From Microvirga sp. KLBC 81 (GTDB taxonomy: Bacteria > Pseudomonadota > Alphaproteobacteria > Rhizobiales > Beijerinckiaceae), in the NCBI RefSeq assembly GCF_003075415.1, contig NZ_QDAH01000002.1:62001-126000 (forward strand): a stretch of 64,000 nucleotides of DNA. The letters run 5' to 3'. The position numbers and the translations under genes are program-made. Under the pieces are notes generated by a model. It worked only from the letters and a program-made list of their open reading frames with translations, was not told where the DNA came from and ran no database searches. This document shows, piece after piece, positions 1 to 64,000 of this stretch (positions are counted from its first letter, which is position 1; the number at the start of each line of letters is the position of its first letter).

Positions 1-1
1 T

Positions 2-613
2 CGCGAGGGCACGGTGATCGTGGACGGCAAGGAAGTGGGTGCGCCGGTCAAGCTCGCAGGCATGGCGTTCCAGAATCCCACCATGCTTCCCTGGCGCACG
101 ACCCTCGACAACATCCTGCTGCCGCTCGAAATCGTGGAGCCGCATCGCTCGCGCTTGCGCAGACACAAGGCGGAATATGTCGCGAAAGCTGAGGGCCTGC
201 TGGAGCAAGTCGGCCTGAAGGGCCAAGGTCACAAATACCCCTGGCAACTCTCCGGCGGCATGCAGCAGCGCGCCTCCCTCTGCCGCGCGCTTATTCACGA
301 GCCGAAGCTCCTGATGCTGGACGAGCCTTTCGGTGCGCTCGACAGCTTCACCCGCGAGGAGCTGTGGTGCGTGATGCGCGATCTCCATGCGGCGCAGAAG
401 GTCACGATCATTCTCGTCACGCACGATTTACGCGAGGCGGCCTTCCTGGCGGATCGCATCTTCTGCATGAGTGCGCGCCCCGGTCGCATCGTGGCCGAGC
501 GTGAGGTGACCTTCCCGCGTCCGCGCGATCTCGAGATCACCTACATCCCGGAATTTTCCGAACTCGTTCACGAGCTGCGCGGTCACATCGCGCAGGCGCG
601 CAAGGCGGCGTGA
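2..613 (+). CDS. ABC transporter ATP-binding protein (5' end outside window)
   Basis: Cytoplasmic ATPase subunit of an importer of the nitrate/sulfonate/taurine/pyrimidine-precursor class. The frame is open to the left edge, so Walker A lies outside the window. Visible are the Q-loop (FQNPTMLPWR), the signature LSGGMQQR, Walker B LLMLDEP with the D-loop FGALD, and the switch histidine in LVTHDLREA. The MLPW sequence just after the Q-loop is usual in the SsuB/TauB/ThiZ group. It ends 7 bp before a permease of the same class, so the two form an operon. No periplasmic binding protein is in view, and the substrate cannot be named. Confidence 0.93.
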   Translation, partial: REGTVIVDGKEVGAPVKLAGMAFQNPTMLPWRTTLDNILLPLEIVEPHRSRLRRHKAEYVAKAEGLLEQVGLKGQGHKYPWQLSGGMQQRASLCRALIHEPKLLMLDEPFGALDSFTREELWCVMRDLHAAQKVTIILVTHDLREAAFLADRIFCMSARPGRIVAEREVTFPRPRDLEITYIPEFSELVHELRGHIAQARKAA

Positions 614-620
614 GACCCTC

Positions 621-1388
621 ATGAAAACCAAGAATCAACTCGCTGTCGCGCCCTGGGTCTTCACCGTCGGCTTTTTCCTGTTGTGGGAGATCGTCTGCCG
701 CGCATTCAAAATCTCCAGCTTCATCCTGCCCGCACCCTCCACGATCCTGCTCGCCGTGTGGGAATACCGGAACCAGCTGGCCTATCACGCCCTGCACACG
801 CTTTGGATGACGCTTGCAGGCTTCGGGCTCGCCGTAGCCTTCGGCCTCCTTCTTGGCATGGTGCTGGGCTCCTCGAAGCTCATCAATGCGGGCAGCTACC
901 CGCTTCTCGTCGGCTTCAACTCGATCCCGAAAGTGGCCGTGGTGCCGATCCTCGTGTTCTGGTTCGGCGTCGGCTGGGTGCCGCCGGTGCTGACGGCCTT
1001 CCTCATCTCGTTCTTTCCGATCGTGGTGAATGTCGCCACCGGCATCGCCACGGTAGAGCCCGAGATGGAGGATGTGCTGCGCGCGCTCGGCGCCTCGAAG
1101 CGGGACATCGTGTTCAAGGTTGGCGTGCCGCGCGCGATGCCTTACTTTTTCGGCTCGTTGAAGGTGGCGATCACGCTTGCTTATGTCGGCTCCGTGATCG
1201 GCGAGCAGAATGCATCCAACGTCGGCATCGGCAACCTGCTCACCCGCGCATCCGCCGCCTTCGAGGTGCCGCTCGTCTGGGCGGCTCTCCTGGTGCTCGC
1301 GGTGCTCGGCGTCATCATGTATGCGATCACCGCCTATGCGGAGCGCTCCATGACCGGCTGGGCGCAGCGCTCGCAGATGGGAGCGTAA
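621..1388 (+). CDS. ABC transporter permease, SsuC/TauC class
   Basis: Inner-membrane channel subunit partnering the ATPase just upstream (7-bp gap). At 255 aa it has the usual length for the BPD_transp_1 family. A first hydrophobic segment lies near residues 10-30, followed by four or five more. The cytoplasmic coupling loop (EAA motif) is seen as RALGASKRDIVFKVGVP at about residues 155-171, which docks on the ATPase. Substrate unknown: nitrate, sulfonate, taurine and thiamine-precursor permeases all share this form. The next gene is convergent and there is no clear terminator in the 45-bp gap. Confidence 0.93.
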   Translation: MKTKNQLAVAPWVFTVGFFLLWEIVCRAFKISSFILPAPSTILLAVWEYRNQLAYHALHTLWMTLAGFGLAVAFGLLLGMVLGSSKLINAGSYPLLVGFNSIPKVAVVPILVFWFGVGWVPPVLTAFLISFFPIVVNVATGIATVEPEMEDVLRALGASKRDIVFKVGVPRAMPYFFGSLKVAITLAYVGSVIGEQNASNVGIGNLLTRASAAFEVPLVWAALLVLAVLGVIMYAITAYAERSMTGWAQRSQMGA

Positions 1389-1433
1389 AATCTGGCTGTT
1401 TCCATGAATGGCGCGGGAACGGCGTGCCTACTC

Positions 1434-2432
1434 TCAATCATCCGGCAGGGCCGTACCTGGCTTGTAGCTTTCCGTGAAGCTCCAGGTGATGGTGATCTTC
1501 ACGCTGCCGCCGTAGGAGAAGTTCCCCAGCGGGAGAACGAGGATCGGTCTCTGCAAGCTGATCGTCTCGCTCTTCGTGCCGGAGAGCGGCGCGCCGTTGA
1601 GGGTTTTGCTCACCCATGTGGCAATTTCGCCGGGAACGGTCGCGCTGCGACTTCCAATATTTTTCTGCGTGGCGGGTACATCCGGGAAGGTGAAGCCTGG
1701 AAGGAAGAGCTTGCCGGCTTCCTCGTCCACGACTGACATCGGATAGGACAGGCACAGCGACGGCTTGTCCTGCGCGACGTCTAACTTGATCTCATGGTTC
1801 CACGGCCGCGCGCCGCCCACGTCGGCGACGGCGCCCTTGCTGATATCGTTGCGCATGGCCCTGAACTTGCCGGGGCACCCTTCAAGGCCGAACCATTGGC
1901 GGTAGATCGCCTTTTCCTCGTCCTGAGATGCTGCCGAAACATCCGGGATGCCGGGATTCATGGTCGCGCCAGGAGGCGGGGGCATCAAGCCGGGATTCGA
2001 CCGCATCACCGCCGCCTTGATGCAGTTCTCGTCGCCTTTGCATTTGGCATAGGCCTGCATGATCGCTTGGTTGACCTGCTGCTGCATAGCGGCGCTCGGC
2101 GGCACAGCGTGAGCCAGGGCCTTGTTGCGCTCCTGGATCTTCTGCGCGTTGGCGATCTGCCTGGCGCTGTTTTCCTGCGCCTTGCGGATGGAGTCCGGAT
2201 CAAGGGGGTTCATGCCACCGAGGCTTTCACTCGGCTCCAGGACTGTCGCCAGGAAGAAATGCTCCGAGATCAGCGCCTTTTCATAGCTGACTGCGGTCTG
2301 CCATCCTTCCGAGCCCTCGATCCGTACATCGATCTTCAGGACTCTCGGTCCCGGGGCTTGCTGCGCCTGAGCTGGAACGATGAGAGTGCCGCCGCACAGA
2401 AAGACGGCTTGAAGATATTTCGAAATCTGCAT
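1434..2432 (-). CDS. Secreted protein of unknown function
   Basis: 332 aa with a Sec signal peptide: a short basic start, a hydrophobic core (about residues 7-22) and a likely AQA cleavage site near residue 24. The mature part has a Gln/Ala-rich helical stretch (about residues 90-140), a Pro/Met-rich linker (MPPPPGATMNPG), and a C-terminal half rich in beta-prone sequence ending in NFSYGGSVKITITW, which suggests a beta-sandwich. Four Cys in the middle could form disulfides in the periplasm. I recognise no family. It stands alone, convergent with the ABC permease, and is transcribed away from the CobW-family gene end. Confidence 0.6.
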   Translation of the reverse strand: MQISKYLQAVFLCGGTLIVPAQAQQAPGPRVLKIDVRIEGSEGWQTAVSYEKALISEHFFLATVLEPSESLGGMNPLDPDSIRKAQENSARQIANAQKIQERNKALAHAVPPSAAMQQQVNQAIMQAYAKCKGDENCIKAAVMRSNPGLMPPPPGATMNPGIPDVSAASQDEEKAIYRQWFGLEGCPGKFRAMRNDISKGAVADVGGARPWNHEIKLDVAQDKPSLCLSYPMSVVDEEAGKLFLPGFTFPDVPATQKNIGSRSATVPGEIATWVSKTLNGAPLSGTKSETISLQRPILVLPLGNFSYGGSVKITITWSFTESYKPGTALPDD

Positions 2433-2507
2433 CGCAATCAGCCTTATGGGATCAGCGTTATATCATTTCTGAACCCTAACTGATCGGCAGCCCTTGCGGA
2501 AGCTTTA

Positions 2508-3656
2508 TCAGCGGCGCAGAGAAAGAGGATTGTCGGAGAGCGCCGCCGCATCCGGCTGGTCGATGGCGGGACGCCCGAGAAACGCGTTCCAGAGCTTCTC
2601 CACCGTCTCACGCTCCAGATCATCCACGATGAAGACGATGCGGCTGCGGCGATCCTCGCTCGGCCAGCGCGGCAGAACGGCAGGCACGTGGATAACGTGC
2701 TGCACGCCGTGGATCACTACCGGATGTTCCGGATCCTCGGCGAGTGCGATCAGCCCCTTCACGCGCAACAGCTTCGCGCCTTGCGATGAGCGAAGCAGGT
2801 CGAGGAACATGTCCAGCGTGCCCTGGCGGATCGGCTGATCGCTGGTGAGGCAGAAGGCACGGATGCGCTCATCGTGCCGGTTCACGTCGTGATGGTGGTG
2901 ATGGTCGTGGCCGTGATGGCCATGGTGGTGATGCGCGTGCTGGTGCGCATGGCTCTCGCGCTCGGCCTCTTCCACCGCTTCCGTCCTGAGCCATTCGGCG
3001 ACATCGGCGATCTTGCCGTCGAGACCGAAGAGGCCGCCTGCGACGATATCTTCGACGGGCGCATCGGCCTTGAGGATCGTAGCGCCCGGATTGAGCTGGC
3101 GCAGTCTGTCCTGCAGTTCCGGAAGGCTCGTCTGATCCTGAACGACATCCGTCTTTGTGATGACGACCCGCTCCGCGATGGCCGCCTGCTTCACGGCCTC
3201 GCGGTGCGCGTCGAGGGTGCGAGAGCCGTTCACTGCATCGATCACCGTCACCACGCCTTCCACGGCGTAGCGCATGGAGAGATACGGGTGATAGAGCACC
3301 GCATGGAGGATGGGAGCGGGATCCGCGAGGCCCGTGGTTTCGATGATCACGCGCTTGAAGGGCAGGATTCGGTTGTTGTCGCGCTTGCGCAGGAGATCCT
3401 CGAGCGTGGCGATGAGGTCGCCGCGCACGGTGCAGCAGAGACAGCCCGCGGACAGAAGCACCATGCCCTCGTCGACGGTCTCCACCAGCAGGTGATCGAG
3501 GCCGATCTCGCCGAACTCGTTCATGATGACGACCGTGTCCTGCAGCGCCGGGCTCTTCAGCATCCGGTTGAGCAGGGTGGTCTTTCCGGCACCGAGGAAG
3601 CCGGTGATGATCGTCAGCGGGATCGGCGCGGGCGGGGTCATCGGGGGATTCGTCAT
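2508..3656 (-). CDS. CobW/COG0523-family metal-chaperone GTPase
   Basis: G3E-family GTPase that probably delivers a metal (Zn, Co or Fe) to a client protein in the cytoplasm. It has P-loop GFLGAGKTTL near residue 19, the family-defining metal site CLCC near residue 73, and an NKxD-like VITKTD near residue 168. A long His-rich loop (about residues 237-262, almost all His, Gly and Asp) separates it from the C-terminal CobW_C domain and is a likely metal-storage or sensing tail. 382 aa is normal for the family. It starts 6 bp after the exporter-type gene 3663-4568 and is probably co-transcribed with it. No Zur or cobalamin control element was recognised, so the metal is undetermined. Confidence 0.92.
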   Translation of the reverse strand: MTNPPMTPPAPIPLTIITGFLGAGKTTLLNRMLKSPALQDTVVIMNEFGEIGLDHLLVETVDEGMVLLSAGCLCCTVRGDLIATLEDLLRKRDNNRILPFKRVIIETTGLADPAPILHAVLYHPYLSMRYAVEGVVTVIDAVNGSRTLDAHREAVKQAAIAERVVITKTDVVQDQTSLPELQDRLRQLNPGATILKADAPVEDIVAGGLFGLDGKIADVAEWLRTEAVEEAERESHAHQHAHHHHGHHGHDHHHHHDVNRHDERIRAFCLTSDQPIRQGTLDMFLDLLRSSQGAKLLRVKGLIALAEDPEHPVVIHGVQHVIHVPAVLPRWPSEDRRSRIVFIVDDLERETVEKLWNAFLGRPAIDQPDAAALSDNPLSLRR

Positions 3657-3662
3657 GGCTTT

Positions 3663-4568
3663 TCAATCCGCGATCGGAACCAGGGCCGTGTTCTTCAGGC
3701 GGCGCTGCTCCAGGAGAACGTTGGTGATGATGGCGGCCAGCACAAGAGCGCCACCTGCGACCTGCAGGGGAGACAGGCCCTCATTGAGGATAAAGGCTGA
3801 GGAGAGGGTCGCAACCACCGGCTCGGTGCAGAAGACGATTCCGGCTGCGACCGCCGAGATGCGCCCCAGCGCCAGGAACTGCAGCACGAATCCACCGATG
3901 TAGCCGCCGATGGTCATGGCCATCGCGAAGGGAGCGAGAGCGAGGACCGATGGCGGTGCGAACTGCCCCGTGACAAGGCTGATGAGGATCGCGGTGGGCA
4001 GTATGATCAGCTGAATCCAGAACACCTTCGCCACCACGCCTGTCCTGGTGCAGCGGGCTGCGGTGAAGAATTGTATCGCCGTGGCGATGCTGGCGCCGAA
4101 GGCGAGAGCCAGGCCGCGCCAATCGAGATCGGAAAAGGCTGGCCCCACCACCAAGCCGACGCCGAGGGTCGCGATTGCGACGACACCGACGAGGGCAGGC
4201 GTCAGTGGCGTCTTTTCCACGAACGGGCTCGTGAGAACGATGATGATGGGATAGGTGTAGAACACAACCGCTGCGACCGTCACTGGTATGAAGGCGACGG
4301 ACGAAAGATAGCAAATGCCCTGGAGAGCGCTGGCGATGCCGAGCAGGACGAGCTTTCCTTGTTCCTCCCGCGCCATGGCGAGCGAGCGTCGCGCGATTGC
4401 CGCCACGGCTGCCACGAGCGCCAGCATCAGGAGCACCCGGTAGACCACGATGGCCGAGCCGCTGGCACCGGCAAAGGACGCCATGCGCGCGAAGACGATA
4501 TTGAAGCCGTAACAGCTGGCAGAACCGATGGCGAGGAGAAGTCCGGAGCCGTGGGAGGAGCGCGTCAT
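3663..4568 (-). CDS. EamA/DMT-family transporter
   Basis: Inner-membrane carrier of the drug/metabolite transporter superfamily. It is 301 aa with about ten hydrophobic segments arranged as two EamA repeats (approximately residues 10-140 and 150-290). The end of the second repeat has the typical CTEPVVATLSSAFILNEGLS signature of these proteins. Substrate cannot be told from sequence. It lies 6 bp upstream of the CobW-type GTPase on the same strand, so a shared transcript and possibly a link to metal or cofactor handling is reasonable, but this is inference. Confidence 0.92.
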   Translation of the reverse strand: MTRSSHGSGLLLAIGSASCYGFNIVFARMASFAGASGSAIVVYRVLLMLALVAAVAAIARRSLAMAREEQGKLVLLGIASALQGICYLSSVAFIPVTVAAVVFYTYPIIIVLTSPFVEKTPLTPALVGVVAIATLGVGLVVGPAFSDLDWRGLALAFGASIATAIQFFTAARCTRTGVVAKVFWIQLIILPTAILISLVTGQFAPPSVLALAPFAMAMTIGGYIGGFVLQFLALGRISAVAAGIVFCTEPVVATLSSAFILNEGLSPLQVAGGALVLAAIITNVLLEQRRLKNTALVPIAD

Positions 4569-4640
4569 TTCGAGTGAGACTTATGTAAGACGCGCACCGT
4601 TCGCGCGGATCGGGGGCGAATGCAAGGGGCCCCAAAGCAA

Positions 4641-4663
4641 AACGCCCAGCTCGGGGCCGGGCG
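4641..4663 (-). terminator. Intrinsic terminator of the D,D-carboxypeptidase gene
   Basis: Read on the minus strand: an 8-bp stem with one mismatch (CGCCCGGC/GCTGGGCG), loop of 5, then TTTTGCTTT. It lies 21 bp beyond the stop of 4684-6039. Confidence 0.65.
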
Positions 4664-4683
4664 CTCATACACGGTGGATAAGG

Positions 4684-6039
4684 TCAGTTCGTCGCCGATT
4701 TGGCTTTCGACGCGGCGTCGGCCTTCTGGGCCTTCGGCTTGGCGGCAGGCTTCTTATCAGTGGCCTTCGTGTCACCGCTCACCGGCTTGACGGTGACGCT
4801 TACGCGTCCTTTGCCCTTCGTCTTGTCGCCTTCCTCGATCACCGGCGCCACATCCGAATCCTTTGCGGCTTGCTTGCTGGCTTTCTTTTTGGAGGCCGTC
4901 GCCTTCTTCTTGCTCAGGCGGGCTTTTTCTGCCGCCTCTTCAGCCGCGGCCTGAGCGGCGAGTTCGGCCTCGGATGGCGGGTTCAGGCCGATCCAGACGC
5001 GTTCCGGCTGCACGGCAGCGCGGGGGCCGAGCACCGTGCGCACGGGCTTCTGGGTGTCTCCGGCAAAGGCCATGACTTCGGACGAGAAGAGGTTGGGAAC
5101 GTTCGAATCCTCTTCGGCAACCACGGGTGCGTCCTCTTCCTGAGGCATCGGGCCGCGACGGTCGCAGATCACCGAGCGCATGTCTGGCGGCGTGGTGTTG
5201 GCCGAAGCGGGCAGGGCCGCGAGCTCGGGATTGGTGAAGTTGACCTTGCTGTTGAAGCCGCGGTCGAAGAGCTCTGCGGCCTTCATGGTGCGCTCGTTGG
5301 CGGAAGGCGCCCCGAGCACGACCGTAATCAGGTGGCGTCCATCGCGGGTGGCGCTGGCCACCACGTTGAAGCCGGACGAGCAGATGAAGCCGGTCTTCAT
5401 GCCGTCGGCGCCCGGATAGCGGCCGATGAGGCCGTTGGTGTTGCGCATGATGCGGCGGCCGAACTGGACGGCGCCAATATCGAACAGATCCTGATACTCA
5501 GGGAAATCCTTCAGGAGCGCGCGCGCCAGAATCGCCATGTCGCGGGCGGTGGTTTGGTTGCGCTCGTCGGGCAGGCCGTGCGGATTGGCGAAATGACTGC
5601 TCGCCATGCCGAGCCGCTGGGCGTGGGCATTCATGAGCGCCGAGAAGCCATCGATGGAGCCGCCGATACTCTCCGCGATGGTCGCGGCGATGTCGTTGGC
5701 CGACTTGACCAGCATGATCTTGAGGGCGTTGTCGAGGCGGATCTGCGTGCCCGGCTTGAAGCCCATCTTGGACGGCGGCAACGCGGCTGCGCTGTCGGTT
5801 ACCGTCAGGAGTGTATCCATGCTAAGCTGGCCGCGCTTGACCTTGTCGAGGGCGACATAAGCCGTCATTAGCTTGGTGATGGAGGCTGGATACCACGGAT
5901 CGGTTGCCCGCTCTGCATGCAGAACGCGGCCGGACTCAACCTCGACCACGAGGGCGGGGCCGCCGGCGGCCAGAGCCTGTCCGCTCGCGAGGGCGGCAAT
6001 GGCAAAGGCTGTCACGCGCAGGGCTCGGCTAACGTTCAT
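4684..6039 (-). CDS. D-alanyl-D-alanine carboxypeptidase (PBP5/6 family)
   Basis: Periplasmic serine peptidase S11 that removes the terminal D-Ala from peptidoglycan stem peptides. It has an N-terminal signal peptide (cleavage near residue 24, after GQALA). The three penicillin-binding motifs are present: SITK near residue 54, SAN near residue 114 and KTG near residue 215. A C-terminal tail of about 100 residues is rich in Lys, Ala and Thr and is low in complexity, a common form in Hyphomicrobiales that may bind the wall or membrane. 451 aa is longer than E. coli PBP5 because of this tail. Single-gene unit with its own terminator. Confidence 0.95.
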   Translation of the reverse strand: MNVSRALRVTAFAIAALASGQALAAGGPALVVEVESGRVLHAERATDPWYPASITKLMTAYVALDKVKRGQLSMDTLLTVTDSAAALPPSKMGFKPGTQIRLDNALKIMLVKSANDIAATIAESIGGSIDGFSALMNAHAQRLGMASSHFANPHGLPDERNQTTARDMAILARALLKDFPEYQDLFDIGAVQFGRRIMRNTNGLIGRYPGADGMKTGFICSSGFNVVASATRDGRHLITVVLGAPSANERTMKAAELFDRGFNSKVNFTNPELAALPASANTTPPDMRSVICDRRGPMPQEEDAPVVAEEDSNVPNLFSSEVMAFAGDTQKPVRTVLGPRAAVQPERVWIGLNPPSEAELAAQAAAEEAAEKARLSKKKATASKKKASKQAAKDSDVAPVIEEGDKTKGKGRVSVTVKPVSGDTKATDKKPAAKPKAQKADAASKAKSATN

Positions 6040-6492
6040 ACGGAACGACTCCTTGACTTGTACAACGGTCGGAGAGGGGAACCAGAAGCCCCGCTTGCCA
6101 GCTGGGCTATATTTTTAGCCCCAAACCTTAGCCTTGGCTAGGTCAGGGTCATTGATCGCAACCCGGTCTGCCCTTTGTACCGAACTCCGTGGCAAGAGAG
6201 TGGCAAGAGCCGCTCGCTTTGAAGAACAATGAAGCGGGGCCATTGGTTGCAGGGCAGTTGTTGATCGTCCTGCATCAGTTGAGCAAAATAGTATAACGGA
6301 GCAAAGCTGGTTGGGGTGGGCCGTTCGAAACGCTCAAAGTGTTGAAGCCCCCGGGAATACTGGCCTGCCGTTCTCTCCAGGATGGCGATACTGCTCCTTG
6401 GTTCGTGCACACTTCAACGAGCAATTCGGACTTCCGTTTCGACACGCCGGCAGGCCAGGATGGGGTGCGGTGCGCGTGAGAGAGAGTAAGGC
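6040..6492. other. Intergenic region with no recognised gene
   Basis: 453 bp between the start of the carboxypeptidase gene and the end of the NUDIX gene, both on the minus strand. It must hold the promoter of the carboxypeptidase gene. The frames that are open here (for example minus 6138-6410 and plus 6311-6496) have no plausible ribosome site or recognisable protein. I see no repeat, tRNA or clear hairpin. Confidence 0.5.
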
Positions 6493-6888
6493 CTAGTCTT
6501 CCAGTGACAAGGCGAGCGGAAGAATGATATCCCGCATGAGCGGAGCCAGATTTCGCTCGCACGGCTTGCGCGGATCCACCCAGATGATCTCCGCGATTTC
6601 AGCCTCGCAGGCAATCCGACCTGTTACGCGGACCTTGTAGGCACTGGCCCGCACCCATTGGCCCGGCTCATTGGCGGCGGCCGCCTCGAAGGTGCCGAGA
6701 AACCGGATCGAATCCGGAACGACTGTGCAGCCGAGTTCTTCTCTGATCTCCCGGGCGAGCGCCATGAGATCGCTTTCGTTCGCCTCACGTTTGCCGCCGG
6801 GCTGCATGAAGCTGGCGGTGCCGTTCTTGCGAACGAGCAGCACGCGGCCTTGCTTGTCGCGAATGAGCGCCGTTACGATCTCGATCAA
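6493..6888 (-). CDS. NUDIX hydrolase
   Basis: 131-aa pyrophosphohydrolase acting on nucleoside-diphosphate-linked compounds. The Nudix box (G x5 E x7 REUxEExGU) is complete: GGKREANE near residue 32 leading to REIREELG near residue 48, which positions the Mg-binding glutamates. The first strands (IVTALIRDKQGRVLLVRK) are typical of the fold. Its ATG overlaps the TGA of the LOG-family gene by 4 bp (6885-6888), so the two are translationally coupled. The pairing suggests nucleotide clean-up, but the substrate is not determinable. Confidence 0.93.
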   Translation of the reverse strand: MIEIVTALIRDKQGRVLLVRKNGTASFMQPGGKREANESDLMALAREIREELGCTVVPDSIRFLGTFEAAAANEPGQWVRASAYKVRVTGRIACEAEIAEIIWVDPRKPCERNLAPLMRDIILPLALSLED

Positions 6889-7463
6889 CGCTCACCTGCC
6901 TTGATCCACTTCTCGACCCTTGGCGGCTCGTAGCTGCGGATCGCGTCGATCAAGGTGGCGGGTTCGTCTTTCACGATCAGCATGGCACGGTGAACGGGTT
7001 TCACGAAGCCGCGCTCCACCACATCGTCGAGGAAGTCCGCGAGCTTGTCGTAGAAGCCTGAGACATTCAGCAGGGCGCAGGGTTTCTCGTGATAGCCGAG
7101 CTGCGCCCAAGTCCAGACCTCGAAGAGTTCCTCGAAGGTGCCGAGGCCGCCCGGCAGGGCAATGAAGCCGTCAGAGAGCTCAGCCATCAGCGCCTTGCGC
7201 TCGTGCATTGAACCGACGACTCGCAGGTCACTCAAACCTGTATGCGCGATCTCCTTGTCGACGAGAGCCTGCGGCATTACGCCGATCACATGGCCACCAT
7301 TGCCGAGCACCGCATCAGCCACGGCACCCATGAGCCCGACCGAAGCGCCGCCATAGACAAGCTCGATGCCGTTTCGTGCCAGGGTTTCACCCAGCAAACG
7401 GGCGGTTTCCCTATAGACGGGGTCCTGGCCCGCATTCGAGCCGCAGAAGACGCAAAGGCGCAT
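6885..7463 (-). CDS. LOG-family (TIGR00730) nucleotide phosphoribohydrolase
   Basis: 192-aa Rossmann-fold enzyme of the family once called lysine decarboxylase-like. Members hydrolyse nucleoside 5'-monophosphates (cytokinin riboside phosphates, AMP) to base and ribose phosphate. The N-terminal CVFCGSNAG, the GGASVGLMG loop near residue 40 and the defining PGGLGTFEE motif near residue 104 are all present. It is the first gene of a two-gene unit with the NUDIX hydrolase. Divergent from the thiolase gene with about 160 bp between starts, which must contain both promoters. Confidence 0.93.
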   Translation of the reverse strand: MRLCVFCGSNAGQDPVYRETARLLGETLARNGIELVYGGASVGLMGAVADAVLGNGGHVIGVMPQALVDKEIAHTGLSDLRVVGSMHERKALMAELSDGFIALPGGLGTFEELFEVWTWAQLGYHEKPCALLNVSGFYDKLADFLDDVVERGFVKPVHRAMLIVKDEPATLIDAIRSYEPPRVEKWIKAGER

Positions 7464-7625
7464 GGAAGATTTCCGATGATTCGTTCCTGAGCGAACATGG
7501 AGGCTTAAGCCGCGACAAATTCAAGGGCTGACCCAGAGGCTTGGAGTTCGACCAAGGCTGACTTGCCGAAACTTAAGAACCACACCACCTTGTGCTCAAC
7601 AACGAAGTTTTGTGAGGAGACACCC

Positions 7626-8792
7626 ATGACTGCCTGCATCGTCGGCTGGGCGCACACGCCCTTCGGCAAGCTCGACGCGGAGACCGTCGAAAGCCTCATC
7701 GTCCGCGTCGCCAGCGAGGCGCTGGAGCATGCGGGCATCGGCGCGGAAGATGTGGACGAGGTGGTGCTCGGCCATTTCAACGGCGGGTTCTCGCCTCAGG
7801 ATTTCACGGCCTCCCTCGTCTTCCAGGCAAGCGACAAGTTCCGTTTCAAGCCGGCCACCCGCGTCGAGAACGCCTGTGCCACCGGTTCCGCGGCCGTGCA
7901 CCAGGCGATCAAAACCATCGAAGCCAGGCGCGCCAGGACGGTGCTGGTTGTCGGCGTCGAGCAGATGACCCGCACGCCGGGTCCGGAGATCGGCAATATC
8001 CTGCTGAAAGCCTCCTACCTGCCGGAAGACGGCGAGACGCCGGCAGGCTTTGCCGGCGTGTTCGGCAAGATCGCCGGACAGTATTTCCAGCGCTATGGCG
8101 ACCAATCGGATGCGCTGGCGCTGATCGCGGCCAAGAACCACAAGAACGGCGTCGACAATCCCTATGCGCAGATGCGCAAGGACCTCGGCTTCGAGTTCTG
8201 CCGGGCCGAGAGCGAGAAGAACCCCTTTGTGGCAGGTCCTCTCAAGCGTACCGACTGCTCGCTCGTTTCCGATGGCGCGGCCGCGCTCGTGCTGACGGAT
8301 ACCGAGACGGCATTGCGCATGCGCCGGGCCGTGGCGTTCCGCGCGACCGCCCATGCGCAGGATTTTCTGCCCATGTCGAAGCGCGACATCATTCAGTTCG
8401 AGGGCTGCACGGAAGCGTGGCGGCGGGCGCTGGATCAGGCCGGCATCCAGCTGTCGGATCTCTCCTTCGTCGAGACCCACGACTGCTTCACCATTGCCGA
8501 GCTTATCGAATACGAGGCCATGGGCCTGACGCCGCGCGGGCAGGGCGCAATTGCTGTTAAGGAAGGCTGGACGAATCGCGACGGTAAACTGCCGGTGAAC
8601 CCCTCCGGTGGCCTGAAGTCGAAAGGACACCCCATCGGCGCGACAGGCGTGTCCATGCACGCGCTCTCGGCCATGCAGCTCTGCGAGGAGGCCGGCGGCA
8701 TGCAGGTGAAGAACCCGAAGCTCGGCGGCATCTTCAACATGGGCGGCGCGGCCGTCGCGAACTACGTGAGCGTGCTCGAGCGGATCAAGTGA
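7626..8792 (+). CDS. Thiolase / acetyl-CoA acetyltransferase family protein
   Basis: 388-aa thiolase-fold enzyme of lipid or polyketide-type CoA metabolism. The acyl-accepting Cys is C84 in NACATGSAAV and the conserved His is H335 in GHPIGATG. The usual C-terminal CxG catalytic Cys is replaced (FNMGGAAVANY), as in SCP-x/SCP2-type thiolases, so it may act in acyl-CoA cleavage or have a non-classical role rather than acetoacetyl-CoA formation. The start at 7626 is chosen for the GAGGAG site 6-11 bp upstream; an in-frame start at 7563 has none. Stands alone; the downstream side is a palindromic repeat. Confidence 0.9.
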   Translation: MTACIVGWAHTPFGKLDAETVESLIVRVASEALEHAGIGAEDVDEVVLGHFNGGFSPQDFTASLVFQASDKFRFKPATRVENACATGSAAVHQAIKTIEARRARTVLVVGVEQMTRTPGPEIGNILLKASYLPEDGETPAGFAGVFGKIAGQYFQRYGDQSDALALIAAKNHKNGVDNPYAQMRKDLGFEFCRAESEKNPFVAGPLKRTDCSLVSDGAAALVLTDTETALRMRRAVAFRATAHAQDFLPMSKRDIIQFEGCTEAWRRALDQAGIQLSDLSFVETHDCFTIAELIEYEAMGLTPRGQGAIAVKEGWTNRDGKLPVNPSGGLKSKGHPIGATGVSMHALSAMQLCEEAGGMQVKNPKLGGIFNMGGAAVANYVSVLERIK

Positions 8793-8812
8793 CTTCTAAG
8801 TCACGCGCTGCA

Positions 8813-8903
8813 CGTCATCACCGGCCTTGTGCCGGTGATCCCGACCCGTTGAGCGCGGCGCGTTCGGCATGGGGATGGCCGGGACAGGCCCGGCCATGAC
8901 GGG
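8813..8903. repeat. Interspersed palindromic repeat (two hairpins)
   Basis: Two perfect hairpins: a 9-bp stem at 8817-8839 (ATCACCGGC, 5-nt loop) and a 9-bp stem at 8875-8897 (ATGGCCGGG, 5-nt loop), with GTCAT and ATGAC at the outer ends. It lies between the convergent thiolase and bolA genes. The layout resembles the element at 11033-11155, which suggests one family of non-autonomous repeats. Confidence 0.7.
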
Positions 8904-8932
8904 GTGAGCCGATCCCTCTATTCCCCTGCCCT

Positions 8933-9199
8933 CTATTCCCCCGGCGCCTTGGCCTGAACGGCCAGGGCGTGCAGGCCCCTGTCGAAGGCGTCCTTCAACA
9001 CCTCGTTGACGAGGCGGTGGCGCTCGACCCGGCTCTTGCCGATGAAGGCTTCAGATACGATATGTACCCTGAAGTGAGTTTCGCCTCCCTCCCTCCATCC
9101 GCCATGACCGCGATGCTGTTCCGACTCGTCCGTGACGGTCAGTTGGGACGGGTGCAGGCGCTCCTGCAGGGTTTGCGTGATCCAACGGTTCAGGGTCAT
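8933..9199 (-). CDS. bolA: BolA family protein
   Basis: 88-aa cytoplasmic protein of the BolA family, partners of monothiol glutaredoxins in iron-sulfur cluster handling and stress response. The core GHGGWREGGETHFRVHIVS (about residues 31-49) followed by FIGKSRVERHRLVNEVL is the full family signature, including the RHR helix and the conserved His of the [H/C] loop. Divergent from the J-domain gene; the 89-bp gap holds both promoters. No glutaredoxin is adjacent. Confidence 0.93.
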   Translation of the reverse strand: MTLNRWITQTLQERLHPSQLTVTDESEQHRGHGGWREGGETHFRVHIVSEAFIGKSRVERHRLVNEVLKDAFDRGLHALAVQAKAPGE

Positions 9200-9288
9200 G
9201 CGCTTCGATAAACCTTTTTGAACGGGTCTGCGGCGAAAAGCTCTTAAGCCTTGGCTCAGGGCCTCATGCCCCTCATAATGTTTGAATC

Positions 9289-9918
9289 ATGGATCTCAAC
9301 TCGCCTCTTTTCGACCGTATCCGGATTAAGCCTTCCGCCGATGAGCCGCGGGAGGCCAAGGGACCCGTCTGCGAGCATCCCGGCTGCAAGGCATCGGGCG
9401 AATACCGCGCGCCGAAAGGCCGGGACCGCGAGGGCCAGTACTGGCGTTTCTGTCTGGACCATGTGCGCGAGTACAACGCATCCTACAACTATTTCTCGGG
9501 CATGTCCGATTCGGCTGTCGCAGCCTACCAGAAGGATGCGATCATCGGCCATCGCCCGACCTGGGCCATGGGCGTGAACACCTCCGGCAAGGCCGAGGGA
9601 GAGGGCGCCAAGCAGGAAGCCCGCGACTGGGCTTATTTCGACCCCTTGGGCATCCTGAGAGGCGAGGACTTCACCCAGGCCCGCACCCACAGGGCCAGCC
9701 CTGAACCCAAGCGGCCCCGCTATACGGGGGCCGTGCGCCGGGCGCTGGACATCTTAGGCTTGGACGAAACCGCGGACGGACCCGCCATCAAGGCCCAGTA
9801 CAAGGCCCTGGTGAAGCGCTTCCATCCCGACGCCAATGGCGGCGACCGCTCCTTCGAGGAGCGGCTGCGGGACATTATCAAGGCGCACGATACCCTCAAA
9901 AGCGCGGGGCTCTGCTGA
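9289..9918 (+). CDS. J-domain (DnaJ-like) protein
   Basis: 209 aa. A C-terminal J-domain begins near residue 145; its helix II-HPD-helix III core is YKALVKRFHPDANGGD, and the HPD tripeptide that stimulates Hsp70 ATPase is intact. The N-terminal 110 residues contain a Cys/His pair (CEHPGC near residue 29) and a second Cys near residue 58 that could bind a metal, then a conserved FSGMSDS segment. This architecture, an unknown N-terminal region and a C-terminal J-domain, is common in Hyphomicrobiales just upstream of cobS. The role is likely a specialised DnaK co-chaperone; the client is unknown. Confidence 0.88.
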   Translation: MDLNSPLFDRIRIKPSADEPREAKGPVCEHPGCKASGEYRAPKGRDREGQYWRFCLDHVREYNASYNYFSGMSDSAVAAYQKDAIIGHRPTWAMGVNTSGKAEGEGAKQEARDWAYFDPLGILRGEDFTQARTHRASPEPKRPRYTGAVRRALDILGLDETADGPAIKAQYKALVKRFHPDANGGDRSFEERLRDIIKAHDTLKSAGLC

Positions 9919-10033
9919 GACGGCATCATTTTATGCAGCCCTCTCCAGCGTTTAGGAAATTGCACCGCACCGCCATGGAGTTTAAGAAGCCATGGCAAGT
10001 ATTGAAAACCCTCAATCCGATCGAGAGGCCCCT

Positions 10034-11023
10034 ATGACGGCACAAACCGATACAACGACCCTACTGCCGGATATGAAGGTATCCGTGCGACAGGTCTTCG
10101 GCATCGACTCGGATCTGGAAGTTCCGGCCTTCTCCCAAACAGAAGAGCATGTGCCCGACCTCGATCCGGATTACCTGTTCGACCGGGAGACGACGCTCGC
10201 CATCCTGGCGGGCTTCGCGCGCAACCGCCGCGTGATGATCACCGGCTATCACGGCACGGGTAAGTCGACCCATATCGAGCAGGTGGCCGCCCGACTCAAC
10301 TGGCCCTGCGTGCGCGTGAACCTGGACAGCCATGTGTCGCGTATCGACCTCGTCGGCAAGGACGCCATCGTGCTCCAGGACGGCAAGCAGGTCACCGCCT
10401 TCCAGGACGGCATCCTGCCCTGGGCGCTGCAGCACAATGTGGCCCTCGTGTTCGACGAGTACGACGCCGGCCGCCCGGACGTGATGTTCGTGATCCAGCG
10501 TGTGCTGGAGCAATCGGGCAAGCTCACGCTTCTCGACCAGAAGCGCGTGATCCGTCCCCACCCGGCTTTCCGCCTCTTTGCCACCGCCAATACCGTGGGC
10601 CTCGGCGATACGTCCGGCCTCTATCACGGCACCCAGCAGATCAACCAGGGCCAGATGGACCGCTGGTCGATCGTGACCACGCTCAACTACCTGCCGCACG
10701 ACAAGGAGGTGGACATCGTCCTCTCCAAGGCGAAGCACTACCAGGAGAGCGCCGAGGGCCGCGATATCGTCAACAAGATGGTGCGCGTGGCGGATCTGAC
10801 CCGCAGCGCCTTCATGAACGGGGATCTCTCCACCGTCATGAGCCCGCGCACGGTGATCACCTGGGCCGAGAACGCCGAGATCTTCGGCGACACGGGCTTC
10901 GCGTTCCGCGTCACCTTCCTCAACAAGTGCGACGAGCTGGAACGCACCCTGGTGGCCGAGTTCTACCAGCGGTCCTTCGGCAAGGAACTGCCGGAGAGCG
11001 CCGTGAACATGGTGCTGTCGTAA
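10034..11023 (+). CDS. cobS: Aerobic cobaltochelatase subunit CobS
   Basis: AAA+ ATPase subunit of the CobN-CobS-CobT complex, which inserts cobalt into hydrogenobyrinic acid a,c-diamide in aerobic cobalamin synthesis. Walker A is GYHGTGKST (about residue 71) and Walker [11 protein letters not shown] (about residue 138); the MoxR-like ATPase fold is complete. The start at 10034 follows GAGAGGCCCCT; an in-frame ATG at 9992 would add 14 residues and is possible. cobT follows after 141 bp, most of it a repeat element. cobN is not in the window. Confidence 0.95.
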
Positions 11024-11032
11024 CGCATTCTT

Positions 11033-11155
11033 CCTGTCATTCCGGGGCCGCGCAGCGGAGCCCGGAATCCATAAACGGGACGGAGCAGGACTGGGATACA
11101 GCCTGTGTTTATGGATCCCCGCCTTCGCGGGGATGACACAAGCGGGAATGACAGG
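11033..11155. repeat. 123-bp palindromic repeat between cobS and cobT
   Basis: Bounded by a perfect 11-bp inverted repeat: CCTGTCATTCC at 11033-11043 and GGAATGACAGG at 11145-11155. Inside are a hairpin with arms ATTCCGGG/CCCGGAAT, an inverted pair CCATAAAC/GTTTATGG, and a CCCCGC-CTTC-GCGGGG hairpin. Translated in one frame it gives DPRLRGDD, a hallmark of a repeat family widespread in alphaproteobacteria. The right end abuts the cobT ribosome-binding site. Confidence 0.85.
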
Positions 11156-11164
11156 AGAGGTGAG

Positions 11165-13063
11165 ATGTCCATCTCGAACCGCAAGCCAGGTGAGAAGAAG
11201 GAAGCGCCGGCAGAGCCGCTCAAGCGCTCCATCGCCGGCGCCATGAAGGCCATCGCCCGCAAGCCCGATCTCGAGGTGGCCTTCGCCTCCGACCGGCCTG
11301 TGCTCATGGGCCAGGACAAGGCCCGCCTGCCGGAACCGCCGCGAAAGCTTACCTCGCAGGATGTGGCGATCCTGCGCGGCAACGCGGATTCCATGGCCCT
11401 GCGGCTCGCCTGTCATGACGCCGTCCTCCACCGTAGGCTCGCGCCTGAAGGTCAGGCTGCCCGCGCCGTATTCGACGCGGTCGAGCAGGCGCGCGTGGAA
11501 TCCATCGGCTCGCGCCGCATGGCAGGCATTTCCTCGAACATCTCGGCGATGCTGGAAGACCGCTATCATCGTGGCGGCAAATACGAAGAGATCACCGATC
11601 GCGCCGATGCGCCCATCGAGGATGCGCTGGCGCTGATGGTGCGCGAGCGCCTGACCGGCGAAAAGCCGCCGCATGCTGCGGAAAAGATCGTCGATCTCTG
11701 GCGTGACTTCATCGAGCAGCGTGCTGGAAAAGGCCTCGACGGACTGTTGAAGAACATCGACAGCCAGCGCGATTTCGCGCGCGGCATCCGCGAGATGCTC
11801 TCCTCCCTCGACATGGCCGACGATGCGGCCCTCGAACAGGACGACGAGGAGAACGAGGAAGAGAACGAGTCCGAGCAGCAGGAGCAGCAGGGCGAGGGCG
11901 AATCCGAGCAGGAATCCCAAGGCGACCGCGCCGAGGTCGAGATCAGCGAGGATTCGAGCGATGAGATGGAGGACGGCGCGACCGAAGAGGCCGACGGGCC
12001 TTCCGGCGAGTTGCCCGAGGAAGCGGAGGAAGCCGATTCCGACGAGGCCGGCGAATCCTGGCGTCCGCCGTCCCGCGCCAACGAGGCGCGCGGGCCCGAT
12101 TACAAGGCCTATACGCCTAAGTTCGACGAGATCATCCATGCGGAAGATCTCTGCGATGCGGACGAGCTGACGCGCCTTCGCGCCTATCTGGACAAGCAGC
12201 TCGCGCATCTCCAGGGCGTGGTGGGGCGCCTTGCCAACCGCCTGCAGCGCCGCCTCATGGCGCAGCAGAACCGCGCTTGGGAATTCGATCTCGAAGAGGG
12301 AACGCTCGATCCGGTGCGCCTGCCGCGCATCATCATGGATCCGTTCCAGCCTTTGAGCTTCAAGCAGGAGCAGGACACCAATTTCCGCGACACGGTGGTG
12401 ACGCTGCTGCTCGACAATTCCGGCTCCATGCGTGGACGCCCGATCACGGTGGCAGCCACCTGCGCCGATATTCTCGCGCGCACCCTGGAGCGCTGCGGCG
12501 TGAAGGTGGAAATCCTCGGATTCACCACCCGCGCGTGGAAGGGCGGACAGTCTCGCGAGATGTGGCTGCAGAACGGCAAGCCCGCCAATCCCGGCCGTCT
12601 CAACGATCTGCGCCACATCATCTACAAGTCGGCGGATGCGCCCTGGCGGCGCGCGCGCAAGAACCTTGGCCTGATGATGCGCGAGGGTCTGCTGAAGGAG
12701 AACATCGACGGCGAGGCGCTCGATTGGGCGCACAAGCGTCTGCTCGGCCGTCCCGAGCAGCGGCGCATCCTGATGGTGATCTCGGACGGCGCGCCGGTGG
12801 ACGATTCGACGCTTTCGGTCAATCCGGGCAATTACCTCGAACGGCACTTGCGCTACATCATCGAAGAGATCGAGACGCGCTCGCCGGTGGAGCTCATTGC
12901 CATCGGTATCGGCCATGACGTGACGCGCTATTACCGCCGCGCCGTGACCATTGTCGATGCGGAAGAACTCGGCGGCGTGATGACGGAAAAGCTCGCGGAG
13001 CTGTTCGAAGAAAATGCGCTGCCTGCGCGCGGAGCAGCGCCCCGCCGCCGGGCTCACGCGTGA
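11165..13063 (+). CDS. cobT: Aerobic cobaltochelatase subunit CobT
   Basis: 632-aa partner of CobS in the cobaltochelatase complex; CobS and CobT form the AAA+ chaperone-like ring that drives CobN. The N-terminal half is helical; a very acidic Glu/Asp/Gln/Ser stretch covers about residues 220-305; the C-terminal von Willebrand A domain has the MIDAS motif DNSGS near residue 418 and SDGAPVDDS near residue 540. Start 11165 is supported by AGGAGAGGTGAG directly upstream; an earlier in-frame start at 11105 lies inside the repeat element and is rejected. The final codons overlap the next gene by 4 bp (GTGA). Confidence 0.95.
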
Positions 13064-14067
13064 GGCTTTTCACCCGAAGAAATCTGCTGATCGGCGGCGG
13101 TGCACTCACCGCCGCCAGTGCAGCAGGCGCAGCTTTTGCGCAGCGCCCGCAGGCGTTTCGCAACGCTACGCGGATCACAGTCGCCGCTCAGCCGATCAGC
13201 CGCCTCTCCGCAACCGATCCTGACCGTACGCAATTCGGATCTCTCTTCTTTCGTTCCGGCCTCAATTTGAAATCGGATGTGGCCGCCTTCGGCGGCTTCT
13301 CGGGCCTGTGGCGCTCTGCGAAGGGACAGGAGATCGTGGCGCTCGCCGACAATGCGCAGGTGCTGAAGGCGCGCATCGAGACCTCGGACGGGCGTTTATC
13401 CGGATTGTCCAATGCCGTGATGGCGCCCTTGCTCCTGAACGACGGACGGCCTGCCCGCCGGTCTCGCTACTACGACACGGAGAGCCTCGCGGTCTCCGGC
13501 AACGTAGCCTTCGTCGGTGTCGAGCGCAATCACGCCGTGATCCGCTACGAGCGCGACCGGGAGGGGTCCCTTGTCGAAGGCGTTCCGATCACGGTGCCGA
13601 AGGAGCTGAAGGATCTGTCGAGGAATGGAGGGCTTGAGGCGCTTTCCCTTGCGCCGCAGCGCTCGACGCTCGCCGGTGCTCTCGTCGGCATTGCGGAAGG
13701 AGGAAAAGGCTTCATCCTCACCGGTCCGAGGCAGGGCGCTTTCGAGGTGGCGGGCCGGGACGGCTATGACGTCACGGATCTTGCGTTTCTCGACACGGGC
13801 GATGCGATCATCCTCGAACGCCGCTTCTCGCTGTTCGGCGGATTCGGATGCCGCCTGCGCCGCGTGACCTCTTCCGCCATCAAGGCAGGCGCGAGCGTCG
13901 ATGGCGAGACGATCTATGAGAGCGCAGCCTCGCACCAGATCGACAACATGGAAGGTCTCGCGGTTCACCGCGAGGGAGACGAGACCATCCTCACCCTGAT
14001 TTCCGACAACAACTTCAACGCGAACCTCCAGCGGACCCTGTTGCTGGAATTTTCCCTCGTAGCGTGA
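13060..14067 (+). CDS. Exported esterase-like/phytase-like protein
   Basis: 335 aa with a twin-arginine-like leader ([20 protein letters not shown]) and cleavage near AFA, so it is probably exported folded through Tat. The body matches the 'esterase-like activity of phytase' family: a beta-propeller-like sequence with FGGFSGLW near residue 70 and a C-terminal [14 protein letters not shown] and LISDNNFN segment. GTG start overlaps the TGA of cobT, so it is translated with cobT, an odd partner for a cytoplasmic chelatase subunit. The substrate is unknown; a phosphoester is suggested by the family name only. Confidence 0.85.
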
Positions 14068-14189
14068 CACCCAGCGGGCCTGCCTTCTATTTGGGCAATT
14101 GCGCTTTTTCTCATCGTCTCCTGCCCCCTTTTGGCTTTAAGTAGCCCTTGCCGTCCTTCGTTTTAGGCAACTAACCTTCTCTTGAATGG

Positions 14190-15665
14190 ATGTGGCGCAC
14201 ATTCTTGCACCACTTGTCCAAACGGGAGGCGGCGGACCCTGTGACGGCGCGAGCGATCTTCGACGAGATGAATGGCCATGACGGCGAGAGCCGGGAGGCC
14301 TATCGGGTGCTCCAGGAGTGGCTGGCATCCGCGCCACCACAGCTCCTGGAGCATCGCCGCGAGGAGGCGGAACTCTTCTTCCGCCGGGTCGGCATCACCT
14401 TCGCGGTCTACGGCAACACGGAAGCCGAAGAACGGTTGATTCCGTTCGACATCATCCCGCGCATTCTTTCAGGGTCTGAATGGGCGCATCTTTCGCGAGG
14501 GCTCGAGCAGCGGGTCAAGGCGCTCAACCTCTTTCTGAAAGACATCTACGGGCCGCGCGAAATTCTGCGCGCCGGCATCGTTCCGCCGGAGCTCGTCTAT
14601 CTCAATCCCTATTACCGGCCGCAGATGCATGGACTGTCTCTCAACAGCGACATCTATGTGCAGGTGGCCGGTGTCGACATCGTGCGCGTCGACGACAAGG
14701 ACTTCTACGTGCTCGAGGACAATCTGCGCACGCCTTCCGGCGTCTCCTACATGCTGGAGAACCGCGAGGTGATGATGCGCTTGTTCCCCGATCTCGTGGC
14801 GAAGCAGCGCATCCGTCCCATCGAGAACTATGTGGACGAGTTGCTCGGTACGCTCAAATCCGTCGCGCCGGCGAGCAGCCCATGGGAGCCGACGGTGGTT
14901 CTGCTGACGCCGGGTTCTCTCAATTCCGCCTATTACGAACACAGCTTCCTGGCAGACCGGATGGGCGTCGAGCTGGTGGAGGGCCGCGATCTCTTCGTGC
15001 GCGACGAGGTCGTCTATATGCGCACCACCGAGGGGCCGAAACGCGTCGATGTCATCTACAGCCGCATCGACGACGACTTCCTCGATCCGCTGGTCTTTCG
15101 TCCCGATTCCGCGCTCGGCGTGCCGGGACTGATCGCAGCCTATCGTGCAGGCAATGTCGCCATCGCCAACGCACCGGGGACGGGCGTCGCCGACGACAAG
15201 GCCATGTACAGCTACGTGCCCGATATCGTGCGCTTCTACATGGGCGAGGAGCCGATCCTCAGGAACGTGCCCACATGGCGCTGTCGCGAGAAGGAGGCTC
15301 TTTCCTATGTGCTCGACCATCTGCACGAGCTCGTCGTGAAGGAGGTCAACGGATCGGGCGGCTACGGCATGCTCGTTGGGCCGCATTCCACAGCGGAGGC
15401 GCGCGAACATTTCCGCGCCCGCATCCTGGCAGCGCCCGACAACTATATCGCGCAGCCGACGCTCGCTCTCTCCACGAGCCCCGTCCTCACGGAGAAGGGC
15501 TTGGCCCCGCGCCATGTGGACCTGCGTCCCTTCGTCCTGAGCGGGCGCGACGGCGTGAGGCTCGTGCCGGGCGGTTTGACGCGTGTCGCGCTGACCGAAG
15601 GTTCGCTCGTCGTGAATTCGAGCCAGGGCGGCGGGACGAAAGATACCTGGGTGTTGAGCGAATGA
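14190..15665 (+). CDS. Circularly permuted ATP-grasp protein
   Basis: 491-aa member of the circularly permuted ATP-grasp type 1/2 family (older DUF404/DUF407). ATP-grasp enzymes join a carboxylate to an amine with ATP. Recognisable blocks are FDEMNGHDGESRE near the start, GREVMMRL-type region around DNLRTPSGVSYMLENREVM (about residue 177), VLLTPGSLNSAYYEH (about residue 236), VNGSGGYGMLVGP (about residue 385) and a C-terminal SSQGGGTKDTWV. It heads a four-gene run with alpha-E, transglutaminase and Anbu genes (gaps 16, 3 and 50 bp). The family is thought to make or ligate a small peptide; the product is unknown. The start could also lie downstream near 14241-14269. Confidence 0.93.
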   Translation: MWRTFLHHLSKREAADPVTARAIFDEMNGHDGESREAYRVLQEWLASAPPQLLEHRREEAELFFRRVGITFAVYGNTEAEERLIPFDIIPRILSGSEWAHLSRGLEQRVKALNLFLKDIYGPREILRAGIVPPELVYLNPYYRPQMHGLSLNSDIYVQVAGVDIVRVDDKDFYVLEDNLRTPSGVSYMLENREVMMRLFPDLVAKQRIRPIENYVDELLGTLKSVAPASSPWEPTVVLLTPGSLNSAYYEHSFLADRMGVELVEGRDLFVRDEVVYMRTTEGPKRVDVIYSRIDDDFLDPLVFRPDSALGVPGLIAAYRAGNVAIANAPGTGVADDKAMYSYVPDIVRFYMGEEPILRNVPTWRCREKEALSYVLDHLHELVVKEVNGSGGYGMLVGPHSTAEAREHFRARILAAPDNYIAQPTLALSTSPVLTEKGLAPRHVDLRPFVLSGRDGVRLVPGGLTRVALTEGSLVVNSSQGGGTKDTWVLSE

Positions 15666-15681
15666 TGAGGGAGCGGTTGCC

Positions 15682-16626
15682 GTGCTGAGCCGTGATGCAG
15701 ACAGCCTCTATTGGCTCTCCCGCTATGTGGAGCGCGCCGAGAATACCGCACGCATTCTCGACGTCGCCTACCGCATGGCATCGATGCCGATTTCCTACAA
15801 CGGCGTCGAAACGAACGAGTGGGAATCCGCGCTCATCACGGCGTGCGGCATCGACCAGTTTCGTGCTCTTCATGGTGAGGTCACGCCGGAGCGCGTGATC
15901 GAGCTTCTCGCCTTCTCGGAGGAGAACCCATCGAGCATTCAGAGTTGCTTCAACACGGCGCGGCAGAACGCCCGCTCGGTCCGCTCTGCGCTCACCTCCG
16001 AAATGTGGGAGGCGATCAATTCCGCATGGCTCGACCTGCGTCGCTACAGGACGAAGAAGATCAGCGTTGAAGAGCTGCCGCGCTTCCTCAACCTCGTGAA
16101 GGAAGCCTCGCTCCGCTACGACGGCTCCGCCATGCGAACCATGCTGCGCAACGATGCGTATTGGTTCTCGCGGCTCGGCGTCTACATCGAGCGCGCCGAC
16201 AACACCGCGCGCGTGCTCGACGTGAAGTATCATGTGCTGTTGCCCCAGGATGCGGAAGTGGGCGGCGGCATCGATTACTACCAATGGGCCGCCATCCTCC
16301 GCTCGGTCTCGGCTCTCGTGAGCTATCAATGGGTCTATCACCAGAATCTGCGGCCCTGGCTCGTGGCGGATCTGCTGATCCTGCGCGAGGAGATGCCGCG
16401 CTCGCTTGCGGCCTGCTACGGCGCGCTCTCCCGTCACCTCGATGACATCGCCCACCGCTATGGCCTGTCCGGCAGCGCGCAACGTCAGGCACGTTCCATC
16501 CATGCCCGGCTGGTGAATCGGAATATCGAAGACATCTTCCAGCAGGGGCTGCACGAGTTTCTGCAGGAGTTCGTCGCCGAGAACAACCGGCTCGGTCTTG
16601 CCATCACGCAGCAATATCTGGGCTGA
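15682..16626 (+). CDS. Alpha-E domain protein (DUF403)
   Basis: 314-aa almost wholly alpha-helical protein; GTG start 16 bp after the ATP-grasp gene. The family signature LSRDADSLYWLSRYVERAENTAR opens the protein and an internal echo (WFSRLGVYIERADNTARVLD, about residue 158) shows it is built from two related halves. Alpha-E proteins always accompany circularly permuted ATP-grasp proteins and have conserved Glu and Arg residues but no known activity; they may be a scaffold or a ligase partner. The order ATP-grasp, alpha-E, transglutaminase, Anbu is the established neighbourhood for the family. Confidence 0.93.
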   Translation: MLSRDADSLYWLSRYVERAENTARILDVAYRMASMPISYNGVETNEWESALITACGIDQFRALHGEVTPERVIELLAFSEENPSSIQSCFNTARQNARSVRSALTSEMWEAINSAWLDLRRYRTKKISVEELPRFLNLVKEASLRYDGSAMRTMLRNDAYWFSRLGVYIERADNTARVLDVKYHVLLPQDAEVGGGIDYYQWAAILRSVSALVSYQWVYHQNLRPWLVADLLILREEMPRSLAACYGALSRHLDDIAHRYGLSGSAQRQARSIHARLVNRNIEDIFQQGLHEFLQEFVAENNRLGLAITQQYLG

Positions 16627-16629
16627 CTC

Positions 16630-17448
16630 ATGCGCATCCGCATCACACACGAGACGGTCTATCGCTACAGCGAGCCTGCGAAATCCGCGATCCAGTGGCT
16701 CCGCCTCACGCCGCGCGGCCACGAGGGACAAACCGTCCTGTCATGGAATATCGACGTCGATTGCGAGGCCAAGCTTCTGCGCCGTGAGGATTGGTACGGC
16801 AACATCGCGCACAGCCTCTTTGTGGCAGGACCTGTCGAGCAGATCACCTTGCGCGTGGCAGGCGAAATCGAAACGACCGATACGGCGGGCATCATTCGCG
16901 GGGGTGTCGAGCGCTTTCCGGAGCTGTTTTACTTGAGACAGACCCCGCTCACACAGGACAATGCCGTCATCCGCGAGTTTGCCGAAGAGATTGCTGGAGG
17001 CTCCTCCAATCCTCTCGACCTGGCGCATGCGCTGACAGGCGCGATTGGCGAGCGCCTGCGTTTCGATACGGATGCAACCCATCCCGCCACCACGGCGACG
17101 GAGGCATTCACGGCGGGGCATGGGGTCTGCCAGGATTTTACACATGTTTATCTGGCAGCCGCTCGGTTCCTAGGGATCCCGGCACGCTACGTCTCCGGCT
17201 ATCTCCACAAGCCCGGAGAGCCCCAGCAGGAGGCGGGCCATGCCTGGGCGGAGGCCTTCATTCCCGATCTCGGTTGGGTGAGCTTCGATCCGGCGAATGG
17301 CGTTTCCGCAACGGAACACTACGTGCGGCTCGCCACCGGCCTCGATTATCTTGATGCAGCTCCTGTCAGAGGCAGCTATTACGGAATCTCCCGTGAAGCG
17401 CTCGACGTTCGTTTGAGGATCGAAAGCGCCCGTCAAGCACAGGCGTAA
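16630..17448 (+). CDS. Transglutaminase-like cysteine peptidase family protein
   Basis: 272 aa; N-terminal beta-rich transglutaminase_N domain (about 1-150) and a papain-fold core with a complete triad: C167 in GVCQDFTH, H204 in GHAWAE and D220 in SFDPANG. No signal peptide, so it works in the cytoplasm. It begins 3 bp after the alpha-E gene. In this gene neighbourhood the enzyme is expected to cleave or transfer a peptide or amide bond made by the ATP-grasp protein. The 50-bp gap to the Anbu gene contains no terminator. Confidence 0.93.
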   Translation: MRIRITHETVYRYSEPAKSAIQWLRLTPRGHEGQTVLSWNIDVDCEAKLLRREDWYGNIAHSLFVAGPVEQITLRVAGEIETTDTAGIIRGGVERFPELFYLRQTPLTQDNAVIREFAEEIAGGSSNPLDLAHALTGAIGERLRFDTDATHPATTATEAFTAGHGVCQDFTHVYLAAARFLGIPARYVSGYLHKPGEPQQEAGHAWAEAFIPDLGWVSFDPANGVSATEHYVRLATGLDYLDAAPVRGSYYGISREALDVRLRIESARQAQA

Positions 17449-17498
17449 GGATGATCTTAAAACCGCAGCTCGACCAGAAGGCACCCGGAGGAGCACCC

Positions 17499-18248
17499 AT
17501 GACCTATTGCGTTGGCATCCTGGTGCGCGACGGCCTCGTGATGGTCGCGGATACGCGCACCAATGCGGGCGTCGACAACATAGCGACCTTCCGCAAGCTG
17601 CACCTGTTCGAAAAGCCCGGCGAGCGACTGGTGACGCTCGCCACTGCCGGCAATCTTTCAGTCAGCCAGTCGGTCATGTCGCTTCTGTCGGACGGTGTTG
17701 AGAACCCGGAAACGGGCGAGCCCGAGACGCTGATGAACGTGCCCAGCATGTTCAAGGCCGCCCAGCTCGTCGGCCGCGCGATCCGTCAGGTCTATGCCAT
17801 CGATGGCGTGGAGATGGAAAAGCGCAACATGACCTTCGACGTCACCATGCTGCTCGGCGGACAGATCGGGCAGGGGCAGATGCGCCTTTATCAGGTCTAT
17901 TCGGCGGGCAATGCCATCGAGGCGACCCTCGATACGCCCTTCCTGCAGATCGGTGAGCCGAAATACGGCAAACCCATCCTCGACCGCGCGATCTCCCACA
18001 CTACGGAACTCGTGGAGGCCCTGAAGCTCGGTCTCATCTCGATGGATTCGACGCTCAAATCCAATCTTGGCGTCGGCCTTCCGATCGATATCGTGGTGGC
18101 CAAGCGCGATGCGCTGAAAGCCCAGATCACCCACCGCATCCAGGAAGACGAACCTTACTTCCGCGATCTGCGCGAGCGCTGGTCAGCGGCCCTGCGCGCG
18201 GCCCACCAGGCCATTCCCCATCCGCCTTACGCGGAAGAGGTCCTCTGA
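17499..18248 (+). CDS. Anbu (bacterial proteasome homologue) peptidase
   Basis: 249-aa Ntn-hydrolase of the Anbu/BPH group, relatives of proteasome beta subunits that form open-ring or helical assemblies. After removal of Met the nucleophile would be T2 (MTYCVG); D18 (VADTRTN) and K33 (FRKLHLF) occupy the places of the proteasome catalytic Asp and Lys. Start 17499 is fixed by GGAGGAGC upstream and by the need for Thr at position 2; the longer frame from 17451 would bury it. Last gene of the ATP-grasp/alpha-E/transglutaminase unit, implying a peptide or tagged-protein substrate. Confidence 0.94.
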   Translation: MTYCVGILVRDGLVMVADTRTNAGVDNIATFRKLHLFEKPGERLVTLATAGNLSVSQSVMSLLSDGVENPETGEPETLMNVPSMFKAAQLVGRAIRQVYAIDGVEMEKRNMTFDVTMLLGGQIGQGQMRLYQVYSAGNAIEATLDTPFLQIGEPKYGKPILDRAISHTTELVEALKLGLISMDSTLKSNLGVGLPIDIVVAKRDALKAQITHRIQEDEPYFRDLRERWSAALRAAHQAIPHPPYAEEVL

Positions 18249-18265
18249 TCGGATTGCGAGAGGGA

Positions 18266-18285
18266 GACTGCCTGATCAGGCAGTC
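18266..18285. terminator. Perfect 20-bp palindrome between convergent genes
   Basis: GACTGCCTGA/TCAGGCAGTC, fully self-complementary, with no spacer at the centre. It covers the last codons of the yhhQ gene and lies 18 bp after the Anbu stop. It probably ends transcription in both directions, though neither side has a long T run; a regulator site is the alternative. Confidence 0.45.
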
Positions 18286-18908
18286 TGATGATGGTGCTTT
18301 GCAGAATAGCGCATGAGCCGCAGGATTGCTCCATAAGGTGCAATCGCAATGGCGGCCAGCGCGAGCTTCACGAGGTAGTCGGCGACGGCCAGGTTCACCC
18401 ACGGCAGAGCGATGCATTGATCCACGATGCCCGCTTGCGCCAGCACATCGGTGAGCGTGAGGCCAAGACCCGGAACCGCGCCGCAATAGAAGGCGAACGA
18501 GAAGAAGATCGCGGTGTCGAGGCCCGACGAAATCACGGACGACACGAAGGGCGGCATCCACCAAGCCTTGCCGCGCAGGCGCGCGAAGATCTGGATGTCG
18601 AGAAGCTGGGCCACGAGGAAGGCGGAACCCGAGGCAATCGCGATACGCGGCGTGGCGAAATAGACGGACAGCGCCACAGCCAGCACGAAGCCGGCATAGA
18701 CGACCCGGCGCGCTCCCCTGGGGCCGAAGCGCCGATTCGACAAGTCGGTGACCAGGAAGGCAAAGGGGTAGCTGAAGGCGCCCCAGGTCAAATAGTCGCC
18801 CAGGCCCAGGTAATGGAAGGGATACTGAACCAGAATATTGGACGAGAGGACCACAAGGGTCATCGCGGCAAGCGCAATGAGGAAGTCGCGGTGCTCGGTC
18901 CTGATCAT
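18276..18908 (-). CDS. yhhQ: Queuosine precursor transporter (YhhQ/VUT family)
   Basis: 210-aa inner-membrane protein with about six hydrophobic segments. The family motifs are FSYPFAFLVTDLSNRRFG (about residues 45-62), a segment ending QLLDIQIFARLRG (about 103) and SSVISSGLDTAIFFSFAF (about 122). YhhQ proteins import preQ0/preQ1 for queuosine modification of tRNA. Transcribed toward the Anbu cluster. The rpmB gene lies upstream on the same strand but is separated by a strong terminator, so yhhQ probably has its own promoter in the short gap. Confidence 0.92.
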   Translation of the reverse strand: MIRTEHRDFLIALAAMTLVVLSSNILVQYPFHYLGLGDYLTWGAFSYPFAFLVTDLSNRRFGPRGARRVVYAGFVLAVALSVYFATPRIAIASGSAFLVAQLLDIQIFARLRGKAWWMPPFVSSVISSGLDTAIFFSFAFYCGAVPGLGLTLTDVLAQAGIVDQCIALPWVNLAVADYLVKLALAAIAIAPYGAILRLMRYSAKHHHQTA

Positions 18909-18950
18909 GATCGGCCTTCCTGGAAAGCAGCTAAGCCCTTAGGGCAACGC

Positions 18951-18976
18951 AAAACGGGCGGCCGTGAGGCCGCCCG
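18951..18976 (-). terminator. Intrinsic terminator of rpmB
   Basis: Minus strand: perfect 9-bp stem CGGGCGGCC/GGCCGCCCG with a 4-nt loop, followed by GTTTTG. It begins 27 bp after the rpmB stop. Confidence 0.8.
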
Positions 18977-19002
18977 CAGCGTAGAGAACGTAAAGTCCGA
19001 GA

Positions 19003-19293
19003 TCAGCTCGCAGCGGCGAGCTTCTTCTCGATCTCGCGCTTCACGGCGAGGGCGGTGGTGGAGAGCTCGTCAGCCGAGGCCTTCGCAAGGAAGGCATCGA
19101 GGCCACCGCGATGCTCGACGGAGCGCAGAGCATGGGCGGACACGCGCAGGCGCACGGAGCGCTGCAGGGTCTCAGACTGGAGCGTGACGTTGCAGAGGTT
19201 CGGCAAGAACTTCCGCTTCGTCTTGCGGTTCGAGTGGCTCACCAGGTGGCCACTCAGCACGGCCTTGCCGGTCAGTTCGCAACGGCGCGACAT
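19003..19293 (-). CDS. rpmB: 50S ribosomal protein L28
   Basis: 96-aa ribosomal protein of the large subunit. The start [20 protein letters not shown] and the [12 protein letters not shown] segment (about residues 22-33) are diagnostic. A start at 19293 gives the normal alphaproteobacterial length; the in-frame extension to 19374 would add 27 residues absent from the family. Ends at a strong terminator, so it is probably a single-gene unit. Two Cys (about positions 5 and 34) are present, but not the CxxC pairs of the zinc-binding form. Confidence 0.96.
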
Positions 19294-19537
19294 GGGTTCA
19301 ATCCTATCGTCATAAGGGGTCGCGGCTTCGATTTCGCGGGTTTGCTTCAACGCAGATCCCACGCGGCCGGACACCAGAAGTCCTTGGAAGGTGCAGGGCT
19401 ATAGGCTGAAAAGAGGCCCCGCGTCAAGAATAGTGCGACAGCGCAACTCGTTTTTTTGCGCCGCCTTGGTCATGATTTATTCTGATTCCCATGCGATGCA
19501 ACAGAATAGACTAACGGGATAGCCCCAAGAAAACCCA

Positions 19538-20410
19538 ATGCGCTTCATCGCTTCAGCTTTGTTAACCTTTGGCTTGGCCGCCCTCGGCTCCCAGGCTCAG
19601 GCCCAGGCCGCCCAGATTCTCAAGGTGAACTATAATCTTTCCTTGGCAGGCCTGCCGTTGGGGAAGGCTGATCTGTCCTCCACCTTCAAAGGCCCGAAAT
19701 ATGAGATGCAGGGCAGCGTGAAGCTCTCCGGTCTCGTGAAGATGATCACGGGCGGCAAGGGCGCGGGCACGGCCTCTGGCACGATTGCCGGGTCCCAGCT
19801 TCAGCCCCAGGACTTTGCCGTCACCTCCAAATCCTCCGGCGAGCAGCGCACCGTGCGCATGGCGCTCGATGACGGCAACGTCGTCAAAGCCGAAATCGTG
19901 CCGCCCCTGGAGCCGAAGGAAGACCGGGTGCCGGTGAAGGAAACCGACAAGAAAGGGGTCATCGACCCCTTGAGCGCCCTCATCATGCCGGCCATGGCGT
20001 CAAAAAGCCTCACCGATCAGGCCAATTGCAATCGCACGATCCCCGTTTTCGATGGCACCGCGCGTCAGAACATCGTGCTCTCCTATGCCGGGACGAAGAA
20101 TGTCGAGGTGCCGGGTTATTCGGGCCCCGTCCTCGTCTGTAATGCCCGCTGGGTGCCGATCTCCGGCCATCGTCCGCAACGGAGTGCCATCAAGTTCATG
20201 CAGGAGAACAAGGATATGAACGTGTGGCTGGCACCCGTGGAAGGTGCGCGCGTGCTCTTCCCGATCAAGGTTGCCGTGCGCACCATGATCGGCATGGGTG
20301 AGCTCGAGGCGGCCAGCTGGTCGGTGGAGGGCGAGGCTAAGGCGACCGCGGCGGCGGCCAGGCCCAGGATCAAGGGGAGGGACCCCATCAAAGCCGGGGT
20401 CGGGCAATAA
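19538..20410 (+). CDS. DUF3108 exported protein
   Basis: 290 aa. Sec signal peptide (hydrophobic core LTFGLAALGS, cleavage near AQAQA about residue 24). The mature protein opens with a beta-rich segment, VNYNLSLAGLPLGKADLSS, typical of DUF3108, a periplasmic family whose fold suggests binding of a lipid or hydrophobic ligand. It ends with an Arg/Lys-rich tail. Divergent from rpmB; the 244-bp gap holds both promoters. It lies 189 bp before the helicase gene in the order usual for Hyphomicrobiales. Function unknown. Confidence 0.88.
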   Translation: MRFIASALLTFGLAALGSQAQAQAAQILKVNYNLSLAGLPLGKADLSSTFKGPKYEMQGSVKLSGLVKMITGGKGAGTASGTIAGSQLQPQDFAVTSKSSGEQRTVRMALDDGNVVKAEIVPPLEPKEDRVPVKETDKKGVIDPLSALIMPAMASKSLTDQANCNRTIPVFDGTARQNIVLSYAGTKNVEVPGYSGPVLVCNARWVPISGHRPQRSAIKFMQENKDMNVWLAPVEGARVLFPIKVAVRTMIGMGELEAASWSVEGEAKATAAAARPRIKGRDPIKAGVGQ

Positions 20411-20599
20411 GCCTTCAAAATCCTTGGAGAATTCTCAGGTTTCCGGTAGCGAAACCGGCCCGAGGTCCCATATAAGAGAGAGCCTGCTGCCGGACCTTTG
20501 GGCCAGGCCTGTTTGTGAGAGGCTGCCTGCATCGGTCGATGCGGGGGCGTCTCGTCCCTCTCACCCGGGATCAGATCCGACATTATCCGACACCCAGGC

Positions 20600-23500
20600 A
20601 TGGTTCGCCGTTCTCTCCCTCCGCAAGTGCGCGCGCGCGGCGTCACCGCCGTGCTCGGGCCCACCAATACCGGCAAGACCCACCTCGCCATCGAGCGCAT
20701 GCTCGGTCACGACAGCGGCATGATCGGCCTGCCGCTGCGCCTGCTCGCGCGCGAGGTCTATCAAAGGGTCGTCGAGAAGGCGGGGCCGCACAACGTCGCC
20801 CTCATCACGGGCGAGGAGAAGATCAAGCCGGACCGCCCGCGCTACTGGATCTCGACCGTCGAGGCCATGCCGCGCGATATCGACGCGTCGTTCGTGGCCA
20901 TCGACGAGATCCAGCTCGCCGCCGACCTCGATCGCGGCCATGTCTTCACCGATCGCCTCCTGAACCAGCGCGGGCGCGAGGAGACGCTGCTCATCGGCTC
21001 CATGACCATGCGCCCCCTCGTCGAGGCGCTGATTCCCGGCGTCCATGTGGTCACGCGGCCGCGCCTGTCGAAACTCACCTTCGCGGGCGAGAAGAAGGTC
21101 TCGCGCCTGCCGCGCCGCTCGGCCATCGTCGCCTTCTCGGCGGAGGAGGTCTATGGCATCGCCGAGCTCATCCGTCGCCAGAGCGGCGGTGCGGCTGTGG
21201 TTCTGGGGGCGCTCTCGCCCCGCACCCGCAACGCCCAGGTCGAGCTCTATCAGAACGGGGACGTGGATTATCTCATCGCCACGGACGCCATCGGCATGGG
21301 CCTCAACCTCGATGTGGACCATGTGGCCTTCGCCGCCGACAAGAAATTCGACGGTTTCCGCTTCCGCAAGCTCTACAATCCGGAACTCGCCCAGATCGCG
21401 GGCCGAGCGGGCCGCCATATGCGCGACGGCACCTTCGGCTCTACGGGCCGCTGCCCGCCTTTCGATGCAGAGACGGTGGAGGCGCTGGAGAACCACACCT
21501 TCGATCCCGTGCGCATCCTGCAATGGCGCAACCCGGATCTCGATTTCTCGTCCCTTGGGCGTCTGCGCGATTCCCTGGGCCAGCAGCCCCGGGAACATGG
21601 CCTCGTGCGCGCTCCCATGGGCGAGGATGTGGCGGCGCTGGAACTCCTGGCCCGGGATGACGATATCCAGGCCTTCGCCCGCACGAAATATGCGGTCGAA
21701 CGGCTCTGGCAGATCTGCCAGGTGCCGGATTATCGGAAAGTTTCGCCTCAAACTCACGCGGACCTTGTCGGCCAGCTCTATCGCTTCCTCATGAAGGAGG
21801 GGGCCGTTCCGGCGGACTGGTTCGCCCGCCATCTCTCGGCTTCGGACCGGACGGATGGCGATATCGACACCCTCTCCAACCGCATCGCCCAGGTACGGAC
21901 TTGGTCTTTTGTCGCAAACCGTCCTGACTGGTTGAAGGACCCGGAGCATTGGCAGGGTGTTGCGCGTCAGGTAGAGGACAAGCTATCGGATGCGCTTCAT
22001 GAACGTCTCGCCCAAAGATTCATTGACCGGCGGACGAGCGTTCTCATGCGGCGCTTGAGAGAGAACACAATGCTCGAAGCGGAAATTACGACCACCGGCG
22101 ACGTCACCGTCGAGGGGCAACATATCGGCCACCTGCACGGCTTCCATTTCGTGCCTGATCCCCAGGCCGACACCACGGAGGCCAAGACGCTGCGCAATGC
22201 CGCCAGCAAGGCCTTGGCCGGCGAGATCGAGGCGCGGGCCGACCGGTTCGCCGAAACTCCCGATACCACGCTGGTGCTGTCCAATGACGGCACGATCCGC
22301 TGGATGGGCGATCCCGTGGCCAAGCTGGAGCCCGGCGACAAGCTCTTCGAGCCGCGCGTGCGCATTCTCTCGGACGAGCACCTCACCGGACCTGCCCGCG
22401 ACAAGGTGGACAACCGCCTGCGCGCCTGGCTCAAGGCCTATGTGGTGCGCCTGCTCGGCCCGGTGATGGATCTCGAGACCAATGCCGAGCTGACGGGCCT
22501 TGCCCGCGGCATCGCCTTCCAGATCGGCGAGGCTCTCGGCGTCCTCGAGCGCGCCAAGGTTCTCAACGAGGTGCGCAGCCTCGACCAGGATGCCCGCGCG
22601 GCGCTCCGCAAGGCGGGCGTGCGCTTCGGCGCCTATCACCTTTATCTGCCGGCCCTTCTGAAACCCGCTCCGCGCGTGCTCGCGACGCAGCTCTGGGCCC
22701 TCCAGAACGGCGGCCTCGACCAGAAGGGCATCGACGAGATCGCCCATCTCGCCCAGTCCGGCCGTACCTCGATCCCGGTCGATCCGGAGATCGCCCACGG
22801 GCTTTATCGCGCTGCCGGCTTCCGCGTCTGCGGCGGCCGCGCCGTGCGCGTCGACATCCTGGAGCGCTTGGCCGATCTGATCCGTCCGGCGATCTCATAC
22901 CGCCCCGGGATCACCCCCGGCGAGCCGCCGGCCGGTGCCGCCGACGGAGAGGGCTTCGTGCCGACTGTGGCCATGACGTCGCTTGTCGGCTGCGCCGGCG
23001 AGGATTTCGCCACCATCCTGAAGTCGCTCGGCTACGTGATGGAGCGCCGTCCCGGCCCCGCCATCACCGTTCCGCTGACGGCAGCGCCGCAGGCTGCCGA
23101 GGGCGAGCAGGCCGCTGCCGAGGCTCCGACTGAGGCTCAAGCTGTTGCCGAAGAGACCGGCGCGGTGGCCGTGGAGGCACCCGAGGCTTCCGTCACGGCC
23201 GAGGCTGTCGAGGCCAGCGCCGCCGAGGCCGTGGCTTCGCCCGAAGGCAAGGCCATGGCTCCGGCTGAAGGTCCTGCTGAAGGCGCTGCCGAAGCTCCTG
23301 CTCAGACCCCTGCCGAGCCCGAGACGATCGAAGTCTGGCGTCAGCACCGCCGCCATCACGAAGGCGGTCACGCCCGCCAGGGACGCGAGGCTCGAGGCCC
23401 CCGTCATGAGCGCGGCGAGCGTCCCGAGCGCGGCGACCGGCGTCCCCGGCACGGCGATGGCCAGGGCGAGCGCCCTCGCCGCGAGGCCCAAGGGGAGGGC

Positions 23501-23686
23501 GGCCGTCCACAGAACCGTCCGCCGCGCGGACCTCGCCCGGACGATCGTCGCGGCCCGCGTCCCGACAAGCGCACCGATAACCGCCGTGAGGGCGGGCAGG
23601 AGCGCCGCGAGAAGCAGCCGGACCCGAACTCGCCCTTCGCCAAGCTCATGGCCCTCAAGGCCCAGCTCGAAGACGGAAAGAAGTGA
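20600..23686 (+). CDS. Suv3-like ATP-dependent helicase with a low-complexity tail
   Basis: 1028 aa. The N-terminal helicase core (about 1-400) is of the Suv3 type: Walker A GPTNTGKTHL near residue 17, DEIQLAADLDRG near residue 111, IATDAIGMGLNLDVDH near residue 226 and the motif VI QIAGRAGRH near residue 264. Suv3 unwinds RNA or DNA/RNA duplexes with 3'-5' polarity and works with exoribonucleases. From about residue 830 a Glu/Ala/Pro-rich stretch is followed by an Arg/Gly/His/Pro-rich tail (about 915-1010) and a short conserved end, FAKLMALKAQLE. The tail probably binds RNA. The S4-domain gene follows 8 bp later. Confidence 0.93.
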   Translation: MVRRSLPPQVRARGVTAVLGPTNTGKTHLAIERMLGHDSGMIGLPLRLLAREVYQRVVEKAGPHNVALITGEEKIKPDRPRYWISTVEAMPRDIDASFVAIDEIQLAADLDRGHVFTDRLLNQRGREETLLIGSMTMRPLVEALIPGVHVVTRPRLSKLTFAGEKKVSRLPRRSAIVAFSAEEVYGIAELIRRQSGGAAVVLGALSPRTRNAQVELYQNGDVDYLIATDAIGMGLNLDVDHVAFAADKKFDGFRFRKLYNPELAQIAGRAGRHMRDGTFGSTGRCPPFDAETVEALENHTFDPVRILQWRNPDLDFSSLGRLRDSLGQQPREHGLVRAPMGEDVAALELLARDDDIQAFARTKYAVERLWQICQVPDYRKVSPQTHADLVGQLYRFLMKEGAVPADWFARHLSASDRTDGDIDTLSNRIAQVRTWSFVANRPDWLKDPEHWQGVARQVEDKLSDALHERLAQRFIDRRTSVLMRRLRENTMLEAEITTTGDVTVEGQHIGHLHGFHFVPDPQADTTEAKTLRNAASKALAGEIEARADRFAETPDTTLVLSNDGTIRWMGDPVAKLEPGDKLFEPRVRILSDEHLTGPARDKVDNRLRAWLKAYVVRLLGPVMDLETNAELTGLARGIAFQIGEALGVLERAKVLNEVRSLDQDARAALRKAGVRFGAYHLYLPALLKPAPRVLATQLWALQNGGLDQKGIDEIAHLAQSGRTSIPVDPEIAHGLYRAAGFRVCGGRAVRVDILERLADLIRPAISYRPGITPGEPPAGAADGEGFVPTVAMTSLVGCAGEDFATILKSLGYVMERRPGPAITVPLTAAPQAAEGEQAAAEAPTEAQAVAEETGAVAVEAPEASVTAEAVEASAAEAVASPEGKAMAPAEGPAEGAAEAPAQTPAEPETIEVWRQHRRHHEGGHARQGREARGPRHERGERPERGDRRPRHGDGQGERPRREAQGEGGRPQNRPPRGPRPDDRRGPRPDKRTDNRREGGQERREKQPDPNSPFAKLMALKAQLEDGKK

Positions 23687-23694
23687 GGCCGTGA

Positions 23695-23997
23695 ATGCGT
23701 GAGGACCGGCAGCGACTCGACAAGTGGCTCTGGTTCGCACGCTTTGCCAAAACCCGGACATTGGCCGCCAAGCTCGTCACGAGCGGGTTCGTCCGGGTCA
23801 ACGGCCAGCGCACGGACAATGCCGCCAAGGCGGTGGCTGTCGGTGACGTGGTGACCATCGCCCTGGCCCGCACAACCCTGGTGGTGCGGGTGGAGGGCCT
23901 CGGCGAGCGCCGAGGTCCTGCACCGGAAGCAAGGCAGCTCTACGCCGATCTCAACGGAGACAACGCGACGCTTGTCAGCGGCGGCGACAAGGGCTAG
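23695..23997 (+). CDS. S4-domain RNA-binding protein (Hsp15-like)
   Basis: 100 aa with an S4 domain over residues 3-70: [17 protein letters not shown] and [11 protein letters not shown], the usual helix-turn and beta-hairpin for RNA binding. Hsp15 (HslR) homologues recognise stalled 50S subunits carrying nascent peptidyl-tRNA. The start is 8 bp after the helicase stop, so the two RNA proteins are probably co-expressed. The 50-bp space to fdxA has no terminator. Confidence 0.92.
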
Positions 23998-24047
23998 AGC
24001 GGCGGCAGTATCGCGCTTTTTTGGAACAGACCCCCGAAGGACCGTTC

Positions 24048-24386
24048 ATGACCTACGTCGTCACTGAAAATTGCATCAAGTGCAAATACATGGACTGCGT
24101 CGAGGTGTGTCCGGTGGACTGTTTCTACGAGGGCGAGAACATGCTCGTCATCCACCCGGACGAGTGCATCGATTGCGGCGTCTGCGAGCCGGAATGCCCG
24201 GCCGAGGCCATCAAGCCCGATGCTGAGCCTGGTCTCGAGCAATGGCTGAAACTCAACGCCGATATGGCCAAGAGCTGGCCCAACATCACGCAGAAGAAGG
24301 ACCCCCCGGCGGACGCCAAGGAATTCGATGGTGTCGCGGGCAAGTTCGAGAAGTATTTCACGCCCAGCCCCGGCGAGGGCGACTAG
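24048..24386 (+). CDS. fdxA: 7Fe-8S ferredoxin FdxA
   Basis: 112-aa cytoplasmic electron carrier with one 3Fe-4S and one 4Fe-4S cluster. The Cys ligands sit in [17 protein letters not shown] (residues 9-25) and [12 protein letters not shown] (about residues 40-51). A C-terminal half of 50 residues without Cys is normal for FdxA. Start 24048 gives the family's [12 protein letters not shown]; an in-frame ATG at 24021 would add nine unrelated residues. Common between the S4 protein and CarD genes in Hyphomicrobiales. Confidence 0.96.
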
Positions 24387-24854
24387 GCAGATCGGCCCCC
24401 AAAAGTGGAGGCCGCTTTCAGGGTCGAGCCGGTGCTCATTGCGACAGCGGAGCGGCAGGCGTGGAAGCCCGAAGCCGCTCTTCCTTACGGCGCCTCAAAC
24501 TCGGCCATAAACCGGGCTTCCTTACGCTACGCTTTGAAATATTTTTGCTTTTTCGGCCAGACTATGGTAGCGTCTGTGAATGCCGTCGCTTGCGCTCAAG
24601 CCGTGCACCGTCCCCGCAGGTCGTCGGTTCACACACTGAAGCAATGATGCACGAAACCCGGCTTAAGGGAGTTCAGCCTGCCTTGGGTCCGGGGAAGAGC
24701 GTTTTCTAGCTGCTGGCTTACATCAGGGAGTCGAGCGGAATAGTCAAGTTCCGTAACCACTCATCTCATTCCTGTTCCCCTGGGTCCCTGCTCAGTGGAA
24801 CCATCGCTCCCGAGCCTGAACCGGCAAGGGACCATGCAAGGAGGCCTCTCTCGC
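24387..24854. other. Intergenic region between fdxA and carD
   Basis: 468 bp. No protein-like frame with a ribosome site, no tRNA, and no strong hairpin after fdxA. The carD promoter should lie in the right part, which is less GC-rich (about 24700-24790). A small RNA cannot be ruled out. Confidence 0.45.
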
Positions 24855-25445
24855 ATGACAACCGCTAAGAAGTCCGCCCAGCGCCTGGGTTTCAAATCCG
24901 GCGAAGCCATTGTTTACCCTGCTCACGGCGTCGGCCGCATCACGGCCATCGAAGAGCAGGAAATCGCCGGCTTCAAGCTGGAGCTGTACGTGGTCTCCTT
25001 CGACAAGGACAAGATGGTCCTGCGAGTTCCGACCGGGAAAGCTGCCAGCGTCGGTATGCGCAAGCTCGCCGAACCGGCCCTGGTTCAAAAGGCTCTGGAC
25101 GTTCTGACGGGTCGTGCCCGCGTGAAGCGCACCATGTGGTCGCGCCGCGCTCAGGAATACGAAGCGAAGATCAATTCCGGCGACCTGATCGCCGTTACGG
25201 AAGTCGTGCGCGATCTGTATCGCTCTGAGGCCCAGCCCGAGCAGTCCTACAGCGAGCGTCAGCTCTATGAATCGGCTCTCGACCGCGTCGTGCGCGAGAT
25301 CGCTGTTGTGAACAAGATCACGGACACGGAAGCGCTCAAGCTCATCGAGCAGAGCCTCGCCAAGTCCCCGCGCCGCGCCAAGGGCGCCGAAGCCGATGCC
25401 GATGTCGACGCGGATGGCGACGATATGCAGGAAGAAGCTGCCTAA
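24855..25445 (+). CDS. carD: CarD-family transcription regulator
   Basis: 196-aa RNA-polymerase-binding protein that stabilises open promoter complexes, notably at rRNA and stress promoters. The N-terminal RNAP-interacting Tudor-like domain starts FKSGEAIVYPAHGVGRI (about residue 12), and the DNA-binding helical domain follows, with VKRTMWSRRAQEYEAKI near residue 89. The tail is acidic (Asp/Ala repeats). Start 24855 is chosen for AAGGAGG at 24838-24844; ATG at 24834 also fits the frame. Ends with a strong intrinsic terminator, so it is a single-gene unit. Confidence 0.95.
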   Translation: MTTAKKSAQRLGFKSGEAIVYPAHGVGRITAIEEQEIAGFKLELYVVSFDKDKMVLRVPTGKAASVGMRKLAEPALVQKALDVLTGRARVKRTMWSRRAQEYEAKINSGDLIAVTEVVRDLYRSEAQPEQSYSERQLYESALDRVVREIAVVNKITDTEALKLIEQSLAKSPRRAKGAEADADVDADGDDMQEEAA

Positions 25446-25475
25446 AAAGCAGCAGGGTTTCGACCGAACCTTTCA

Positions 25476-25503
25476 AAAGCCTGGCCTCGCGCCAGGCTTT
25501 TTA
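25476..25503 (+). terminator. Intrinsic terminator of carD
   Basis: Perfect 10-bp stem AAAGCCTGGC/GCCAGGCTTT with a 5-nt loop, running into TTTTTATTTG. It lies 30 bp after the carD stop. Confidence 0.92.
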
Positions 25504-25615
25504 TTTGCGAAGACGCCTTGTTTTCAGGACTTTGGAATCTATTTCGCAAAACTTGGCTATTCGGCGTGAACTTTTTCCCGCCTCGCTCGTTGTGTCTCTG
25601 CCAAGGGAGGACACA

Positions 25616-26488
25616 ATGGGAGAAATCTCAGGCGTTCGTCGTCGTTTCGTTCGCGCAGCCATGAATGCGCCTTTTCTCGAAAGAGAAGAGGAGCATGAAC
25701 TGGCCGTGCGCTGGAAGGAACATGGCGACGAGACGGCTCTTCACCAATTGACGGCTGCGCATATGCGCCTCGTGATCGCGCTGGCGGCCCGTTTTCGTCA
25801 TTATGGCCTGCCGATGGCGGATCTCGTTCAGGAAGGACATGTGGGTCTTCTCGAAGCCGCTGCCCGGTTCGAACCGGAGCGGGAAGTCCGTTTCTCCACC
25901 TACGCAACCTGGTGGATCCGTGCCTCCGTGCAGGATTACATCCTTCGTAACTGGTCAATTGTCCGTGGCGGAACAAGTTCCGCTCAGAAGGCTCTTTTCT
26001 TCAACCTCCGCCGTCTGCGCGCTCGCCTGACGCGCGGTGGCGAGGAGCGCATCTCCGCCGACGTGCACGAGAAGATCGCCGAGGCGATCGGTGTGTCCAA
26101 GGCGGATGTCGCCCTCATGGATGCCCGCCTTTCGGCTCCCGACACATCCCTCAACGCCCCGGTGCTCGATGCGGACCCGTCCAACTCCGCAGAGCGCGTG
26201 GAGTTTCTCGTCGATACGAGCCCGCTGCCAGACGAGAGCGTGAGCGATGTGATCGACACCGAGCGTCGCGTGCGCTGGCTCAAGCAGGCGCTCGAGGTTC
26301 TCAACGAGCGTGAGCTGCGCATCCTCCAAGCGCGCCGTCTTGACGACGAGCAGGTGACCCTTGAATTCCTTGGTGATCGTCTGGGAATCTCGAAGGAGCG
26401 TGTCCGCCAGATCGAGAACCGCGCCCTGGAAAAGCTCAAGCGCGCCCTGATAGACAAGTATCCTCAGGCCTCGGGTGCTTTCGTCTAA
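25616..26488 (+). CDS. rpoH: RNA polymerase sigma-32 (RpoH, RpoH2-like)
   Basis: 290-aa heat-shock/stress sigma factor. Region 2 has LRLVIALAARFRHYGLPMADLVQEGHVGLLEAA-type core and the -10 recognition segment FSTYATWWIRASVQDYIL (about residue 92). The RpoH box QKALFFNLRRLR (about residue 125) is intact and separates it from housekeeping sigma. Region 4 ends with the helix-turn-helix LGISKERVRQIENRALEKL. Start 25616 follows AAGGGAGG; the upstream extension to 25505 is rejected. The GLPMADLVQEG form resembles the second rhizobial sigma-32 (RpoH2), an inference. Any antisigma or translational control is not visible. Confidence 0.95.
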   Translation: MGEISGVRRRFVRAAMNAPFLEREEEHELAVRWKEHGDETALHQLTAAHMRLVIALAARFRHYGLPMADLVQEGHVGLLEAAARFEPEREVRFSTYATWWIRASVQDYILRNWSIVRGGTSSAQKALFFNLRRLRARLTRGGEERISADVHEKIAEAIGVSKADVALMDARLSAPDTSLNAPVLDADPSNSAERVEFLVDTSPLPDESVSDVIDTERRVRWLKQALEVLNERELRILQARRLDDEQVTLEFLGDRLGISKERVRQIENRALEKLKRALIDKYPQASGAFV

Positions 26489-26515
26489 GGATTGTCGAGA
26501 CCCTTGGAAAGACAT

Positions 26516-26551
26516 CAGGCGAGCCGGACACCGGCTCGCCTGAGTGCTTTT
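26516..26551 (+). terminator. Intrinsic terminator of rpoH
   Basis: Perfect 12-bp stem CAGGCGAGCCGG/CCGGCTCGCCTG, 3-nt loop, followed by AGTGCTTTT. Confidence 0.85.
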
Positions 26552-26578
26552 GATGCGCTGTGCCGACCATCGAAACAC

Positions 26579-26690
26579 CACCCCCCATCCCATTCTGAGG
26601 AGCAGACGAAGTCTGCGTCTCGAGGAGGATCCGGTGCTCTCTGAAGACGCCCTTCGAGACGCTACGCTCCTCAGAGTGAGGCTATGAAAA
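26579..26690. repeat. Interspersed palindromic repeat, second type
   Basis: Outer arms CATTCTGAGGAGC near 26590 and GCTCCTCAGAGTG near 26668 are near inverted copies, and GTCTCGA/TCGAGAC form an inner pair; AGACGAAGTCT is a small hairpin. The sequence differs from the elements at 8813 and 11033. The type (CTGAGGAGC...CGTCTCGA...CTTCGAGACGC...CTCCTCAG) is familiar from many Hyphomicrobiales genomes. Confidence 0.7.
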
Positions 26691-26699
26691 AGATGGCCG

Positions 26700-28115
26700 C
26701 TACTCGACGACGATCTTGTAGCGTTCGCCCGCCTTCAACGGCCCGTTCCGATCAAGGCCATTGAGCAGCAGGAAGCGGTCGAGCGCACGGTCGATCGGCA
26801 TGCGTGAGGCGAGCGCTTGCGCCGTGTCGCCGCGCCGGGCCGTCACGATCTGCAGCTTGAGCGGACGGATGCGACGGGCTTCCTCCGGCTGGACTTGGCG
26901 CACGCTGTTGAGGGTCCGCTGGAACATGCCCTCCAGATCCGAGCCTCCGCTACGAGCCGCCATGATGAGCCGATAGGTGGTATTGCCGATGCGAATGGCG
27001 GAGAGACGGAAGGTCCATTCCTTGCCATTGGAGAGAGCCGTCACGGTCGGCAGATCATTCACCATCGCCGTCACGAGGCTTCCCGGTTCGATGGTATCGG
27101 TCCAGGTGGAGCGAAGAACTTCCTCGAGGCTCTGTCCGGCCGGGGTATCGGCCGCATCGAAGAGCAGCCGGCGCTCGCCATCAGCGGAGGAGCCCAGAAC
27201 GGCCTGGGAGGTGTTTTCCAGGGTAAAGCCCTCGGGTGCCTCGAAAGCGACGCCGAGGCGCGCATGGATGAAGCGCCGACCCTTCACGACACCGTCGCCA
27301 GGATCATCCCCATAAGCCAAACCATTGAGAGCCGTCAGATATTCAAGCCTGCCGGTCTCGCCCATGCCTGGAGGGCCTGCGCGTCGCGCAGCCTGAAGGG
27401 CCCGCGAGATTCGTTCGTTCGTGCTGGGATGGGAGGCAACCCGGTCGGGATTGTTGGCACTGTTGGCCGAGCGGCCCAGAGCGGTGAGGAAGCGGGGTGC
27501 GCTATAGGGGTCGAAGCCTGCCCGCGCCAAAACCGCGACGCCGGTCTGGTCTGCCTCGAGCTCCTGCGAACGCGAGAAGCTCGCCAGCGACGAGCGGGCC
27601 TGGTCCTGCACCACGGCCGCTTCCTGGGAATTGTTCAGAACGTTTTCCGCCACTCGCTCGATCAGAGCAGAGCGCGCCTGCAACTCGTTGCGCTGGGAGG
27701 CATGGCGAAGGGTGACGTGGGCGATCTCGTGCGAGAGCACGGCCGCGACTTCCGAGGTGTCGTTCGCCAGGGCCAGCAGGCCGCGGGTGACATAAAGCCG
27801 CCCATTCGGCAGGGCGAAGGCGTTCACCACGGGCGAATTGAGAATTGTCACCTGATAGGCCTCGTCCGGCCGGTCGGTGGCCATGACGAGCCGGTTCACT
27901 GCATCGGTCAGGAGGCGCTCAAGCTGGGGAGCCCGGCCTTCGCCGCCGAAGGCCGAGACCAAGCGGATATGGTCGCGGTCACGATCCGGGCCGATCACCC
28001 GCGGTGCATTGGCCGGCAGAGAGGCATTACCGAAGCCCGCGCAGCCCGCAACCAGACCTGAGATCATCAAGCCGGCGGCGATCCGAATCTTAACTGTGTG
28101 ACGTCTATCGCGCAT
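26700..28115 (-). CDS. M48-family metalloprotease lipoprotein (BepA-like) with LysM-like tail
   Basis: 471 aa. Type II signal with lipobox LVAGC (Cys25), so an outer-membrane or periplasmic lipoprotein. The zinc protease domain covers about residues 45-240 with HEIAH (about residues 126-130) and a third ligand Glu in ELEADQTGV (about residue 184). A central beta domain follows, then a C-terminal LysM-like segment (ARRGDTAQALASRMP ... LNGLDRNGPLKAGERYKIV). BepA/LoiP relatives degrade misassembled outer-membrane proteins. It lies 6 bp downstream of the secreted nuclease-like gene, so the two are an operon. Confidence 0.92.
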   Translation of the reverse strand: MRDRRHTVKIRIAAGLMISGLVAGCAGFGNASLPANAPRVIGPDRDRDHIRLVSAFGGEGRAPQLERLLTDAVNRLVMATDRPDEAYQVTILNSPVVNAFALPNGRLYVTRGLLALANDTSEVAAVLSHEIAHVTLRHASQRNELQARSALIERVAENVLNNSQEAAVVQDQARSSLASFSRSQELEADQTGVAVLARAGFDPYSAPRFLTALGRSANSANNPDRVASHPSTNERISRALQAARRAGPPGMGETGRLEYLTALNGLAYGDDPGDGVVKGRRFIHARLGVAFEAPEGFTLENTSQAVLGSSADGERRLLFDAADTPAGQSLEEVLRSTWTDTIEPGSLVTAMVNDLPTVTALSNGKEWTFRLSAIRIGNTTYRLIMAARSGGSDLEGMFQRTLNSVRQVQPEEARRIRPLKLQIVTARRGDTAQALASRMPIDRALDRFLLLNGLDRNGPLKAGERYKIVVE

Positions 28116-28121
28116 GCTCGC

Positions 28122-28967
28122 TCATTGGGCCAAGCGTTTGTCTTCATTGCGTCTGCCTTGAAGACGTCCGCCCTCAAGACGTTCGATCATCTCCGCTGAA
28201 TCAACGGTAAGGGCGGTGCCTTGCCAAGACTGCAAAATGCCTCGGGTCCGAATGATATGGCCCTTTAACGAGTCTGTTGAAAGGCCACGCCCGGCCATCT
28301 GCACCCAGGTTTTCTTCGGGATGATGATCGTGAAGTCGTCTGCCCAGTGCCCCCCGAAATTCAAATAGGTTCTCTGCTTGCGTTCCCCGACGCTTCGAAC
28401 CCGCCCTTCGACGATGACGAAGCTGCCGACGCGCTCTTTCAAACGGTCGGCCTGATCAACGGGGATTGGGTTATAGCGGCCATTGGCCCAAAGACCAAGA
28501 CGTCGTTCACGGGCCGTTTCCTCGAGGGCGAACAATTCGGGCTGGCAGAAGGGGGAATCGGCCCCGGGATCGACGATGGCAAGCCCGGTCTCCACAAGGC
28601 CGTGGCTGAGGTCAAAAGCCAAAGAATCCTTCGATATACGAGCCCTGACAGGCAGACGATTCCACCGATCCCGCCCGCCCTGGACCGTTACGAGGAGAGG
28701 TTGTCCGGTCCAGGCCTTGAGCCAAGCCAGCGCTTGCTGCCTCAAGATGGGCTCGTCCGGCAGCCTGAGGCCGGAAAGCTTGGCCAAACGCTCGGAGTCC
28801 AGCACGAGATCGCCCTCGGGCGTCATCCCTTCAAGGCGGTCCTGGCGCACCTCACCGGCGCAGCCGGGCAGGTTTTTGAGGGGCAGGCGCGGTAGCGCGT
28901 TCTCCTGAGCCGCGACCGGGCTTGTCAGGAGGGCAGTGCAAAAGCCTAGCGCAACCCCGATCCGCAT
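28122..28967 (-). CDS. Secreted thermonuclease-like (SNase) protein
   Basis: 281 aa with a signal peptide (cleavage after VAAQ, about residue 21). The central part (about residues 40-165) resembles the staphylococcal-nuclease fold, clearest in LVETGLAIVDPG and LEETARERRLGLWANGRY, the family's last helix. The usual catalytic Arg-Glu-Arg set is not obvious, so activity is doubtful. The last third (about 180-270) reads like an OB-type domain, SFVIVEGRVRSVGERKQRTYLNFG. Six bp upstream of the M48 protease gene. Similar two-gene pairs suggest a joint envelope role, unproven. Confidence 0.75.
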   Translation of the reverse strand: MRIGVALGFCTALLTSPVAAQENALPRLPLKNLPGCAGEVRQDRLEGMTPEGDLVLDSERLAKLSGLRLPDEPILRQQALAWLKAWTGQPLLVTVQGGRDRWNRLPVRARISKDSLAFDLSHGLVETGLAIVDPGADSPFCQPELFALEETARERRLGLWANGRYNPIPVDQADRLKERVGSFVIVEGRVRSVGERKQRTYLNFGGHWADDFTIIIPKKTWVQMAGRGLSTDSLKGHIIRTRGILQSWQGTALTVDSAEMIERLEGGRLQGRRNEDKRLAQ

Positions 28968-29036
28968 GTGTGATCCCGTCTGAGACGAAGGATCATACCC
29001 AGGCGGATCGGGACGGCTAGGCTCAAGAATGCAACA

Positions 29037-29258
29037 CTAGCGCTTTTCCTGTGCGGGGCTGTGCTTCTGCGGCTTGTGTCCGCTCTGGCCCGGCTCGTTG
29101 TGCTTGTTGTGCTCGCGGGTTTCCTGGTGGGTCGCGCCGCCCTGGCGCCCGATCTCGGGCTTTCCGGAGGCGTTGGTGTGGGCCTGTTGGGTTTGCCCCT
29201 CCTGATGACCCGACACGCGGGTCTCGTTCGGGTTGCTGCGGTTGCCAGTGCTGCTCAT
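29037..29258 (-). CDS. Small hydrophilic protein, unknown
   Basis: 73 aa, with no hydrophobic segment, rich in Gly, Gln, His, Asn, Lys and Pro; it looks intrinsically disordered. Its start overlaps the stop of the next small gene upstream by 4 bp (ATGA, 29255-29258), good support for real coupled genes. The composition is like small stress or seed-type hydrophilic proteins; I know no family with confidence. Followed by the secreted nuclease gene 69 bp further on the same strand. Confidence 0.55.
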   Translation of the reverse strand: MSSTGNRSNPNETRVSGHQEGQTQQAHTNASGKPEIGRQGGATHQETREHNKHNEPGQSGHKPQKHSPAQEKR

Positions 29259-29401
29259 GATTTCTTCTCTTGCTGACGCTTCTGGGCGCCGTTGCCGTCC
29301 TTGCCCTGCTGGTGCTGCGTGCCCCGGGTGTTGGAGCCGCCATGGCCTTCCTGAGGAATGCCCTCGGGATTCGCACGGGAGCCTGGGATGTTCTTGGTCA
29401 T
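29255..29401 (-). CDS. Small hydrophilic protein, unknown
   Basis: 48 aa starting MTKNIPGSRANPEGIP, rich in Gly, Gln, Lys and Asn and ending QQEKKS. It is similar in make-up to the 73-aa protein it overlaps, so the pair may come from duplication of a disordered stress-type protein. The in-frame extension upstream to 29452 has no better ribosome site. No membrane or signal segment. Confidence 0.5.
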   Translation of the reverse strand: MTKNIPGSRANPEGIPQEGHGGSNTRGTQHQQGKDGNGAQKRQQEKKS

Positions 29402-29527
29402 CGCGAAGATCCTGATTGTTCGTTGCCTGCGATGGGAATGCTCAAGACGCATGCGCCTTGAACATGTGCTCGCGGGGTCAATCGATCACGCTGCCGTTGG
29501 TTCAGGCGTGACGGCACGCTTTTCGCC

Positions 29528-29740
29528 CTACCAGCGGATCACCACGACAGTCTGAGTGCCATTGCCGAGCTCGACGGCCTCCGAGGCCTCCGACTTCTTG
29601 TTCTGCAGCTTGGCGTTCTCGACGATCTCGAACTCCTCCACGTGGGAGGCGAAAGCCTCGTCCACCTCCGCGACGCAGAGCAGGGTGTCGGGGGGAAGGT
29701 TCTCAACAGCTTTGAGAAAATCGCGCAGGGTCTGAGCCAT
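29528..29740 (-). CDS. Small protein of unknown function, 70 aa
   Basis: MAQTLRDFLKAVENLPPDTLLCVAE-type start followed by an acidic helical middle (VDEAFASHVEEFEIVENAK) and a hydrophobic beta end, TQTVVVIRW. Start 29740 is fixed by GGAGG 8 bp upstream on the minus strand; the longer frame to 29950 runs through the start region of the divergent pseudogene and is rejected. Compact enough to be a folded alpha/beta protein. No family recognised; alone on its strand. Confidence 0.6.
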   Translation of the reverse strand: MAQTLRDFLKAVENLPPDTLLCVAEVDEAFASHVEEFEIVENAKLQNKKSEASEAVELGNGTQTVVVIRW

Positions 29741-29885
29741 GGAATGCCTCCGGTTCCTCTCACAAACCGATCCATGGGTGGGGAGTTCCGGCAGGCGTGG
29801 CAAAGCTGCCCAAGATGCCCGTTCTCCGTGCCGAAAGGGAGGAGTGGGATGGGCAGCCGGCCGCGCAGCAAGCAGGAGGTGAGCC

Positions 29886-30475
29886 ATGAAAAGGCATCGC
29901 GCTCTCGCATGGTTTGCCTGCAGCGTCATGGCTTTTGCCTTCATCGGCACGGCTTCCGCCCAGCATCAGCACACGGCAGCTTCCATGAGCGATGAGGATC
30001 TCATCAGGAGCGCCATGGCGGCGGCCCCGCCCGCCGTCGCCCAGGATGCCGCCATCGTGGCGACATCCGCCGATGGGCAGATGCGGGAGCTGAGCAAAAG
30101 GAGCCAACGGCTTTACCTGCCTGCCCGACGATCCGAGCACGCCGGGGCCCGACCCCATGTGCGGCGACCGGAATGCGATGGAATGGGCAAAGGCCTGGAT
30201 CGAGAAGAAGGAGCCGCCGAGAAACAAGGTCGGCTTCCTCTCCATGCTCGCGGGTGGCACGGACGCCAGCAACACCGATCCTGACGCGCAGAAGCCTGAG
30301 GCCAACAACCGGATCGAGACAGGCCCCCACATCATGGTAGTAGGGCCAGGGAATGATAGAGGGCTATCCTCGAAACGCGAAGCCCGACACGTCCCAACCC
30401 ATTATCATGTAGCCCGACACACCCTACGAGCACCTGATGCTTCCGGTGCACATGCCGGAGGCCGCGACACACTAG
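29886..30475 (+). pseudogene. Broken gene for a secreted hypothetical protein
   Basis: The start is intact, with a ribosome site (AGGAGGTGAGCC) and signal peptide (cleavage near ASA, residue 25). The frame shifts at the AAAA run 30096-30099: removing one A restores GANGFTCLPDDPSTPGPDPMCGDR-like sequence in the next frame. That frame runs through MEWAKAWIEKKEPP and MLAGGTDASN to about 30350, then a second shift moves to a frame reading MIEGYPRNAKPD from 30353. This in turn has a TAG at 30410-30412, with PDTPYEHLMLPVHMPEA beyond it and a final stop at 30473. Three lesions mark it as dead. The family is a known exported hypothetical in Hyphomicrobiales (from memory). Confidence 0.85.
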
Positions 30476-30487
30476 TAGCCTGACCCT

Positions 30488-30525
30488 GCCGCCGTGCCGA
30501 GGGCCGGTGACACGGCGGCTTGTTC
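30488..30525 (+). terminator. Hairpin after the pseudogene
   Basis: 9-bp stem GCCGCCGTG/CACGGCGGC (30488-30496 and 30511-30519) with a 14-nt loop, followed by TTGTT. It probably once ended the now broken gene; the T run is weak. Confidence 0.4.
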
Positions 30526-30623
30526 AGCTACCTTTTGAAGCTGCTGCCAGTCGAGGAGCCGAACGTAACCCGCAACCCTCTGGAATGCCCGCCACGACCA
30601 TGCTAAACCCGATTTGCTCAAGC

Positions 30624-30700
30624 GGTCCCGTAGCTCAGCAGGACAGAGCAGCGGTTTCCTAAACCGAAGGTCGGAAGTTCGAGTCTTCCCGGGATCGCCA
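30624..30700 (+). tRNA. tRNA-Arg, anticodon CCU
   Basis: 77 nt ending in an encoded CCA. Acceptor stem GGTCCCG/CGGGATC (one G-U), D-arm GCTC/GAGC, anticodon loop TTCCTAA giving CCU, T-arm GGAAG-TTCGAGT-CTTCC. Only the first anticodon-stem pair (G-A) is mismatched. The CCU species reads AGG, a rare codon here. It lies just after the broken gene and before an AT-rich stretch, a typical integration setting, but no second copy of its 3' end was seen in the window. Confidence 0.93.
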
Positions 30701-31048
30701 GTTTTTCCTCACATTTCTCATCTGAAGCACGGCAGCTTTTCCGCCCGGAGCGGAGCCGTTCCTTGTAAGGAGCGCATCCCGGCAGGCAGCTCATGCAAGC
30801 CATGCGCCCACGAATCCAGAGAAGCCTGAGCAATACCCCGGAACGCGGGTGGCCGTTGAAACTGAAGGTGCATTCGGCGCTTGTTTAAATTTATTTTAAA
30901 TCAAGATCTCAATAGATTGTAAGTTCTATAGTATAGAGTTCTTCTAAACAGCATATTTTTATTGTAATAATTGTAAAACATAGTATTTGACTTAAATTAA
31001 GCCGCTCTGTTAGGCGCGAGACCTCATTTTCTCTTTGAGGGTTGCGTC
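30701..31048 (+). promoter_or_regulatory. AT-rich leader of the siderophore receptor gene
   Basis: 348 bp with no gene. About 30885-31000 is strikingly AT-rich against the GC-rich surroundings. It contains TTGACT at 30987-30992 as a possible -35 with only a weak -10 match 17 bp later, the odd palindrome CTATAGTATAG near 30926, repeated ATTGTAA words near 30961, and TTCTAAA at 30942-30948, half of an Irr-type (ICE) box. Iron control is likely from the genes served, but no full Fur, Irr or RirA site is clear. Confidence 0.4.
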
Positions 31049-33139
31049 ATGAAGTCTCCTCTTGCCTTGCTGACATCATCAGCTCTCACGCTGGTCTCGA
31101 GCGCTGCGCTCGCTCAAGGGGCTGGGACACCGGCGATCGAGCTGGAGGAGATTGCCGTTCAAGGGCAAGGCGCCGATCAGACCGGCGCGATGACGGCGAA
31201 CGGCTATGTCGCCACCTCGGCGCGGAGCGCAACGAAGACGGACACGCCCCTTCTCGAAACGCCGCAATCGATCTCGACCGTGACGCAGAAGCAGCTCGAG
31301 GATCGCAAGCCTCAGGCCTTGCTCGATGCCGTGTCATATACGCCGGGTGCCCGCGTCGGCGGTTACGGATTCGATCCGCGGTATGACGCCTTCTCGATCC
31401 GTGGCATCGACGCTACCTATACGGGCGTGTTCCGCGACGGATTGCGGCAGGTCAACAGCCCGAATGGCCTCTGGCGCCTCGAGCCCTACGGGCTTGAAGG
31501 GATCGCCATCTTACGTGGACCGGCCGCTTCCATCTATGGGGCCAGCAGCACCGGCGGCATTGTCGATCTGATCTCGAAGCGTCCCACCTTTGTCCCGTTC
31601 CGCGAGGTGGAGGTACAGACCGGATCCTATGGTCGTCTGCAGGGCAATTTCGATCTGTCCGGTCCTGTCTCCTCTGACAACACGTTGTTCTATCGGCTGA
31701 CAGGTCTCGTGCGTGAGGCCGGCACCGGGATCGGTGCCGTCAAGGATGATCGCGTCTTCATCGCGCCTGCTTTCACATGGAAGCCGAACGAGGCAACGAC
31801 CTTCACGCTCCTCGGCGAGTATATGGATTCCACGACGGGCGGCACGGCAGCCTATGTGAACGACTACGGGCCTTACGTGGATCGCCAGGGCAACATCTCC
31901 TACAAGTCGATCGGCGCGACGAAAGTCTTTGCGGGCGACGAGCGCTACAACGACTTCAGCCAGCAGCAGGGCCGGATCGGCACCGAATTCGAGCACCGCT
32001 TCAACGGGATGTTTACGCTTCGCCAGCGCACGCGCTTCTCGGCGCTCGGTACGAACCAGGAATATGTCTATGTGGGCACGCCCGGTCTCGTTCGCGAGAA
32101 CAACTGGGGCATCGTGAGCGATACGCATCTCGAAAGCCGTGTCAGGACAGGTGAGGTCGACCACGCGATCCTGACCGGGTTGGACGTGAGCCATCTGCGC
32201 TATCGGTCCAAGGAAGATTATGGCGGCGTTCCGGTGGGAGAAGATCCCGAGCTTCTCTACCGCTCGCGTCAGGCTCAGACGCTCACGGGCGTCTATGTCC
32301 AGGATCAGCTCAAGTGGCAGAACTGGCGCCTGACGCTTGGCGGCCGGCATGATTGGCTCGAGAGCAATTACGAGACGGGCGGAATGGAGTTCAAGCGCGA
32401 CGACGGCAAGTTCACGGGCCGCGCGGCGCTGGGCTACGTCACCGATTCCGGCCTCGCGCCTTACGTGAGCTACGGCACGTCCTTCACGCCGAATCCCGGG
32501 ACGCTGGTGACCGGCGCCGTTGCGGAGCCGACCACCGGTGAACAGGTCGAGTTCGGCGTGAAATATGATCTGCCGGGCTATAACGCATCGCTGCGTGCCG
32601 CCGTCTTCGATCTTCGTCAGGAGAACGCGCGAGTCTTCGAGGTGGTGAACGGCTTGAACGAGGCGGTCCAGCTCGATCTGCGCTCGCAAGGCTTCGAGAT
32701 CGAAGGCGTTGCTTCGCTCACGAACGGGCTCAACGTTCAGGCGTCCTATTCCTACACAGACGCGCGCATCTTACGACTGACGCCTGAGACGGAGGGCAAC
32801 CGGCTCACGAGCGTGCCTTATCACATGGCCTCGCTCTGGCTCGATTATACGGTCCAGGCGGGTGCGGCGAAGGGATTCGGTGTTGCAGGTGGCGTGCGCT
32901 ATGTCGGCTCCAGCCTCGGCGACAATCTCAACAGGGCCGTTCTCGACAACGAGGCGCGGACCTATTTCGATGCGGCGCTCCACTACGATCTCGAGAACCT
33001 CGACCCGAGCATGAAGGGCATGCGCTTCCAGGTGAATGCCACGAACCTGCTCGATGAAATCAGCCAAGTCTGCACCTCCGGCTATTGCTACTACGACGAA
33101 GGCCGCAAGGTCCTCGCGAGCCTGCGCTACCGCTGGTGA
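31049..33139 (+). CDS. TonB-dependent siderophore receptor
   Basis: 696-aa outer-membrane beta-barrel that imports ferric siderophores using TonB energy. Signal peptide (cleavage near ALA, about residue 22). The plug domain covers about residues 60-190 (TPQSISTVTQKQLEDRKPQ, and LRGPAASIYGASSTGGIVDL with the receptor family's plug signature). The barrel follows and ends in an aromatic residue (LRYRW), as needed for barrel insertion. The end CTSGYCYYDEGRK is typical of the FhuA/ferrichrome-hydroxamate group. Its stop overlaps the start of the transporter gene, so receptor, transporter and FhuF form an operon. Confidence 0.95.
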   Translation: MKSPLALLTSSALTLVSSAALAQGAGTPAIELEEIAVQGQGADQTGAMTANGYVATSARSATKTDTPLLETPQSISTVTQKQLEDRKPQALLDAVSYTPGARVGGYGFDPRYDAFSIRGIDATYTGVFRDGLRQVNSPNGLWRLEPYGLEGIAILRGPAASIYGASSTGGIVDLISKRPTFVPFREVEVQTGSYGRLQGNFDLSGPVSSDNTLFYRLTGLVREAGTGIGAVKDDRVFIAPAFTWKPNEATTFTLLGEYMDSTTGGTAAYVNDYGPYVDRQGNISYKSIGATKVFAGDERYNDFSQQQGRIGTEFEHRFNGMFTLRQRTRFSALGTNQEYVYVGTPGLVRENNWGIVSDTHLESRVRTGEVDHAILTGLDVSHLRYRSKEDYGGVPVGEDPELLYRSRQAQTLTGVYVQDQLKWQNWRLTLGGRHDWLESNYETGGMEFKRDDGKFTGRAALGYVTDSGLAPYVSYGTSFTPNPGTLVTGAVAEPTTGEQVEFGVKYDLPGYNASLRAAVFDLRQENARVFEVVNGLNEAVQLDLRSQGFEIEGVASLTNGLNVQASYSYTDARILRLTPETEGNRLTSVPYHMASLWLDYTVQAGAAKGFGVAGGVRYVGSSLGDNLNRAVLDNEARTYFDAALHYDLENLDPSMKGMRFQVNATNLLDEISQVCTSGYCYYDEGRKVLASLRYRW

Positions 33140-34401
33140 TCGTCGTGCGGCATCTCCATTCTCCAGTCACCGTCGTCCTGACGCTCGGCGGATTGTATGT
33201 GGGACAAAGCATCATCGGAGGGGTGACATTCAGCGCCCTTCCGAGCGTCCTGCGAGACAGAGGCGTGCCGCTCGATCAGATCGGCTTGACCTATCTTGCC
33301 GTTCTGCCTTGGGTGCTGAGGTTCCTCTGGGCTCCGGCCATCGAACGCTACAGACTGCCTCCGGTGGGGCCGAACCGCTCACGCTCCATCGTCTTCGTCG
33401 GAGGCGTGATCTCGGCACTCGGCCTCGTTTTTCTCGGCGTGATCGGACCGACAGGCTTCATGCCGCTCTTGGGCCTTCTCATGCTGATCGCCTTTGCGGC
33501 GTCCACCGTCGATATTGCCTGCGATGCAGAAGCCGTCGAGGGTCTTTCCGAACGACATCACGGCTGGGTCAATGCCGCGCAGGTTGGAGGGGCTTATCTC
33601 GGAGCCGCCGTTGGATCGGGGCTCTATCTCATCCTCGTTGCGCGTTTCGACTGGAGATGGGCAACCATCGGCATGGCCGTGCTGCTCGTGCTGCTCGGGT
33701 TGCCTTTTGTCCTCTCGTCCGCCGCAGGTTCCGCCTGCGAGCGCGTGCACAAGCCTTCCTTGAGGGATGCGCTTAGACGCGTCTCGATGCGCAAAGGACT
33801 TATACTGTCAGCCCTTTATGCCTTCACTCAGAAGTGGGGCCTGAGCATGCTCGGGCCTTTCCTGATCGATTCAGGACTGGACCTGACGTCCCTTGGCATT
33901 CTCAATGGCCTTGGTGGGCTGATCGTCGGTTTCGCCTGCGCTCTTCTGGGTGGCGCGATGGTGCGCGCGTGGGGGGCTCGATCCGTCATGCTTCTCGCGC
34001 TCGTGCTGCAGGCCCTCGCCCTGTGCGGTCTCGCACTCGCCGCTCGGTCCGGTGGCGCGCCTCAGGGCATTCTACTCGTGCTTGCCCTTGCAAGCTCCTC
34101 CGGCATATTGGCGCTCGGCTTCGTGGCCCTTTACGCGCAATTCATGTCGCTCTCGGATCCACGTCAGGCCGGCGTCGACTTCACGCTCCTGCAATGCATG
34201 GATGCTCTCGTGAGCATGGCGGGCGGTGTAGGAGCCGGATGGATCTCGCAGAATCACGGATACGGCGTCTTTTTCGGCCTTAATGGTGTTCTTGCTCTCG
34301 CGGCAGCGGCTCCGGTTGCATTCCTGAGCAGGCGCTCGGGTGAAGCCCGGAGCCGGCACGAGAGCACTCCGGCCGCACACGCGGCGTCCCACGCGCGATG
34401 A
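33136..34401 (+). CDS. RhtX/FptX-type siderophore transporter (MFS)
   Basis: About 422 aa, twelve hydrophobic segments, major facilitator fold. The N-terminal LPSVLRDRGVPLDQIGL and VLPWVLRFLWAPAIERYR (loop 2-3) and the AASTVDIACDAEAVE segment fit the RhtX/FptX family of single-component inner-membrane siderophore importers. GTG at 33136 overlaps the receptor stop (GTGA); a second GTG at 33145 is possible. It would move the siderophore delivered by the upstream receptor into the cytoplasm, where FhuF, encoded next with another 4-bp overlap, releases iron. Confidence 0.9.
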   Translation: MIVVRHLHSPVTVVLTLGGLYVGQSIIGGVTFSALPSVLRDRGVPLDQIGLTYLAVLPWVLRFLWAPAIERYRLPPVGPNRSRSIVFVGGVISALGLVFLGVIGPTGFMPLLGLLMLIAFAASTVDIACDAEAVEGLSERHHGWVNAAQVGGAYLGAAVGSGLYLILVARFDWRWATIGMAVLLVLLGLPFVLSSAAGSACERVHKPSLRDALRRVSMRKGLILSALYAFTQKWGLSMLGPFLIDSGLDLTSLGILNGLGGLIVGFACALLGGAMVRAWGARSVMLLALVLQALALCGLALAARSGGAPQGILLVLALASSSGILALGFVALYAQFMSLSDPRQAGVDFTLLQCMDALVSMAGGVGAGWISQNHGYGVFFGLNGVLALAAAAPVAFLSRRSGEARSRHESTPAAHAASHAR

Positions 34402-35147
34402 TCCCCTCCCTTGCGCCCGGCTTCACGGGGTCTTTCCAGTGGTACAAGGACGGATTGGCTCTTCCGGGCGAGCACCCAACCACTCTCTCCGGTCGCGATC
34501 TGCTCGATGGCGGCATCGCAGACGAGCTCTTGCGCCACTATGCCAAGACTTTTCCGGGAGCGGATCGCCGCGCGATCGTCTCGATGTGGACGCAGTGGCA
34601 CTTCGGCATTCTCATTGTTCCAGCCACGGCCGCAATCCTGCTGCTCGACAGAGAGCTGCCGCTGGAGCTGGATCATGTAAGCATCGCTCTCAACGGAGAG
34701 GGACGGACAGCCGCTATCGTTCTTCCCGACGATGGCAGGGAAGGATGTGTGGGAGAAGCGGGTCGCTTCTCTCGTCTCTTCGAGGGGCACATCGAGCCCC
34801 TGGTCGAGCATTTTGCCGATCGTTTTCGCGTGTCACGGCGTCTTCTCTGGGCCAACGCCGCTGCAACCTTCGAGTGGGCGCTTGAGCAGGCGGAAGCGCT
34901 CAACCCGAGCCAAGCACTCCTGAACGAAGGCCGCGCCTTGCTGGAGTGCCGCACCGATGCAAAAGGGCGGCCCAATCCGATGCACGGGATGGTTCTCCGT
35001 TGCGAGGATGAGGGGACGCTTGCGCGAAGACGCAAGGTTTGTTGCCTGCGCTACCTTTTGCCAGGCTTTGAGGATTGCGGCTCTCTCTGCCCGCTTGCAG
35101 AGGCAAAGATACGCAAGACGAATTCATCCGAAGACAAGTTGATCTGA
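34398..35147 (+). CDS. fhuF: Siderophore-iron reductase FhuF
   Basis: 249 aa. Cytoplasmic reductase that frees iron from ferric hydroxamate siderophores. The characteristic 2Fe-2S site near the C terminus is intact: VCCLRYLLPGFEDCGSLC, giving C-C-x10-C-x3-C. The central WTQWHFGILIVPA (about residue 66) is the other family block. ATG overlaps the preceding stop by 4 bp (ATGA). Completes an outer-membrane receptor, inner-membrane importer and reductase series. Confidence 0.93.
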   Translation: MIPSLAPGFTGSFQWYKDGLALPGEHPTTLSGRDLLDGGIADELLRHYAKTFPGADRRAIVSMWTQWHFGILIVPATAAILLLDRELPLELDHVSIALNGEGRTAAIVLPDDGREGCVGEAGRFSRLFEGHIEPLVEHFADRFRVSRRLLWANAAATFEWALEQAEALNPSQALLNEGRALLECRTDAKGRPNPMHGMVLRCEDEGTLARRRKVCCLRYLLPGFEDCGSLCPLAEAKIRKTNSSEDKLI

Positions 35148-35427
35148 GCCGAGAGACGAGTGTGGCCGCCTTTGCCATATCGGCAAGTAAATTTTTAGTC
35201 TGGAAGGTTTTTAGGGAAGAAAATTCGAGCTTTCTCACAACAGGATAAACGGCTTTTTAGAAGTGCTCTGACTTTCCCTTATGTCATTGACCCGTAAACT
35301 TAGTTCCTGATACTAAAAATTGACTTCGGTTCTTGGCAACCGTTCGGAATTGCATCTCGCAGTCAAGAGACCCCTGGCGTTACTGGCCTGCAGGCAAACA
35401 AGTCTGTAGCCGCAGCGCTCTTGCACG

Positions 35428-35919
35428 ATGGGTGAAGACATGTGCCGTCACGATCAACATCACCTGAACCGCGTTGCCGATGTCTGCGCGGACGATTCCG
35501 AAGTGCTGGCGCTTGCGGTTCTTCGTTTCGTAGCAGCCGGCTACATGACGAGCGACGTGGCCTGCTGGGATGCGGCCCATGACGCTGCCGAGCGGGCACT
35601 GGGTCCAATCGAGGGTCCGCAGTTCGTTGCCACGATGACAGGAATCATGCGCTCTATCCGCCGCGAATGCATGAGGGAATGGCGCTTCCTGCCGGCGACC
35701 TGCTGTCGGACGACCGCAGATGAAGAACGCCTCATCAAGATCATTGCCTATGCTCGCCACGGCTTCTCCTCCGACGCCCATGAAGCGGCGGCGGCATTGA
35801 TGGGAGGGGTGGCCACTTGCCTTTGCGATACCGTTTCGAGCGCGGCTGAAAGGCTCAACCAGTTGCAAACCCGTCTTGCCCCGAGCGCTTCGCAAGCCAA
35901 CCGCGCGTCCATTCATTAG
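35428..35919 (+). CDS. Unknown Cys/His-containing helical protein
   Basis: 163 aa, no signal or membrane segment, predicted mainly helical. Starts MGEDMCRHDQHH and holds CC (about residue 92) and CLC (about residue 130). These Cys/His could bind a metal or cluster. It sits between fhuF and exbB in an iron module, 65 bp before exbB. The start near 35428 follows no strong ribosome site; MCRHDQHH at 35440 is an alternative. I recognise no family. The 280 bp upstream carry TTTAGAA at 35256-35262, possibly half of an Irr box. Confidence 0.6.
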   Translation: MGEDMCRHDQHHLNRVADVCADDSEVLALAVLRFVAAGYMTSDVACWDAAHDAAERALGPIEGPQFVATMTGIMRSIRRECMREWRFLPATCCRTTADEERLIKIIAYARHGFSSDAHEAAAALMGGVATCLCDTVSSAAERLNQLQTRLAPSASQANRASIH

Positions 35920-35984
35920 AGCGGCGGCATGTGGACATTGCATGCTGTCGCCATCATTCCCGATACTAAAGTGAGACTGTCGCT

Positions 35985-36665
35985 ATGATTGAGACCGTCA
36001 CGCCGCATGATCTGTCATTCCTTGCGTTGTTTCTGCAGGCTGATCCCATCGTCAAAGGCGTTATGATTCTCCTGGTGCTGGCATCGCTCGGCTGCTGGAC
36101 GATCATCTTCGACAGGATTCTGCGCCTGATTGCTTTGCGGCGCCAGGCCCGCTCTTTTGAGGCGATGGCACGTGCTGGCGGGCAGCTTCAGCCGCAAATG
36201 CCCGGATCGATTGGACGCATCATGGCAGCGGCGCAGGAGGCCTGGCGCGATCAGGATCCTTCCGAGACCAGGGCCGAGCGGCGCGAGCGGATCGAGCGTG
36301 CCATGCGGGCCGCGCTTTCGATCGACATGCGCCAACTCCAGACCGGATTGCCCTTCCTCGCGACCACAGGATCGGCGGCGCCGTTCATTGGGTTGTTCGG
36401 TACGGTCTGGGGCATCATGAACTCGTTCTCGGCCATCGCGAAGAGCCAGGACTCCAGCCTGTCCGTCGTGGCGCCCGGCATTGCCGAAGCCCTGTTCGCA
36501 ACCGCCATCGGACTCGTCGCCGCGATTCCTGCGGTGATCGCCTACAACAAGCTGACAACCGATTTAGGACGTGTGCAGCAATCCTTTGCAGCGGGGATGA
36601 CGGCCCTCGGTGATCGCCTTGCGCGTGACCGCAAGCCTCATCTGCGGACGGAGGCTGCTGAATAA
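35985..36665 (+). CDS. exbB: TonB-system energiser ExbB (MotA/TolQ/ExbB family)
   Basis: 226-aa inner-membrane proton-channel subunit powering TonB. Three hydrophobic segments: residues 28-45 (VMILLVLASLGCWTIIF), 120-140 region with TGSAAPFIGLFGTVWGIMNSF, and 165-185 (ALFATAIGLVAAIPAVIAYN), the last two carrying the family signature. Its stop shares a base with the exbD start (TAATG). First gene of exbB-exbD-tonB. Confidence 0.94.
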   Translation: MIETVTPHDLSFLALFLQADPIVKGVMILLVLASLGCWTIIFDRILRLIALRRQARSFEAMARAGGQLQPQMPGSIGRIMAAAQEAWRDQDPSETRAERRERIERAMRAALSIDMRQLQTGLPFLATTGSAAPFIGLFGTVWGIMNSFSAIAKSQDSSLSVVAPGIAEALFATAIGLVAAIPAVIAYNKLTTDLGRVQQSFAAGMTALGDRLARDRKPHLRTEAAE

Positions 36666-37111
36666 TGGGAATGGGTCCAATCCGCCCGCACGAGGCGGAC
36701 GACGAGTTCGGAGCCGCGCCTCTCTCCGAGATCAATGTCACGCCGCTCGTCGATGTTATGCTGGTGCTGCTCATCATCTTCATGGTGGCCGCGCCCCTCA
36801 TGACCGTCGGCGTTCCAGTGCAATTGCCGAAGACGGTTGCGCCGAAAGTTTCGCAGCCGAAGCAACCCGTCGTCGTCAGCATTGATCAGAATGGTCAGCC
36901 TTTCCTCGACAAGGAGCCCTTGTTGCCGGAAACGATGCTGTCGCGCCTGAAGGAGTTTGCTGCGCAGGACCCGGACCAGGTCGTCCTGCTGCGCGGCGAC
37001 CGGAGCGTTCCCTACGGGCGCATCATCGAAATCATGGGTCAGGTCAGCGCTGCGGGTTTCAGCAAGGTCTCGCTCATCGCGCAGGCGCCCGGCGGAACAG
37101 CTCCGCAATAA
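36665..37111 (+). CDS. exbD: Biopolymer transport protein ExbD
   Basis: 148 aa with one transmembrane segment (about residues 25-45: TPLVDVMLVLLIIFMVAAP) that carries the proton-relaying Asp, and a periplasmic domain ending near AQAPGGTAPQ. The preceding LSEINVTPLVD is invariant in ExbD/TolR. Start is coupled to exbB by a 1-bp overlap. tonB follows after 9 bp. Works with ExbB to energise TonB for the receptor at 31049. Confidence 0.94.
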   Translation: MGMGPIRPHEADDEFGAAPLSEINVTPLVDVMLVLLIIFMVAAPLMTVGVPVQLPKTVAPKVSQPKQPVVVSIDQNGQPFLDKEPLLPETMLSRLKEFAAQDPDQVVLLRGDRSVPYGRIIEIMGQVSAAGFSKVSLIAQAPGGTAPQ

Positions 37112-37120
37112 CGGTAGTCC

Positions 37121-38023
37121 ATGCCTTTAGCGATTCAGAACACAGGGCCGATGATGGGCCAAAGGCGGATCGGTGCTGCCTTTCTGGCCGCCCTTATCCT
37201 GCATGCCGGCGCTCTGGCCGCCCTGACGAACTGGACATCCCGGGATGTCCAGAGCCCGCCTGGCGAGCAGGAGATCACCATCGATCTGGCTCCTGCGATG
37301 GCATTCGAGGAGACTCTCACTCCTGCAGAGGCGACGCCGGTCGCCGAGTCTCCTCCGGAGGTAACGGAGGTTCAGCCGCCCGAGCCCATCTCCGAGCCGG
37401 CTGAAGAGGAAACTCCACCCCCTAAAGAGGTGGCGGAGACCAATCCGCCTGAGAAGACGCCGGAGCCTCCGCCTGTCGAGGAAAAGCCGGTTGAGCCCGC
37501 GCCTCCTCCCGAGCCCCACCTGGTCGAGGCCCTGCCTCCGCCAGAGGAGATTGTGGAGCAAAAGTCTGCCCAGGAACCGGTGAAGCCGCCTGCGCAGACC
37601 AAGACGGAGCGCAAGGATCCCCCCAAGCCGCGTAAGCCCACGCTGAAGAAGAACGTTGCCTCTTCGTCTCCGCAGCAGCAGGCCGCCTCGTCAAGCGAGA
37701 ACACCGGAGGGGCCGCGGCTTCCGCGGATCCGAACGTGATCAACCGCTATGCGGCTCGACTGGCTGCCGCCCTGCGCAGCCGTCTCCGCTATCCTGATGC
37801 CGCACGCCTGCAGGGAGTGTCGGGCGTGGCAACCATCCGCTTCACGATGCAGCGCTCCGGCCGCATCGTCAGCGCATCATTGGTGCGCAGCACGGGAAAC
37901 AATATTCTCGACCAAGCCGCCTTGGCGACAGCGGTACCTGGAACCGCACTGCCTTCAGCGCCGGATGCGCTTCCGCAGCAGCAACTGACCTTCACGGTGC
38001 CTCTTCGTTTCAATCTCCGGTGA
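37121..38023 (+). CDS. tonB: TonB family protein
   Basis: 300 aa. One N-terminal membrane segment (IGAAFLAALILHAGALAAL, about residues 17-35); a long periplasmic Pro/Glu-rich then Pro/Lys-rich spacer (about 55-180) that spans the periplasm; and a C-terminal TonB domain (about 208-300) with YPDAARLQGVSGVATIRF and a terminal FTVPLRFNL. The C-terminal domain contacts the TonB box of receptors. Co-transcribed with exbB-exbD. No terminator with a T run follows. Confidence 0.92.
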   Translation: MPLAIQNTGPMMGQRRIGAAFLAALILHAGALAALTNWTSRDVQSPPGEQEITIDLAPAMAFEETLTPAEATPVAESPPEVTEVQPPEPISEPAEEETPPPKEVAETNPPEKTPEPPPVEEKPVEPAPPPEPHLVEALPPPEEIVEQKSAQEPVKPPAQTKTERKDPPKPRKPTLKKNVASSSPQQQAASSSENTGGAAASADPNVINRYAARLAAALRSRLRYPDAARLQGVSGVATIRFTMQRSGRIVSASLVRSTGNNILDQAALATAVPGTALPSAPDALPQQQLTFTVPLRFNLR

Positions 38024-38081
38024 GAAGAGCCTGCAGCGCGCTTGTCATGTGACCGGGCACACCTCCCGGAAACGACAGCTG

Positions 38082-38099
38082 CATTACACACCTGTAATG
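38082..38099. promoter_or_regulatory. Perfect short inverted repeat, possible operator
   Basis: CATTACA-CACC-TGTAATG, 7-bp arms and 4-bp centre, AT-rich and without a following T run, so it looks more like a regulator site than a terminator. It lies 58 bp after tonB and about 170 bp before the small gene at 38272. Confidence 0.3.
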
Positions 38100-38271
38100 T
38101 GACCGTAAGCATGACGTCTTCTTGAGGCGCTTAAGCTCATGACCGAAGCAGTCGATCCGACGGTGATCTGCTCGTCTGATCGCGTGCGATGGGTTCGGCT
38201 TTTGGCTGGTCGTGAGATCCGCAGGCCAAAAGGACATGGGCCATCCACTGCAGTTATGTGGAGCATTGCCG

Positions 38272-38496
38272 ATGGTGTTGGAGCAGAAATTGATGGGGGG
38301 TGAGGTTCCGATGGTCATCACCCATGCCCTGAGCGAGATCAAGGACGCGTTGCGCGAGCTGAGACATTCTGCACCTGACAGTGTTCTGGTCAGCCTTGCG
38401 GAGCAGAAGATCGCCATGATCGAGCGCGGCTACTATTGGGCCAATCAAGATTTTCACGATGCGGACTGGAATGGTCTCGCGGGACGGAACGCTTGA
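38272..38496 (+). CDS. Small helical protein of unknown function
   Basis: 74 aa from 38272 (an in-frame ATG at 38212 would give 94). The core reads SEIKDALRELRHSAPDSVL and LAEQKIAMIERGYYWANQDFH, an amphipathic helical pair that looks like real protein, but no family is recognised. No strong ribosome site decides the start. A minus-strand frame overlaps but lacks protein character. Confidence 0.42.
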   Translation: MVLEQKLMGGEVPMVITHALSEIKDALRELRHSAPDSVLVSLAEQKIAMIERGYYWANQDFHDADWNGLAGRNA

Positions 38497-38512
38497 GGCA
38501 ATCATGCACAAA

Positions 38513-38543
38513 GGCGCTCAGGAGGTTTCCCCTTTTGAGCGCC
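38513..38543 (-). terminator. Hairpin between the small gene and DUF1206 gene
   Basis: 8-bp stem GGCGCTCA/TGAGCGCC with a 15-nt loop. On the minus strand it is followed by TTTGTG and would end transcription of 38588-39427; it may also serve the plus strand. Confidence 0.6.
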
Positions 38544-38587
38544 CTCGTTACTGAGCACGTGTCGTGAGCGATCAGGTTGAGCCCGTA

Positions 38588-39427
38588 TCAACGCCCCATC
38601 TGCGCCACGGCTGCTTTCGCGTCATCGACATCGGGAGCATCGATGTGACGGTAGCGCGCCTGCACGAGGCCGAAGATGCCGAAGGCGAAGAGGCCTATGG
38701 CCGTCAACGCCAGCAGCACCCAGCCATAGGGTTGCTGCTGCAAGGTTTGCAAAGCGCCGCCGAGACCTTGGACCTCTGAAGAAGAGCTGTGAAGCGCGGC
38801 GAGGATGAGAAAGCCGCCGATGATGACGAAGACGACGCCGCGCGCGGCAAATCCCATGCGCCCGAGGGAGATCACCCATTGCCGCTTGTCGGCCGGCAGC
38901 GAAAGACGCTGAGCGACATCACCGCGCCAGGCTTTCCAGGCAAAGCCGAGACCTGTCGCCGCGACCGCGAGGCCGATGAGGCCCACAAGCCATAATCCGA
39001 AGGGCTTGCTCATGAGCCAGGCCGTCCAATCCTGAGCGGCTTGGTCTTCTCCACCGCCGGATCCGCGTCCAAGGGCAAGGCTTACGGCATAGATCGCGAG
39101 ACCGGCATAGATGGCGCCGCTGACGAGATGTGCGCCTCGAACGCTCCAGCCCTTCATGTCCGATCCGCGATGGTCAGCATCGGTCAGGGCTTCCACCACG
39201 CGCCAGGCGCAGAAGCCGAACAGGCCGACGGCGATCAGAGCGAGCCAGATCTTGCCGAAGGGCTGCGAGAGAAGGGTTTGCAATGCGTTCCGGCTGCCGC
39301 CGGTCTGACCGCCCGAACCGATCGCGGCGAGAAGGGCCAGACCGCCGACGAGGCCATAGACAGCCCCACGTGCGCCGTATCCTAAGCGGGCCAGGACTTC
39401 GACGGGGTTGCTGTTCAAACGAGGCAT
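38588..39427 (-). CDS. DUF1206 membrane protein
   Basis: 279 aa with about six transmembrane segments in three repeated pairs. The repeats are visible as ARLGYGARGAVYGLVGG (about residue 12), VRGAHLVSGAIYAGLA (about 96) and LGRMGFAARGVVFVIIGG (about 187), each followed by QTLLSQPFGK / WLMSKPFGLWLVG / QTLQQQPYGWVLL. This triplicated layout defines DUF1206. Function unknown; often induced by stress. Lies 64 bp downstream of... no partner gene; the ald gene upstream runs the same way with its stop 64 bp before this start. Confidence 0.92.
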   Translation of the reverse strand: MPRLNSNPVEVLARLGYGARGAVYGLVGGLALLAAIGSGGQTGGSRNALQTLLSQPFGKIWLALIAVGLFGFCAWRVVEALTDADHRGSDMKGWSVRGAHLVSGAIYAGLAIYAVSLALGRGSGGGEDQAAQDWTAWLMSKPFGLWLVGLIGLAVAATGLGFAWKAWRGDVAQRLSLPADKRQWVISLGRMGFAARGVVFVIIGGFLILAALHSSSSEVQGLGGALQTLQQQPYGWVLLALTAIGLFAFGIFGLVQARYRHIDAPDVDDAKAAVAQMGR

Positions 39428-39491
39428 GGGTAACGCTCCACTCTGTCACGGGTGAACTGTCACGCCTCGTTCGATGTTCCTTGCATTCGTG

Positions 39492-40607
39492 TTAGCCGAG
39501 GATCTCCTCGGCCGGCGTATAGGCAAGACCATGCGCCTCAGCGACCGGACGGCAAGTGATTTTACCGGCATGGACGTTGAGTCCGTCACGCAGGAAACGG
39601 TCGTCCTTCAGGGCCTGTTGCCATCCCTTGTCCGCCAGCGCGAGGGTGAAGGGCAGGGTGACGTTGTTGAGCGCGAACGTGGAGGTGCGGGCCACTGCCC
39701 CCGGCATGTTGGTGACGCAGTAATGGACTACGTCGTCCACGATGTAGGTCGGGGCGGAATGGGTCGTGGGCCGCGATGTTTCGGAGCATCCGCCCTGATC
39801 GATGGCAATGTCGATGAAGACGGAGCCCAGCCTCATTTGCCGCACCATTTCGGCCGTGATCAGCTTCGGGGCTGCGGCTCCTGGCACCAGAACGGCGCCG
39901 ATGACGAGATCGGCGTTCGTAACCGCCTGGGCGATGACATCGCGCGTGGAGAAGACGGTGCGCACGGCCCCGTTGAACTGGGCCGACAGGCGGCGCAGCA
40001 CATCGGCCGAGCGGTCGATCACCGTGACATGCGCACCCATGCCGAGTGCGATCGTGGCAGCATGCGTCCCAGACACGCCGCCGCCAAGGATGACGACTTC
40101 GGCCCCAGGCACGCCGGGCACGCCGCCGAGCAGAACGCCACGCCCGCCTTGTGCCTTCTCGAGACAATGCGCACCCACTTGCGGCGCGAGACGTCCGGCG
40201 ACCTCCGACATGGGCGTCAGCAATGGCAGGGCGCCGGATGCCGACGTCACCGTCTCATAGGCGATGCAGGTGGCGCCGCTCTTGATGAGATCCTTGGTCT
40301 GCTCCAGGTCGGGCGCGAGATGGAGGTAGGTGAAGAGAACCTGGCCAGGGCGAAGACGCCTGCGCTCCTCCGCCAGGGGCTCCTTCACCTTCACGACCAT
40401 GTCCGCCTCTGCGAAGATCCGGTCCGGCCCGTCAACGATGACCGCACCTGCGGCTTCATATTCGCGATCCGTCACGCCCGCGCCCAGACCCGCGCCGCGC
40501 TCGATCGTCACGCTGTGACCGTGATGGACGAGCTCTACGACGGATGAGGGTATGAGGCCAACGCGGTACTCGTGGTTCTTGATTTCTTTCGGCACGCCGA
40601 TACGCAT
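39492..40607 (-). CDS. ald: Alanine dehydrogenase
   Basis: 371-aa cytoplasmic enzyme that converts L-alanine, NAD+ and water to pyruvate, ammonium and NADH. The start MRIGVPKEIKNHEYRVGL is diagnostic. The NAD-binding turn is VVILGGGVSGTHAA (about residue 169), and catalytic Lys/His positions lie in KVKEPL (about residue 75) and TYLHLA (about 93). The longer frame begins at a TTG (40619) and is less likely than ATG 40607. Ends IPGAVARTST...ILG, normal length. Single gene. Confidence 0.96.
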   Translation of the reverse strand: MRIGVPKEIKNHEYRVGLIPSSVVELVHHGHSVTIERGAGLGAGVTDREYEAAGAVIVDGPDRIFAEADMVVKVKEPLAEERRRLRPGQVLFTYLHLAPDLEQTKDLIKSGATCIAYETVTSASGALPLLTPMSEVAGRLAPQVGAHCLEKAQGGRGVLLGGVPGVPGAEVVILGGGVSGTHAATIALGMGAHVTVIDRSADVLRRLSAQFNGAVRTVFSTRDVIAQAVTNADLVIGAVLVPGAAAPKLITAEMVRQMRLGSVFIDIAIDQGGCSETSRPTTHSAPTYIVDDVVHYCVTNMPGAVARTSTFALNNVTLPFTLALADKGWQQALKDDRFLRDGLNVHAGKITCRPVAEAHGLAYTPAEEILG

Positions 40608-40759
40608 GGTTTGTTCCAACCTTTATGCTTTTGACCGGGCAAACGTGCCCGGCTCCTCCTTTATGAGCACCATGCACATTTGGCTGCCGCGCATAGCGCT
40701 AGCTTGAGCATAGTCCTTTGGCAGGGGCTGGCAAAGGTGCTGGCAATGGAAAGGGGCTT

Positions 40760-41566
40760 TTACCGGCGGCGCGAGGGCCGGGCGCGGCCGATGAGGTCCT
40801 CCGCGAGGGGTGGTCCGGCCAGAAGCACGAGCAGCAGGGCAAAGGGCAGGGAGAACAGAAGGCCGAGATGGCTGAAGCCGATGGCGCCTGTGACGCCGCC
40901 GGTGAAGAACGAGGCGAGCAGCAGGAGCAGCAGACGCAGCTTCTCGCGGTCTGCCATCACGAGCCCGTCGAGATGCCCGCTACGGTTCCAGTAAAAAAGC
41001 TTGCCGAGTTCGATGCCGATATCGGTCACGATGCCGGTGACATGGGTCGTGCGCATGCGCGCGCCGGAGATCTTCGTCACCGTGGCATTCTGCAGGCCCA
41101 TGATGAAGCAAAGAAGCGGTATGGCGCCCGCAACGAATTGCGGCGAGGGATGCGCCATCCGGCCCAACAGGCCGAAAATGCACAAAAGCACGGCTTCCAG
41201 CATCAGGGGCAGGGCATAGCGGCTGCCGAGATGATGCCGCCTGCCCCAGTTGATCAGCATGGCGGAGCAGGCCGCCCCTGAGACGAAGGGAGCGAATGCT
41301 GCAAGGCCGACCGCAACGAGCGTCGCGCTGCCCAGGGCCAGATTGTCCGCCATGGACGAGAGAATACCGGACATATGCGACGTGTATTGCCCGACGGCGA
41401 GAAAGCCGCCGGCATTGATCGCGCCCGCGATGAAGGTGAGCGCCATGCCGAGGAGCGTATCTGCTGTGCCTGTCCGCTCAGAAGCAGCAATCGCCTTCAC
41501 CGACCTGAAAGTTCGGGCGGCGGCGATACGGTGCCTGGCGTGTCTCAGCTGTACGTCCATCGGCAT
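40760..41566 (-). CDS. DUF1275 (YoaK-like) membrane protein
   Basis: 268 aa with six to seven hydrophobic segments. Family blocks: LTFIAGAINAGGFLAVGQYTSHMSG (near residue 42, the hallmark) and LCFIMGLQNATVTKISGARMRTTHVTG (near residue 165). Start taken at 41566; the longer frame to 41653 overlaps the terminator of the GH3 gene. Function unknown, perhaps a small-molecule carrier. Single gene; 152 bp separate it from ald. Confidence 0.9.
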   Translation of the reverse strand: MPMDVQLRHARHRIAAARTFRSVKAIAASERTGTADTLLGMALTFIAGAINAGGFLAVGQYTSHMSGILSSMADNLALGSATLVAVGLAAFAPFVSGAACSAMLINWGRRHHLGSRYALPLMLEAVLLCIFGLLGRMAHPSPQFVAGAIPLLCFIMGLQNATVTKISGARMRTTHVTGIVTDIGIELGKLFYWNRSGHLDGLVMADREKLRLLLLLLASFFTGGVTGAIGFSHLGLLFSLPFALLLVLLAGPPLAEDLIGRARPSRRR

Positions 41567-41602
41567 GACATTACTGCGCCGGACTGGCGGGGTCCACCAA
41601 TC

Positions 41603-41632
41603 AAAAAGCCGCCCGAAGAGACTTCGGGCGGC
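41603..41632 (-). terminator. Intrinsic terminator of the GH3 gene
   Basis: Minus strand: perfect 11-bp stem GCCGCCCGAAG/CTTCGGGCGGC, 3-nt loop, then TTTTTGA. It starts 10 bp after the GH3 stop. Confidence 0.9.
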
Positions 41633-41642
41633 CCGGTCAAGA

Positions 41643-43883
41643 TTACTGGGCAACGCTTGTCGCGGCGGAGGCGCGCCGTTCCTCAGGCGGCAGGCTGATC
41701 GTCTTCACGATCTCCACCTCGCCGACCTGTTCGGCCAGAGAACTTCCACCGACGAAAACCTGGATTTCGCCCGCCTCGACCAGATAGGTGCCGTCGTCGA
41801 GATGGAAGCCCAGGGATTCGACCGGGACGCGCAAAGTCACGCGCTTCGTTTCCCCCGGATTCAAACTGATCTTCTCAAAGGCCTTCAACTGGCGCAGAGG
41901 ACGGCTGCGGCTTGCCACCGGATCGCGGATATAAAGCTGCACCACTTCCTGTCCGGCCCGTGATCCCTTGTTGGTCACGTTCACGGATACGTCCAGCATC
42001 TGACCCGCATCGAGCTGCTTTTGTCCAATGGTCCCGTCCGAATACGCGAACTGCGTGTAGCTGAGGCCCCAGCCGAACGGATAGAGCGGCGCGATTGCTT
42101 CATCGATGTATTGCAGCGTGAAGCGATTGTTCGGAAGGGTCGGGCGGCTCGAGGGCAGGCGGTTGTAGTACATGGGCAGCTGACCCGTAGCGCGCGGCCA
42201 CGTGAGCGGAAGCTTGCCGCTCGGGCTGACGTCGCCGAACAGCACATCGGCCACGGCATTGCCGCCTTCCGTGCCTGGATACCAGGCCATGACGATCGAC
42301 GGGATGCGCTCGGCCAGCGAGTTCAGGATCTGAGGGCGACCGCCGATGATCGCGAGCGCGATCGGCTTGCCTGTATCAGCGAGCGCCTCCAGGATCTCCT
42401 TCTGCCTGCCGCTGAGATCGAGATAGGCCCGAGAGGCCGCCTCGCCCGAAAGCTCCTGCGGCTCGCCGAACACGGCGATCACGAGATCGGCCTTCTTTGC
42501 AGTCTCGATGGCTGCGGGCAGCTGCTCCGTCGAGCGGCACATGAGATCGCAGGCAGGCGCATGGTTCACCGCGATCCCGGCGGATTGTGCACGCTGGCGG
42601 ATGCCCTGAAGGATCGTGACGCTGTCCTCCTTGTGACCGCGGGCGGCGTGCGGGCCCATCTGGTCCTGAGGCGCATCGGCGAGGGGGCCGATGACGGCAA
42701 TCGAACGAGTGCCGGATTTCACAGGCAGCAGGTCGCCTTTGTTCTGCAATAGCACGAGGGTTTCGCGCGCAACCTCACGCGCCGCCTGGCGCGCTTCCCT
42801 GGAGGGGAAGTTTGCATCCGTGCGCTTGGGATCGATGGCGGGCTGATCGAAGAGGCCGAGGCGCATCTTGGTGCGTAAGACTCGGCGGACCGATTCATCG
42901 ATCACGCTTTCCGGCACGCGGCCGGCGCGCACCTCGTCGGGCAGGTGCTTGATGTAGAGCTGACCCATCATGTCCATATCGACACCGGCCAGGATCGCTT
43001 TGCGCGCCGCCTCGGCGCCATCGGCCGCGATACCGTGGTTCACCAGTTCACCGATGCCGACCCAGTCAGAGGTGACGAAACCGTCAAAGCCCCATTGCTT
43101 GCGCAGCACGTCGGTCAAAAGCCATGCATTCGCTGTCGAGGGCTCGCCATTGAGCGCATTGAAGGCAGCCATGAAGCTCGCCGATCCGGCCTCTGCTGCA
43201 GCGCGGAACGAGGGGAGATAGGTGTCGTACATCTCCGCCCGCGGGATGTAGGTGGTGTCGTAGTCGCGTCCGCCCTGGGGCGCACCGTAGCCTGCGAAGT
43301 GCTTCGTGGCAGCGGCAAGACCGCCTTTCCGGAAACCTTCCACCCGCGCGGCCGTCAGCACGGAGCCGAGATAGGGATCTTCGCCGAAGCCCTCGACGAT
43401 GCGGCCCCAGCGACTGTCGCGCGAGAGGTCGGCCATGGGCGCGAAGGTCCAGTTCACGCCCACGTGGGACGCTTCCTTCGCGGCCCACTCGGAAGCGAGA
43501 AACGAAATGCGCGGGCTGAAGGCTGCAGCTTCTCCCAAAGGAAGGGGGAATTGTGTACGGAAGCCGTGTAGGACGTCGAGGCCGTAGAGCAGTGGAATCT
43601 TGAGCCGCGATTGCCGGACGAGCGCCTGTGCCCGGGCCACGTCCTCGGCATTGTTGAAGTTCAGCACCGCTCCGGCCTTACCTTCGGAAATATCTTCCCA
43701 GCGCAGAGGGGGGCCGTGCGAGACGAGGTTCAGCTGTCCGACTTTCTCTTCCAGGGTCATCTGCCCGAGCAACTCGTTCACGCGGCGCTCGATCGCCTCC
43801 TGCGCTGTAACTCCCTTCAGGGACAGGCTGGACACGGCCAGGGCTGACAGAAGCCTAAGGACATAAGAAAGCCGCACATTCAT
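41643..43883 (-). CDS. bglX: Glycoside hydrolase family 3 beta-glucosidase (BglX-like)
   Basis: 746 aa with a signal peptide (cleavage after VTAQ, about residue 28), so periplasmic. N-terminal GH3 barrel (about 40-370) with the nucleophile Asp in FVTSDWVG (about residue 272) and the KHFAGYG motif (about 194); C-terminal GH3 domain (about 400-620) and fibronectin III-like domain (about 660-735). Removes non-reducing beta-D-glucosyl units. The ATG at 43883 touches AAGGAG directly; a GTG two codons later (43877) has better spacing and may be the true start. Divergent from the hybrid kinase gene; own terminator. Confidence 0.94.
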   Translation of the reverse strand: MNVRLSYVLRLLSALAVSSLSLKGVTAQEAIERRVNELLGQMTLEEKVGQLNLVSHGPPLRWEDISEGKAGAVLNFNNAEDVARAQALVRQSRLKIPLLYGLDVLHGFRTQFPLPLGEAAAFSPRISFLASEWAAKEASHVGVNWTFAPMADLSRDSRWGRIVEGFGEDPYLGSVLTAARVEGFRKGGLAAATKHFAGYGAPQGGRDYDTTYIPRAEMYDTYLPSFRAAAEAGSASFMAAFNALNGEPSTANAWLLTDVLRKQWGFDGFVTSDWVGIGELVNHGIAADGAEAARKAILAGVDMDMMGQLYIKHLPDEVRAGRVPESVIDESVRRVLRTKMRLGLFDQPAIDPKRTDANFPSREARQAAREVARETLVLLQNKGDLLPVKSGTRSIAVIGPLADAPQDQMGPHAARGHKEDSVTILQGIRQRAQSAGIAVNHAPACDLMCRSTEQLPAAIETAKKADLVIAVFGEPQELSGEAASRAYLDLSGRQKEILEALADTGKPIALAIIGGRPQILNSLAERIPSIVMAWYPGTEGGNAVADVLFGDVSPSGKLPLTWPRATGQLPMYYNRLPSSRPTLPNNRFTLQYIDEAIAPLYPFGWGLSYTQFAYSDGTIGQKQLDAGQMLDVSVNVTNKGSRAGQEVVQLYIRDPVASRSRPLRQLKAFEKISLNPGETKRVTLRVPVESLGFHLDDGTYLVEAGEIQVFVGGSSLAEQVGEVEIVKTISLPPEERRASAATSVAQ

Positions 43884-44018
43884 CTCCTTAATCCGGAATG
43901 ATAACTTTATTGCGAGAGCTGTCTCGCTTGTCATGCATTCGTGCTACACAAGATAACGTCCCGAAGTGGCGCCTTGCGGGCGCCAGGTCAATGGGTTTGT
44001 GAGAAACGCGAGCAACCG

Positions 44019-45503
44019 GTGCCAGCGATCCTGAGGTTGTCCTTTCTGATCCTGTCCTGCGCCCTGATTCTGTCAGGTCTGGCGCTGGCAGGGGCTGCCT
44101 ATACACGAAACTCGGAAACTCTTGCCGTCGCGCTGGCCCTCTTCCTGTTTGTTGCAGCGGGTGCTCCTTCGCTGGTTGGACGGCAAGTCCGCCGGGTTCT
44201 CAAGCGAAGGAAGCTGGTTGTCGATGATGCATCCGTCTTTGATGCCGTCACCGTCGAGCCGGCTGCGGCGCAGGTGGCACTCCATTCTCCTGAAGAACCA
44301 TCTCCCGTCGAGGACGACGGGGCTCTGCGCCGCACTCAGAAGGCTCAGGCCGTCGACCGTCTGCGGGACGGAATCACTCATGATCTCAACAACAAGCTCA
44401 TGGTGATCAGCGCGAATATCGATGCGGTTGCCCGACAGATGAAGGATCAACCATCGATCCAGCGCAAGCTGCTGTCGGCACTCGTGGCATCCGATCAGGC
44501 TGCCAAACTCATCGCCAAGTCCGCCGCTTTCGCCCGGCAGAGTGAGCCGAAGGTCCAATATCTCGACCTGTCCGAGAGAATTGATTCAGTAGCGGCCTTG
44601 ATGGGACGGTCCCTCCTGCGTGACACCGTGGAGCTGCGTGTATCGTTGGACGAGGAACTCTGGCCGGTCGAGGCCGATTCAGACGATATCGAAACGGCGA
44701 TCGTGACCTTGAGCGCCTATGTGCGCGATGCTCTGACCCAGGGCGGTACGATCTCCCTCGAAGCGCAGAACGCGCAGGTCGAGAAGGGCTCTCTCCCGAA
44801 CCTGGAGATCGAGGGCGACTTTGTTCAGCTCACGATCCGCAGCATTGCCGGAGAAAATTCCATAGATCTGGATGAGACTGCAGAGCCGGCCTTCACGCTG
44901 CAGGACATCGATGTGTCGTCATGGCTGCGCCTGAACCGCAGCTTGCATTTCCTGCAAGGCATCGGCGGAGCCTCGAAGGTTTCGCGCAGCGGCGTGGATG
45001 TGGCGATCACGTTATACTTGCCGCGTGCCCAGGCCGCGACGATGCTGCCTTTCGGAGCCATCGGTGATGATGAGTTGCCGAGCGAGGATATGCGACACAA
45101 TGCGGAAGTCCTCATCGTCGACGATGAGCTCGAGGTTGCTCTCGCTCTGCAATCCACCCTGGAAGAGTTCGGCTATGTTACCAGCATCGCCACCGATGCC
45201 GCGCAGGCCATCAAGAGCCTGAATGCGCGCAGGCCCGGTCTCGTACTGACCGATATCGCCATGCCGGGTACCATGAACGGTGTCATGCTGGCCCGCGAAG
45301 TGCGCCAGATCTTCCCCGGGCTTCCCGTTCTGCTGATCACAGGTAATCCGATCGCGGCGGGTGATGCGAGCGAGTTCCCGCTGTTGCAGAAGCCCATCAT
45401 CAGCCGCGATCTGCATGCTGTGATCCAGCGCCATCTGACGCCGCATGATGATGACGACAAAGTCGTGCCGCTGTTCCCGCGCACGACGAAGCGCGTGAGC
45501 TGA
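44019..45503 (+). CDS. Hybrid histidine kinase with degenerate ATPase and a receiver domain
   Basis: About 494 aa. Two N-terminal membrane segments (about residues 4-27 and 36-55), an H-box ITHDLNNKLMVIS (His about 121), a HATPase-like middle and a C-terminal receiver with acidic pair VDDE, phospho-acceptor Asp in LTDIAMPG (about residue 412), Thr in LLITGNP and LQKP. In the middle the N-box Asn is lost (AYVRDALTQGG instead of NARDAM), the G1 DxGxG is absent (SIAGENS) and no G2 GLGLS is present, although the last strand ITLYLPRA remains. Probably a histidine phosphotransfer scaffold rather than a kinase. GTG start uncertain (43941 also in frame). Divergent from GH3. Confidence 0.85.
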   Translation: MPAILRLSFLILSCALILSGLALAGAAYTRNSETLAVALALFLFVAAGAPSLVGRQVRRVLKRRKLVVDDASVFDAVTVEPAAAQVALHSPEEPSPVEDDGALRRTQKAQAVDRLRDGITHDLNNKLMVISANIDAVARQMKDQPSIQRKLLSALVASDQAAKLIAKSAAFARQSEPKVQYLDLSERIDSVAALMGRSLLRDTVELRVSLDEELWPVEADSDDIETAIVTLSAYVRDALTQGGTISLEAQNAQVEKGSLPNLEIEGDFVQLTIRSIAGENSIDLDETAEPAFTLQDIDVSSWLRLNRSLHFLQGIGGASKVSRSGVDVAITLYLPRAQAATMLPFGAIGDDELPSEDMRHNAEVLIVDDELEVALALQSTLEEFGYVTSIATDAAQAIKSLNARRPGLVLTDIAMPGTMNGVMLAREVRQIFPGLPVLLITGNPIAAGDASEFPLLQKPIISRDLHAVIQRHLTPHDDDDKVVPLFPRTTKRVS

Positions 45504-46205
45504 TCACGAGGCCAAGGCCGCAGCCGTCAAAGGAACTGCAACCTCTTCTGCCGCCCGCGCGAGCGCAGCGAAAAGCCTTTGTTGCGGCTTCTTCCAGACC
45601 AGAAGCTCAGGATGCCATTGGACGCCGATGAGGAATGGTGCCTTCTCGTTCTCGATGGCCTGAACGATCCCGCTCTCGTCGCGCGCTGCGATCTTCAAGC
45701 CCTCGCCGAGCCGATCCACGGATTGATGATGCAATGCATTCACGAGGCAGGGATTGCAGCTCAGGATCCTGTCCAGCCGGGAATCCGGCTCGATGGCCAC
45801 ACGCTTCTTCGGCAGAACCGTGCGCATCTTCGGCGCCTGAACATAGACCTCGTAGATATCCGTGTGCAGGGTTCCGCCCAGGGCCACGTTAATCATCTGC
45901 GAGCCCCGGCAGATACCGAGGATCGGGAGCTGCTGAGGTAATGCGGCCCGCAACAGCGACAATTCCATCTTGTCGCGCTCCGGGTCGATGCGCACGTCGG
46001 GCAGGACCTTCCCGCCATAGATTTCCGCGCCGATGTCGTCGCCGCCGCCGATGACAAGGCCTTGCAACGGCTCCTCGGGCAGGGGCTCGCCTGGCACGAG
46101 GCGGACGGAGCGCGCACCCACGCGGGCGAGTGCCAGGCGATGCATGAGGTAGCTGCGCCAGCCGCCAAGTCTTGAGGTGGTAACGCCGATCAAAGGCCTC
46201 GTCAT
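45504..46205 (-). CDS. Class I glutamine amidotransferase / gamma-glutamyl hydrolase (PuuD-like)
   Basis: 233-aa cytoplasmic peptidase C26-type enzyme. Nucleophile Cys in GICRGSQMINV (about residue 96) and His-Glu in GVQWHPE (about residue 209); GGGDDI near residue 44 forms the oxyanion region. Relatives split gamma-glutamyl amides such as gamma-glutamyl-GABA. Start 46205 overlaps the stop of the amidoligase gene by 4 bp, so one makes and the other breaks glutamyl-type amides in a coupled pair. The longer frame to 46337 lies wholly inside the amidoligase gene. Confidence 0.92.
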   Translation of the reverse strand: MTRPLIGVTTSRLGGWRSYLMHRLALARVGARSVRLVPGEPLPEEPLQGLVIGGGDDIGAEIYGGKVLPDVRIDPERDKMELSLLRAALPQQLPILGICRGSQMINVALGGTLHTDIYEVYVQAPKMRTVLPKKRVAIEPDSRLDRILSCNPCLVNALHHQSVDRLGEGLKIAARDESGIVQAIENEKAPFLIGVQWHPELLVWKKPQQRLFAALARAAEEVAVPLTAAALAS

Positions 46206-47179
46206 GACCGCACGACCTGCTCCACCACGTTGGCCCAGCTCTTGTCCTCGCCTTCGAAGGCAAGATAGGTGCTGCCCACCATGTCGAGTTTCTCGCGGTC
46301 GACAGCCAAGCGCTCCACGGTCACCCAGCGGTTCCACTCCGGCGCGATGCTCCAGCCCGGGTCGCTCACGCGTGCATCGGGGAGCCGATAGTGAAAGGTC
46401 GGCCGTGCGTTGATCTTCTCGTTTGGCAGCACGGCGCGCACGCGGTCCCGGTCGAGATGATGCAGGAGCGGAAGCAGATCGAGGTCCCGGTTGCGGGTGG
46501 GGTTCGCCTCAAGATAATCATCGATGAAACGCGGGATGTCGGGCCAGTAATCGGGCGAGACGATCATGCGCACGTAATCCGCTGGGAACGGATCGGCGAA
46601 GCCAAGGAGATTGCGTGTGCGGTCGGGCGAGACCTCGCGGCGCAGCCAGGGATTCAGGAGCACGAAGCTCTTCATGAAGGCTGCGAGGGTCTGAGCATCC
46701 TGGCGCGGGATTTCCGGATTGAAGTGAAGACCAAAGGCGTAGAAGGGCGCATCCTGGGTGCCCTTCGCGCCGAGCTTGCGCAGGATGCCGAGAATACGGT
46801 CGAGCTCCTGCAGGCGGTCGATGGGGGTCGGTGCCGTCACCAGCTCGCAGGGCACGAGATAGCTTGCGGCAAAGCCGAAGAGGGCCGCGATCTTGGGCAG
46901 CACGCCTTTCTGGCTGCCTGCGCTCTTGCCTGGATGCAGGATGCGGCTGTCGAGCTCGACCGTTAGCTCGCCGATAGCGGAATCCTTCAAGGCAAAGGAA
47001 TGCGGGTCCACCTCGATGAGCCGGCCGCCCAGCGCTTCCTGCAAGGCTTGCACCGTCTTCTCGGCGGAAGGCCCGACGAATTCGATCTCCACCCCGACCG
47101 TGCGCACCTCGCCCTGCTCGTTGTAAAGCACGGGAGGCGCAAGAAAATCGATCGACGTGGGAAGCGCAGTCTGCGCCAT
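46202..47179 (-). CDS. Amidoligase-family (GS-like COOH-NH2 ligase) enzyme
   Basis: 325 aa. Family blocks: VGVEIEF with the metal-binding Glu pair (about residue 28), LTVELDSR (about 73), FGLHFNPEIP (about residue 150), and a conserved RPTFHYRLPD...WNRWVTVERLA end (about 265-300). These proteins have a glutamine-synthetase-like core and form amide bonds, probably gamma-glutamyl or peptide. Start 47179 is preceded by GGAGTTCTCG; the frame extends to 47500 only because it is open through the divergent exporter gene. Coupled to the amidotransferase downstream. Divergent from MATE (142-bp gap). Confidence 0.88.
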   Translation of the reverse strand: MAQTALPTSIDFLAPPVLYNEQGEVRTVGVEIEFVGPSAEKTVQALQEALGGRLIEVDPHSFALKDSAIGELTVELDSRILHPGKSAGSQKGVLPKIAALFGFAASYLVPCELVTAPTPIDRLQELDRILGILRKLGAKGTQDAPFYAFGLHFNPEIPRQDAQTLAAFMKSFVLLNPWLRREVSPDRTRNLLGFADPFPADYVRMIVSPDYWPDIPRFIDDYLEANPTRNRDLDLLPLLHHLDRDRVRAVLPNEKINARPTFHYRLPDARVSDPGWSIAPEWNRWVTVERLAVDREKLDMVGSTYLAFEGEDKSWANVVEQVVRS

Positions 47180-47321
47180 CGAGAACTCCGGCAGAACACG
47201 AAAGCGTGAGGCGTGGGAGTGAACGGGCGCGGTGTAGCTGAGTTCCTTGTTTTTGCTTTCCCCCCTCTTTTCAGGGCCGTGGTGTGGCTTTCGAGGCTTC
47301 GTTTGGGTAAAACCCGCCACC

Positions 47322-48743
47322 ATGATCGCGAAAAATGAGACATTTGATAAATCCGCCTGGCTGGCGGAGCTGCGGGCGACGCTGTCTTTGGGCTGGCCTC
47401 TGATTCTGACAAACGTGGCGCAGAACGCCCTGATGACATCGGATGTCATCCTCATGGGATGGCTCGGCTCCGATGCCCTGGCGGCCGGCGCCCTCGGCAC
47501 GAATCTTTATTTCGCCTTCCTGATTTTCGGCATCGGCCTCATGAGCGCAACCTCGCCTCTGATCGCCGAGGAGCTGGGTCGCAGGCGTCATTCCGTCCGC
47601 GAGGTGCGCCGGACGGTGCGGCAGGGATTCTGGGCGGCGCTCACTGTCGCGGTGCCGATCTGGATCGTCTCCTGGAACGGCGAAATCATCCTGCTCGCCA
47701 TGGGACAGGAGCCGAGGCTCGCGCACGAGGCGGGTGAGTACATGCGCGCGCTCCAATGGAGCCTGCTGCCGTTCCTGCTCTATCTCGTGCTGCGCTCGTT
47801 CCTGGCAGCATTGGAGCGTCCCGGCTGGCCGCTCATCATCGGCGTTCTCGCCGTTCCGGTGAACTTAGGAGCCGCCTATTGCTTCATGTTCGGCAAGTTC
47901 GGCATGCCACATCTTGGCCTGATCGGCGCGGGCGTGGGCACGGTTGTGTCGAGCACCTTCATGTTCGTCGCTCTGGCCCTCGTGATCGGCCTCGATCCAA
48001 AGCTCAATCGCTACCACATCTTCGGCCGCTTCTGGCGTTCCGATTGGCCGCGCTATCGGACGCTCTGGCGCATCGGCGTGCCCATCGGCCTGACGCTCGC
48101 CTTCGAGGTGACGATCTTCAACGCGGCGGCCCTCCTCATGGGGCGCATCGGCGCCAATGAACTGGCCGCCCATGCCATCGCGCTTCAGATCGCCTCCTTC
48201 TGCTTCATGGTCCCCTTCGGCTTAAGCCAGGCGGCAACGGTGCGCGTGGGCCGTGCCTATGGTGCGCAGGATGCAGCGGGCGTGACGCGGGCGGGCTGGA
48301 CGGCTTTTGCTCTTGCCGCGAGCTTCATGATCGTCACCGCGTCTCTCATGCTTTTTGCCCCGCACCTGCTGCTGAGTGCCTTCCTGGATCTCAGCGACCC
48401 AAAGAATGCGCCGGTGATCGGCTTTGCCGTTTCCTTCTTGGTCATGGCGGCGATCTTCCAGCTCGCCGACGCGTCGCAGGCTGTGGGTGCGGGCATGCTG
48501 CGCGGCCTGCAGGATACGCGGGTGCCGATGCTCTATGCGGCCTTCGGCTACTGGGGCATCGGCCTGCCACTCGGCGTGATCCTGGCCTTCGGCACGCCGC
48601 TTCGCGGCATCGGCATCTGGATCGGCCTGGCGACGGGGCTCGGCGTCGTCGCCTCCCTGATGCTCTGGCGCTGGGTGCGCCGCGACCGGCTCGGCTTGGT
48701 CACGGCCGTGCCGCAGGATGTTCAGGAGGCATTCGCGAGCTGA
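47322..48743 (+). CDS. MATE-family efflux transporter (NorM-like)
   Basis: 473 aa with twelve hydrophobic segments, multidrug/toxin exporter driven by Na+ or H+. First half begins SLGWPLILTNVAQNALMTSDVILMG (about residue 20-44), typical of NorM; the second-half repeat starts with RIGVPIGLTLAFEVTIFNAA (about 247) and GLSQAATVRVGRAYGAQ (about 303). Start 47322 fits; an in-frame start at 47247 adds residues that do not resemble the family. Its end overlaps the ispH remnant (convergent) by 22 bp. Divergent from the amidoligase operon. Confidence 0.93.
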   Translation: MIAKNETFDKSAWLAELRATLSLGWPLILTNVAQNALMTSDVILMGWLGSDALAAGALGTNLYFAFLIFGIGLMSATSPLIAEELGRRRHSVREVRRTVRQGFWAALTVAVPIWIVSWNGEIILLAMGQEPRLAHEAGEYMRALQWSLLPFLLYLVLRSFLAALERPGWPLIIGVLAVPVNLGAAYCFMFGKFGMPHLGLIGAGVGTVVSSTFMFVALALVIGLDPKLNRYHIFGRFWRSDWPRYRTLWRIGVPIGLTLAFEVTIFNAAALLMGRIGANELAAHAIALQIASFCFMVPFGLSQAATVRVGRAYGAQDAAGVTRAGWTAFALAASFMIVTASLMLFAPHLLLSAFLDLSDPKNAPVIGFAVSFLVMAAIFQLADASQAVGAGMLRGLQDTRVPMLYAAFGYWGIGLPLGVILAFGTPLRGIGIWIGLATGLGVVASLMLWRWVRRDRLGLVTAVPQDVQEAFAS

Positions 48744-49126
48744 GCGATCAGCTTTGAGAGATCGACCGGTGCGAATTGCATGCCCTCATGGGTCACGTGG
48801 ACTTCCCCGACGGTGATCCGCCGCCACTGCGCAAGCAGGGCGAGAGCCCCCTGCACCAGCTCCTCCGGCGCGGACGCGCCAGCGGTGAGGCCGATCACTG
48901 CCGCTCCGTCGATGAAGGAGAGCGTCAGGTCCTTCGGATCCTGCATGAGAAGCGCGGGCCGCCCCTCGCTCTCCGCCACTTCGCGGAGACGATTCGTGTT
49001 CGATGAATTGCGCGCACCGCACACGATGATGCGCTCGGCCCGTTTGGCGATGACCCGCACGGCGAGTTGGCGGTTCTGCGTGGCGTAGCAGATCGTCTTC
49101 GTGTCCGGTCCCTGGATGGCGGGGAA
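48722..49126 (-). pseudogene. ispH: 3' half of ispH (HMBPP reductase), truncated
   Basis: About 134 codons matching the C-terminal part of IspH, the last enzyme of the MEP isoprenoid pathway. Recognisable are FPAIQGPDTKTICYATQNRQ, GARNSSNTNRLREVAE and GLTAGASAPEELVQG, including the SxN and second/third-Cys regions. The N-terminal half, with the first 4Fe-4S Cys, is missing; the sequence runs upstream into hpnE in another frame at about 49126-49135. Not functional. Because MEP-dependent cells need IspH, another copy should exist elsewhere. Confidence 0.85.
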
Positions 49127-49827
49127 AGGCTCAAGCCGATGACGCGCCGATCATTGGTCAGAAGCTGTCTCAGGCGCTGTCCTGTCAGGATAGAGACACC
49201 GTGTGCCTTCAGGGTTGCGACCACTGGTTGGATCAAATCCTCGCTTAGACCATTCTTCGCGACCAGCAGCCTGCCTGAGCGTGGCCACAGCAGACGCCGT
49301 AATGCGAGAGCAAGCCGCTTGGCGGAGGCGACATTCGGCGGCGTGTTGAGAACGGCGACCGTGAGAGGGCCGATCAGGCTGTCCATGATGGGCCTGTCGC
49401 AGATGATGGAGGCCACCGAGCATTCCTGCGCCGGAAAGGCGAGGCGCACGATGCGCGAGAGATCGGCGAGGCCCAGGCCTTTCGGGCGTCGCGACGGCCA
49501 CAGCCAGGACCAGGGCGACAGACCGATGCGTCGCTTGGTTCCTGCGCGCATATCGTGAATGGGAAGTCCTTTCGGCTCCGGTTCGATCCATCTGTCTCTC
49601 GCCCCAACGGCTTTGAGGAGGTTCAGCGCATGCCGGTTCGCCGTGAACAGCACATGGGTGCCGTTGTCGTGAGAAAAGCCACCGGCCGGATGCAGCGTGC
49701 GGCAGCGCCCGCCTGGATGCGGGGCCGCCTCATAGAGAATGACCTCCCCGCCTTCCTTCGTCACGGCGAGGGCGGCACTCAGGCCGGCAATGCCGGCTCC
49801 GATGATATGGATGCGTCTTGCCGTCAT
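49127..49827 (-). pseudogene. hpnE: 5' part of hpnE (hydroxysqualene dehydroxylase), truncated
   Basis: About 234 of some 420 residues of an HpnE-type FAD enzyme, which with HpnC and HpnD makes squalene. The FAD-binding turn IIGAGIAGLSAALAV is at the start, then HPGGRCRTL and DNGTHVLFTANRHALNLL. The sequence stays family-like to RRVIGLS and then breaks into ispH in a different frame. Its ATG overlaps the stop of the hpnD remnant by 4 bp, showing the old operon order. Confidence 0.85.
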
Positions 49828-50105
49828 GCGGGCCTCATGGCGCGGGTGAGGAGGTGCAATTTGTCTGTCGCTGTCAGCTGGAGTTTTCCCTGGCGTGTGC
49901 CCGAGCCGCGGTCGGTGAGCCGTTCGAGAACGCGACGGTAGTTTTCCATCATCAGGATCGCGGGTTCGAGGTCGGCCCGATCAAGGCGCGTCAAGGCTTC
50001 GTCCGCGGCGGCAATGCCTGCACGGGCCTCATCGGCCAAAGTCTCGCACACGCGGGCGAAGCGTGGATCGGCGACGAGGACGGCCGCCGGCGCATCCGAT
50101 AGAGC
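49824..50105 (-). pseudogene. hpnD: 3' end of hpnD (presqualene diphosphate synthase)
   Basis: About 93 codons matching the end of HpnD/squalene-phytoene synthase proteins: AVLVADPRFARVCETLADEA, ADLEPAILMMENYRRVLERL and a Leu/Arg end. No start or active-site Asp-rich motifs remain. Upstream it joins the desaturase remnant near 50090-50110. CrtB is the alternative, but overlap with hpnE favours hpnD. Confidence 0.75.
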
Positions 50106-50974
50106 ACGACGCCGGAGCAGGCGGGCTCGAAATCCTTTCGGGCGTAATGCTCGCCCACCTCGCCGCCCACGAGCTCGCGATAGGTGCGAATGGAATCCAT
50201 GTTGGAGATGACGCTGTCGTAAGCCGCGGCATCTCCATTGGCGAGCACAAGACCCTTGACCGCGCCATCCTCGATCTGCACGGAGGTCACGTCCGATGCG
50301 GGCTTGAAGGCCGCACCGAGTTCGGCCGCGAGCTTCATCAGCGCCTCGGCCACCGCGCGCGTGCCGCCCATGGGATACCACACGCCATCTGCCGCCTGCA
50401 TATGCGCGATGGCGCAGAGAACGGCGGGCGAGCCGTAGGGAGAAGAGCCCGCATATTGCGTGAAATGATCGAGCATCTGCGCCAGACGCTTGTCCTTCAC
50501 CTTGGAGCGTATGATGCCGGCAACCGACGAACCCATGCGCAGGGACAGCACATCCCGTAGGGTGGCAGGGTTCATGTTGGCGCGGATGTTGATGGTGTCG
50601 AACAGGTCCTCCACCGGTTTTCAGAGGAAGAAGCGATTGGAAATGTCGAGAAGATGCGCCGAGATTTCCTGGAAGCGCTTGTAGCCCTCGCCAGCGCCCC
50701 TGCCGGACACGAAGCGATCCATGGCATCGATGTCTTCCTGCAGGTCGATCCGCGTGCCGTCATCGAAGAAACAGCGCCATTGCGGATCCAGCCGCACGAG
50801 GTCGAGATAATCGCTTAAATTGCGTCCGGCTTCTGCGAAGATGCGCTCCAAAACACGTGGCACGGTGAGGATCGTCGGGCCCATGTCGAAGCGAAAGCCG
50901 CCTTCGTGCAGCACTGCTGGCTTGCCGCCCAGACCCCCGCCGATCGCGGCAACAGAAGCTCCTTGAGCGCTCAC
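50106..50974 (-). pseudogene. CrtI/CrtN-type desaturase remnant B
   Basis: Starts with GTG at 50974 (ribosome site GGAGGA) as VAAIGGGLGG, then jumps directly to KPAVLHEGGFRFDMGPTIL, so about 25 residues of the FAD fold are deleted between two LGG words. The frame continues to FFL and meets TGA at 50621-50623 where the family has Trp (W of KPVEDLFDTI), then continues in the same frame (MGSSVAGIIRSKVKD, YGSPAVLCAIAHMQ, VISNMDSIRTYREL) to CSGVVLY and breaks into hpnD. About 290 of some 500 codons are left. Product was a carotenoid (phytoene or squalene-type) desaturase. Confidence 0.85.
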
Positions 50975-51309
50975 GAAGGTCCTCCCGTCAGATCCCGGCC
51001 ATGAAACGTTGGCGCAAAGGCTCTCAGGCCTTTTCCCCTAGTCGTGCGCATGGCTCGAAGCTCTGGTTCTAGGAAGCGCCAAACGCGGTTCAAGGTGACC
51101 TCATGATCATGGGACGACGGGCGCAGATCATGTGCATCACGTGCCCTCCGGCGCGCGGATGACAGGATCGAAGCCTGCGGCAGCGAAGAGGACCCCGCAC
51201 ATCGTTGGTATAATAGAGCAGCGGAGGCCCCGGCCTGCGCCAGGGGCGAAAGCCCATGCGATCTCCACCATGGGGGAGGACAGCATAGGCGCGCCACAGC
51301 ATGGGAAAC
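50975..51309 (-). other. Degraded stretch between desaturase B and the DUF2141 remnant
   Basis: 335 bp. Short protein-like pieces occur in different minus frames (GVLFAAAGFDPVIRAPEG, and LNRVWRFLEPELRAM close to 51065). They look like leftovers of one more gene, but I cannot name the family. No intact gene, repeat or tRNA. Confidence 0.4.
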
Positions 51310-51569
51310 TTACCGGATCTGGATCACGATCATCGTCGAGGGATCTTTCACGATGATGCGGGCTGCTTCGAAATTCGGTGGACCGCGCCGGCCTTCGCCG
51401 TTTCTCGGTCCCTGTAGGGGCAGGTGATCTCCTCGAAGCTGGTGTCGCAGATGCCGGCATAAACCATGCCCTGCGTGGAGCCGACACCTTCTGCGCGTAT
51501 GGTGAGGGTGGCGGCCTGGGCGGAGGACGCGATGAGAACGAAACCCAAAATCCACCCAACGCGTCTCAT
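51310..51569 (-). pseudogene. DUF2141 protein remnant
   Basis: Start at 51569 (ribosome site AAGGAAT region) with signal peptide RVGWILGFVLIASSAQA and the family's opening TLTIRAEGVGSTQGMVYAGIC. After about 60 codons the frame is lost near 51380 and the family's end, PPNFEAARIIVKDPS, appears in another frame with stop at 51310. About 50 central residues (usually AVFHDENGNG) are missing. DUF2141 genes are common beside carotenoid genes. Confidence 0.7.
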
Positions 51570-51579
51570 TCCTTCTCCC

Positions 51580-52522
51580 CTATGAAGTGGCCTCGCGGAT
51601 TGCTTGCGTCTCAGGTTCCCGCTCGCGCCATCCGGCACGTCGGCGTTCCCAGTCTTCCAACAGGAGGCGTGTGGTGATGCGCGCACCCTCGTAGATGACC
51701 GGCAGGCCGCTGCCGGGATGCGTTCCGCCGCCCACCAGGTAGACGTTGCGACCGAACCGGTTGTGCGGCCGGAAATAGAGCATCTGGGTGAGATTGTGTG
51801 CGAGGCTGAAGGTTGCGCCCTCGAAGACGGAGAACTCGTCCTGCCAGCCGCGCGGCGTCACCATACGCTCGAAGCGGATCCTGCCTTCGAGGTCCGTGAG
51901 GCCCAGGAGCTTCGATCTCTCGAGCACGATTCTGCGGTAGCGTTTTGCCTCGTGCCGCTAGTCGATGTTACAGCGCAAATTCGGAACTGGCATGAGCAGG
52001 TAGAGGCTCGTGTGACCTTTGGGGGGCAGCGACGAATCCGTCGCACCGGCATGCTGCACATAAATCGAAGGCTCTTCTGGCATAACACCTCCGGTGATCT
52101 CGCGAATATTGCGCTCGTAATCGCGGGCAAGAAGAATCGTGTGATGTGAGAGGTCCCCCACCTCACTCTCGGATGCCGAGATAGAGCATGAAGGTCGAGC
52201 ACGAGAGTTTGGCGCGGCTGAACTTCTTGTTTGACCACCGTGGGCGCAAGGTCTGCGGCACGAGACGATTCATGGCATGGCCGAAATCGCCGTTGACGAC
52301 AATGGCGCCCGCCGCAAAATGCTCGCCGCCGGTTTCGACGCCAACAGCCTCGCCACCTTCGTAGAGAATGCGGTCCACCGGAGTATCGAGCCGAATATGG
52401 ACACCCATCTTGCGGGCGACCTTCGCCATGGCTTCCGATACCGCGCCGCAACCGCCGATGGCAAGGCCGCCAGGGCCTGCGCCGACGACGGCCACACGCG
52501 GCGAGTGCAAGGCATTCGGCAT
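51580..52522 (-). pseudogene. CrtI/CrtN-type desaturase remnant A
   Basis: Begins MPNALHSPRVAVVGAGPGGLA at 52522, then jumps at about 52455 to IGGCGAVSEAMAKVARKMG, losing roughly 200 codons. FSCSTFMLYLG-like sequence is followed by a frameshift near 52160 and continues as LSHHTILLARDYERNI and YVQHAGATDSSLPPKGH, then a TAG at 51958-51960 in place of the Trp of NIDW. Beyond it the same frame goes on with RYRRIVLERSKL, FSLAHNLTQMLYFRPHNRF and GTHPGSGLPVIYEGAR to the stop. Three lesions. Distinct from remnant B in sequence, so the operon once had two desaturases. Confidence 0.88.
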
Positions 52523-52822
52523 GGATCGGCAACCCTCGGTGCTGCTGGTTGCAGGAAAACCCGTAATCCATCCCAACTAGAACAGCCGAGTTCGGCGGCC
52601 AGAGGCAAGGCTCCCAAAAGGGGTAAAATTTTCAAAATTACCGCAGGATAACGAAACTATATCCAGGCTATATCCCGCTGATTTGTCCTGAGTCCAGGCT
52701 ATAGTTCACGTTAATCCCCTGGCGCAAAAGTATGAGATCGTAACGCAAAAATCGAAGTGCCTTATTCTTGCCTTTTTAAAGATGAGCTTCACTTCCAATT
52801 GAAACGGAAGGGGAGACCATTT
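52523..52822. other. Intergenic region before rlpA
   Basis: 300 bp. Holds the former promoter of the desaturase operon and the rlpA promoter. A direct repeat, CCAGGCTATA, occurs at about 52664 and 52694. No gene recognised; moderately AT-rich toward the right. Confidence 0.4.
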
Positions 52823-53236
52823 TTGAAGAACATTCTCACCCGCGTGTCAGCAATGGCGCCACTTCTATTCGTTGCTGCATGCAATACGACTGCTTCTAAC
52901 GATCCCACGACGACGGGATCCATCTCGCAAGCCAGCCTGGGTCGGGAATTTCAGAGGGGCACCGCCTCTTGGTATGGCCCCGGCTTCCACGGCCGGAAGA
53001 CCGCCAGCGGTGAGCGGTTCAACTCCTACGACATGACGGCGGCCCACCGCTCTTTGCCCTTCGGCACGAGGCTCAGGGTCGTCAATGAAACGAATGGCCG
53101 CTCGGTCGTTGTTCGCGTCAATGATCGCGGACCATTCGCCCACCGGCGCATCATCGATCTGGCTAAGGGACCCGCCCAGGCGCTGGGTCTGACCGCCACC
53201 GGTACCGGCTATGTCTCCCTGCACAGGCTCGATTAG
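52823..53236 (+). CDS. rlpA: RlpA-family septal-ring lipoprotein
   Basis: 137 aa from a TTG start chosen because it gives a proper lipoprotein signal (hydrophobic core, lipobox FVAAC, Cys20) and follows GGGGAG; the frame is open to GTG 52757. The double-psi beta-barrel domain has GTASWYGPGFHGRKTASGE (about residue 48) and DRGPFAHRRIIDLAKGPA (about 103), with the conserved Asp. RlpA cleaves glycan strands lacking stem peptides. No SPOR domain, so it is the short form. Downstream neighbours are unrelated. Confidence 0.9.
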   Translation: MKNILTRVSAMAPLLFVAACNTTASNDPTTTGSISQASLGREFQRGTASWYGPGFHGRKTASGERFNSYDMTAAHRSLPFGTRLRVVNETNGRSVVVRVNDRGPFAHRRIIDLAKGPAQALGLTATGTGYVSLHRLD

Positions 53237-53316
53237 GGGCCTACCTCGATGGAGTTAGGCGCTTCTTAATCCCTTGCGGCGATTCTTGGCTCGATTCGGG
53301 ACCAAGGGTTGCTTAC

Positions 53317-53673
53317 ATGGAATCGAGATCGTCTCAGCCGACGAACGTCATCCGCTTTCCGGGCGCACGGTCGTCGGCCAGTCCGCGCCGCGATCAGAAG
53401 AGCCTCATGGATGCGGTCTATGCCGCAGGCTCTCTGCCGGTTCCGGCGGATGACCGGGCAACCAAGGACATGGCGACGAGGCTCAACATCTTCGGCTTCG
53501 TCGTGATCGACGAGGTACTTTCCGACGGCACGGCACGTCGCCTGCGCCCGTCCGAGGCGTTCCAGGCATCGACACTCCACCCGTGGCGCGTCTCGAAGCC
53601 GTCGAGCCGCTATCGGATTGATGACGATTGGCCTGAAACGGATCAGGATCTTTTTGCTGCTCTTCTTGCCTGA
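53317..53673 (+). CDS. Small protein of unknown function, 118 aa
   Basis: Starts MESRSSQPTNVIRFPGARS (a common cytoplasmic N-terminal form in this group) followed by MDAVYAAGSLPVPADDRATKDMATRLNIFGFVVIDEVL, a likely alpha/beta segment, then a polar tail DDDWPETDQDLFAALL. No signal or membrane segment. No family recognised. The composition fits neighbours, so probably a lineage gene. 80 bp after rlpA. Confidence 0.6.
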   Translation: MESRSSQPTNVIRFPGARSSASPRRDQKSLMDAVYAAGSLPVPADDRATKDMATRLNIFGFVVIDEVLSDGTARRLRPSEAFQASTLHPWRVSKPSSRYRIDDDWPETDQDLFAALLA

Positions 53674-53775
53674 TCTTTCAGGACTCGCCTTTCTTCTTTC
53701 CTGAACTATTTCCTGCCACATCGCACAGGGCTTCGCAGAAGTCTTGTGATTGTCCCATGTCACAGGATCAAGGCG

Positions 53776-54081
53776 ATGCATCTGGTGCAGATCCTTCTGC
53801 CGCTGGCCGACAATGCAGGCCGCCGCTTCGATGGCAAGGCTTACGGCCGCGTTCGCTCCGAACTGTCGGAGCGGTTCGGCGGCATCACCAGTTTCACCCG
53901 TGCGCCAGCCGAGGGCGTCTGGAAAGAGGGTGGTCATACCGCCCATGATGATATCGTCGTGTTCGAAGTGATGGCGCGCGAAATCGACCATGCCTGGTGG
54001 GAAAACTACCGCGCGGAGCTTGAGCGCCGCTTCCAGCAGGAAACCATCGTCATCCGCGCCATCAAGGTCGAAATGCTCTAA
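53776..54081 (+). CDS. Conserved hypothetical protein, 101 aa
   Basis: MHLVQILLPLADNAGRRFDGKAYGRVRSELSERFGGITSFTRAPAEGVWKE-type protein (given here in part): a small alpha/beta fold of a widespread unnamed family. A conserved DDIVVFEVM (about residue 55) and HAWWENYRAELERRF (about 68) are its markers. Start 53776 matches relatives; the in-frame start at 53746 has no ribosome site. Function unknown. Confidence 0.72.
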   Translation: MHLVQILLPLADNAGRRFDGKAYGRVRSELSERFGGITSFTRAPAEGVWKEGGHTAHDDIVVFEVMAREIDHAWWENYRAELERRFQQETIVIRAIKVEML

Positions 54082-54137
54082 CGGCGGAACCTGAGCCGTG
54101 TCGCCTCGCTTGTCGTCTCAACAAGCGGAGCATCGTC

Positions 54138-54449
54138 ATGTCCAAACCTCTCGTGGTCTCCATTCCTCATAATCTTGGCAAGGCCGAGGCCCAGCGCAGG
54201 CTGCAGGGCGGAATGACCAGCCTCAAATCGCAGTTCGGCGACAAGATTGCGTCCATCGATGAAAGCTGGGCCGGAGACCGCATGGACTTCCGCGTCGGAG
54301 CCATGGGCCAGAACGTGAGCGGCAATGTCCAGGTGATGGAAGAACAGGTGCGGGTGGAAGTGCAGCTACCGTGGATCCTCGCAATGGTTGCTGAAAAGGC
54401 AAAGACCTTCATCCAAAAGCAAGGAACCCTGATGCTGGAGAAGAAGTGA
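54138..54449 (+). CDS. Polyhydroxyalkanoic acid system family protein
   Basis: 103 aa matching the small PHA-granule-associated family (TIGR02610): SIPHNLGKAEAQRRLQGG near the start, SIDESWAGDRMDFRVGAMGQNVSG in the middle and VEVQLPWILAMVAEKAK near the end. Members occur with polyhydroxyalkanoate genes and may bind granules. No PHA synthase nearby in this window. 56 bp after the preceding gene, plausibly same transcript. Confidence 0.85.
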   Translation: MSKPLVVSIPHNLGKAEAQRRLQGGMTSLKSQFGDKIASIDESWAGDRMDFRVGAMGQNVSGNVQVMEEQVRVEVQLPWILAMVAEKAKTFIQKQGTLMLEKK

Positions 54450-54643
54450 TGCGAACGATCATCATGAATAGTCGTTCATGAACATGAATGCAGTTGGAAC
54501 CGAATAGCACCCACGGCGTTGAATAAACGATTGCGCCCGTGACCCTTCTCCGGTGCGCTTCACTAAAGTCATCGCTTTATTCGCCCCGGACTGTGATTTT
54601 CCGTCCGACCGTGATAACACATCTGTAGTTTGAGGATCGCGCT

Positions 54644-55864
54644 ATGCATGAGCGTTTGATGACGCAGCCGCATGCCCTCCGTACACCCTATCAGGCCAGC
54701 TCCGAAAAGCCTCTTCTCGTCTGTTTCTCGCATCTTCGATGGGATTTCGTCTGGCAGCGTCCGCAGCATCTGCTTAGCCGTGCCGTCAAGCATTACGATG
54801 TCCTGATTATTGAAGAGCCCATGTTCAAAGCCGGCATCAAGCCGCATGTGGACGTGAGCACCCGCCCGCAGGGCGTCACCATCGCCGTGCCGATGCTGCC
54901 GGAGAGTCTCTCGCACGAGGACGTTATCGCCGAGCAGCACGACCTGATAGAGACCTTGATCGGACGGGAGGCCAACGGCTCGCGCGTGTTCTGGTACTAC
55001 ACGCCGATGGCCATGGCTTTCACCAGCGATTTCGAATGCGATCTGTGCGTCTATGATAACATGGACGAACTGTCGCTCTTCCGCGGGGCGTCTCAGCAAT
55101 TGCTCGATCTTGAGAGCGCGCTTTTCTCGCGCTGTGATCTCGTTTTCACCGGCGGCATGAGCCTTTATGAAGCCAAGAAGAGCCGCCACCGCAGCGTTCA
55201 CGGCTTCCCGTCGTCCATCGACTTCAACCATTTCTCGCAGGCGCGCGCGATCCACGAAGATCCGGAGGATCAGGCGCATATTCCGCATCCGCGTCTTGGC
55301 TTCTTCGGCGTGGTGGACGAGCGCATGGACATCGACCTTCTGACCGAAGTCGCAGATCTTCGCCCCGACTGGCAGTTCGTCATGATCGGTCCGGTGGTGA
55401 AGATCGATCCCGCCATCCTGCCACACCGCCCTAACATTCACTGGCTTGGCGGCAAACACTACAGTGAGCTGCCACATTATCTTTCGGGCTGGGATGTAGG
55501 CTTCATGAACTTCGCGCTCAACGAAGCAACGAAATTCATCAGCCCGACCAAGACACCCGAATTCCTCGCCGCCGGTGTGCCGGTCGTCTCGACGCCTATC
55601 ACGGATGTGGTGAAGCCCTACGGTGAAAAGGGTCTCGTCGAGATCGCGCGCAGTGCCGAGGAGGTGGTCGCCAAGGTCGAGACCATCTTAGGCAGGCCGA
55701 AAGAGGCTTGGCTTGCCAAGGTCGACCGTCATCTCGCTCAAGGATCATGGGACAAGACCTGGGCCTCCATGCACAAGCTCATGCTCGACGCCACAGGTGA
55801 AACGACGGCGGACCGTCCTGCCGCGGCCTCCCTTTCCGTCTATGCCACCACGCCCGCGGAGTGA
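54644..55864 (+). CDS. Glycosyltransferase family 1-like protein
   Basis: 406 aa. N-terminal LLVCFSHLRWDFVWQRPQHLLSRAV is the mark of a group of putative capsule/exopolysaccharide glycosyltransferases. A GT-B-like second domain includes PRLGFFGVVDERMD (about residue 222) and a donor-binding end with SPTKTPEFLAAGVPVVSTPI (about 303). No signal or membrane segment, so cytoplasmic and membrane-peripheral. glf follows 5 bp later, and then the GH1-RmlD fusion, forming a polysaccharide operon. Donor sugar unknown; galactofuranose use is possible given glf. Confidence 0.88.
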   Translation: MHERLMTQPHALRTPYQASSEKPLLVCFSHLRWDFVWQRPQHLLSRAVKHYDVLIIEEPMFKAGIKPHVDVSTRPQGVTIAVPMLPESLSHEDVIAEQHDLIETLIGREANGSRVFWYYTPMAMAFTSDFECDLCVYDNMDELSLFRGASQQLLDLESALFSRCDLVFTGGMSLYEAKKSRHRSVHGFPSSIDFNHFSQARAIHEDPEDQAHIPHPRLGFFGVVDERMDIDLLTEVADLRPDWQFVMIGPVVKIDPAILPHRPNIHWLGGKHYSELPHYLSGWDVGFMNFALNEATKFISPTKTPEFLAAGVPVVSTPITDVVKPYGEKGLVEIARSAEEVVAKVETILGRPKEAWLAKVDRHLAQGSWDKTWASMHKLMLDATGETTADRPAAASLSVYATTPAE

Positions 55865-55869
55865 TTTGA

Positions 55870-57024
55870 ATGTATGATTGGCTGATTGTCGGCGCCGGCT
55901 TTGCGGGCTCTGTTCTGGCCGAGCGTCTTGCAACCGAGCGCAATGAACGCGTCCTTCTCATCGACCGCCGCAACCATATTGGCGGAAATGCTTATGACCG
56001 TTACGATGATGACGGCCTCCTGATCCACCAGTACGGTCCTCACATCTTCCACACGAATTCGAAGCAGATCTTCGATTATCTCTCGCGCTTTACCGAATGG
56101 CGTTTCTACGAGCACCGGGTGTTGGCTGAGGTGGACGGTATGCAGGTGCCGATTCCGATCAATCTCGACACCGTCAACAAGCTCTACGGCCTCAATCTCA
56201 CCTCCGAGCAGCTGCAGGATTGGTTTGCCGAGCGCGCCGAGAAGATCGGTGAGATCAGGACCTCGGAAGATGTTGTGGTCTCGACCGTGGGTCGTGAGCT
56301 CTACGAAAAGTTCTTCCGCGGCTATACCCGCAAGCAATGGGGGCTCGACCCGTCGGAGCTCGACAAGTCGGTGACCTCCCGCGTGCCGACCCGCACAAAC
56401 CGGGACGACCGTTACTTCGCGGACGAATTCCAGTTCATGCCGAAGCACGGCTACACCCGGATGTTCGAGAAGATGGTGAGCAACCCGAACATCCACATCA
56501 TGACGCAGACGGACTATGAAGACATCAAGCACATCGTGCCGCATCGCCGCGTCATCTATACGGGTCCAATCGACGAGTACTTCAATTACCAGTTCGGCAA
56601 GCTGCCCTATCGTTCGCTGCGCTTCGAGCATGTCACCCTTCACAAGCCCTGGCATCAGTCGGTGGGCGTAGTGAACTACCCGCAGACGCATGCTTACACT
56701 CGCGTGACCGAATACAAGCACCTCACGGGCCAGGAGCATGCAAAGACTGCTCTGACCTACGAGTACCCGTCTGCTGAGGGTGATCCCTACTATCCGATTC
56801 CGAAGCCTGAGAACCAGGAGCTCTTCAAGAAGTATGAGCGTCTGGCTCTCGCGACACCAGATGTGTGGTTCGTGGGTCGCTTGGCAACCTATCGCTACTA
56901 CAACATGGACCAGATCGTCGGCCAAGCGCTCGCCACCTTCCGGCGCATCAACGAAGCCCTGCCGGTCGGTGCGGACACGTCGAGCATCAAGGCCATGCCG
57001 TCATCGGCTGCTCTGGTATCATGA
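55870..57024 (+). CDS. glf: UDP-galactopyranose mutase
   Basis: 384-aa flavoenzyme that interconverts UDP-galactopyranose and UDP-galactofuranose for surface polysaccharide. FAD-binding DWLIVGAGFAGSVLAERLA at residues 3-21; RRNHIGGNAYD (about 36); the substrate-binding YGPHIFHTNS (about 56), KQWG (about 158) and a C-terminal VGRLATYRYYNMDQ (about 336-350), all standard. Five bp after the glycosyltransferase; 75 bp before the GH1-RmlD gene. It shows the strain makes a galactofuranose-containing polymer. Confidence 0.95.
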   Translation: MYDWLIVGAGFAGSVLAERLATERNERVLLIDRRNHIGGNAYDRYDDDGLLIHQYGPHIFHTNSKQIFDYLSRFTEWRFYEHRVLAEVDGMQVPIPINLDTVNKLYGLNLTSEQLQDWFAERAEKIGEIRTSEDVVVSTVGRELYEKFFRGYTRKQWGLDPSELDKSVTSRVPTRTNRDDRYFADEFQFMPKHGYTRMFEKMVSNPNIHIMTQTDYEDIKHIVPHRRVIYTGPIDEYFNYQFGKLPYRSLRFEHVTLHKPWHQSVGVVNYPQTHAYTRVTEYKHLTGQEHAKTALTYEYPSAEGDPYYPIPKPENQELFKKYERLALATPDVWFVGRLATYRYYNMDQIVGQALATFRRINEALPVGADTSSIKAMPSSAALVS

Positions 57025-57099
57025 CGGATGAGCTTCATCGAACAAATTGCGCTGAGCACAGTTTTTGAACGTCTGGTGCAAAAATTAGCTCGGAGCTGA

Positions 57100-59274
57100 A
57101 TGATGAAGCGATCCCTGGAGCTTTGGGGCGGTATCGAATGTACTGTCGCGCGTGTTGGCGACGATTACCGCGATCAAAGCCTGGAGACCGGGTACACCAA
57201 TCGCGTCGATGATCTTGATCGCATTGCTGAACTTGGAATCCGCACGCTGCGACACCCGGTTCTCTGGGAGACGATCTCTCCCGAGAGCCCGGACAGCACG
57301 GATTTCACATGGCACGACGAACGCCTGGGTCGACTTCAGAATCTCGGGATCCGTGCTATCGCGGGCCTGTGCCATCATGGCAGCGGCCCGCGATACACGC
57401 AGATGCTCGATCCGGCTTGGCCTGAGCTTCTCGCACGTCATGCGGCCAATGTGGCCGAGCGCTATCCGCATCTCGATCTCTACACGCCGGTCAACGAGCC
57501 GCTCACCACGGCGCGATTCTCGGGGCTCTATGGCCATTGGTATCCGCATGGCACGAGCTATGAGGCTTTCCTCAAGATCCTCGTGAACGAATGCAAGGCC
57601 ACTGTTCTGTCCATGCGTGCCATTCGCAAGGTCCGGCCGGATGCACAGCTTGTGCAGACGGACGACATGGGCAAGACCTTCTCGACGCCCTTGCTGGTCT
57701 ATCAGGCCGAGCATGAGAACCAGCGCCGTTTCCTGAGCTTCGATCTCCTGTGCGGCATGGTGGACCGGAACCACCCCTGGTGGCCGATCTTCATCGAGAA
57801 CGGCGTCAGCGAAGCTGATCTCGAACTTCTCCTCGAAGGCGATGCTGCGCCCGACATCATCGGTATCAATCATTACCTCACGAGCGAGCGCTACCTCGAC
57901 GAGAACATGAGGCGCTACCCCGAGCATCATTGGGGCGGCAATGGACGCCATCGATATGCGGATGCGGAAGCGGTACGCATGCCGTTACCGCCTGAGTATC
58001 TCGGCCCGGCAGCCCGGTTGCGCGAGGTGTGGGAGCGCTACAAGCGTCCCATCGCGGTAACGGAAGCCCACCATGGCAGCTCGCGCGACGATCAACTGCG
58101 CTGGCTCATCGAGGTGTGGAACGACGTCAACTCCTTGCGTGACGAAGGTGCTGACATTCGCGCCGTGACCGTCTGGTCGCTCTTAGGCGCTGTGGACTGG
58201 AACAGCCTGCTCACGCAGCGCAACGGTTTCTATGAGGCTGGTCCCTTCGACGTGCGGGCTCCCGAACCTCGGCGTACGGCTCTGGCCCATGCCGCCGAGG
58301 CGCTGGCGAAGACCGGCAGCTACGATCATCCGGTCCTCGACCGTGCGGGATGGTGGAAGCGCGATATTCGGTTCTATAGGCGTCCATCCAGGCAATCGCG
58401 ATCCTGCTGGCTCGCTGACGAGCCGCGCCAACTTCTGATTACGGGCGCCACCGGAACCCTGGGACGTGCTTTTTCGCGGCTGGCCGAGTTCCGCGGTCTC
58501 AACCACGTGCTGCTCTCGCGCAACGACATGGATATTGCAGATGCAAAGAGCGTGAAGAAGGCTCTTGCCTGCCACAGGCCTTGGGCCGTCATCAACACCG
58601 CAGGCTACGCGCGCGTGTCGGAGGCCGAGGAGGATGCCGAGGTGTGCTTCCGTGAGAATGCGGTTGGTGCGGAGGTGCTGGCGAAGGCCTGCGCGGATCT
58701 TGGCATCCCGCTCGTGACCTTCTCATCCGATCTCGTGTTCGACGGGACGCTCGACAGGCCTTATGTGGAAAGTGACGAGGTTAATCCCACCACCGTCTAT
58801 GGTGCGAGCAAGGTTGAGGCCGAGCGCCGTGTTCTCGATGCCCACGACAAGGCTCTTATCATCCGCACGGGCGCCTTCTTCGGTCCGTGGGACCGCCACA
58901 ACTTCGTCTGGTCGATCCTCAACACCTTGAGCAAGGGCGAGGGTGTCGAGGCCAGCGTCGATGTCGTGTCGCCGACTTACGTGCCCGATCTTGTGAACAC
59001 GTCCCTCGATCTGCTGATCGACGGCGGAACAGGTATCTGGCACATGGCCAATATCGGCGAGATCTCCTGGCGCGATCTGGCGGCACAGGCGGCCGAGAGG
59101 GCAGGCTTCGATCCAAGCCTCGTGACAGAGGCAGGCGATCTGCCGGTTCTCAAGACGGCGCTAGCCACCGAGCGCGGTGTCCTCATGCCTCGCCTTGAAA
59201 GCGCGCTTGATCGCTTCTTCATCGATAGCGAGGTGGAGTGGTCGGAGGAGAACCTGAAAGTGGCTGCCGAATAG
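57100..59274 (+). CDS. GH1-like / RmlD-like fusion enzyme
   Basis: 724 aa. N-terminal glycoside hydrolase family 1-like barrel (about 1-400): acid/base E133 in TPVNEP and nucleophile position E322 in VTEAHHG; a linker follows and then a short-chain dehydrogenase domain of the dTDP-rhamnose reductase (RmlD) type from about residue 445: NAD turn GATGTLG (about 448), YGASK with catalytic Tyr/Lys (about 567) and the substrate loop FFGPWDRHNF. Both active sites look complete. Links sugar hydrolysis and nucleotide-sugar reduction; the real substrate is unknown. Ends at a 12-bp bidirectional terminator. Confidence 0.9.
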   Translation: MMKRSLELWGGIECTVARVGDDYRDQSLETGYTNRVDDLDRIAELGIRTLRHPVLWETISPESPDSTDFTWHDERLGRLQNLGIRAIAGLCHHGSGPRYTQMLDPAWPELLARHAANVAERYPHLDLYTPVNEPLTTARFSGLYGHWYPHGTSYEAFLKILVNECKATVLSMRAIRKVRPDAQLVQTDDMGKTFSTPLLVYQAEHENQRRFLSFDLLCGMVDRNHPWWPIFIENGVSEADLELLLEGDAAPDIIGINHYLTSERYLDENMRRYPEHHWGGNGRHRYADAEAVRMPLPPEYLGPAARLREVWERYKRPIAVTEAHHGSSRDDQLRWLIEVWNDVNSLRDEGADIRAVTVWSLLGAVDWNSLLTQRNGFYEAGPFDVRAPEPRRTALAHAAEALAKTGSYDHPVLDRAGWWKRDIRFYRRPSRQSRSCWLADEPRQLLITGATGTLGRAFSRLAEFRGLNHVLLSRNDMDIADAKSVKKALACHRPWAVINTAGYARVSEAEEDAEVCFRENAVGAEVLAKACADLGIPLVTFSSDLVFDGTLDRPYVESDEVNPTTVYGASKVEAERRVLDAHDKALIIRTGAFFGPWDRHNFVWSILNTLSKGEGVEASVDVVSPTYVPDLVNTSLDLLIDGGTGIWHMANIGEISWRDLAAQAAERAGFDPSLVTEAGDLPVLKTALATERGVLMPRLESALDRFFIDSEVEWSEENLKVAAE

Positions 59275-59302
59275 CAGCGGTAATCTCCCAAGAGACACAT
59301 GA

Positions 59303-59330
59303 AAACGGCGCGGATCTCTCCGCGCCGTTT
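59303..59330. terminator. Bidirectional intrinsic terminator
   Basis: Perfect 12-bp stem AAACGGCGCGGA/TCCGCGCCGTTT with a 4-nt loop; T run on the plus side (GTTTCTGTTT) and A run on the minus side. Lies between the convergent GH1-RmlD and GH2 genes. Confidence 0.9.
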
Positions 59331-59352
59331 CTGTTTCGGATTATGTGGCCGA

Positions 59353-62103
59353 TCAGGCAGCGGCTTCCGCCGCGCGCACCGCCTCTTCGAGACGGGCAGC
59401 GCGGGACTCGACCGCCAATTCCACCAAGGCATCCGTCAGCATCGTTGCCGTGGGATCGGCAAGCGGCGCATCCCGGAACAGGCGGAGCGTCGATGCGACA
59501 AGGCGGCCGCGTCCATAGGAGCGCTCGACACCCAGCGCCACCGGCTTGTGGATCCAGCCGACCACGAGGCCGGCGAAAACGCGGGCTTGGAAGTCGAGCA
59601 GGTTGCAGCCCGAGATCACGAAATCGGGCAGCACGCGGTCCATGGTCTCGTCGAGCAGCGGGCCTGATGGGAAGCGGGCGAAATGGCCCGAGCGGCGCAG
59701 CCAGCCGAAGGAGGAGGCCCAGTCGCCCGACCACAGGGTGCCGTGGCGCGTCTGCACCTTCACCGCCTGCCAGTGCGGGAAGAACGGATAGAGGGTCATG
59801 TCCTCTTCCGGCAGCAGCAGGAGCTTGGCGCCGGCGCGCACATGGTCGGCAATCGCCTTGCTGTGCGTGCGGGAGACGACCAGGGTCGATTCCTCGAAGG
59901 CGCGCGCCATGGTGTAGCCGAGAGCGCGGAAGCGCTCGCGAATGTCCTCATCCGGCGACCAGACCAACTCCCGCACATGCATAGGCTTTGTGCGCTTCGG
60001 GTGAATGGCGATGTCATGGTGGTTCTGCGCGATGAGGCGGCCATCGGATCCGCGCAGCGTAAAGCTGATACGCCGCAATGATGCCTCGTCCATCTCCGGC
60101 AGCTGGATCTCGATGCGGCCGAGATCGAGCACATCCGGTGCTTCGATGCGCGGCAGGTCGATCTGCTGAATCTCGTTGCAGATGCTGATCTCGAGCTTGC
60201 AATCCTCCAGAGCCGGGCCCGCGCCATGCGCGACCGCAAGTTCCAAAGCGACCGTCTCCCCAGACCAATAGGAGGCGCGCTCCCATTTCGGCACGAGCAC
60301 CGTATCCGTGTTGAAGATGTGGAACAGCTCGTGGAACACGCGTGTATTGCGGCGCATGTCGAGAAGACCGTTCGACTCCCAGTGGCAGTCGTGCAGCTCG
60401 GTGATCACGTAGCCAGCCAGATTGGGCTTCCGGCGCATGGACTCGATCTCGTACTTGAAGGCGCGGAACTGCTGCCATTGCGCGGCGATCACGAACCGGC
60501 GCAGGTCGCCGAAGACGCGGTCCAGGCTCCAATCCGAGAAACGGTTCTCGACGCCGTGGGCATACATCACGCCCTCGCCCCAGTCGTGACCGGTCTCGAA
60601 CCACCAGGGCTCCTCGCCCTTGGCATCGCGCAAATCTTTCGGGTAGGGTAGGCCCCAGTTGCCGAACTCGGAGCACATGAGCGGCTCGCGACCGGTGATC
60701 ACCGCATCGCCGTGAGGCGAATAAAGCCATGAGGCGCGGTTCGAGAGTTCGTCGACGAACTGATCCCACTGCACGCGGTGGTCCGGGTACGCAGCATAGA
60801 AGTGATAATCCGCGATGTCGGACTCCACGTGGAAGCTCGGTGCGAGCGGTGAGTTGTCGACGACGAGGCGTGTCGGGTCATAGGCCTTGAGCCACGCGAA
60901 TGTGCGCTTGAGCCAGTCGCGGTGATCCGCATCGTTGACGAGGTCGACGCCCCAGTTCTCGTTGATGATCGTCCAGATGATGATCGACGGATGGTTGCAA
61001 TCGCGGTCGACGATGCCTTTCAGGAGCTTTTCCTTGCGTCCACGCGAGCGGTCGGTGGCCATGCCGCCGTTAGGCAATTCCGTCCAGATCAGCATGCCCA
61101 TGCGGTCCGCGGTTTCGTAATAGCGCGGATCCGCCGCCTTGATGTGGCAGCGCAGGCAGTTGAGGCCGAGTTCCTTCGCCTTGCGGAACTGATCCTCCAG
61201 GAACTCCACCGACGGGACGGTGCAGATCGTGTCCGGGTAATAATCCTGATCGAGCGCTGCGCGTAAGTAGAGCGGCTCACCGTTGAGATAGAACTTGCCG
61301 TTGCGCGTCTCGATGGTGCGGAAACCGAAATTGTCGGCGATCTCATCCTTGACTTCGCCGCCGCGCATGAGCTGCAGGCGAATGCGATAGAGATTGGGGT
61401 GATCGGGCGACCAAGGCTGCACATCCGGCACCGTCAGCTCGAACGGCATGCTGGTGACGCCGACTTGCGTCTCATGCATCTCATCGATCACGACCTGGCC
61501 TGACGGATCCGTCACCTCGATGCGGATCTGCGTGGCGCCCGTGAGGGGGCGCGCGAAGAACACGCCCGACGTCACGACACCTGTCGCCAGATTCGGAACG
61601 AGGCGCACGCGGTTCATGTGATCGGGGATGCGGCGTTCGAGATAGACCGACTGCCAGATGCCGGAGAGCGGGCCGTACCAGCTCTGCTTGCCGAACGGGA
61701 TTTCGGCAAAGGGTGAATCCGGGAACTCGGCCGGGTTGTCGGTGGGCGAGTCCACGCGCACCTTGATCTCGTTCGGTCCCGGCTTGAGGTGAGGCGTCAC
61801 ATCGAACGAGAAGGGCAGGAAGCCGCCCTCGTTGTGGCCGACGGCCTCACCGTTGATGAAGACCTTCGTGTTGTGGAAGACGGCGCCGAACCGGATCCAG
61901 ACGCTGTCGTGCAGCCACGATTCGTCGATCTCGATCGTCCTGCGATAGATGCCGATCCCCGCCCGCATGCGCAGGTCCGAAAATTGGGCCTGCCAGGGAC
62001 TTGGCACCACGATCTGGCGAACTTCCGCCGGGCCGGACAGGCGATCATCGGCCACGTGCAAAAATTCCCAAGTCCCGTCCAGACTGATGCGATTGTCCTG
62101 CAT
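59353..62103 (-). CDS. Glycoside hydrolase family 2 enzyme
   Basis: 916 aa, no signal peptide, so cytoplasmic. Sugar-binding domain (about 1-180) starts ISLDGTWEFLHVADD and SPWQAQFSDLRMRAGIGIYRR; an immunoglobulin-like domain; then the TIM barrel (about 280-580) with acid/base Glu in IINENWG (about 383) and nucleophile Glu in CSEFGNWG (about 479). Extra C-terminal beta domains (about 600-900) are unlike E. coli LacZ. beta-galactosidase, beta-glucuronidase or a related activity cannot be separated. Convergent with the polysaccharide operon. Confidence 0.92.
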   Translation of the reverse strand: MQDNRISLDGTWEFLHVADDRLSGPAEVRQIVVPSPWQAQFSDLRMRAGIGIYRRTIEIDESWLHDSVWIRFGAVFHNTKVFINGEAVGHNEGGFLPFSFDVTPHLKPGPNEIKVRVDSPTDNPAEFPDSPFAEIPFGKQSWYGPLSGIWQSVYLERRIPDHMNRVRLVPNLATGVVTSGVFFARPLTGATQIRIEVTDPSGQVVIDEMHETQVGVTSMPFELTVPDVQPWSPDHPNLYRIRLQLMRGGEVKDEIADNFGFRTIETRNGKFYLNGEPLYLRAALDQDYYPDTICTVPSVEFLEDQFRKAKELGLNCLRCHIKAADPRYYETADRMGMLIWTELPNGGMATDRSRGRKEKLLKGIVDRDCNHPSIIIWTIINENWGVDLVNDADHRDWLKRTFAWLKAYDPTRLVVDNSPLAPSFHVESDIADYHFYAAYPDHRVQWDQFVDELSNRASWLYSPHGDAVITGREPLMCSEFGNWGLPYPKDLRDAKGEEPWWFETGHDWGEGVMYAHGVENRFSDWSLDRVFGDLRRFVIAAQWQQFRAFKYEIESMRRKPNLAGYVITELHDCHWESNGLLDMRRNTRVFHELFHIFNTDTVLVPKWERASYWSGETVALELAVAHGAGPALEDCKLEISICNEIQQIDLPRIEAPDVLDLGRIEIQLPEMDEASLRRISFTLRGSDGRLIAQNHHDIAIHPKRTKPMHVRELVWSPDEDIRERFRALGYTMARAFEESTLVVSRTHSKAIADHVRAGAKLLLLPEEDMTLYPFFPHWQAVKVQTRHGTLWSGDWASSFGWLRRSGHFARFPSGPLLDETMDRVLPDFVISGCNLLDFQARVFAGLVVGWIHKPVALGVERSYGRGRLVASTLRLFRDAPLADPTATMLTDALVELAVESRAARLEEAVRAAEAAA

Positions 62104-62432
62104 GATTTCTCCTTGAATCAGAGATTACCCAAGGGCACCCAAGACGGCGAAAAAATGGCTTCGGGCCGGGAGACGAAAGCCATGTCGGGGGGTGCGACAA
62201 TCGATGCTTCCAACGCCTGCCCGAACCATCGACCCCTCGTCCCTGATACTGGTTAGTGGCCCGTCTCGAACAACGGCGAAACGCTGCATTGGATCCAGGG
62301 GGAGGGTCTCTGAATGCGCGCTGGCGAAGTGCAGATGCTTGGCAGGAACCGCCCCCCGCATCTGGCGTTGCCCTGATAACGCCGAGCCTTGCTGCTCGCC
62401 CTGAAAACCCATGCTTTCCAAAGAGGCTTGAG
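62104..62432. other. Intergenic region between GH2 and small membrane protein genes
   Basis: 329 bp between divergent genes; both promoters should be here. No protein-like frame, tRNA or strong hairpin. The frame 62256-62723 is the next gene extended upstream without a ribosome site. Confidence 0.45.
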
Positions 62433-62723
62433 ATGGCTCAACAAATTCCAGACGATCGTGCCCGCCAGGGTGCCTCCGGCCGCCCGGTTCTGGGCGTCTT
62501 GCTCGGCTCGCTCCTGCTGCTCGCCGTCGCCGTGGGCGGATATCTGATTTGGGCAGGCGCGCAATCGCCCGATGATCCCGGTACGGACGCCGCTCGTTCG
62601 GCCACAACCGGTTCGACCACCGGCTCTTCTGATGCCAACCCCACAAACCGGATCACGCCTGCAAACCCGGCTTATCCCGTGCCGGAGGCCAAGCCCTCGG
62701 CCAACGAGCCGGCGCAGCGGTAA
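62433..62723 (+). CDS. Single-pass membrane protein, unknown
   Basis: 96 aa. A hydrophilic start MAQQIPDDRARQGASGRP is followed by one membrane segment (VLGVLLGSLLLLAVAVGGYLIW, about residues 20-41) and a Thr/Ser/Asn/Pro-rich periplasmic tail. Start 62433 has AAGAGG 8 bp upstream. No family recognised; terminator follows. Divergent from the GH2 gene. Confidence 0.62.
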   Translation: MAQQIPDDRARQGASGRPVLGVLLGSLLLLAVAVGGYLIWAGAQSPDDPGTDAARSATTGSTTGSSDANPTNRITPANPAYPVPEAKPSANEPAQR

Positions 62724-62741
62724 AGGACAACATTCTTCGAG

Positions 62742-62777
62742 AAAGCCTGGATGGCACCCGGTCACCCAGGCTTTTTT
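62742..62777 (+). terminator. Intrinsic terminator
   Basis: 9-bp stem AAAGCCTGG/CCAGGCTTT with a 15-nt loop, then TTTTTTG. Ends the small membrane protein gene. Confidence 0.88.
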
Positions 62778-62864
62778 GTTGCGCTTCGGCTGCCCGGCGG
62801 CGAGTTTTCGCCTTATTGATTCGCAAGTAACCAGCCCGCAAGGGAATGCGATAGGGCAGACTGA

Positions 62865-64000
62865 ATGACAGGGATTGGACTGAAGCGGCTCTTTTCCGCC
62901 GTGATCATGGCGTGCGGCCTGACCACGGGAGGCCTGGCTCTGGCCCAGCAGGCGCAAACGCCACCCCGGGCTCAACCCCAGGCTCAAGCCCCTGCCGCAC
63001 CTCAGGCCCCCGCGCCTCAGCAACCGGCGCCGCCTCCGGCCGCAGCCCCTGATGCGCCCGCAGCAAGCGTCTCGGCTGAAACGAAAGCGGCCCGTGCCAA
63101 GCTCGATGGCTTCAAGGCGGATCTCGACCAGAAGGAGCTGGCGCTCCAGGGGCGCGTGCTGTCCGATGCGGAGCTGCAGAACCTGCGCCAGCAGATCGAG
63201 CCGATCATCTCCGACATCCGCACCGTCATCGACGAGCAGGCACCGAGGCTCGAGGCAAGCCGTCAGCGCCTCTCCCAGCTCGGGCCGAAGCCTGCCAGTG
63301 GCCAGCCCGAGGAAAGCGCCGATGTCGCCAGGGATCGCGCCGACCGTGAGGCCGCCGTTGCGGAGCTCGATGAAACCCAACGTCTCGGGCGCGCGCTTCT
63401 GGTCCAGGCCGAGCAGCTCAGTGCTCAGATCGGCGACTTGCGCCGCGCCGGGTTCGCGCGCGCCCTCTTCGAACAGAGTGATGGCCTCCTCAGCCCCAAC
63501 CTCTGGATGAACGTGATCCAGGCGATCCCGCGGGAGCTCAGAGCTCAGCGGATCGTGCTGTCCGACGCCTTCGACCAATTGCGGCGCAATGCGACCCTCG
63601 GCGTCCTTTTCTTCCTTGGACTGGCCATCGGCGCTGCCGTCGCGCTTTATATTGGCCGTCGTTCGATCGCCCCGCGTCTCGTCCGGCGCGATCCGGCGGT
63701 CACGGATCCTTTACGTCGGAGCCGCCTGATGGCTGCCGTCGGCGTTCTCGTGCTGGGCGCAGGTCCCGCCATTGCCGGAAGCTGGATCGTCTGGGTGGCC
63801 TTCGACTCTGCGGACATCGTCCCGCCGCGTCTGGAGCAGGTGGTGAGATCGCTGCTCGGCGGCCTCGCCTTCATTGCCTTCGTGCGTGCGCTCATCGATG
63901 CGATCCTTGCGCCGGATCATCCGTCGTGGCGCCTCATCCCGGTCCGGGACGCTTCCGCTGCGCGCATCATGCGCTTCTCCGTCACGCTCGCCACCGTCAT
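62865..64000 (+). CDS. DUF3772-type mechanosensitive ion channel (3' end outside window)
   Basis: At least 378 codons, open to the right edge. Signal peptide (cleavage near ALAQQ, about residue 28), a Pro/Ala/Gln-rich linker (about 28-62), then a helical periplasmic DUF3772 domain (about 65-200) with DEQAPRLEASRQRLSQLGP, and the first membrane segments (ATLGVLFFLGLAIGAAVALY near 248; about 290; about 330). The MscS pore domain would lie beyond the edge. Such channels release solutes on hypo-osmotic shock. Start ATG at 62865 has only a weak ribosome site. Confidence 0.85.
   Translation, partial: MTGIGLKRLFSAVIMACGLTTGGLALAQQAQTPPRAQPQAQAPAAPQAPAPQQPAPPPAAAPDAPAASVSAETKAARAKLDGFKADLDQKELALQGRVLSDAELQNLRQQIEPIISDIRTVIDEQAPRLEASRQRLSQLGPKPASGQPEESADVARDRADREAAVAELDETQRLGRALLVQAEQLSAQIGDLRRAGFARALFEQSDGLLSPNLWMNVIQAIPRELRAQRIVLSDAFDQLRRNATLGVLFFLGLAIGAAVALYIGRRSIAPRLVRRDPAVTDPLRRSRLMAAVGVLVLGAGPAIAGSWIVWVAFDSADIVPPRLEQVVRSLLGGLAFIAFVRALIDAILAPDHPSWRLIPVRDASAARIMRFSVTLATV

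Follow-up and report, generated by a model that had tools for sequence, protein, structure and literature searches.

Remnants of a gene cluster in the window

The window is the whole 64,000-nucleotide stretch that was analyzed. Between an intact MATE-family transporter gene and an intact gene whose product we take, from its sequence, to be RlpA-like, it holds a row of gene remnants on the minus strand (48722-52522). Close relatives carry an orthologous cluster, undamaged, at this MATE-rlpA site, and the remnants follow its order (Table 1). Lesions were read against the intact orthologues L035 (G004) and L046 (G016), and seven deletions, three frame changes and two stop codons were counted at the locus. 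No pathway gene is open and complete, each being deleted, cut or broken. The acyltransferase, the glycosyltransferase and HpnC are wholly missing, all through the ∼3.9-kb deletion at 50097/50098, which also removed the end of CrtI-family gene 2 and HpnD up to about codon 462 of a fused HpnC-HpnD gene; every other gene of the cluster is broken. The remaining pieces are 67-90% identical in amino acid sequence to their orthologues, and chance resemblance is excluded because pieces of this identity stand in the orthologous order.

Table 1. Features of the site, with positions in the window
Feature	Position	Strand	State
MATE-family transporter	47247..48743	+	intact flank marking the site; present in 48/48 genus genomes
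Cluster's own (second) IspH	48722..49126	-	C-terminal 134 codons, versus intact orthologue
Deletion junction	49127..49128	.	∼1.15 kb missing versus L035
HpnE	49128..49827	-	N-terminal ∼233 codons, still-open frame, versus intact orthologue
HpnD part of fused HpnC-HpnD	49827..50096	-	C-terminal 90 codons, versus intact orthologue
Deletion junction	50097..50098	.	∼3.9 kb missing versus L035
CrtI-family gene 2 remnant (CrtP-type candidate)	50099..50974	-	511 aa if intact; versus intact orthologue
Methyltransferase remnant	51093..51302	-	364 aa if intact; about first 40 and last 32 codons, frame change
DUF2141-like small secreted protein remnant	51310..51569	-	internal deletion and frame change
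CrtI-family gene 1 remnant (CrtN-type candidate)	51589..52522	-	516 aa if intact; versus intact orthologue
RlpA-like protein	52757..53236	+	intact; other edge of site

CrtI-family gene 1 retains codons 1-21 (52460-52522), has lost codons 22-224 in frame, and carries a frameshift near 52139-52203 and a TAG codon at 51958-51960. In gene 2, codons 1-321 remain apart from two gaps, of 25 and 4 codons, that keep the frame, the nonsense codon is TGA at 50621-50623, and the 3' part is deleted. The junction at 49127/49128 removed the end of HpnE together with IspH codons 1-188. The DUF2141-like lesion was judged by eye against intact frames in L041, L046 and L034; a Pfam scan of the 56-amino acid fragment returned nothing, and the DUF name is that of the original prediction. 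Note that the methyltransferase match is also absent from some otherwise intact clusters, such as L035, L094, L066 and L072. In relatives, a short repeat occurs close to where the 3.9-kb deletion starts and stops. No mechanism is claimed for this deletion because the repeat is not retained in the product.

The decayed minus-strand locus of the original prediction was borne out, in its gene order, by this comparison. The six remnants it had named are all present, but the methyltransferase had been missed, and the complete absence of three genes was not visible to it. Its tally of about five deletions, at least two frameshifts and two nonsense codons was exact for the stops and otherwise right or slightly low.

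The intact cluster and the search for further copies

Intact clusters comprise two CrtI-family genes, DUF2141-like, methyltransferase, acyltransferase and glycosyltransferase genes, a fused HpnC-HpnD gene, HpnE and a second ispH. Orthologues of genes 1 and 2 scored 508 and 403 bits with TIGR02734 (cut-off 238), giving the two CrtI-family enzymes of a pathway with a CrtN desaturase and a CrtP oxidase. Gene 2 adjoins the acyltransferase gene, and it is from neighborhood only that gene 1 is considered the CrtN-type and gene 2 the CrtP-type candidate. HpnC- and HpnD-like halves share one 552-amino acid frame. HpnC, HpnD and HpnE were the best NCBIfam families of their respective stretches, the set required for squalene supply, although the fused protein exceeds both cut-offs only when two stretches are scored together over the whole protein. 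By itself the HpnD half reaches 266.8 bits (cut-off 278.6), and HpnE reaches 222.5 bits (cut-off 283). The methyltransferase matched Methyltransf_25, and both tailoring enzymes were above their cut-offs (glycosyltransferase PF00535, 81 bits; acyltransferase PF01553, 28 bits).

Family and sequence searches across the assembly revealed neither a further C30 desaturase copy nor a plausible squalene synthase. The runner-up CrtI-family match, on C49, scored 95.5 bits versus the cut-off of 238, and gene 2 used as query gave no match in the assembly outside this locus. SQS_PSY matches were found only on C6 and at this locus. The C6-type protein has a similar-scoring counterpart in 48/48 genomes and falls far under the cut-offs for HpnC and HpnD. 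It was rejected as a substitute squalene synthase, the copy in this genome having neither Asp-rich motif by eye. An intact ispH, by contrast, lies at G000:C1:127520-128356, so that loss of the cluster's ispH need not matter.

Losses at the same site within Microvirga

In the nearest relative, M. vignae (G018/L048/L059), large deletions unlike those of the window break the same locus, as do two frameshifts. HpnE has a frameshift near codon 326 there. The ∼970 bp retained by both strains contain no internal indel and no stop. An ancestral lesion common to the two was thus rejected for that stretch; a shared first lesion may have lain in stretches since deleted in either strain.

Full-length C30 desaturase gene 2 is kept in 33 of the 48 Microvirga genomes. 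Mapping cluster presence and absence onto a 44-row tree gave at least 10 changes of state and 11 all-absent clades. Outgroups L097 and L099 attached by very long branches and failed to group on one side, so changes were counted without them. Presence was scored for M. massiliensis and G043 although their cluster is located elsewhere, and M. puerhi as absent (no desaturase) though it has HpnC-HpnD at another place. About ten separate losses of the cluster are indicated. In M. solisilvae and M. thermotolerans, a full-length HpnE-like gene is the sole survivor at the site; this survey disregarded desaturase-, HpnE- and methyltransferase-like matches with <38% identity and E >1e-15.

Desaturases are absent in 4/8 nodA-bearing genomes versus 11/40 others (p = 0.24), and in 6/6 genomes of ≤4.0 Mb versus 9/42 larger ones (p = 0.0004), using a threshold picked post hoc. 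Rank tests of genome size against loss, which ignored kinship, gave p = 0.11 for all 48 genomes and p = 0.002 for the 40 lacking nodA. For the retained hpnD and hpnE pieces, derived N:S counts were 17:15 on the window branch versus 51:47 in an intact pair (p = 1.0), and the relaxed-selection test for M. vignae gave no signal (p = 0.49). Because these counts show no relaxed selection, the case for decay rests on the lesions.

Loss of the pathway is real and of a known, fairly ordinary kind, being already known from Methylobacterium; the interesting part is its repetition inside one genus. PMC8561711 states, as data not shown, that Methylobacterium nodulans and M. jeotgali lost the full carotenoid cluster. 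Both are likewise Methylobacteriaceae, and M. nodulans is a nodule symbiont too. Unlike in those species, the wreck is still readable here, and the changes of presence and absence fall within a single genus.

Pigment pathway, rival readings and colony color

According to PMC10448405, the C30 pathway of M. extorquens AM1 comprises META1p1815-1817 (squalene), META1p3670 (CrtN), META1p3665 (CrtP), META1p3663 (glycosyltransferase) and META1p3664 (acyltransferase); crtN and crtP mutants are colorless, and no CrtO homologue was found. The Microvirga cluster has the same enzyme classes, the likeness being one of class rather than of direct protein comparison, and in both a glycosyltransferase, an acyltransferase and a CrtI-family gene adjoin. 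The M. extorquens genes, however, are not all in one locus, whereas Microvirga has a single cluster in which HpnC and HpnD are fused and a second ispH is present, and the window copy, unlike the M. extorquens pathway, is dead. The staphyloxanthin cluster (CrtM/N/P/Q/O; in part from PMC10448405) also combines a C30 backbone with desaturase, oxidase, glycosyltransferase and acyltransferase, with CrtM where Microvirga has HpnCDE.

In the proposed pathway, the HpnC-HpnD fusion and HpnE would convert two farnesyl diphosphates to squalene, which the two CrtI-family enzymes would desaturate and oxidize to 4,4'-diapolycopenedioate. The glycosyltransferase and acyltransferase would then yield an acyl-glucosyl ester, the putative pink pigment, and the second IspH would increase precursor supply. 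Deletions, frameshifts and nonsense mutations would have abolished the pathway in the window strain and in M. vignae; the window strain would make neither squalene nor hopanoids and, as judged from its genes, should be colorless. We assign a probability of roughly 92% to the reading that this is a pseudogenized C30-carotenoid cluster, recently lost here and differently in M. vignae, one of some ten losses in the genus, and that the strain is unpigmented. This agrees with the original prediction of a recently decayed squalene/C30-carotenoid cluster in a member of the Methylobacteriaceae, to which Microvirga belongs, and upholds colorlessness as a prediction.

If the lesions were assembly collapses and base errors, the cluster would be intact in the organism, and the genome is indeed a draft, in 357 contigs, for which contamination is estimated at 6.63%. 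Such an artefact is very improbable given so many lesions of three kinds crowded into one locus whose flanking genes are intact, the lack in the assembly of any second copy of the searched genes other than the common SQS_PSY and an intact ispH of the essential type, and a sister species broken otherwise at the same locus. It is similarly hard to believe that the remnants retain a function of their own. Both wrecked strains still have open frames in their HpnE and HpnD pieces, and HpnE-like genes persist alone in the two species mentioned above, but the window HpnE has no C-terminal part, that of M. vignae is frameshifted, and the N:S counts indicate no special constraint.

HpnC/D/E-type enzymes produce squalene, the substrate for hopanoid synthesis, and the original prediction had allowed for a hopanoid role. 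That part did not survive, and a decayed hopanoid locus is scarcely credible: no squalene-hopene cyclase exceeds the cut-off in this genome, so none stands together with the squalene genes, and the cluster includes desaturases, a glycosyltransferase and an acyltransferase. The cyclase passes the cut-off in 5/48 Microvirga genomes, where its locus is a separate one that has an IspH of its own and, in 4 of those 5, a strict-scoring HpnD as well. In this genome, the frame of a weak cyclase match at G000:C96:8569-8769 (21.2 bits) contains a DADDTA motif; its neighbors are, we presume from motifs, kaurene-synthase-like and IDI-2-like genes, and the region is probably a rhizobial gibberellin operon. 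Nor does the locus have the CrtY/CrtL-type lycopene cyclase of a C40 cluster, as judged from PF05834, the one lycopene cyclase family searched. A full-length PF05834 match occurs only in M. lupini LUT6 (1/48 genomes); matches in other genomes are weak and mostly N-terminal (best 1.6e-7), many of them above a low cut-off.

The C30-carotenoid reading is matched by published colony colors: cluster-bearing species are pink (5/5) and cluster-less species are not (4/4; Fisher p = 0.008). This comparison excludes M. lotononidis (pale pink), which was not matched to any of the genomes analyzed, and M. yunnanensis, which is pink but has no named locus, as well as species for which only a telling name is known (alba, rosea, roseola). 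M. massiliensis and M. vignae were left out since no color was found, for M. vignae in the one paper searched. The color of M. tunisiensis is that of strain LmiM8, and its locus was read from Lmie10. For M. sesbaniae, the published text says light pink and the table orange, and the pigment is reported as zeaxanthin, a C40 carotenoid; because a full-length cyclase of the common family was found in one genome of 48, we question that assignment.

The analysis points to the genes that probably make the pigment in this soil and nodule genus, with a genotype-to-color rule that fits the nine species having both kinds of data, and provides a graded series of losses at a single site for the study of pathway decay. 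We think it rather likely that the pink pigment throughout the genus is a C30 carotenoid ester, not zeaxanthin, made by this one cluster, and that the cluster has been lost about ten times, including in all genomes analyzed of ≤4.0 Mb and half of those bearing nodA, which would have left at one address sites that are intact, half-decayed, reduced to a single gene or empty. If so, Microvirga offers a natural experiment in the erosion of a photoprotective pathway once it no longer pays. As a possible color exception, M. zambiensis, which lacks the cluster, may be one of the Lotononis angolensis symbionts that the title of a 2007 paper reportedly calls pink.

The disrupted locus and its intact counterpart

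The window locus is a real, recent and well-explained pseudogene cluster; the case is new and the kind of loss already known. Its source is a 6.86-Mb draft assembly (contig 2, 62001-126000) of 357 contigs with 6.63% estimated contamination. When the flanking transporter was used as query, the named relatives were mostly Microvirga, with M. vignae nearest. Between intact MATE transporter and RlpA-like genes, the minus strand carries remnants of CrtI-family gene 1, a DUF2141-like gene, a methyltransferase gene, CrtI-family gene 2, HpnD, HpnE and IspH. Head-to-tail minus-strand remnants of the two CrtI-type genes, DUF2141, hpnD, hpnE and ispH had been predicted, and all were found.

Alignment with relatives, proposed with the original prediction as a check, gave an intact orthologous cluster at this site, for example at locus L035 (genome G004, a MAG) and locus L046 (genome G016). 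The intact order is gene 1 (516 aa), DUF2141-like, methyltransferase, gene 2 (511 aa), acyltransferase, group-2 glycosyltransferase, an HpnC-HpnD fusion (552 aa), HpnE and IspH. Relative to L035, gene 1 in the window has lost 203 codons internally and also carries a frameshift and a TAG, and gene 2 has lost 25 and 4 codons internally and carries a TGA. The DUF2141-like and methyltransferase remnants have internal deletions and changed frames. Note that decay of the methyltransferase says little by itself, since this gene has no match in the otherwise intact clusters L035, L094, L066, L072 and L037.

Judged by profile scores, family support for the intact cluster is clear, though not strict throughout. 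For the fusion, the cut-offs for HpnC and HpnD are passed solely by the whole-protein sum across two stretches (HpnD half by itself, 266.8 bits versus 278.6), and HpnE scores 222.5 bits versus 283. HpnC- and HpnD-like halves lie in equal-length frames in 34 of 48 genus genomes; in G007, G012 and G056, the three genomes that showed both members of the hopanoid-type pair, these are encoded by separate genes. Both halves were found in equal-length frames in one genome (G090) of an order-wide sample of 121, given which the fusion may not be unique.

Coordinates of features in the window and in other retrieved loci
Feature	Position	Remark
MATE transporter	47247-48743	intact flank
Deletion junction	49127/49128	1.15 kb absent versus L035
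Deletion junction	50097/50098	about 3.9 kb absent versus L035
RlpA-like gene	52757-53236	intact flank
HpnC-HpnD single frame	L035:7768-9423	552 aa
Lone HpnE-like gene	L109:3055-4338	M. solisilvae; full length, no stops
Lone HpnE-like gene	L117:11113-12336	M. thermotolerans; full length, no stops
HpnC-HpnD frame and HpnE	G001:C19:567-3466	M. puerhi (L032)
C40-type set	G039 C152:66378-69924	M. lupini LUT6 (L122)
Cyclase and IspH	G053 C1:1786222-1791337	L121
nodA	G000:C105:2711-3292	this genome
DADDTA-motif frame, kaurene-synthase-like and IDI-2-like genes	L137:372-4613	this genome, contig C96

Age of the decay

M. vignae is 91-93% identical to the window across the flanks and the shared piece. 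There, gene 1 is lost past codon 61, gene 2 and the acyltransferase are absent, little of the glycosyltransferase and almost nothing of IspH remains, and HpnD and HpnE are frameshifted; none of these lesions is a window lesion. The ∼970 bp kept by both have zero internal indels and open frames. Derived nonsynonymous:synonymous counts were 17:15 for the window, 14:9 for M. vignae and 51:47 for an intact pair, with no difference. Taken together, the different lesions, the intact shared stretch and the counts resembling those of the intact pair indicate that decay is recent, as originally proposed, and that most or all visible lesions postdate the split of the two lineages. A shared first lesion is possible.

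Pathway, remaining copies and the hopanoid reading

According to excerpts of PMC10448405, M. extorquens AM1 makes 4-[2-O-11Z-octadecenoyl-beta-glucopyranosyl]-4,4'-diapolycopenedioic acid from squalene, using three enzymes for squalene and then CrtN, CrtP, a glycosyltransferase and an acyltransferase; its crtN and crtP mutants are colourless. This is the same enzyme set as in the Microvirga cluster. Because crtP adjoins the glycosyltransferase and acyltransferase genes there, gene 2 would be the CrtP-type and gene 1 the CrtN-type candidate.

The suggested genome-wide search for intact copies found no second C30 desaturase in the assembly (next best CrtI-family match on contig C49, 95.5 bits versus a cut-off of 238) and no HpnC/HpnD-type pair; one intact IspH lies elsewhere. 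The remaining squalene/phytoene-synthase-type protein (contig C6, 280 aa) scores 124 bits against the HpnD cut-off of 279 and 62 against the HpnC cut-off of 250, has neither Asp-rich motif when read by eye, and has a similar-scoring counterpart in 48/48 genomes. We take it to be probably NDUFAF6-like.

Lycopene cyclase was searched as family PF05834 alone, which was full-length in M. lupini LUT6 and otherwise gave weak matches, most of them N-terminal (lowest E-value 1.6e-7; 42/48 genomes over a low cut-off). The zeaxanthin reported with crtBI genes for M. sesbaniae in the portion seen of PMC11356035 is unexpected, since the full-length cyclase occurs in 1/48 genomes. Its “crtB” (842 bp) may be the synthase-type copy common to all 48, which is similar in length. 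M. lupini LUT6 carries a C40-type set (PF05834 cyclase, CrtI-like and HpnD/CrtB-like), yet its colonies are described as white-opaque.

The hopanoid part of the original prediction did not hold: no squalene-hopene cyclase exceeded the Pfam cut-off in this genome. Five of the 48 genomes have one (G001, G007, G012, G053 and G056), with its own IspH alongside in 5/5 and HpnD over the strict cut-off in 4/5. A hopanoid locus was thus rejected. G053 has kept cyclase and IspH, and the HpnD profile finds just a 50-codon match there; most of the C30 cluster, without IspH, is in place on its contig C2 and may supply hopanoid squalene.

Repeated absence across the genus and colony colour

The main interest of the case is repeated loss across the genus and its match to colour. 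MATE is present in 48/48 Microvirga genomes; 33 have a full-length gene 2 and one (the window genome) a broken one, and in 14 it was not found, among them M. lupini LUT6, with a C40-type CrtI only. Among the sites read, nine had no cluster matches, nor were any found elsewhere (M. flavescens, alba, brassicacearum, flocculans, zambiensis, terricola, VF16, ACRRW and G048). Only an HpnE-like gene is left in M. solisilvae and M. thermotolerans, a 28-codon ghost of gene 1 in M. lupini LUT6, and wrecked clusters in the window and M. vignae; M. massiliensis and G043 carry the cluster at another place. The lone HpnE-like survivors represent two separate lineages, and possibly have a role outside the pathway. 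M. puerhi, which has no desaturase and carries an intact HpnC-HpnD frame and a stop-bearing HpnE at another location, is possibly a further independent decay.

On a quick protein tree of flanking genes (44 Microvirga rows; 6/41 inner branches weak), presence and absence require at least 10 changes, with 11 all-absent clades. That the cluster sits at one address in most genomes favours loss over ancestral absence; deep absences, such as that of M. flavescens, could be ancestral.

In the partial descriptions available, M. subterranea, aerophila, aerilata, sesbaniae (light pink in text, orange in table) and tunisiensis are pink, M. brassicacearum white or transparent, M. thermotolerans milk white, M. 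lupini LUT6 white-opaque and M. flavescens faint yellow. Pink was thus recorded for 5/5 cluster-bearing and 0/4 cluster-less species (Fisher p = 0.008), the latter representing four separate all-absent clades. M. zambiensis may be an exception. Among matches listed in the open-licence literature, as far as seen, none described a C30 cluster in Microvirga. Excerpts of PMC8561711 report a full carotenoid cluster in all Methylobacterium species except M. jeotgali and the nodule symbiont M. nodulans (data not shown there); its antiSMASH section gives one in all genomes.

Its nodA, a gene found in 8/48 genomes including that of M. vignae, makes the strain a probable nodule symbiont of legumes. Desaturases were missing or broken in 4/8 nodA-bearing versus 11/40 other genomes, which is not significant. 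They were absent in 6/6 genomes of ≤4.0 Mb versus 9/42 larger ones, at a post hoc threshold. Contig C96 of this genome has a DADDTA-motif frame near an IS3-type transposase; with its kaurene-synthase-like and IDI-2-like neighbours, it is presumably part of a rhizobial gibberellin operon. This frame matches the squalene-hopene cyclase profile weakly, as do sequences in G018, G039 and G058, all nodA-bearing.
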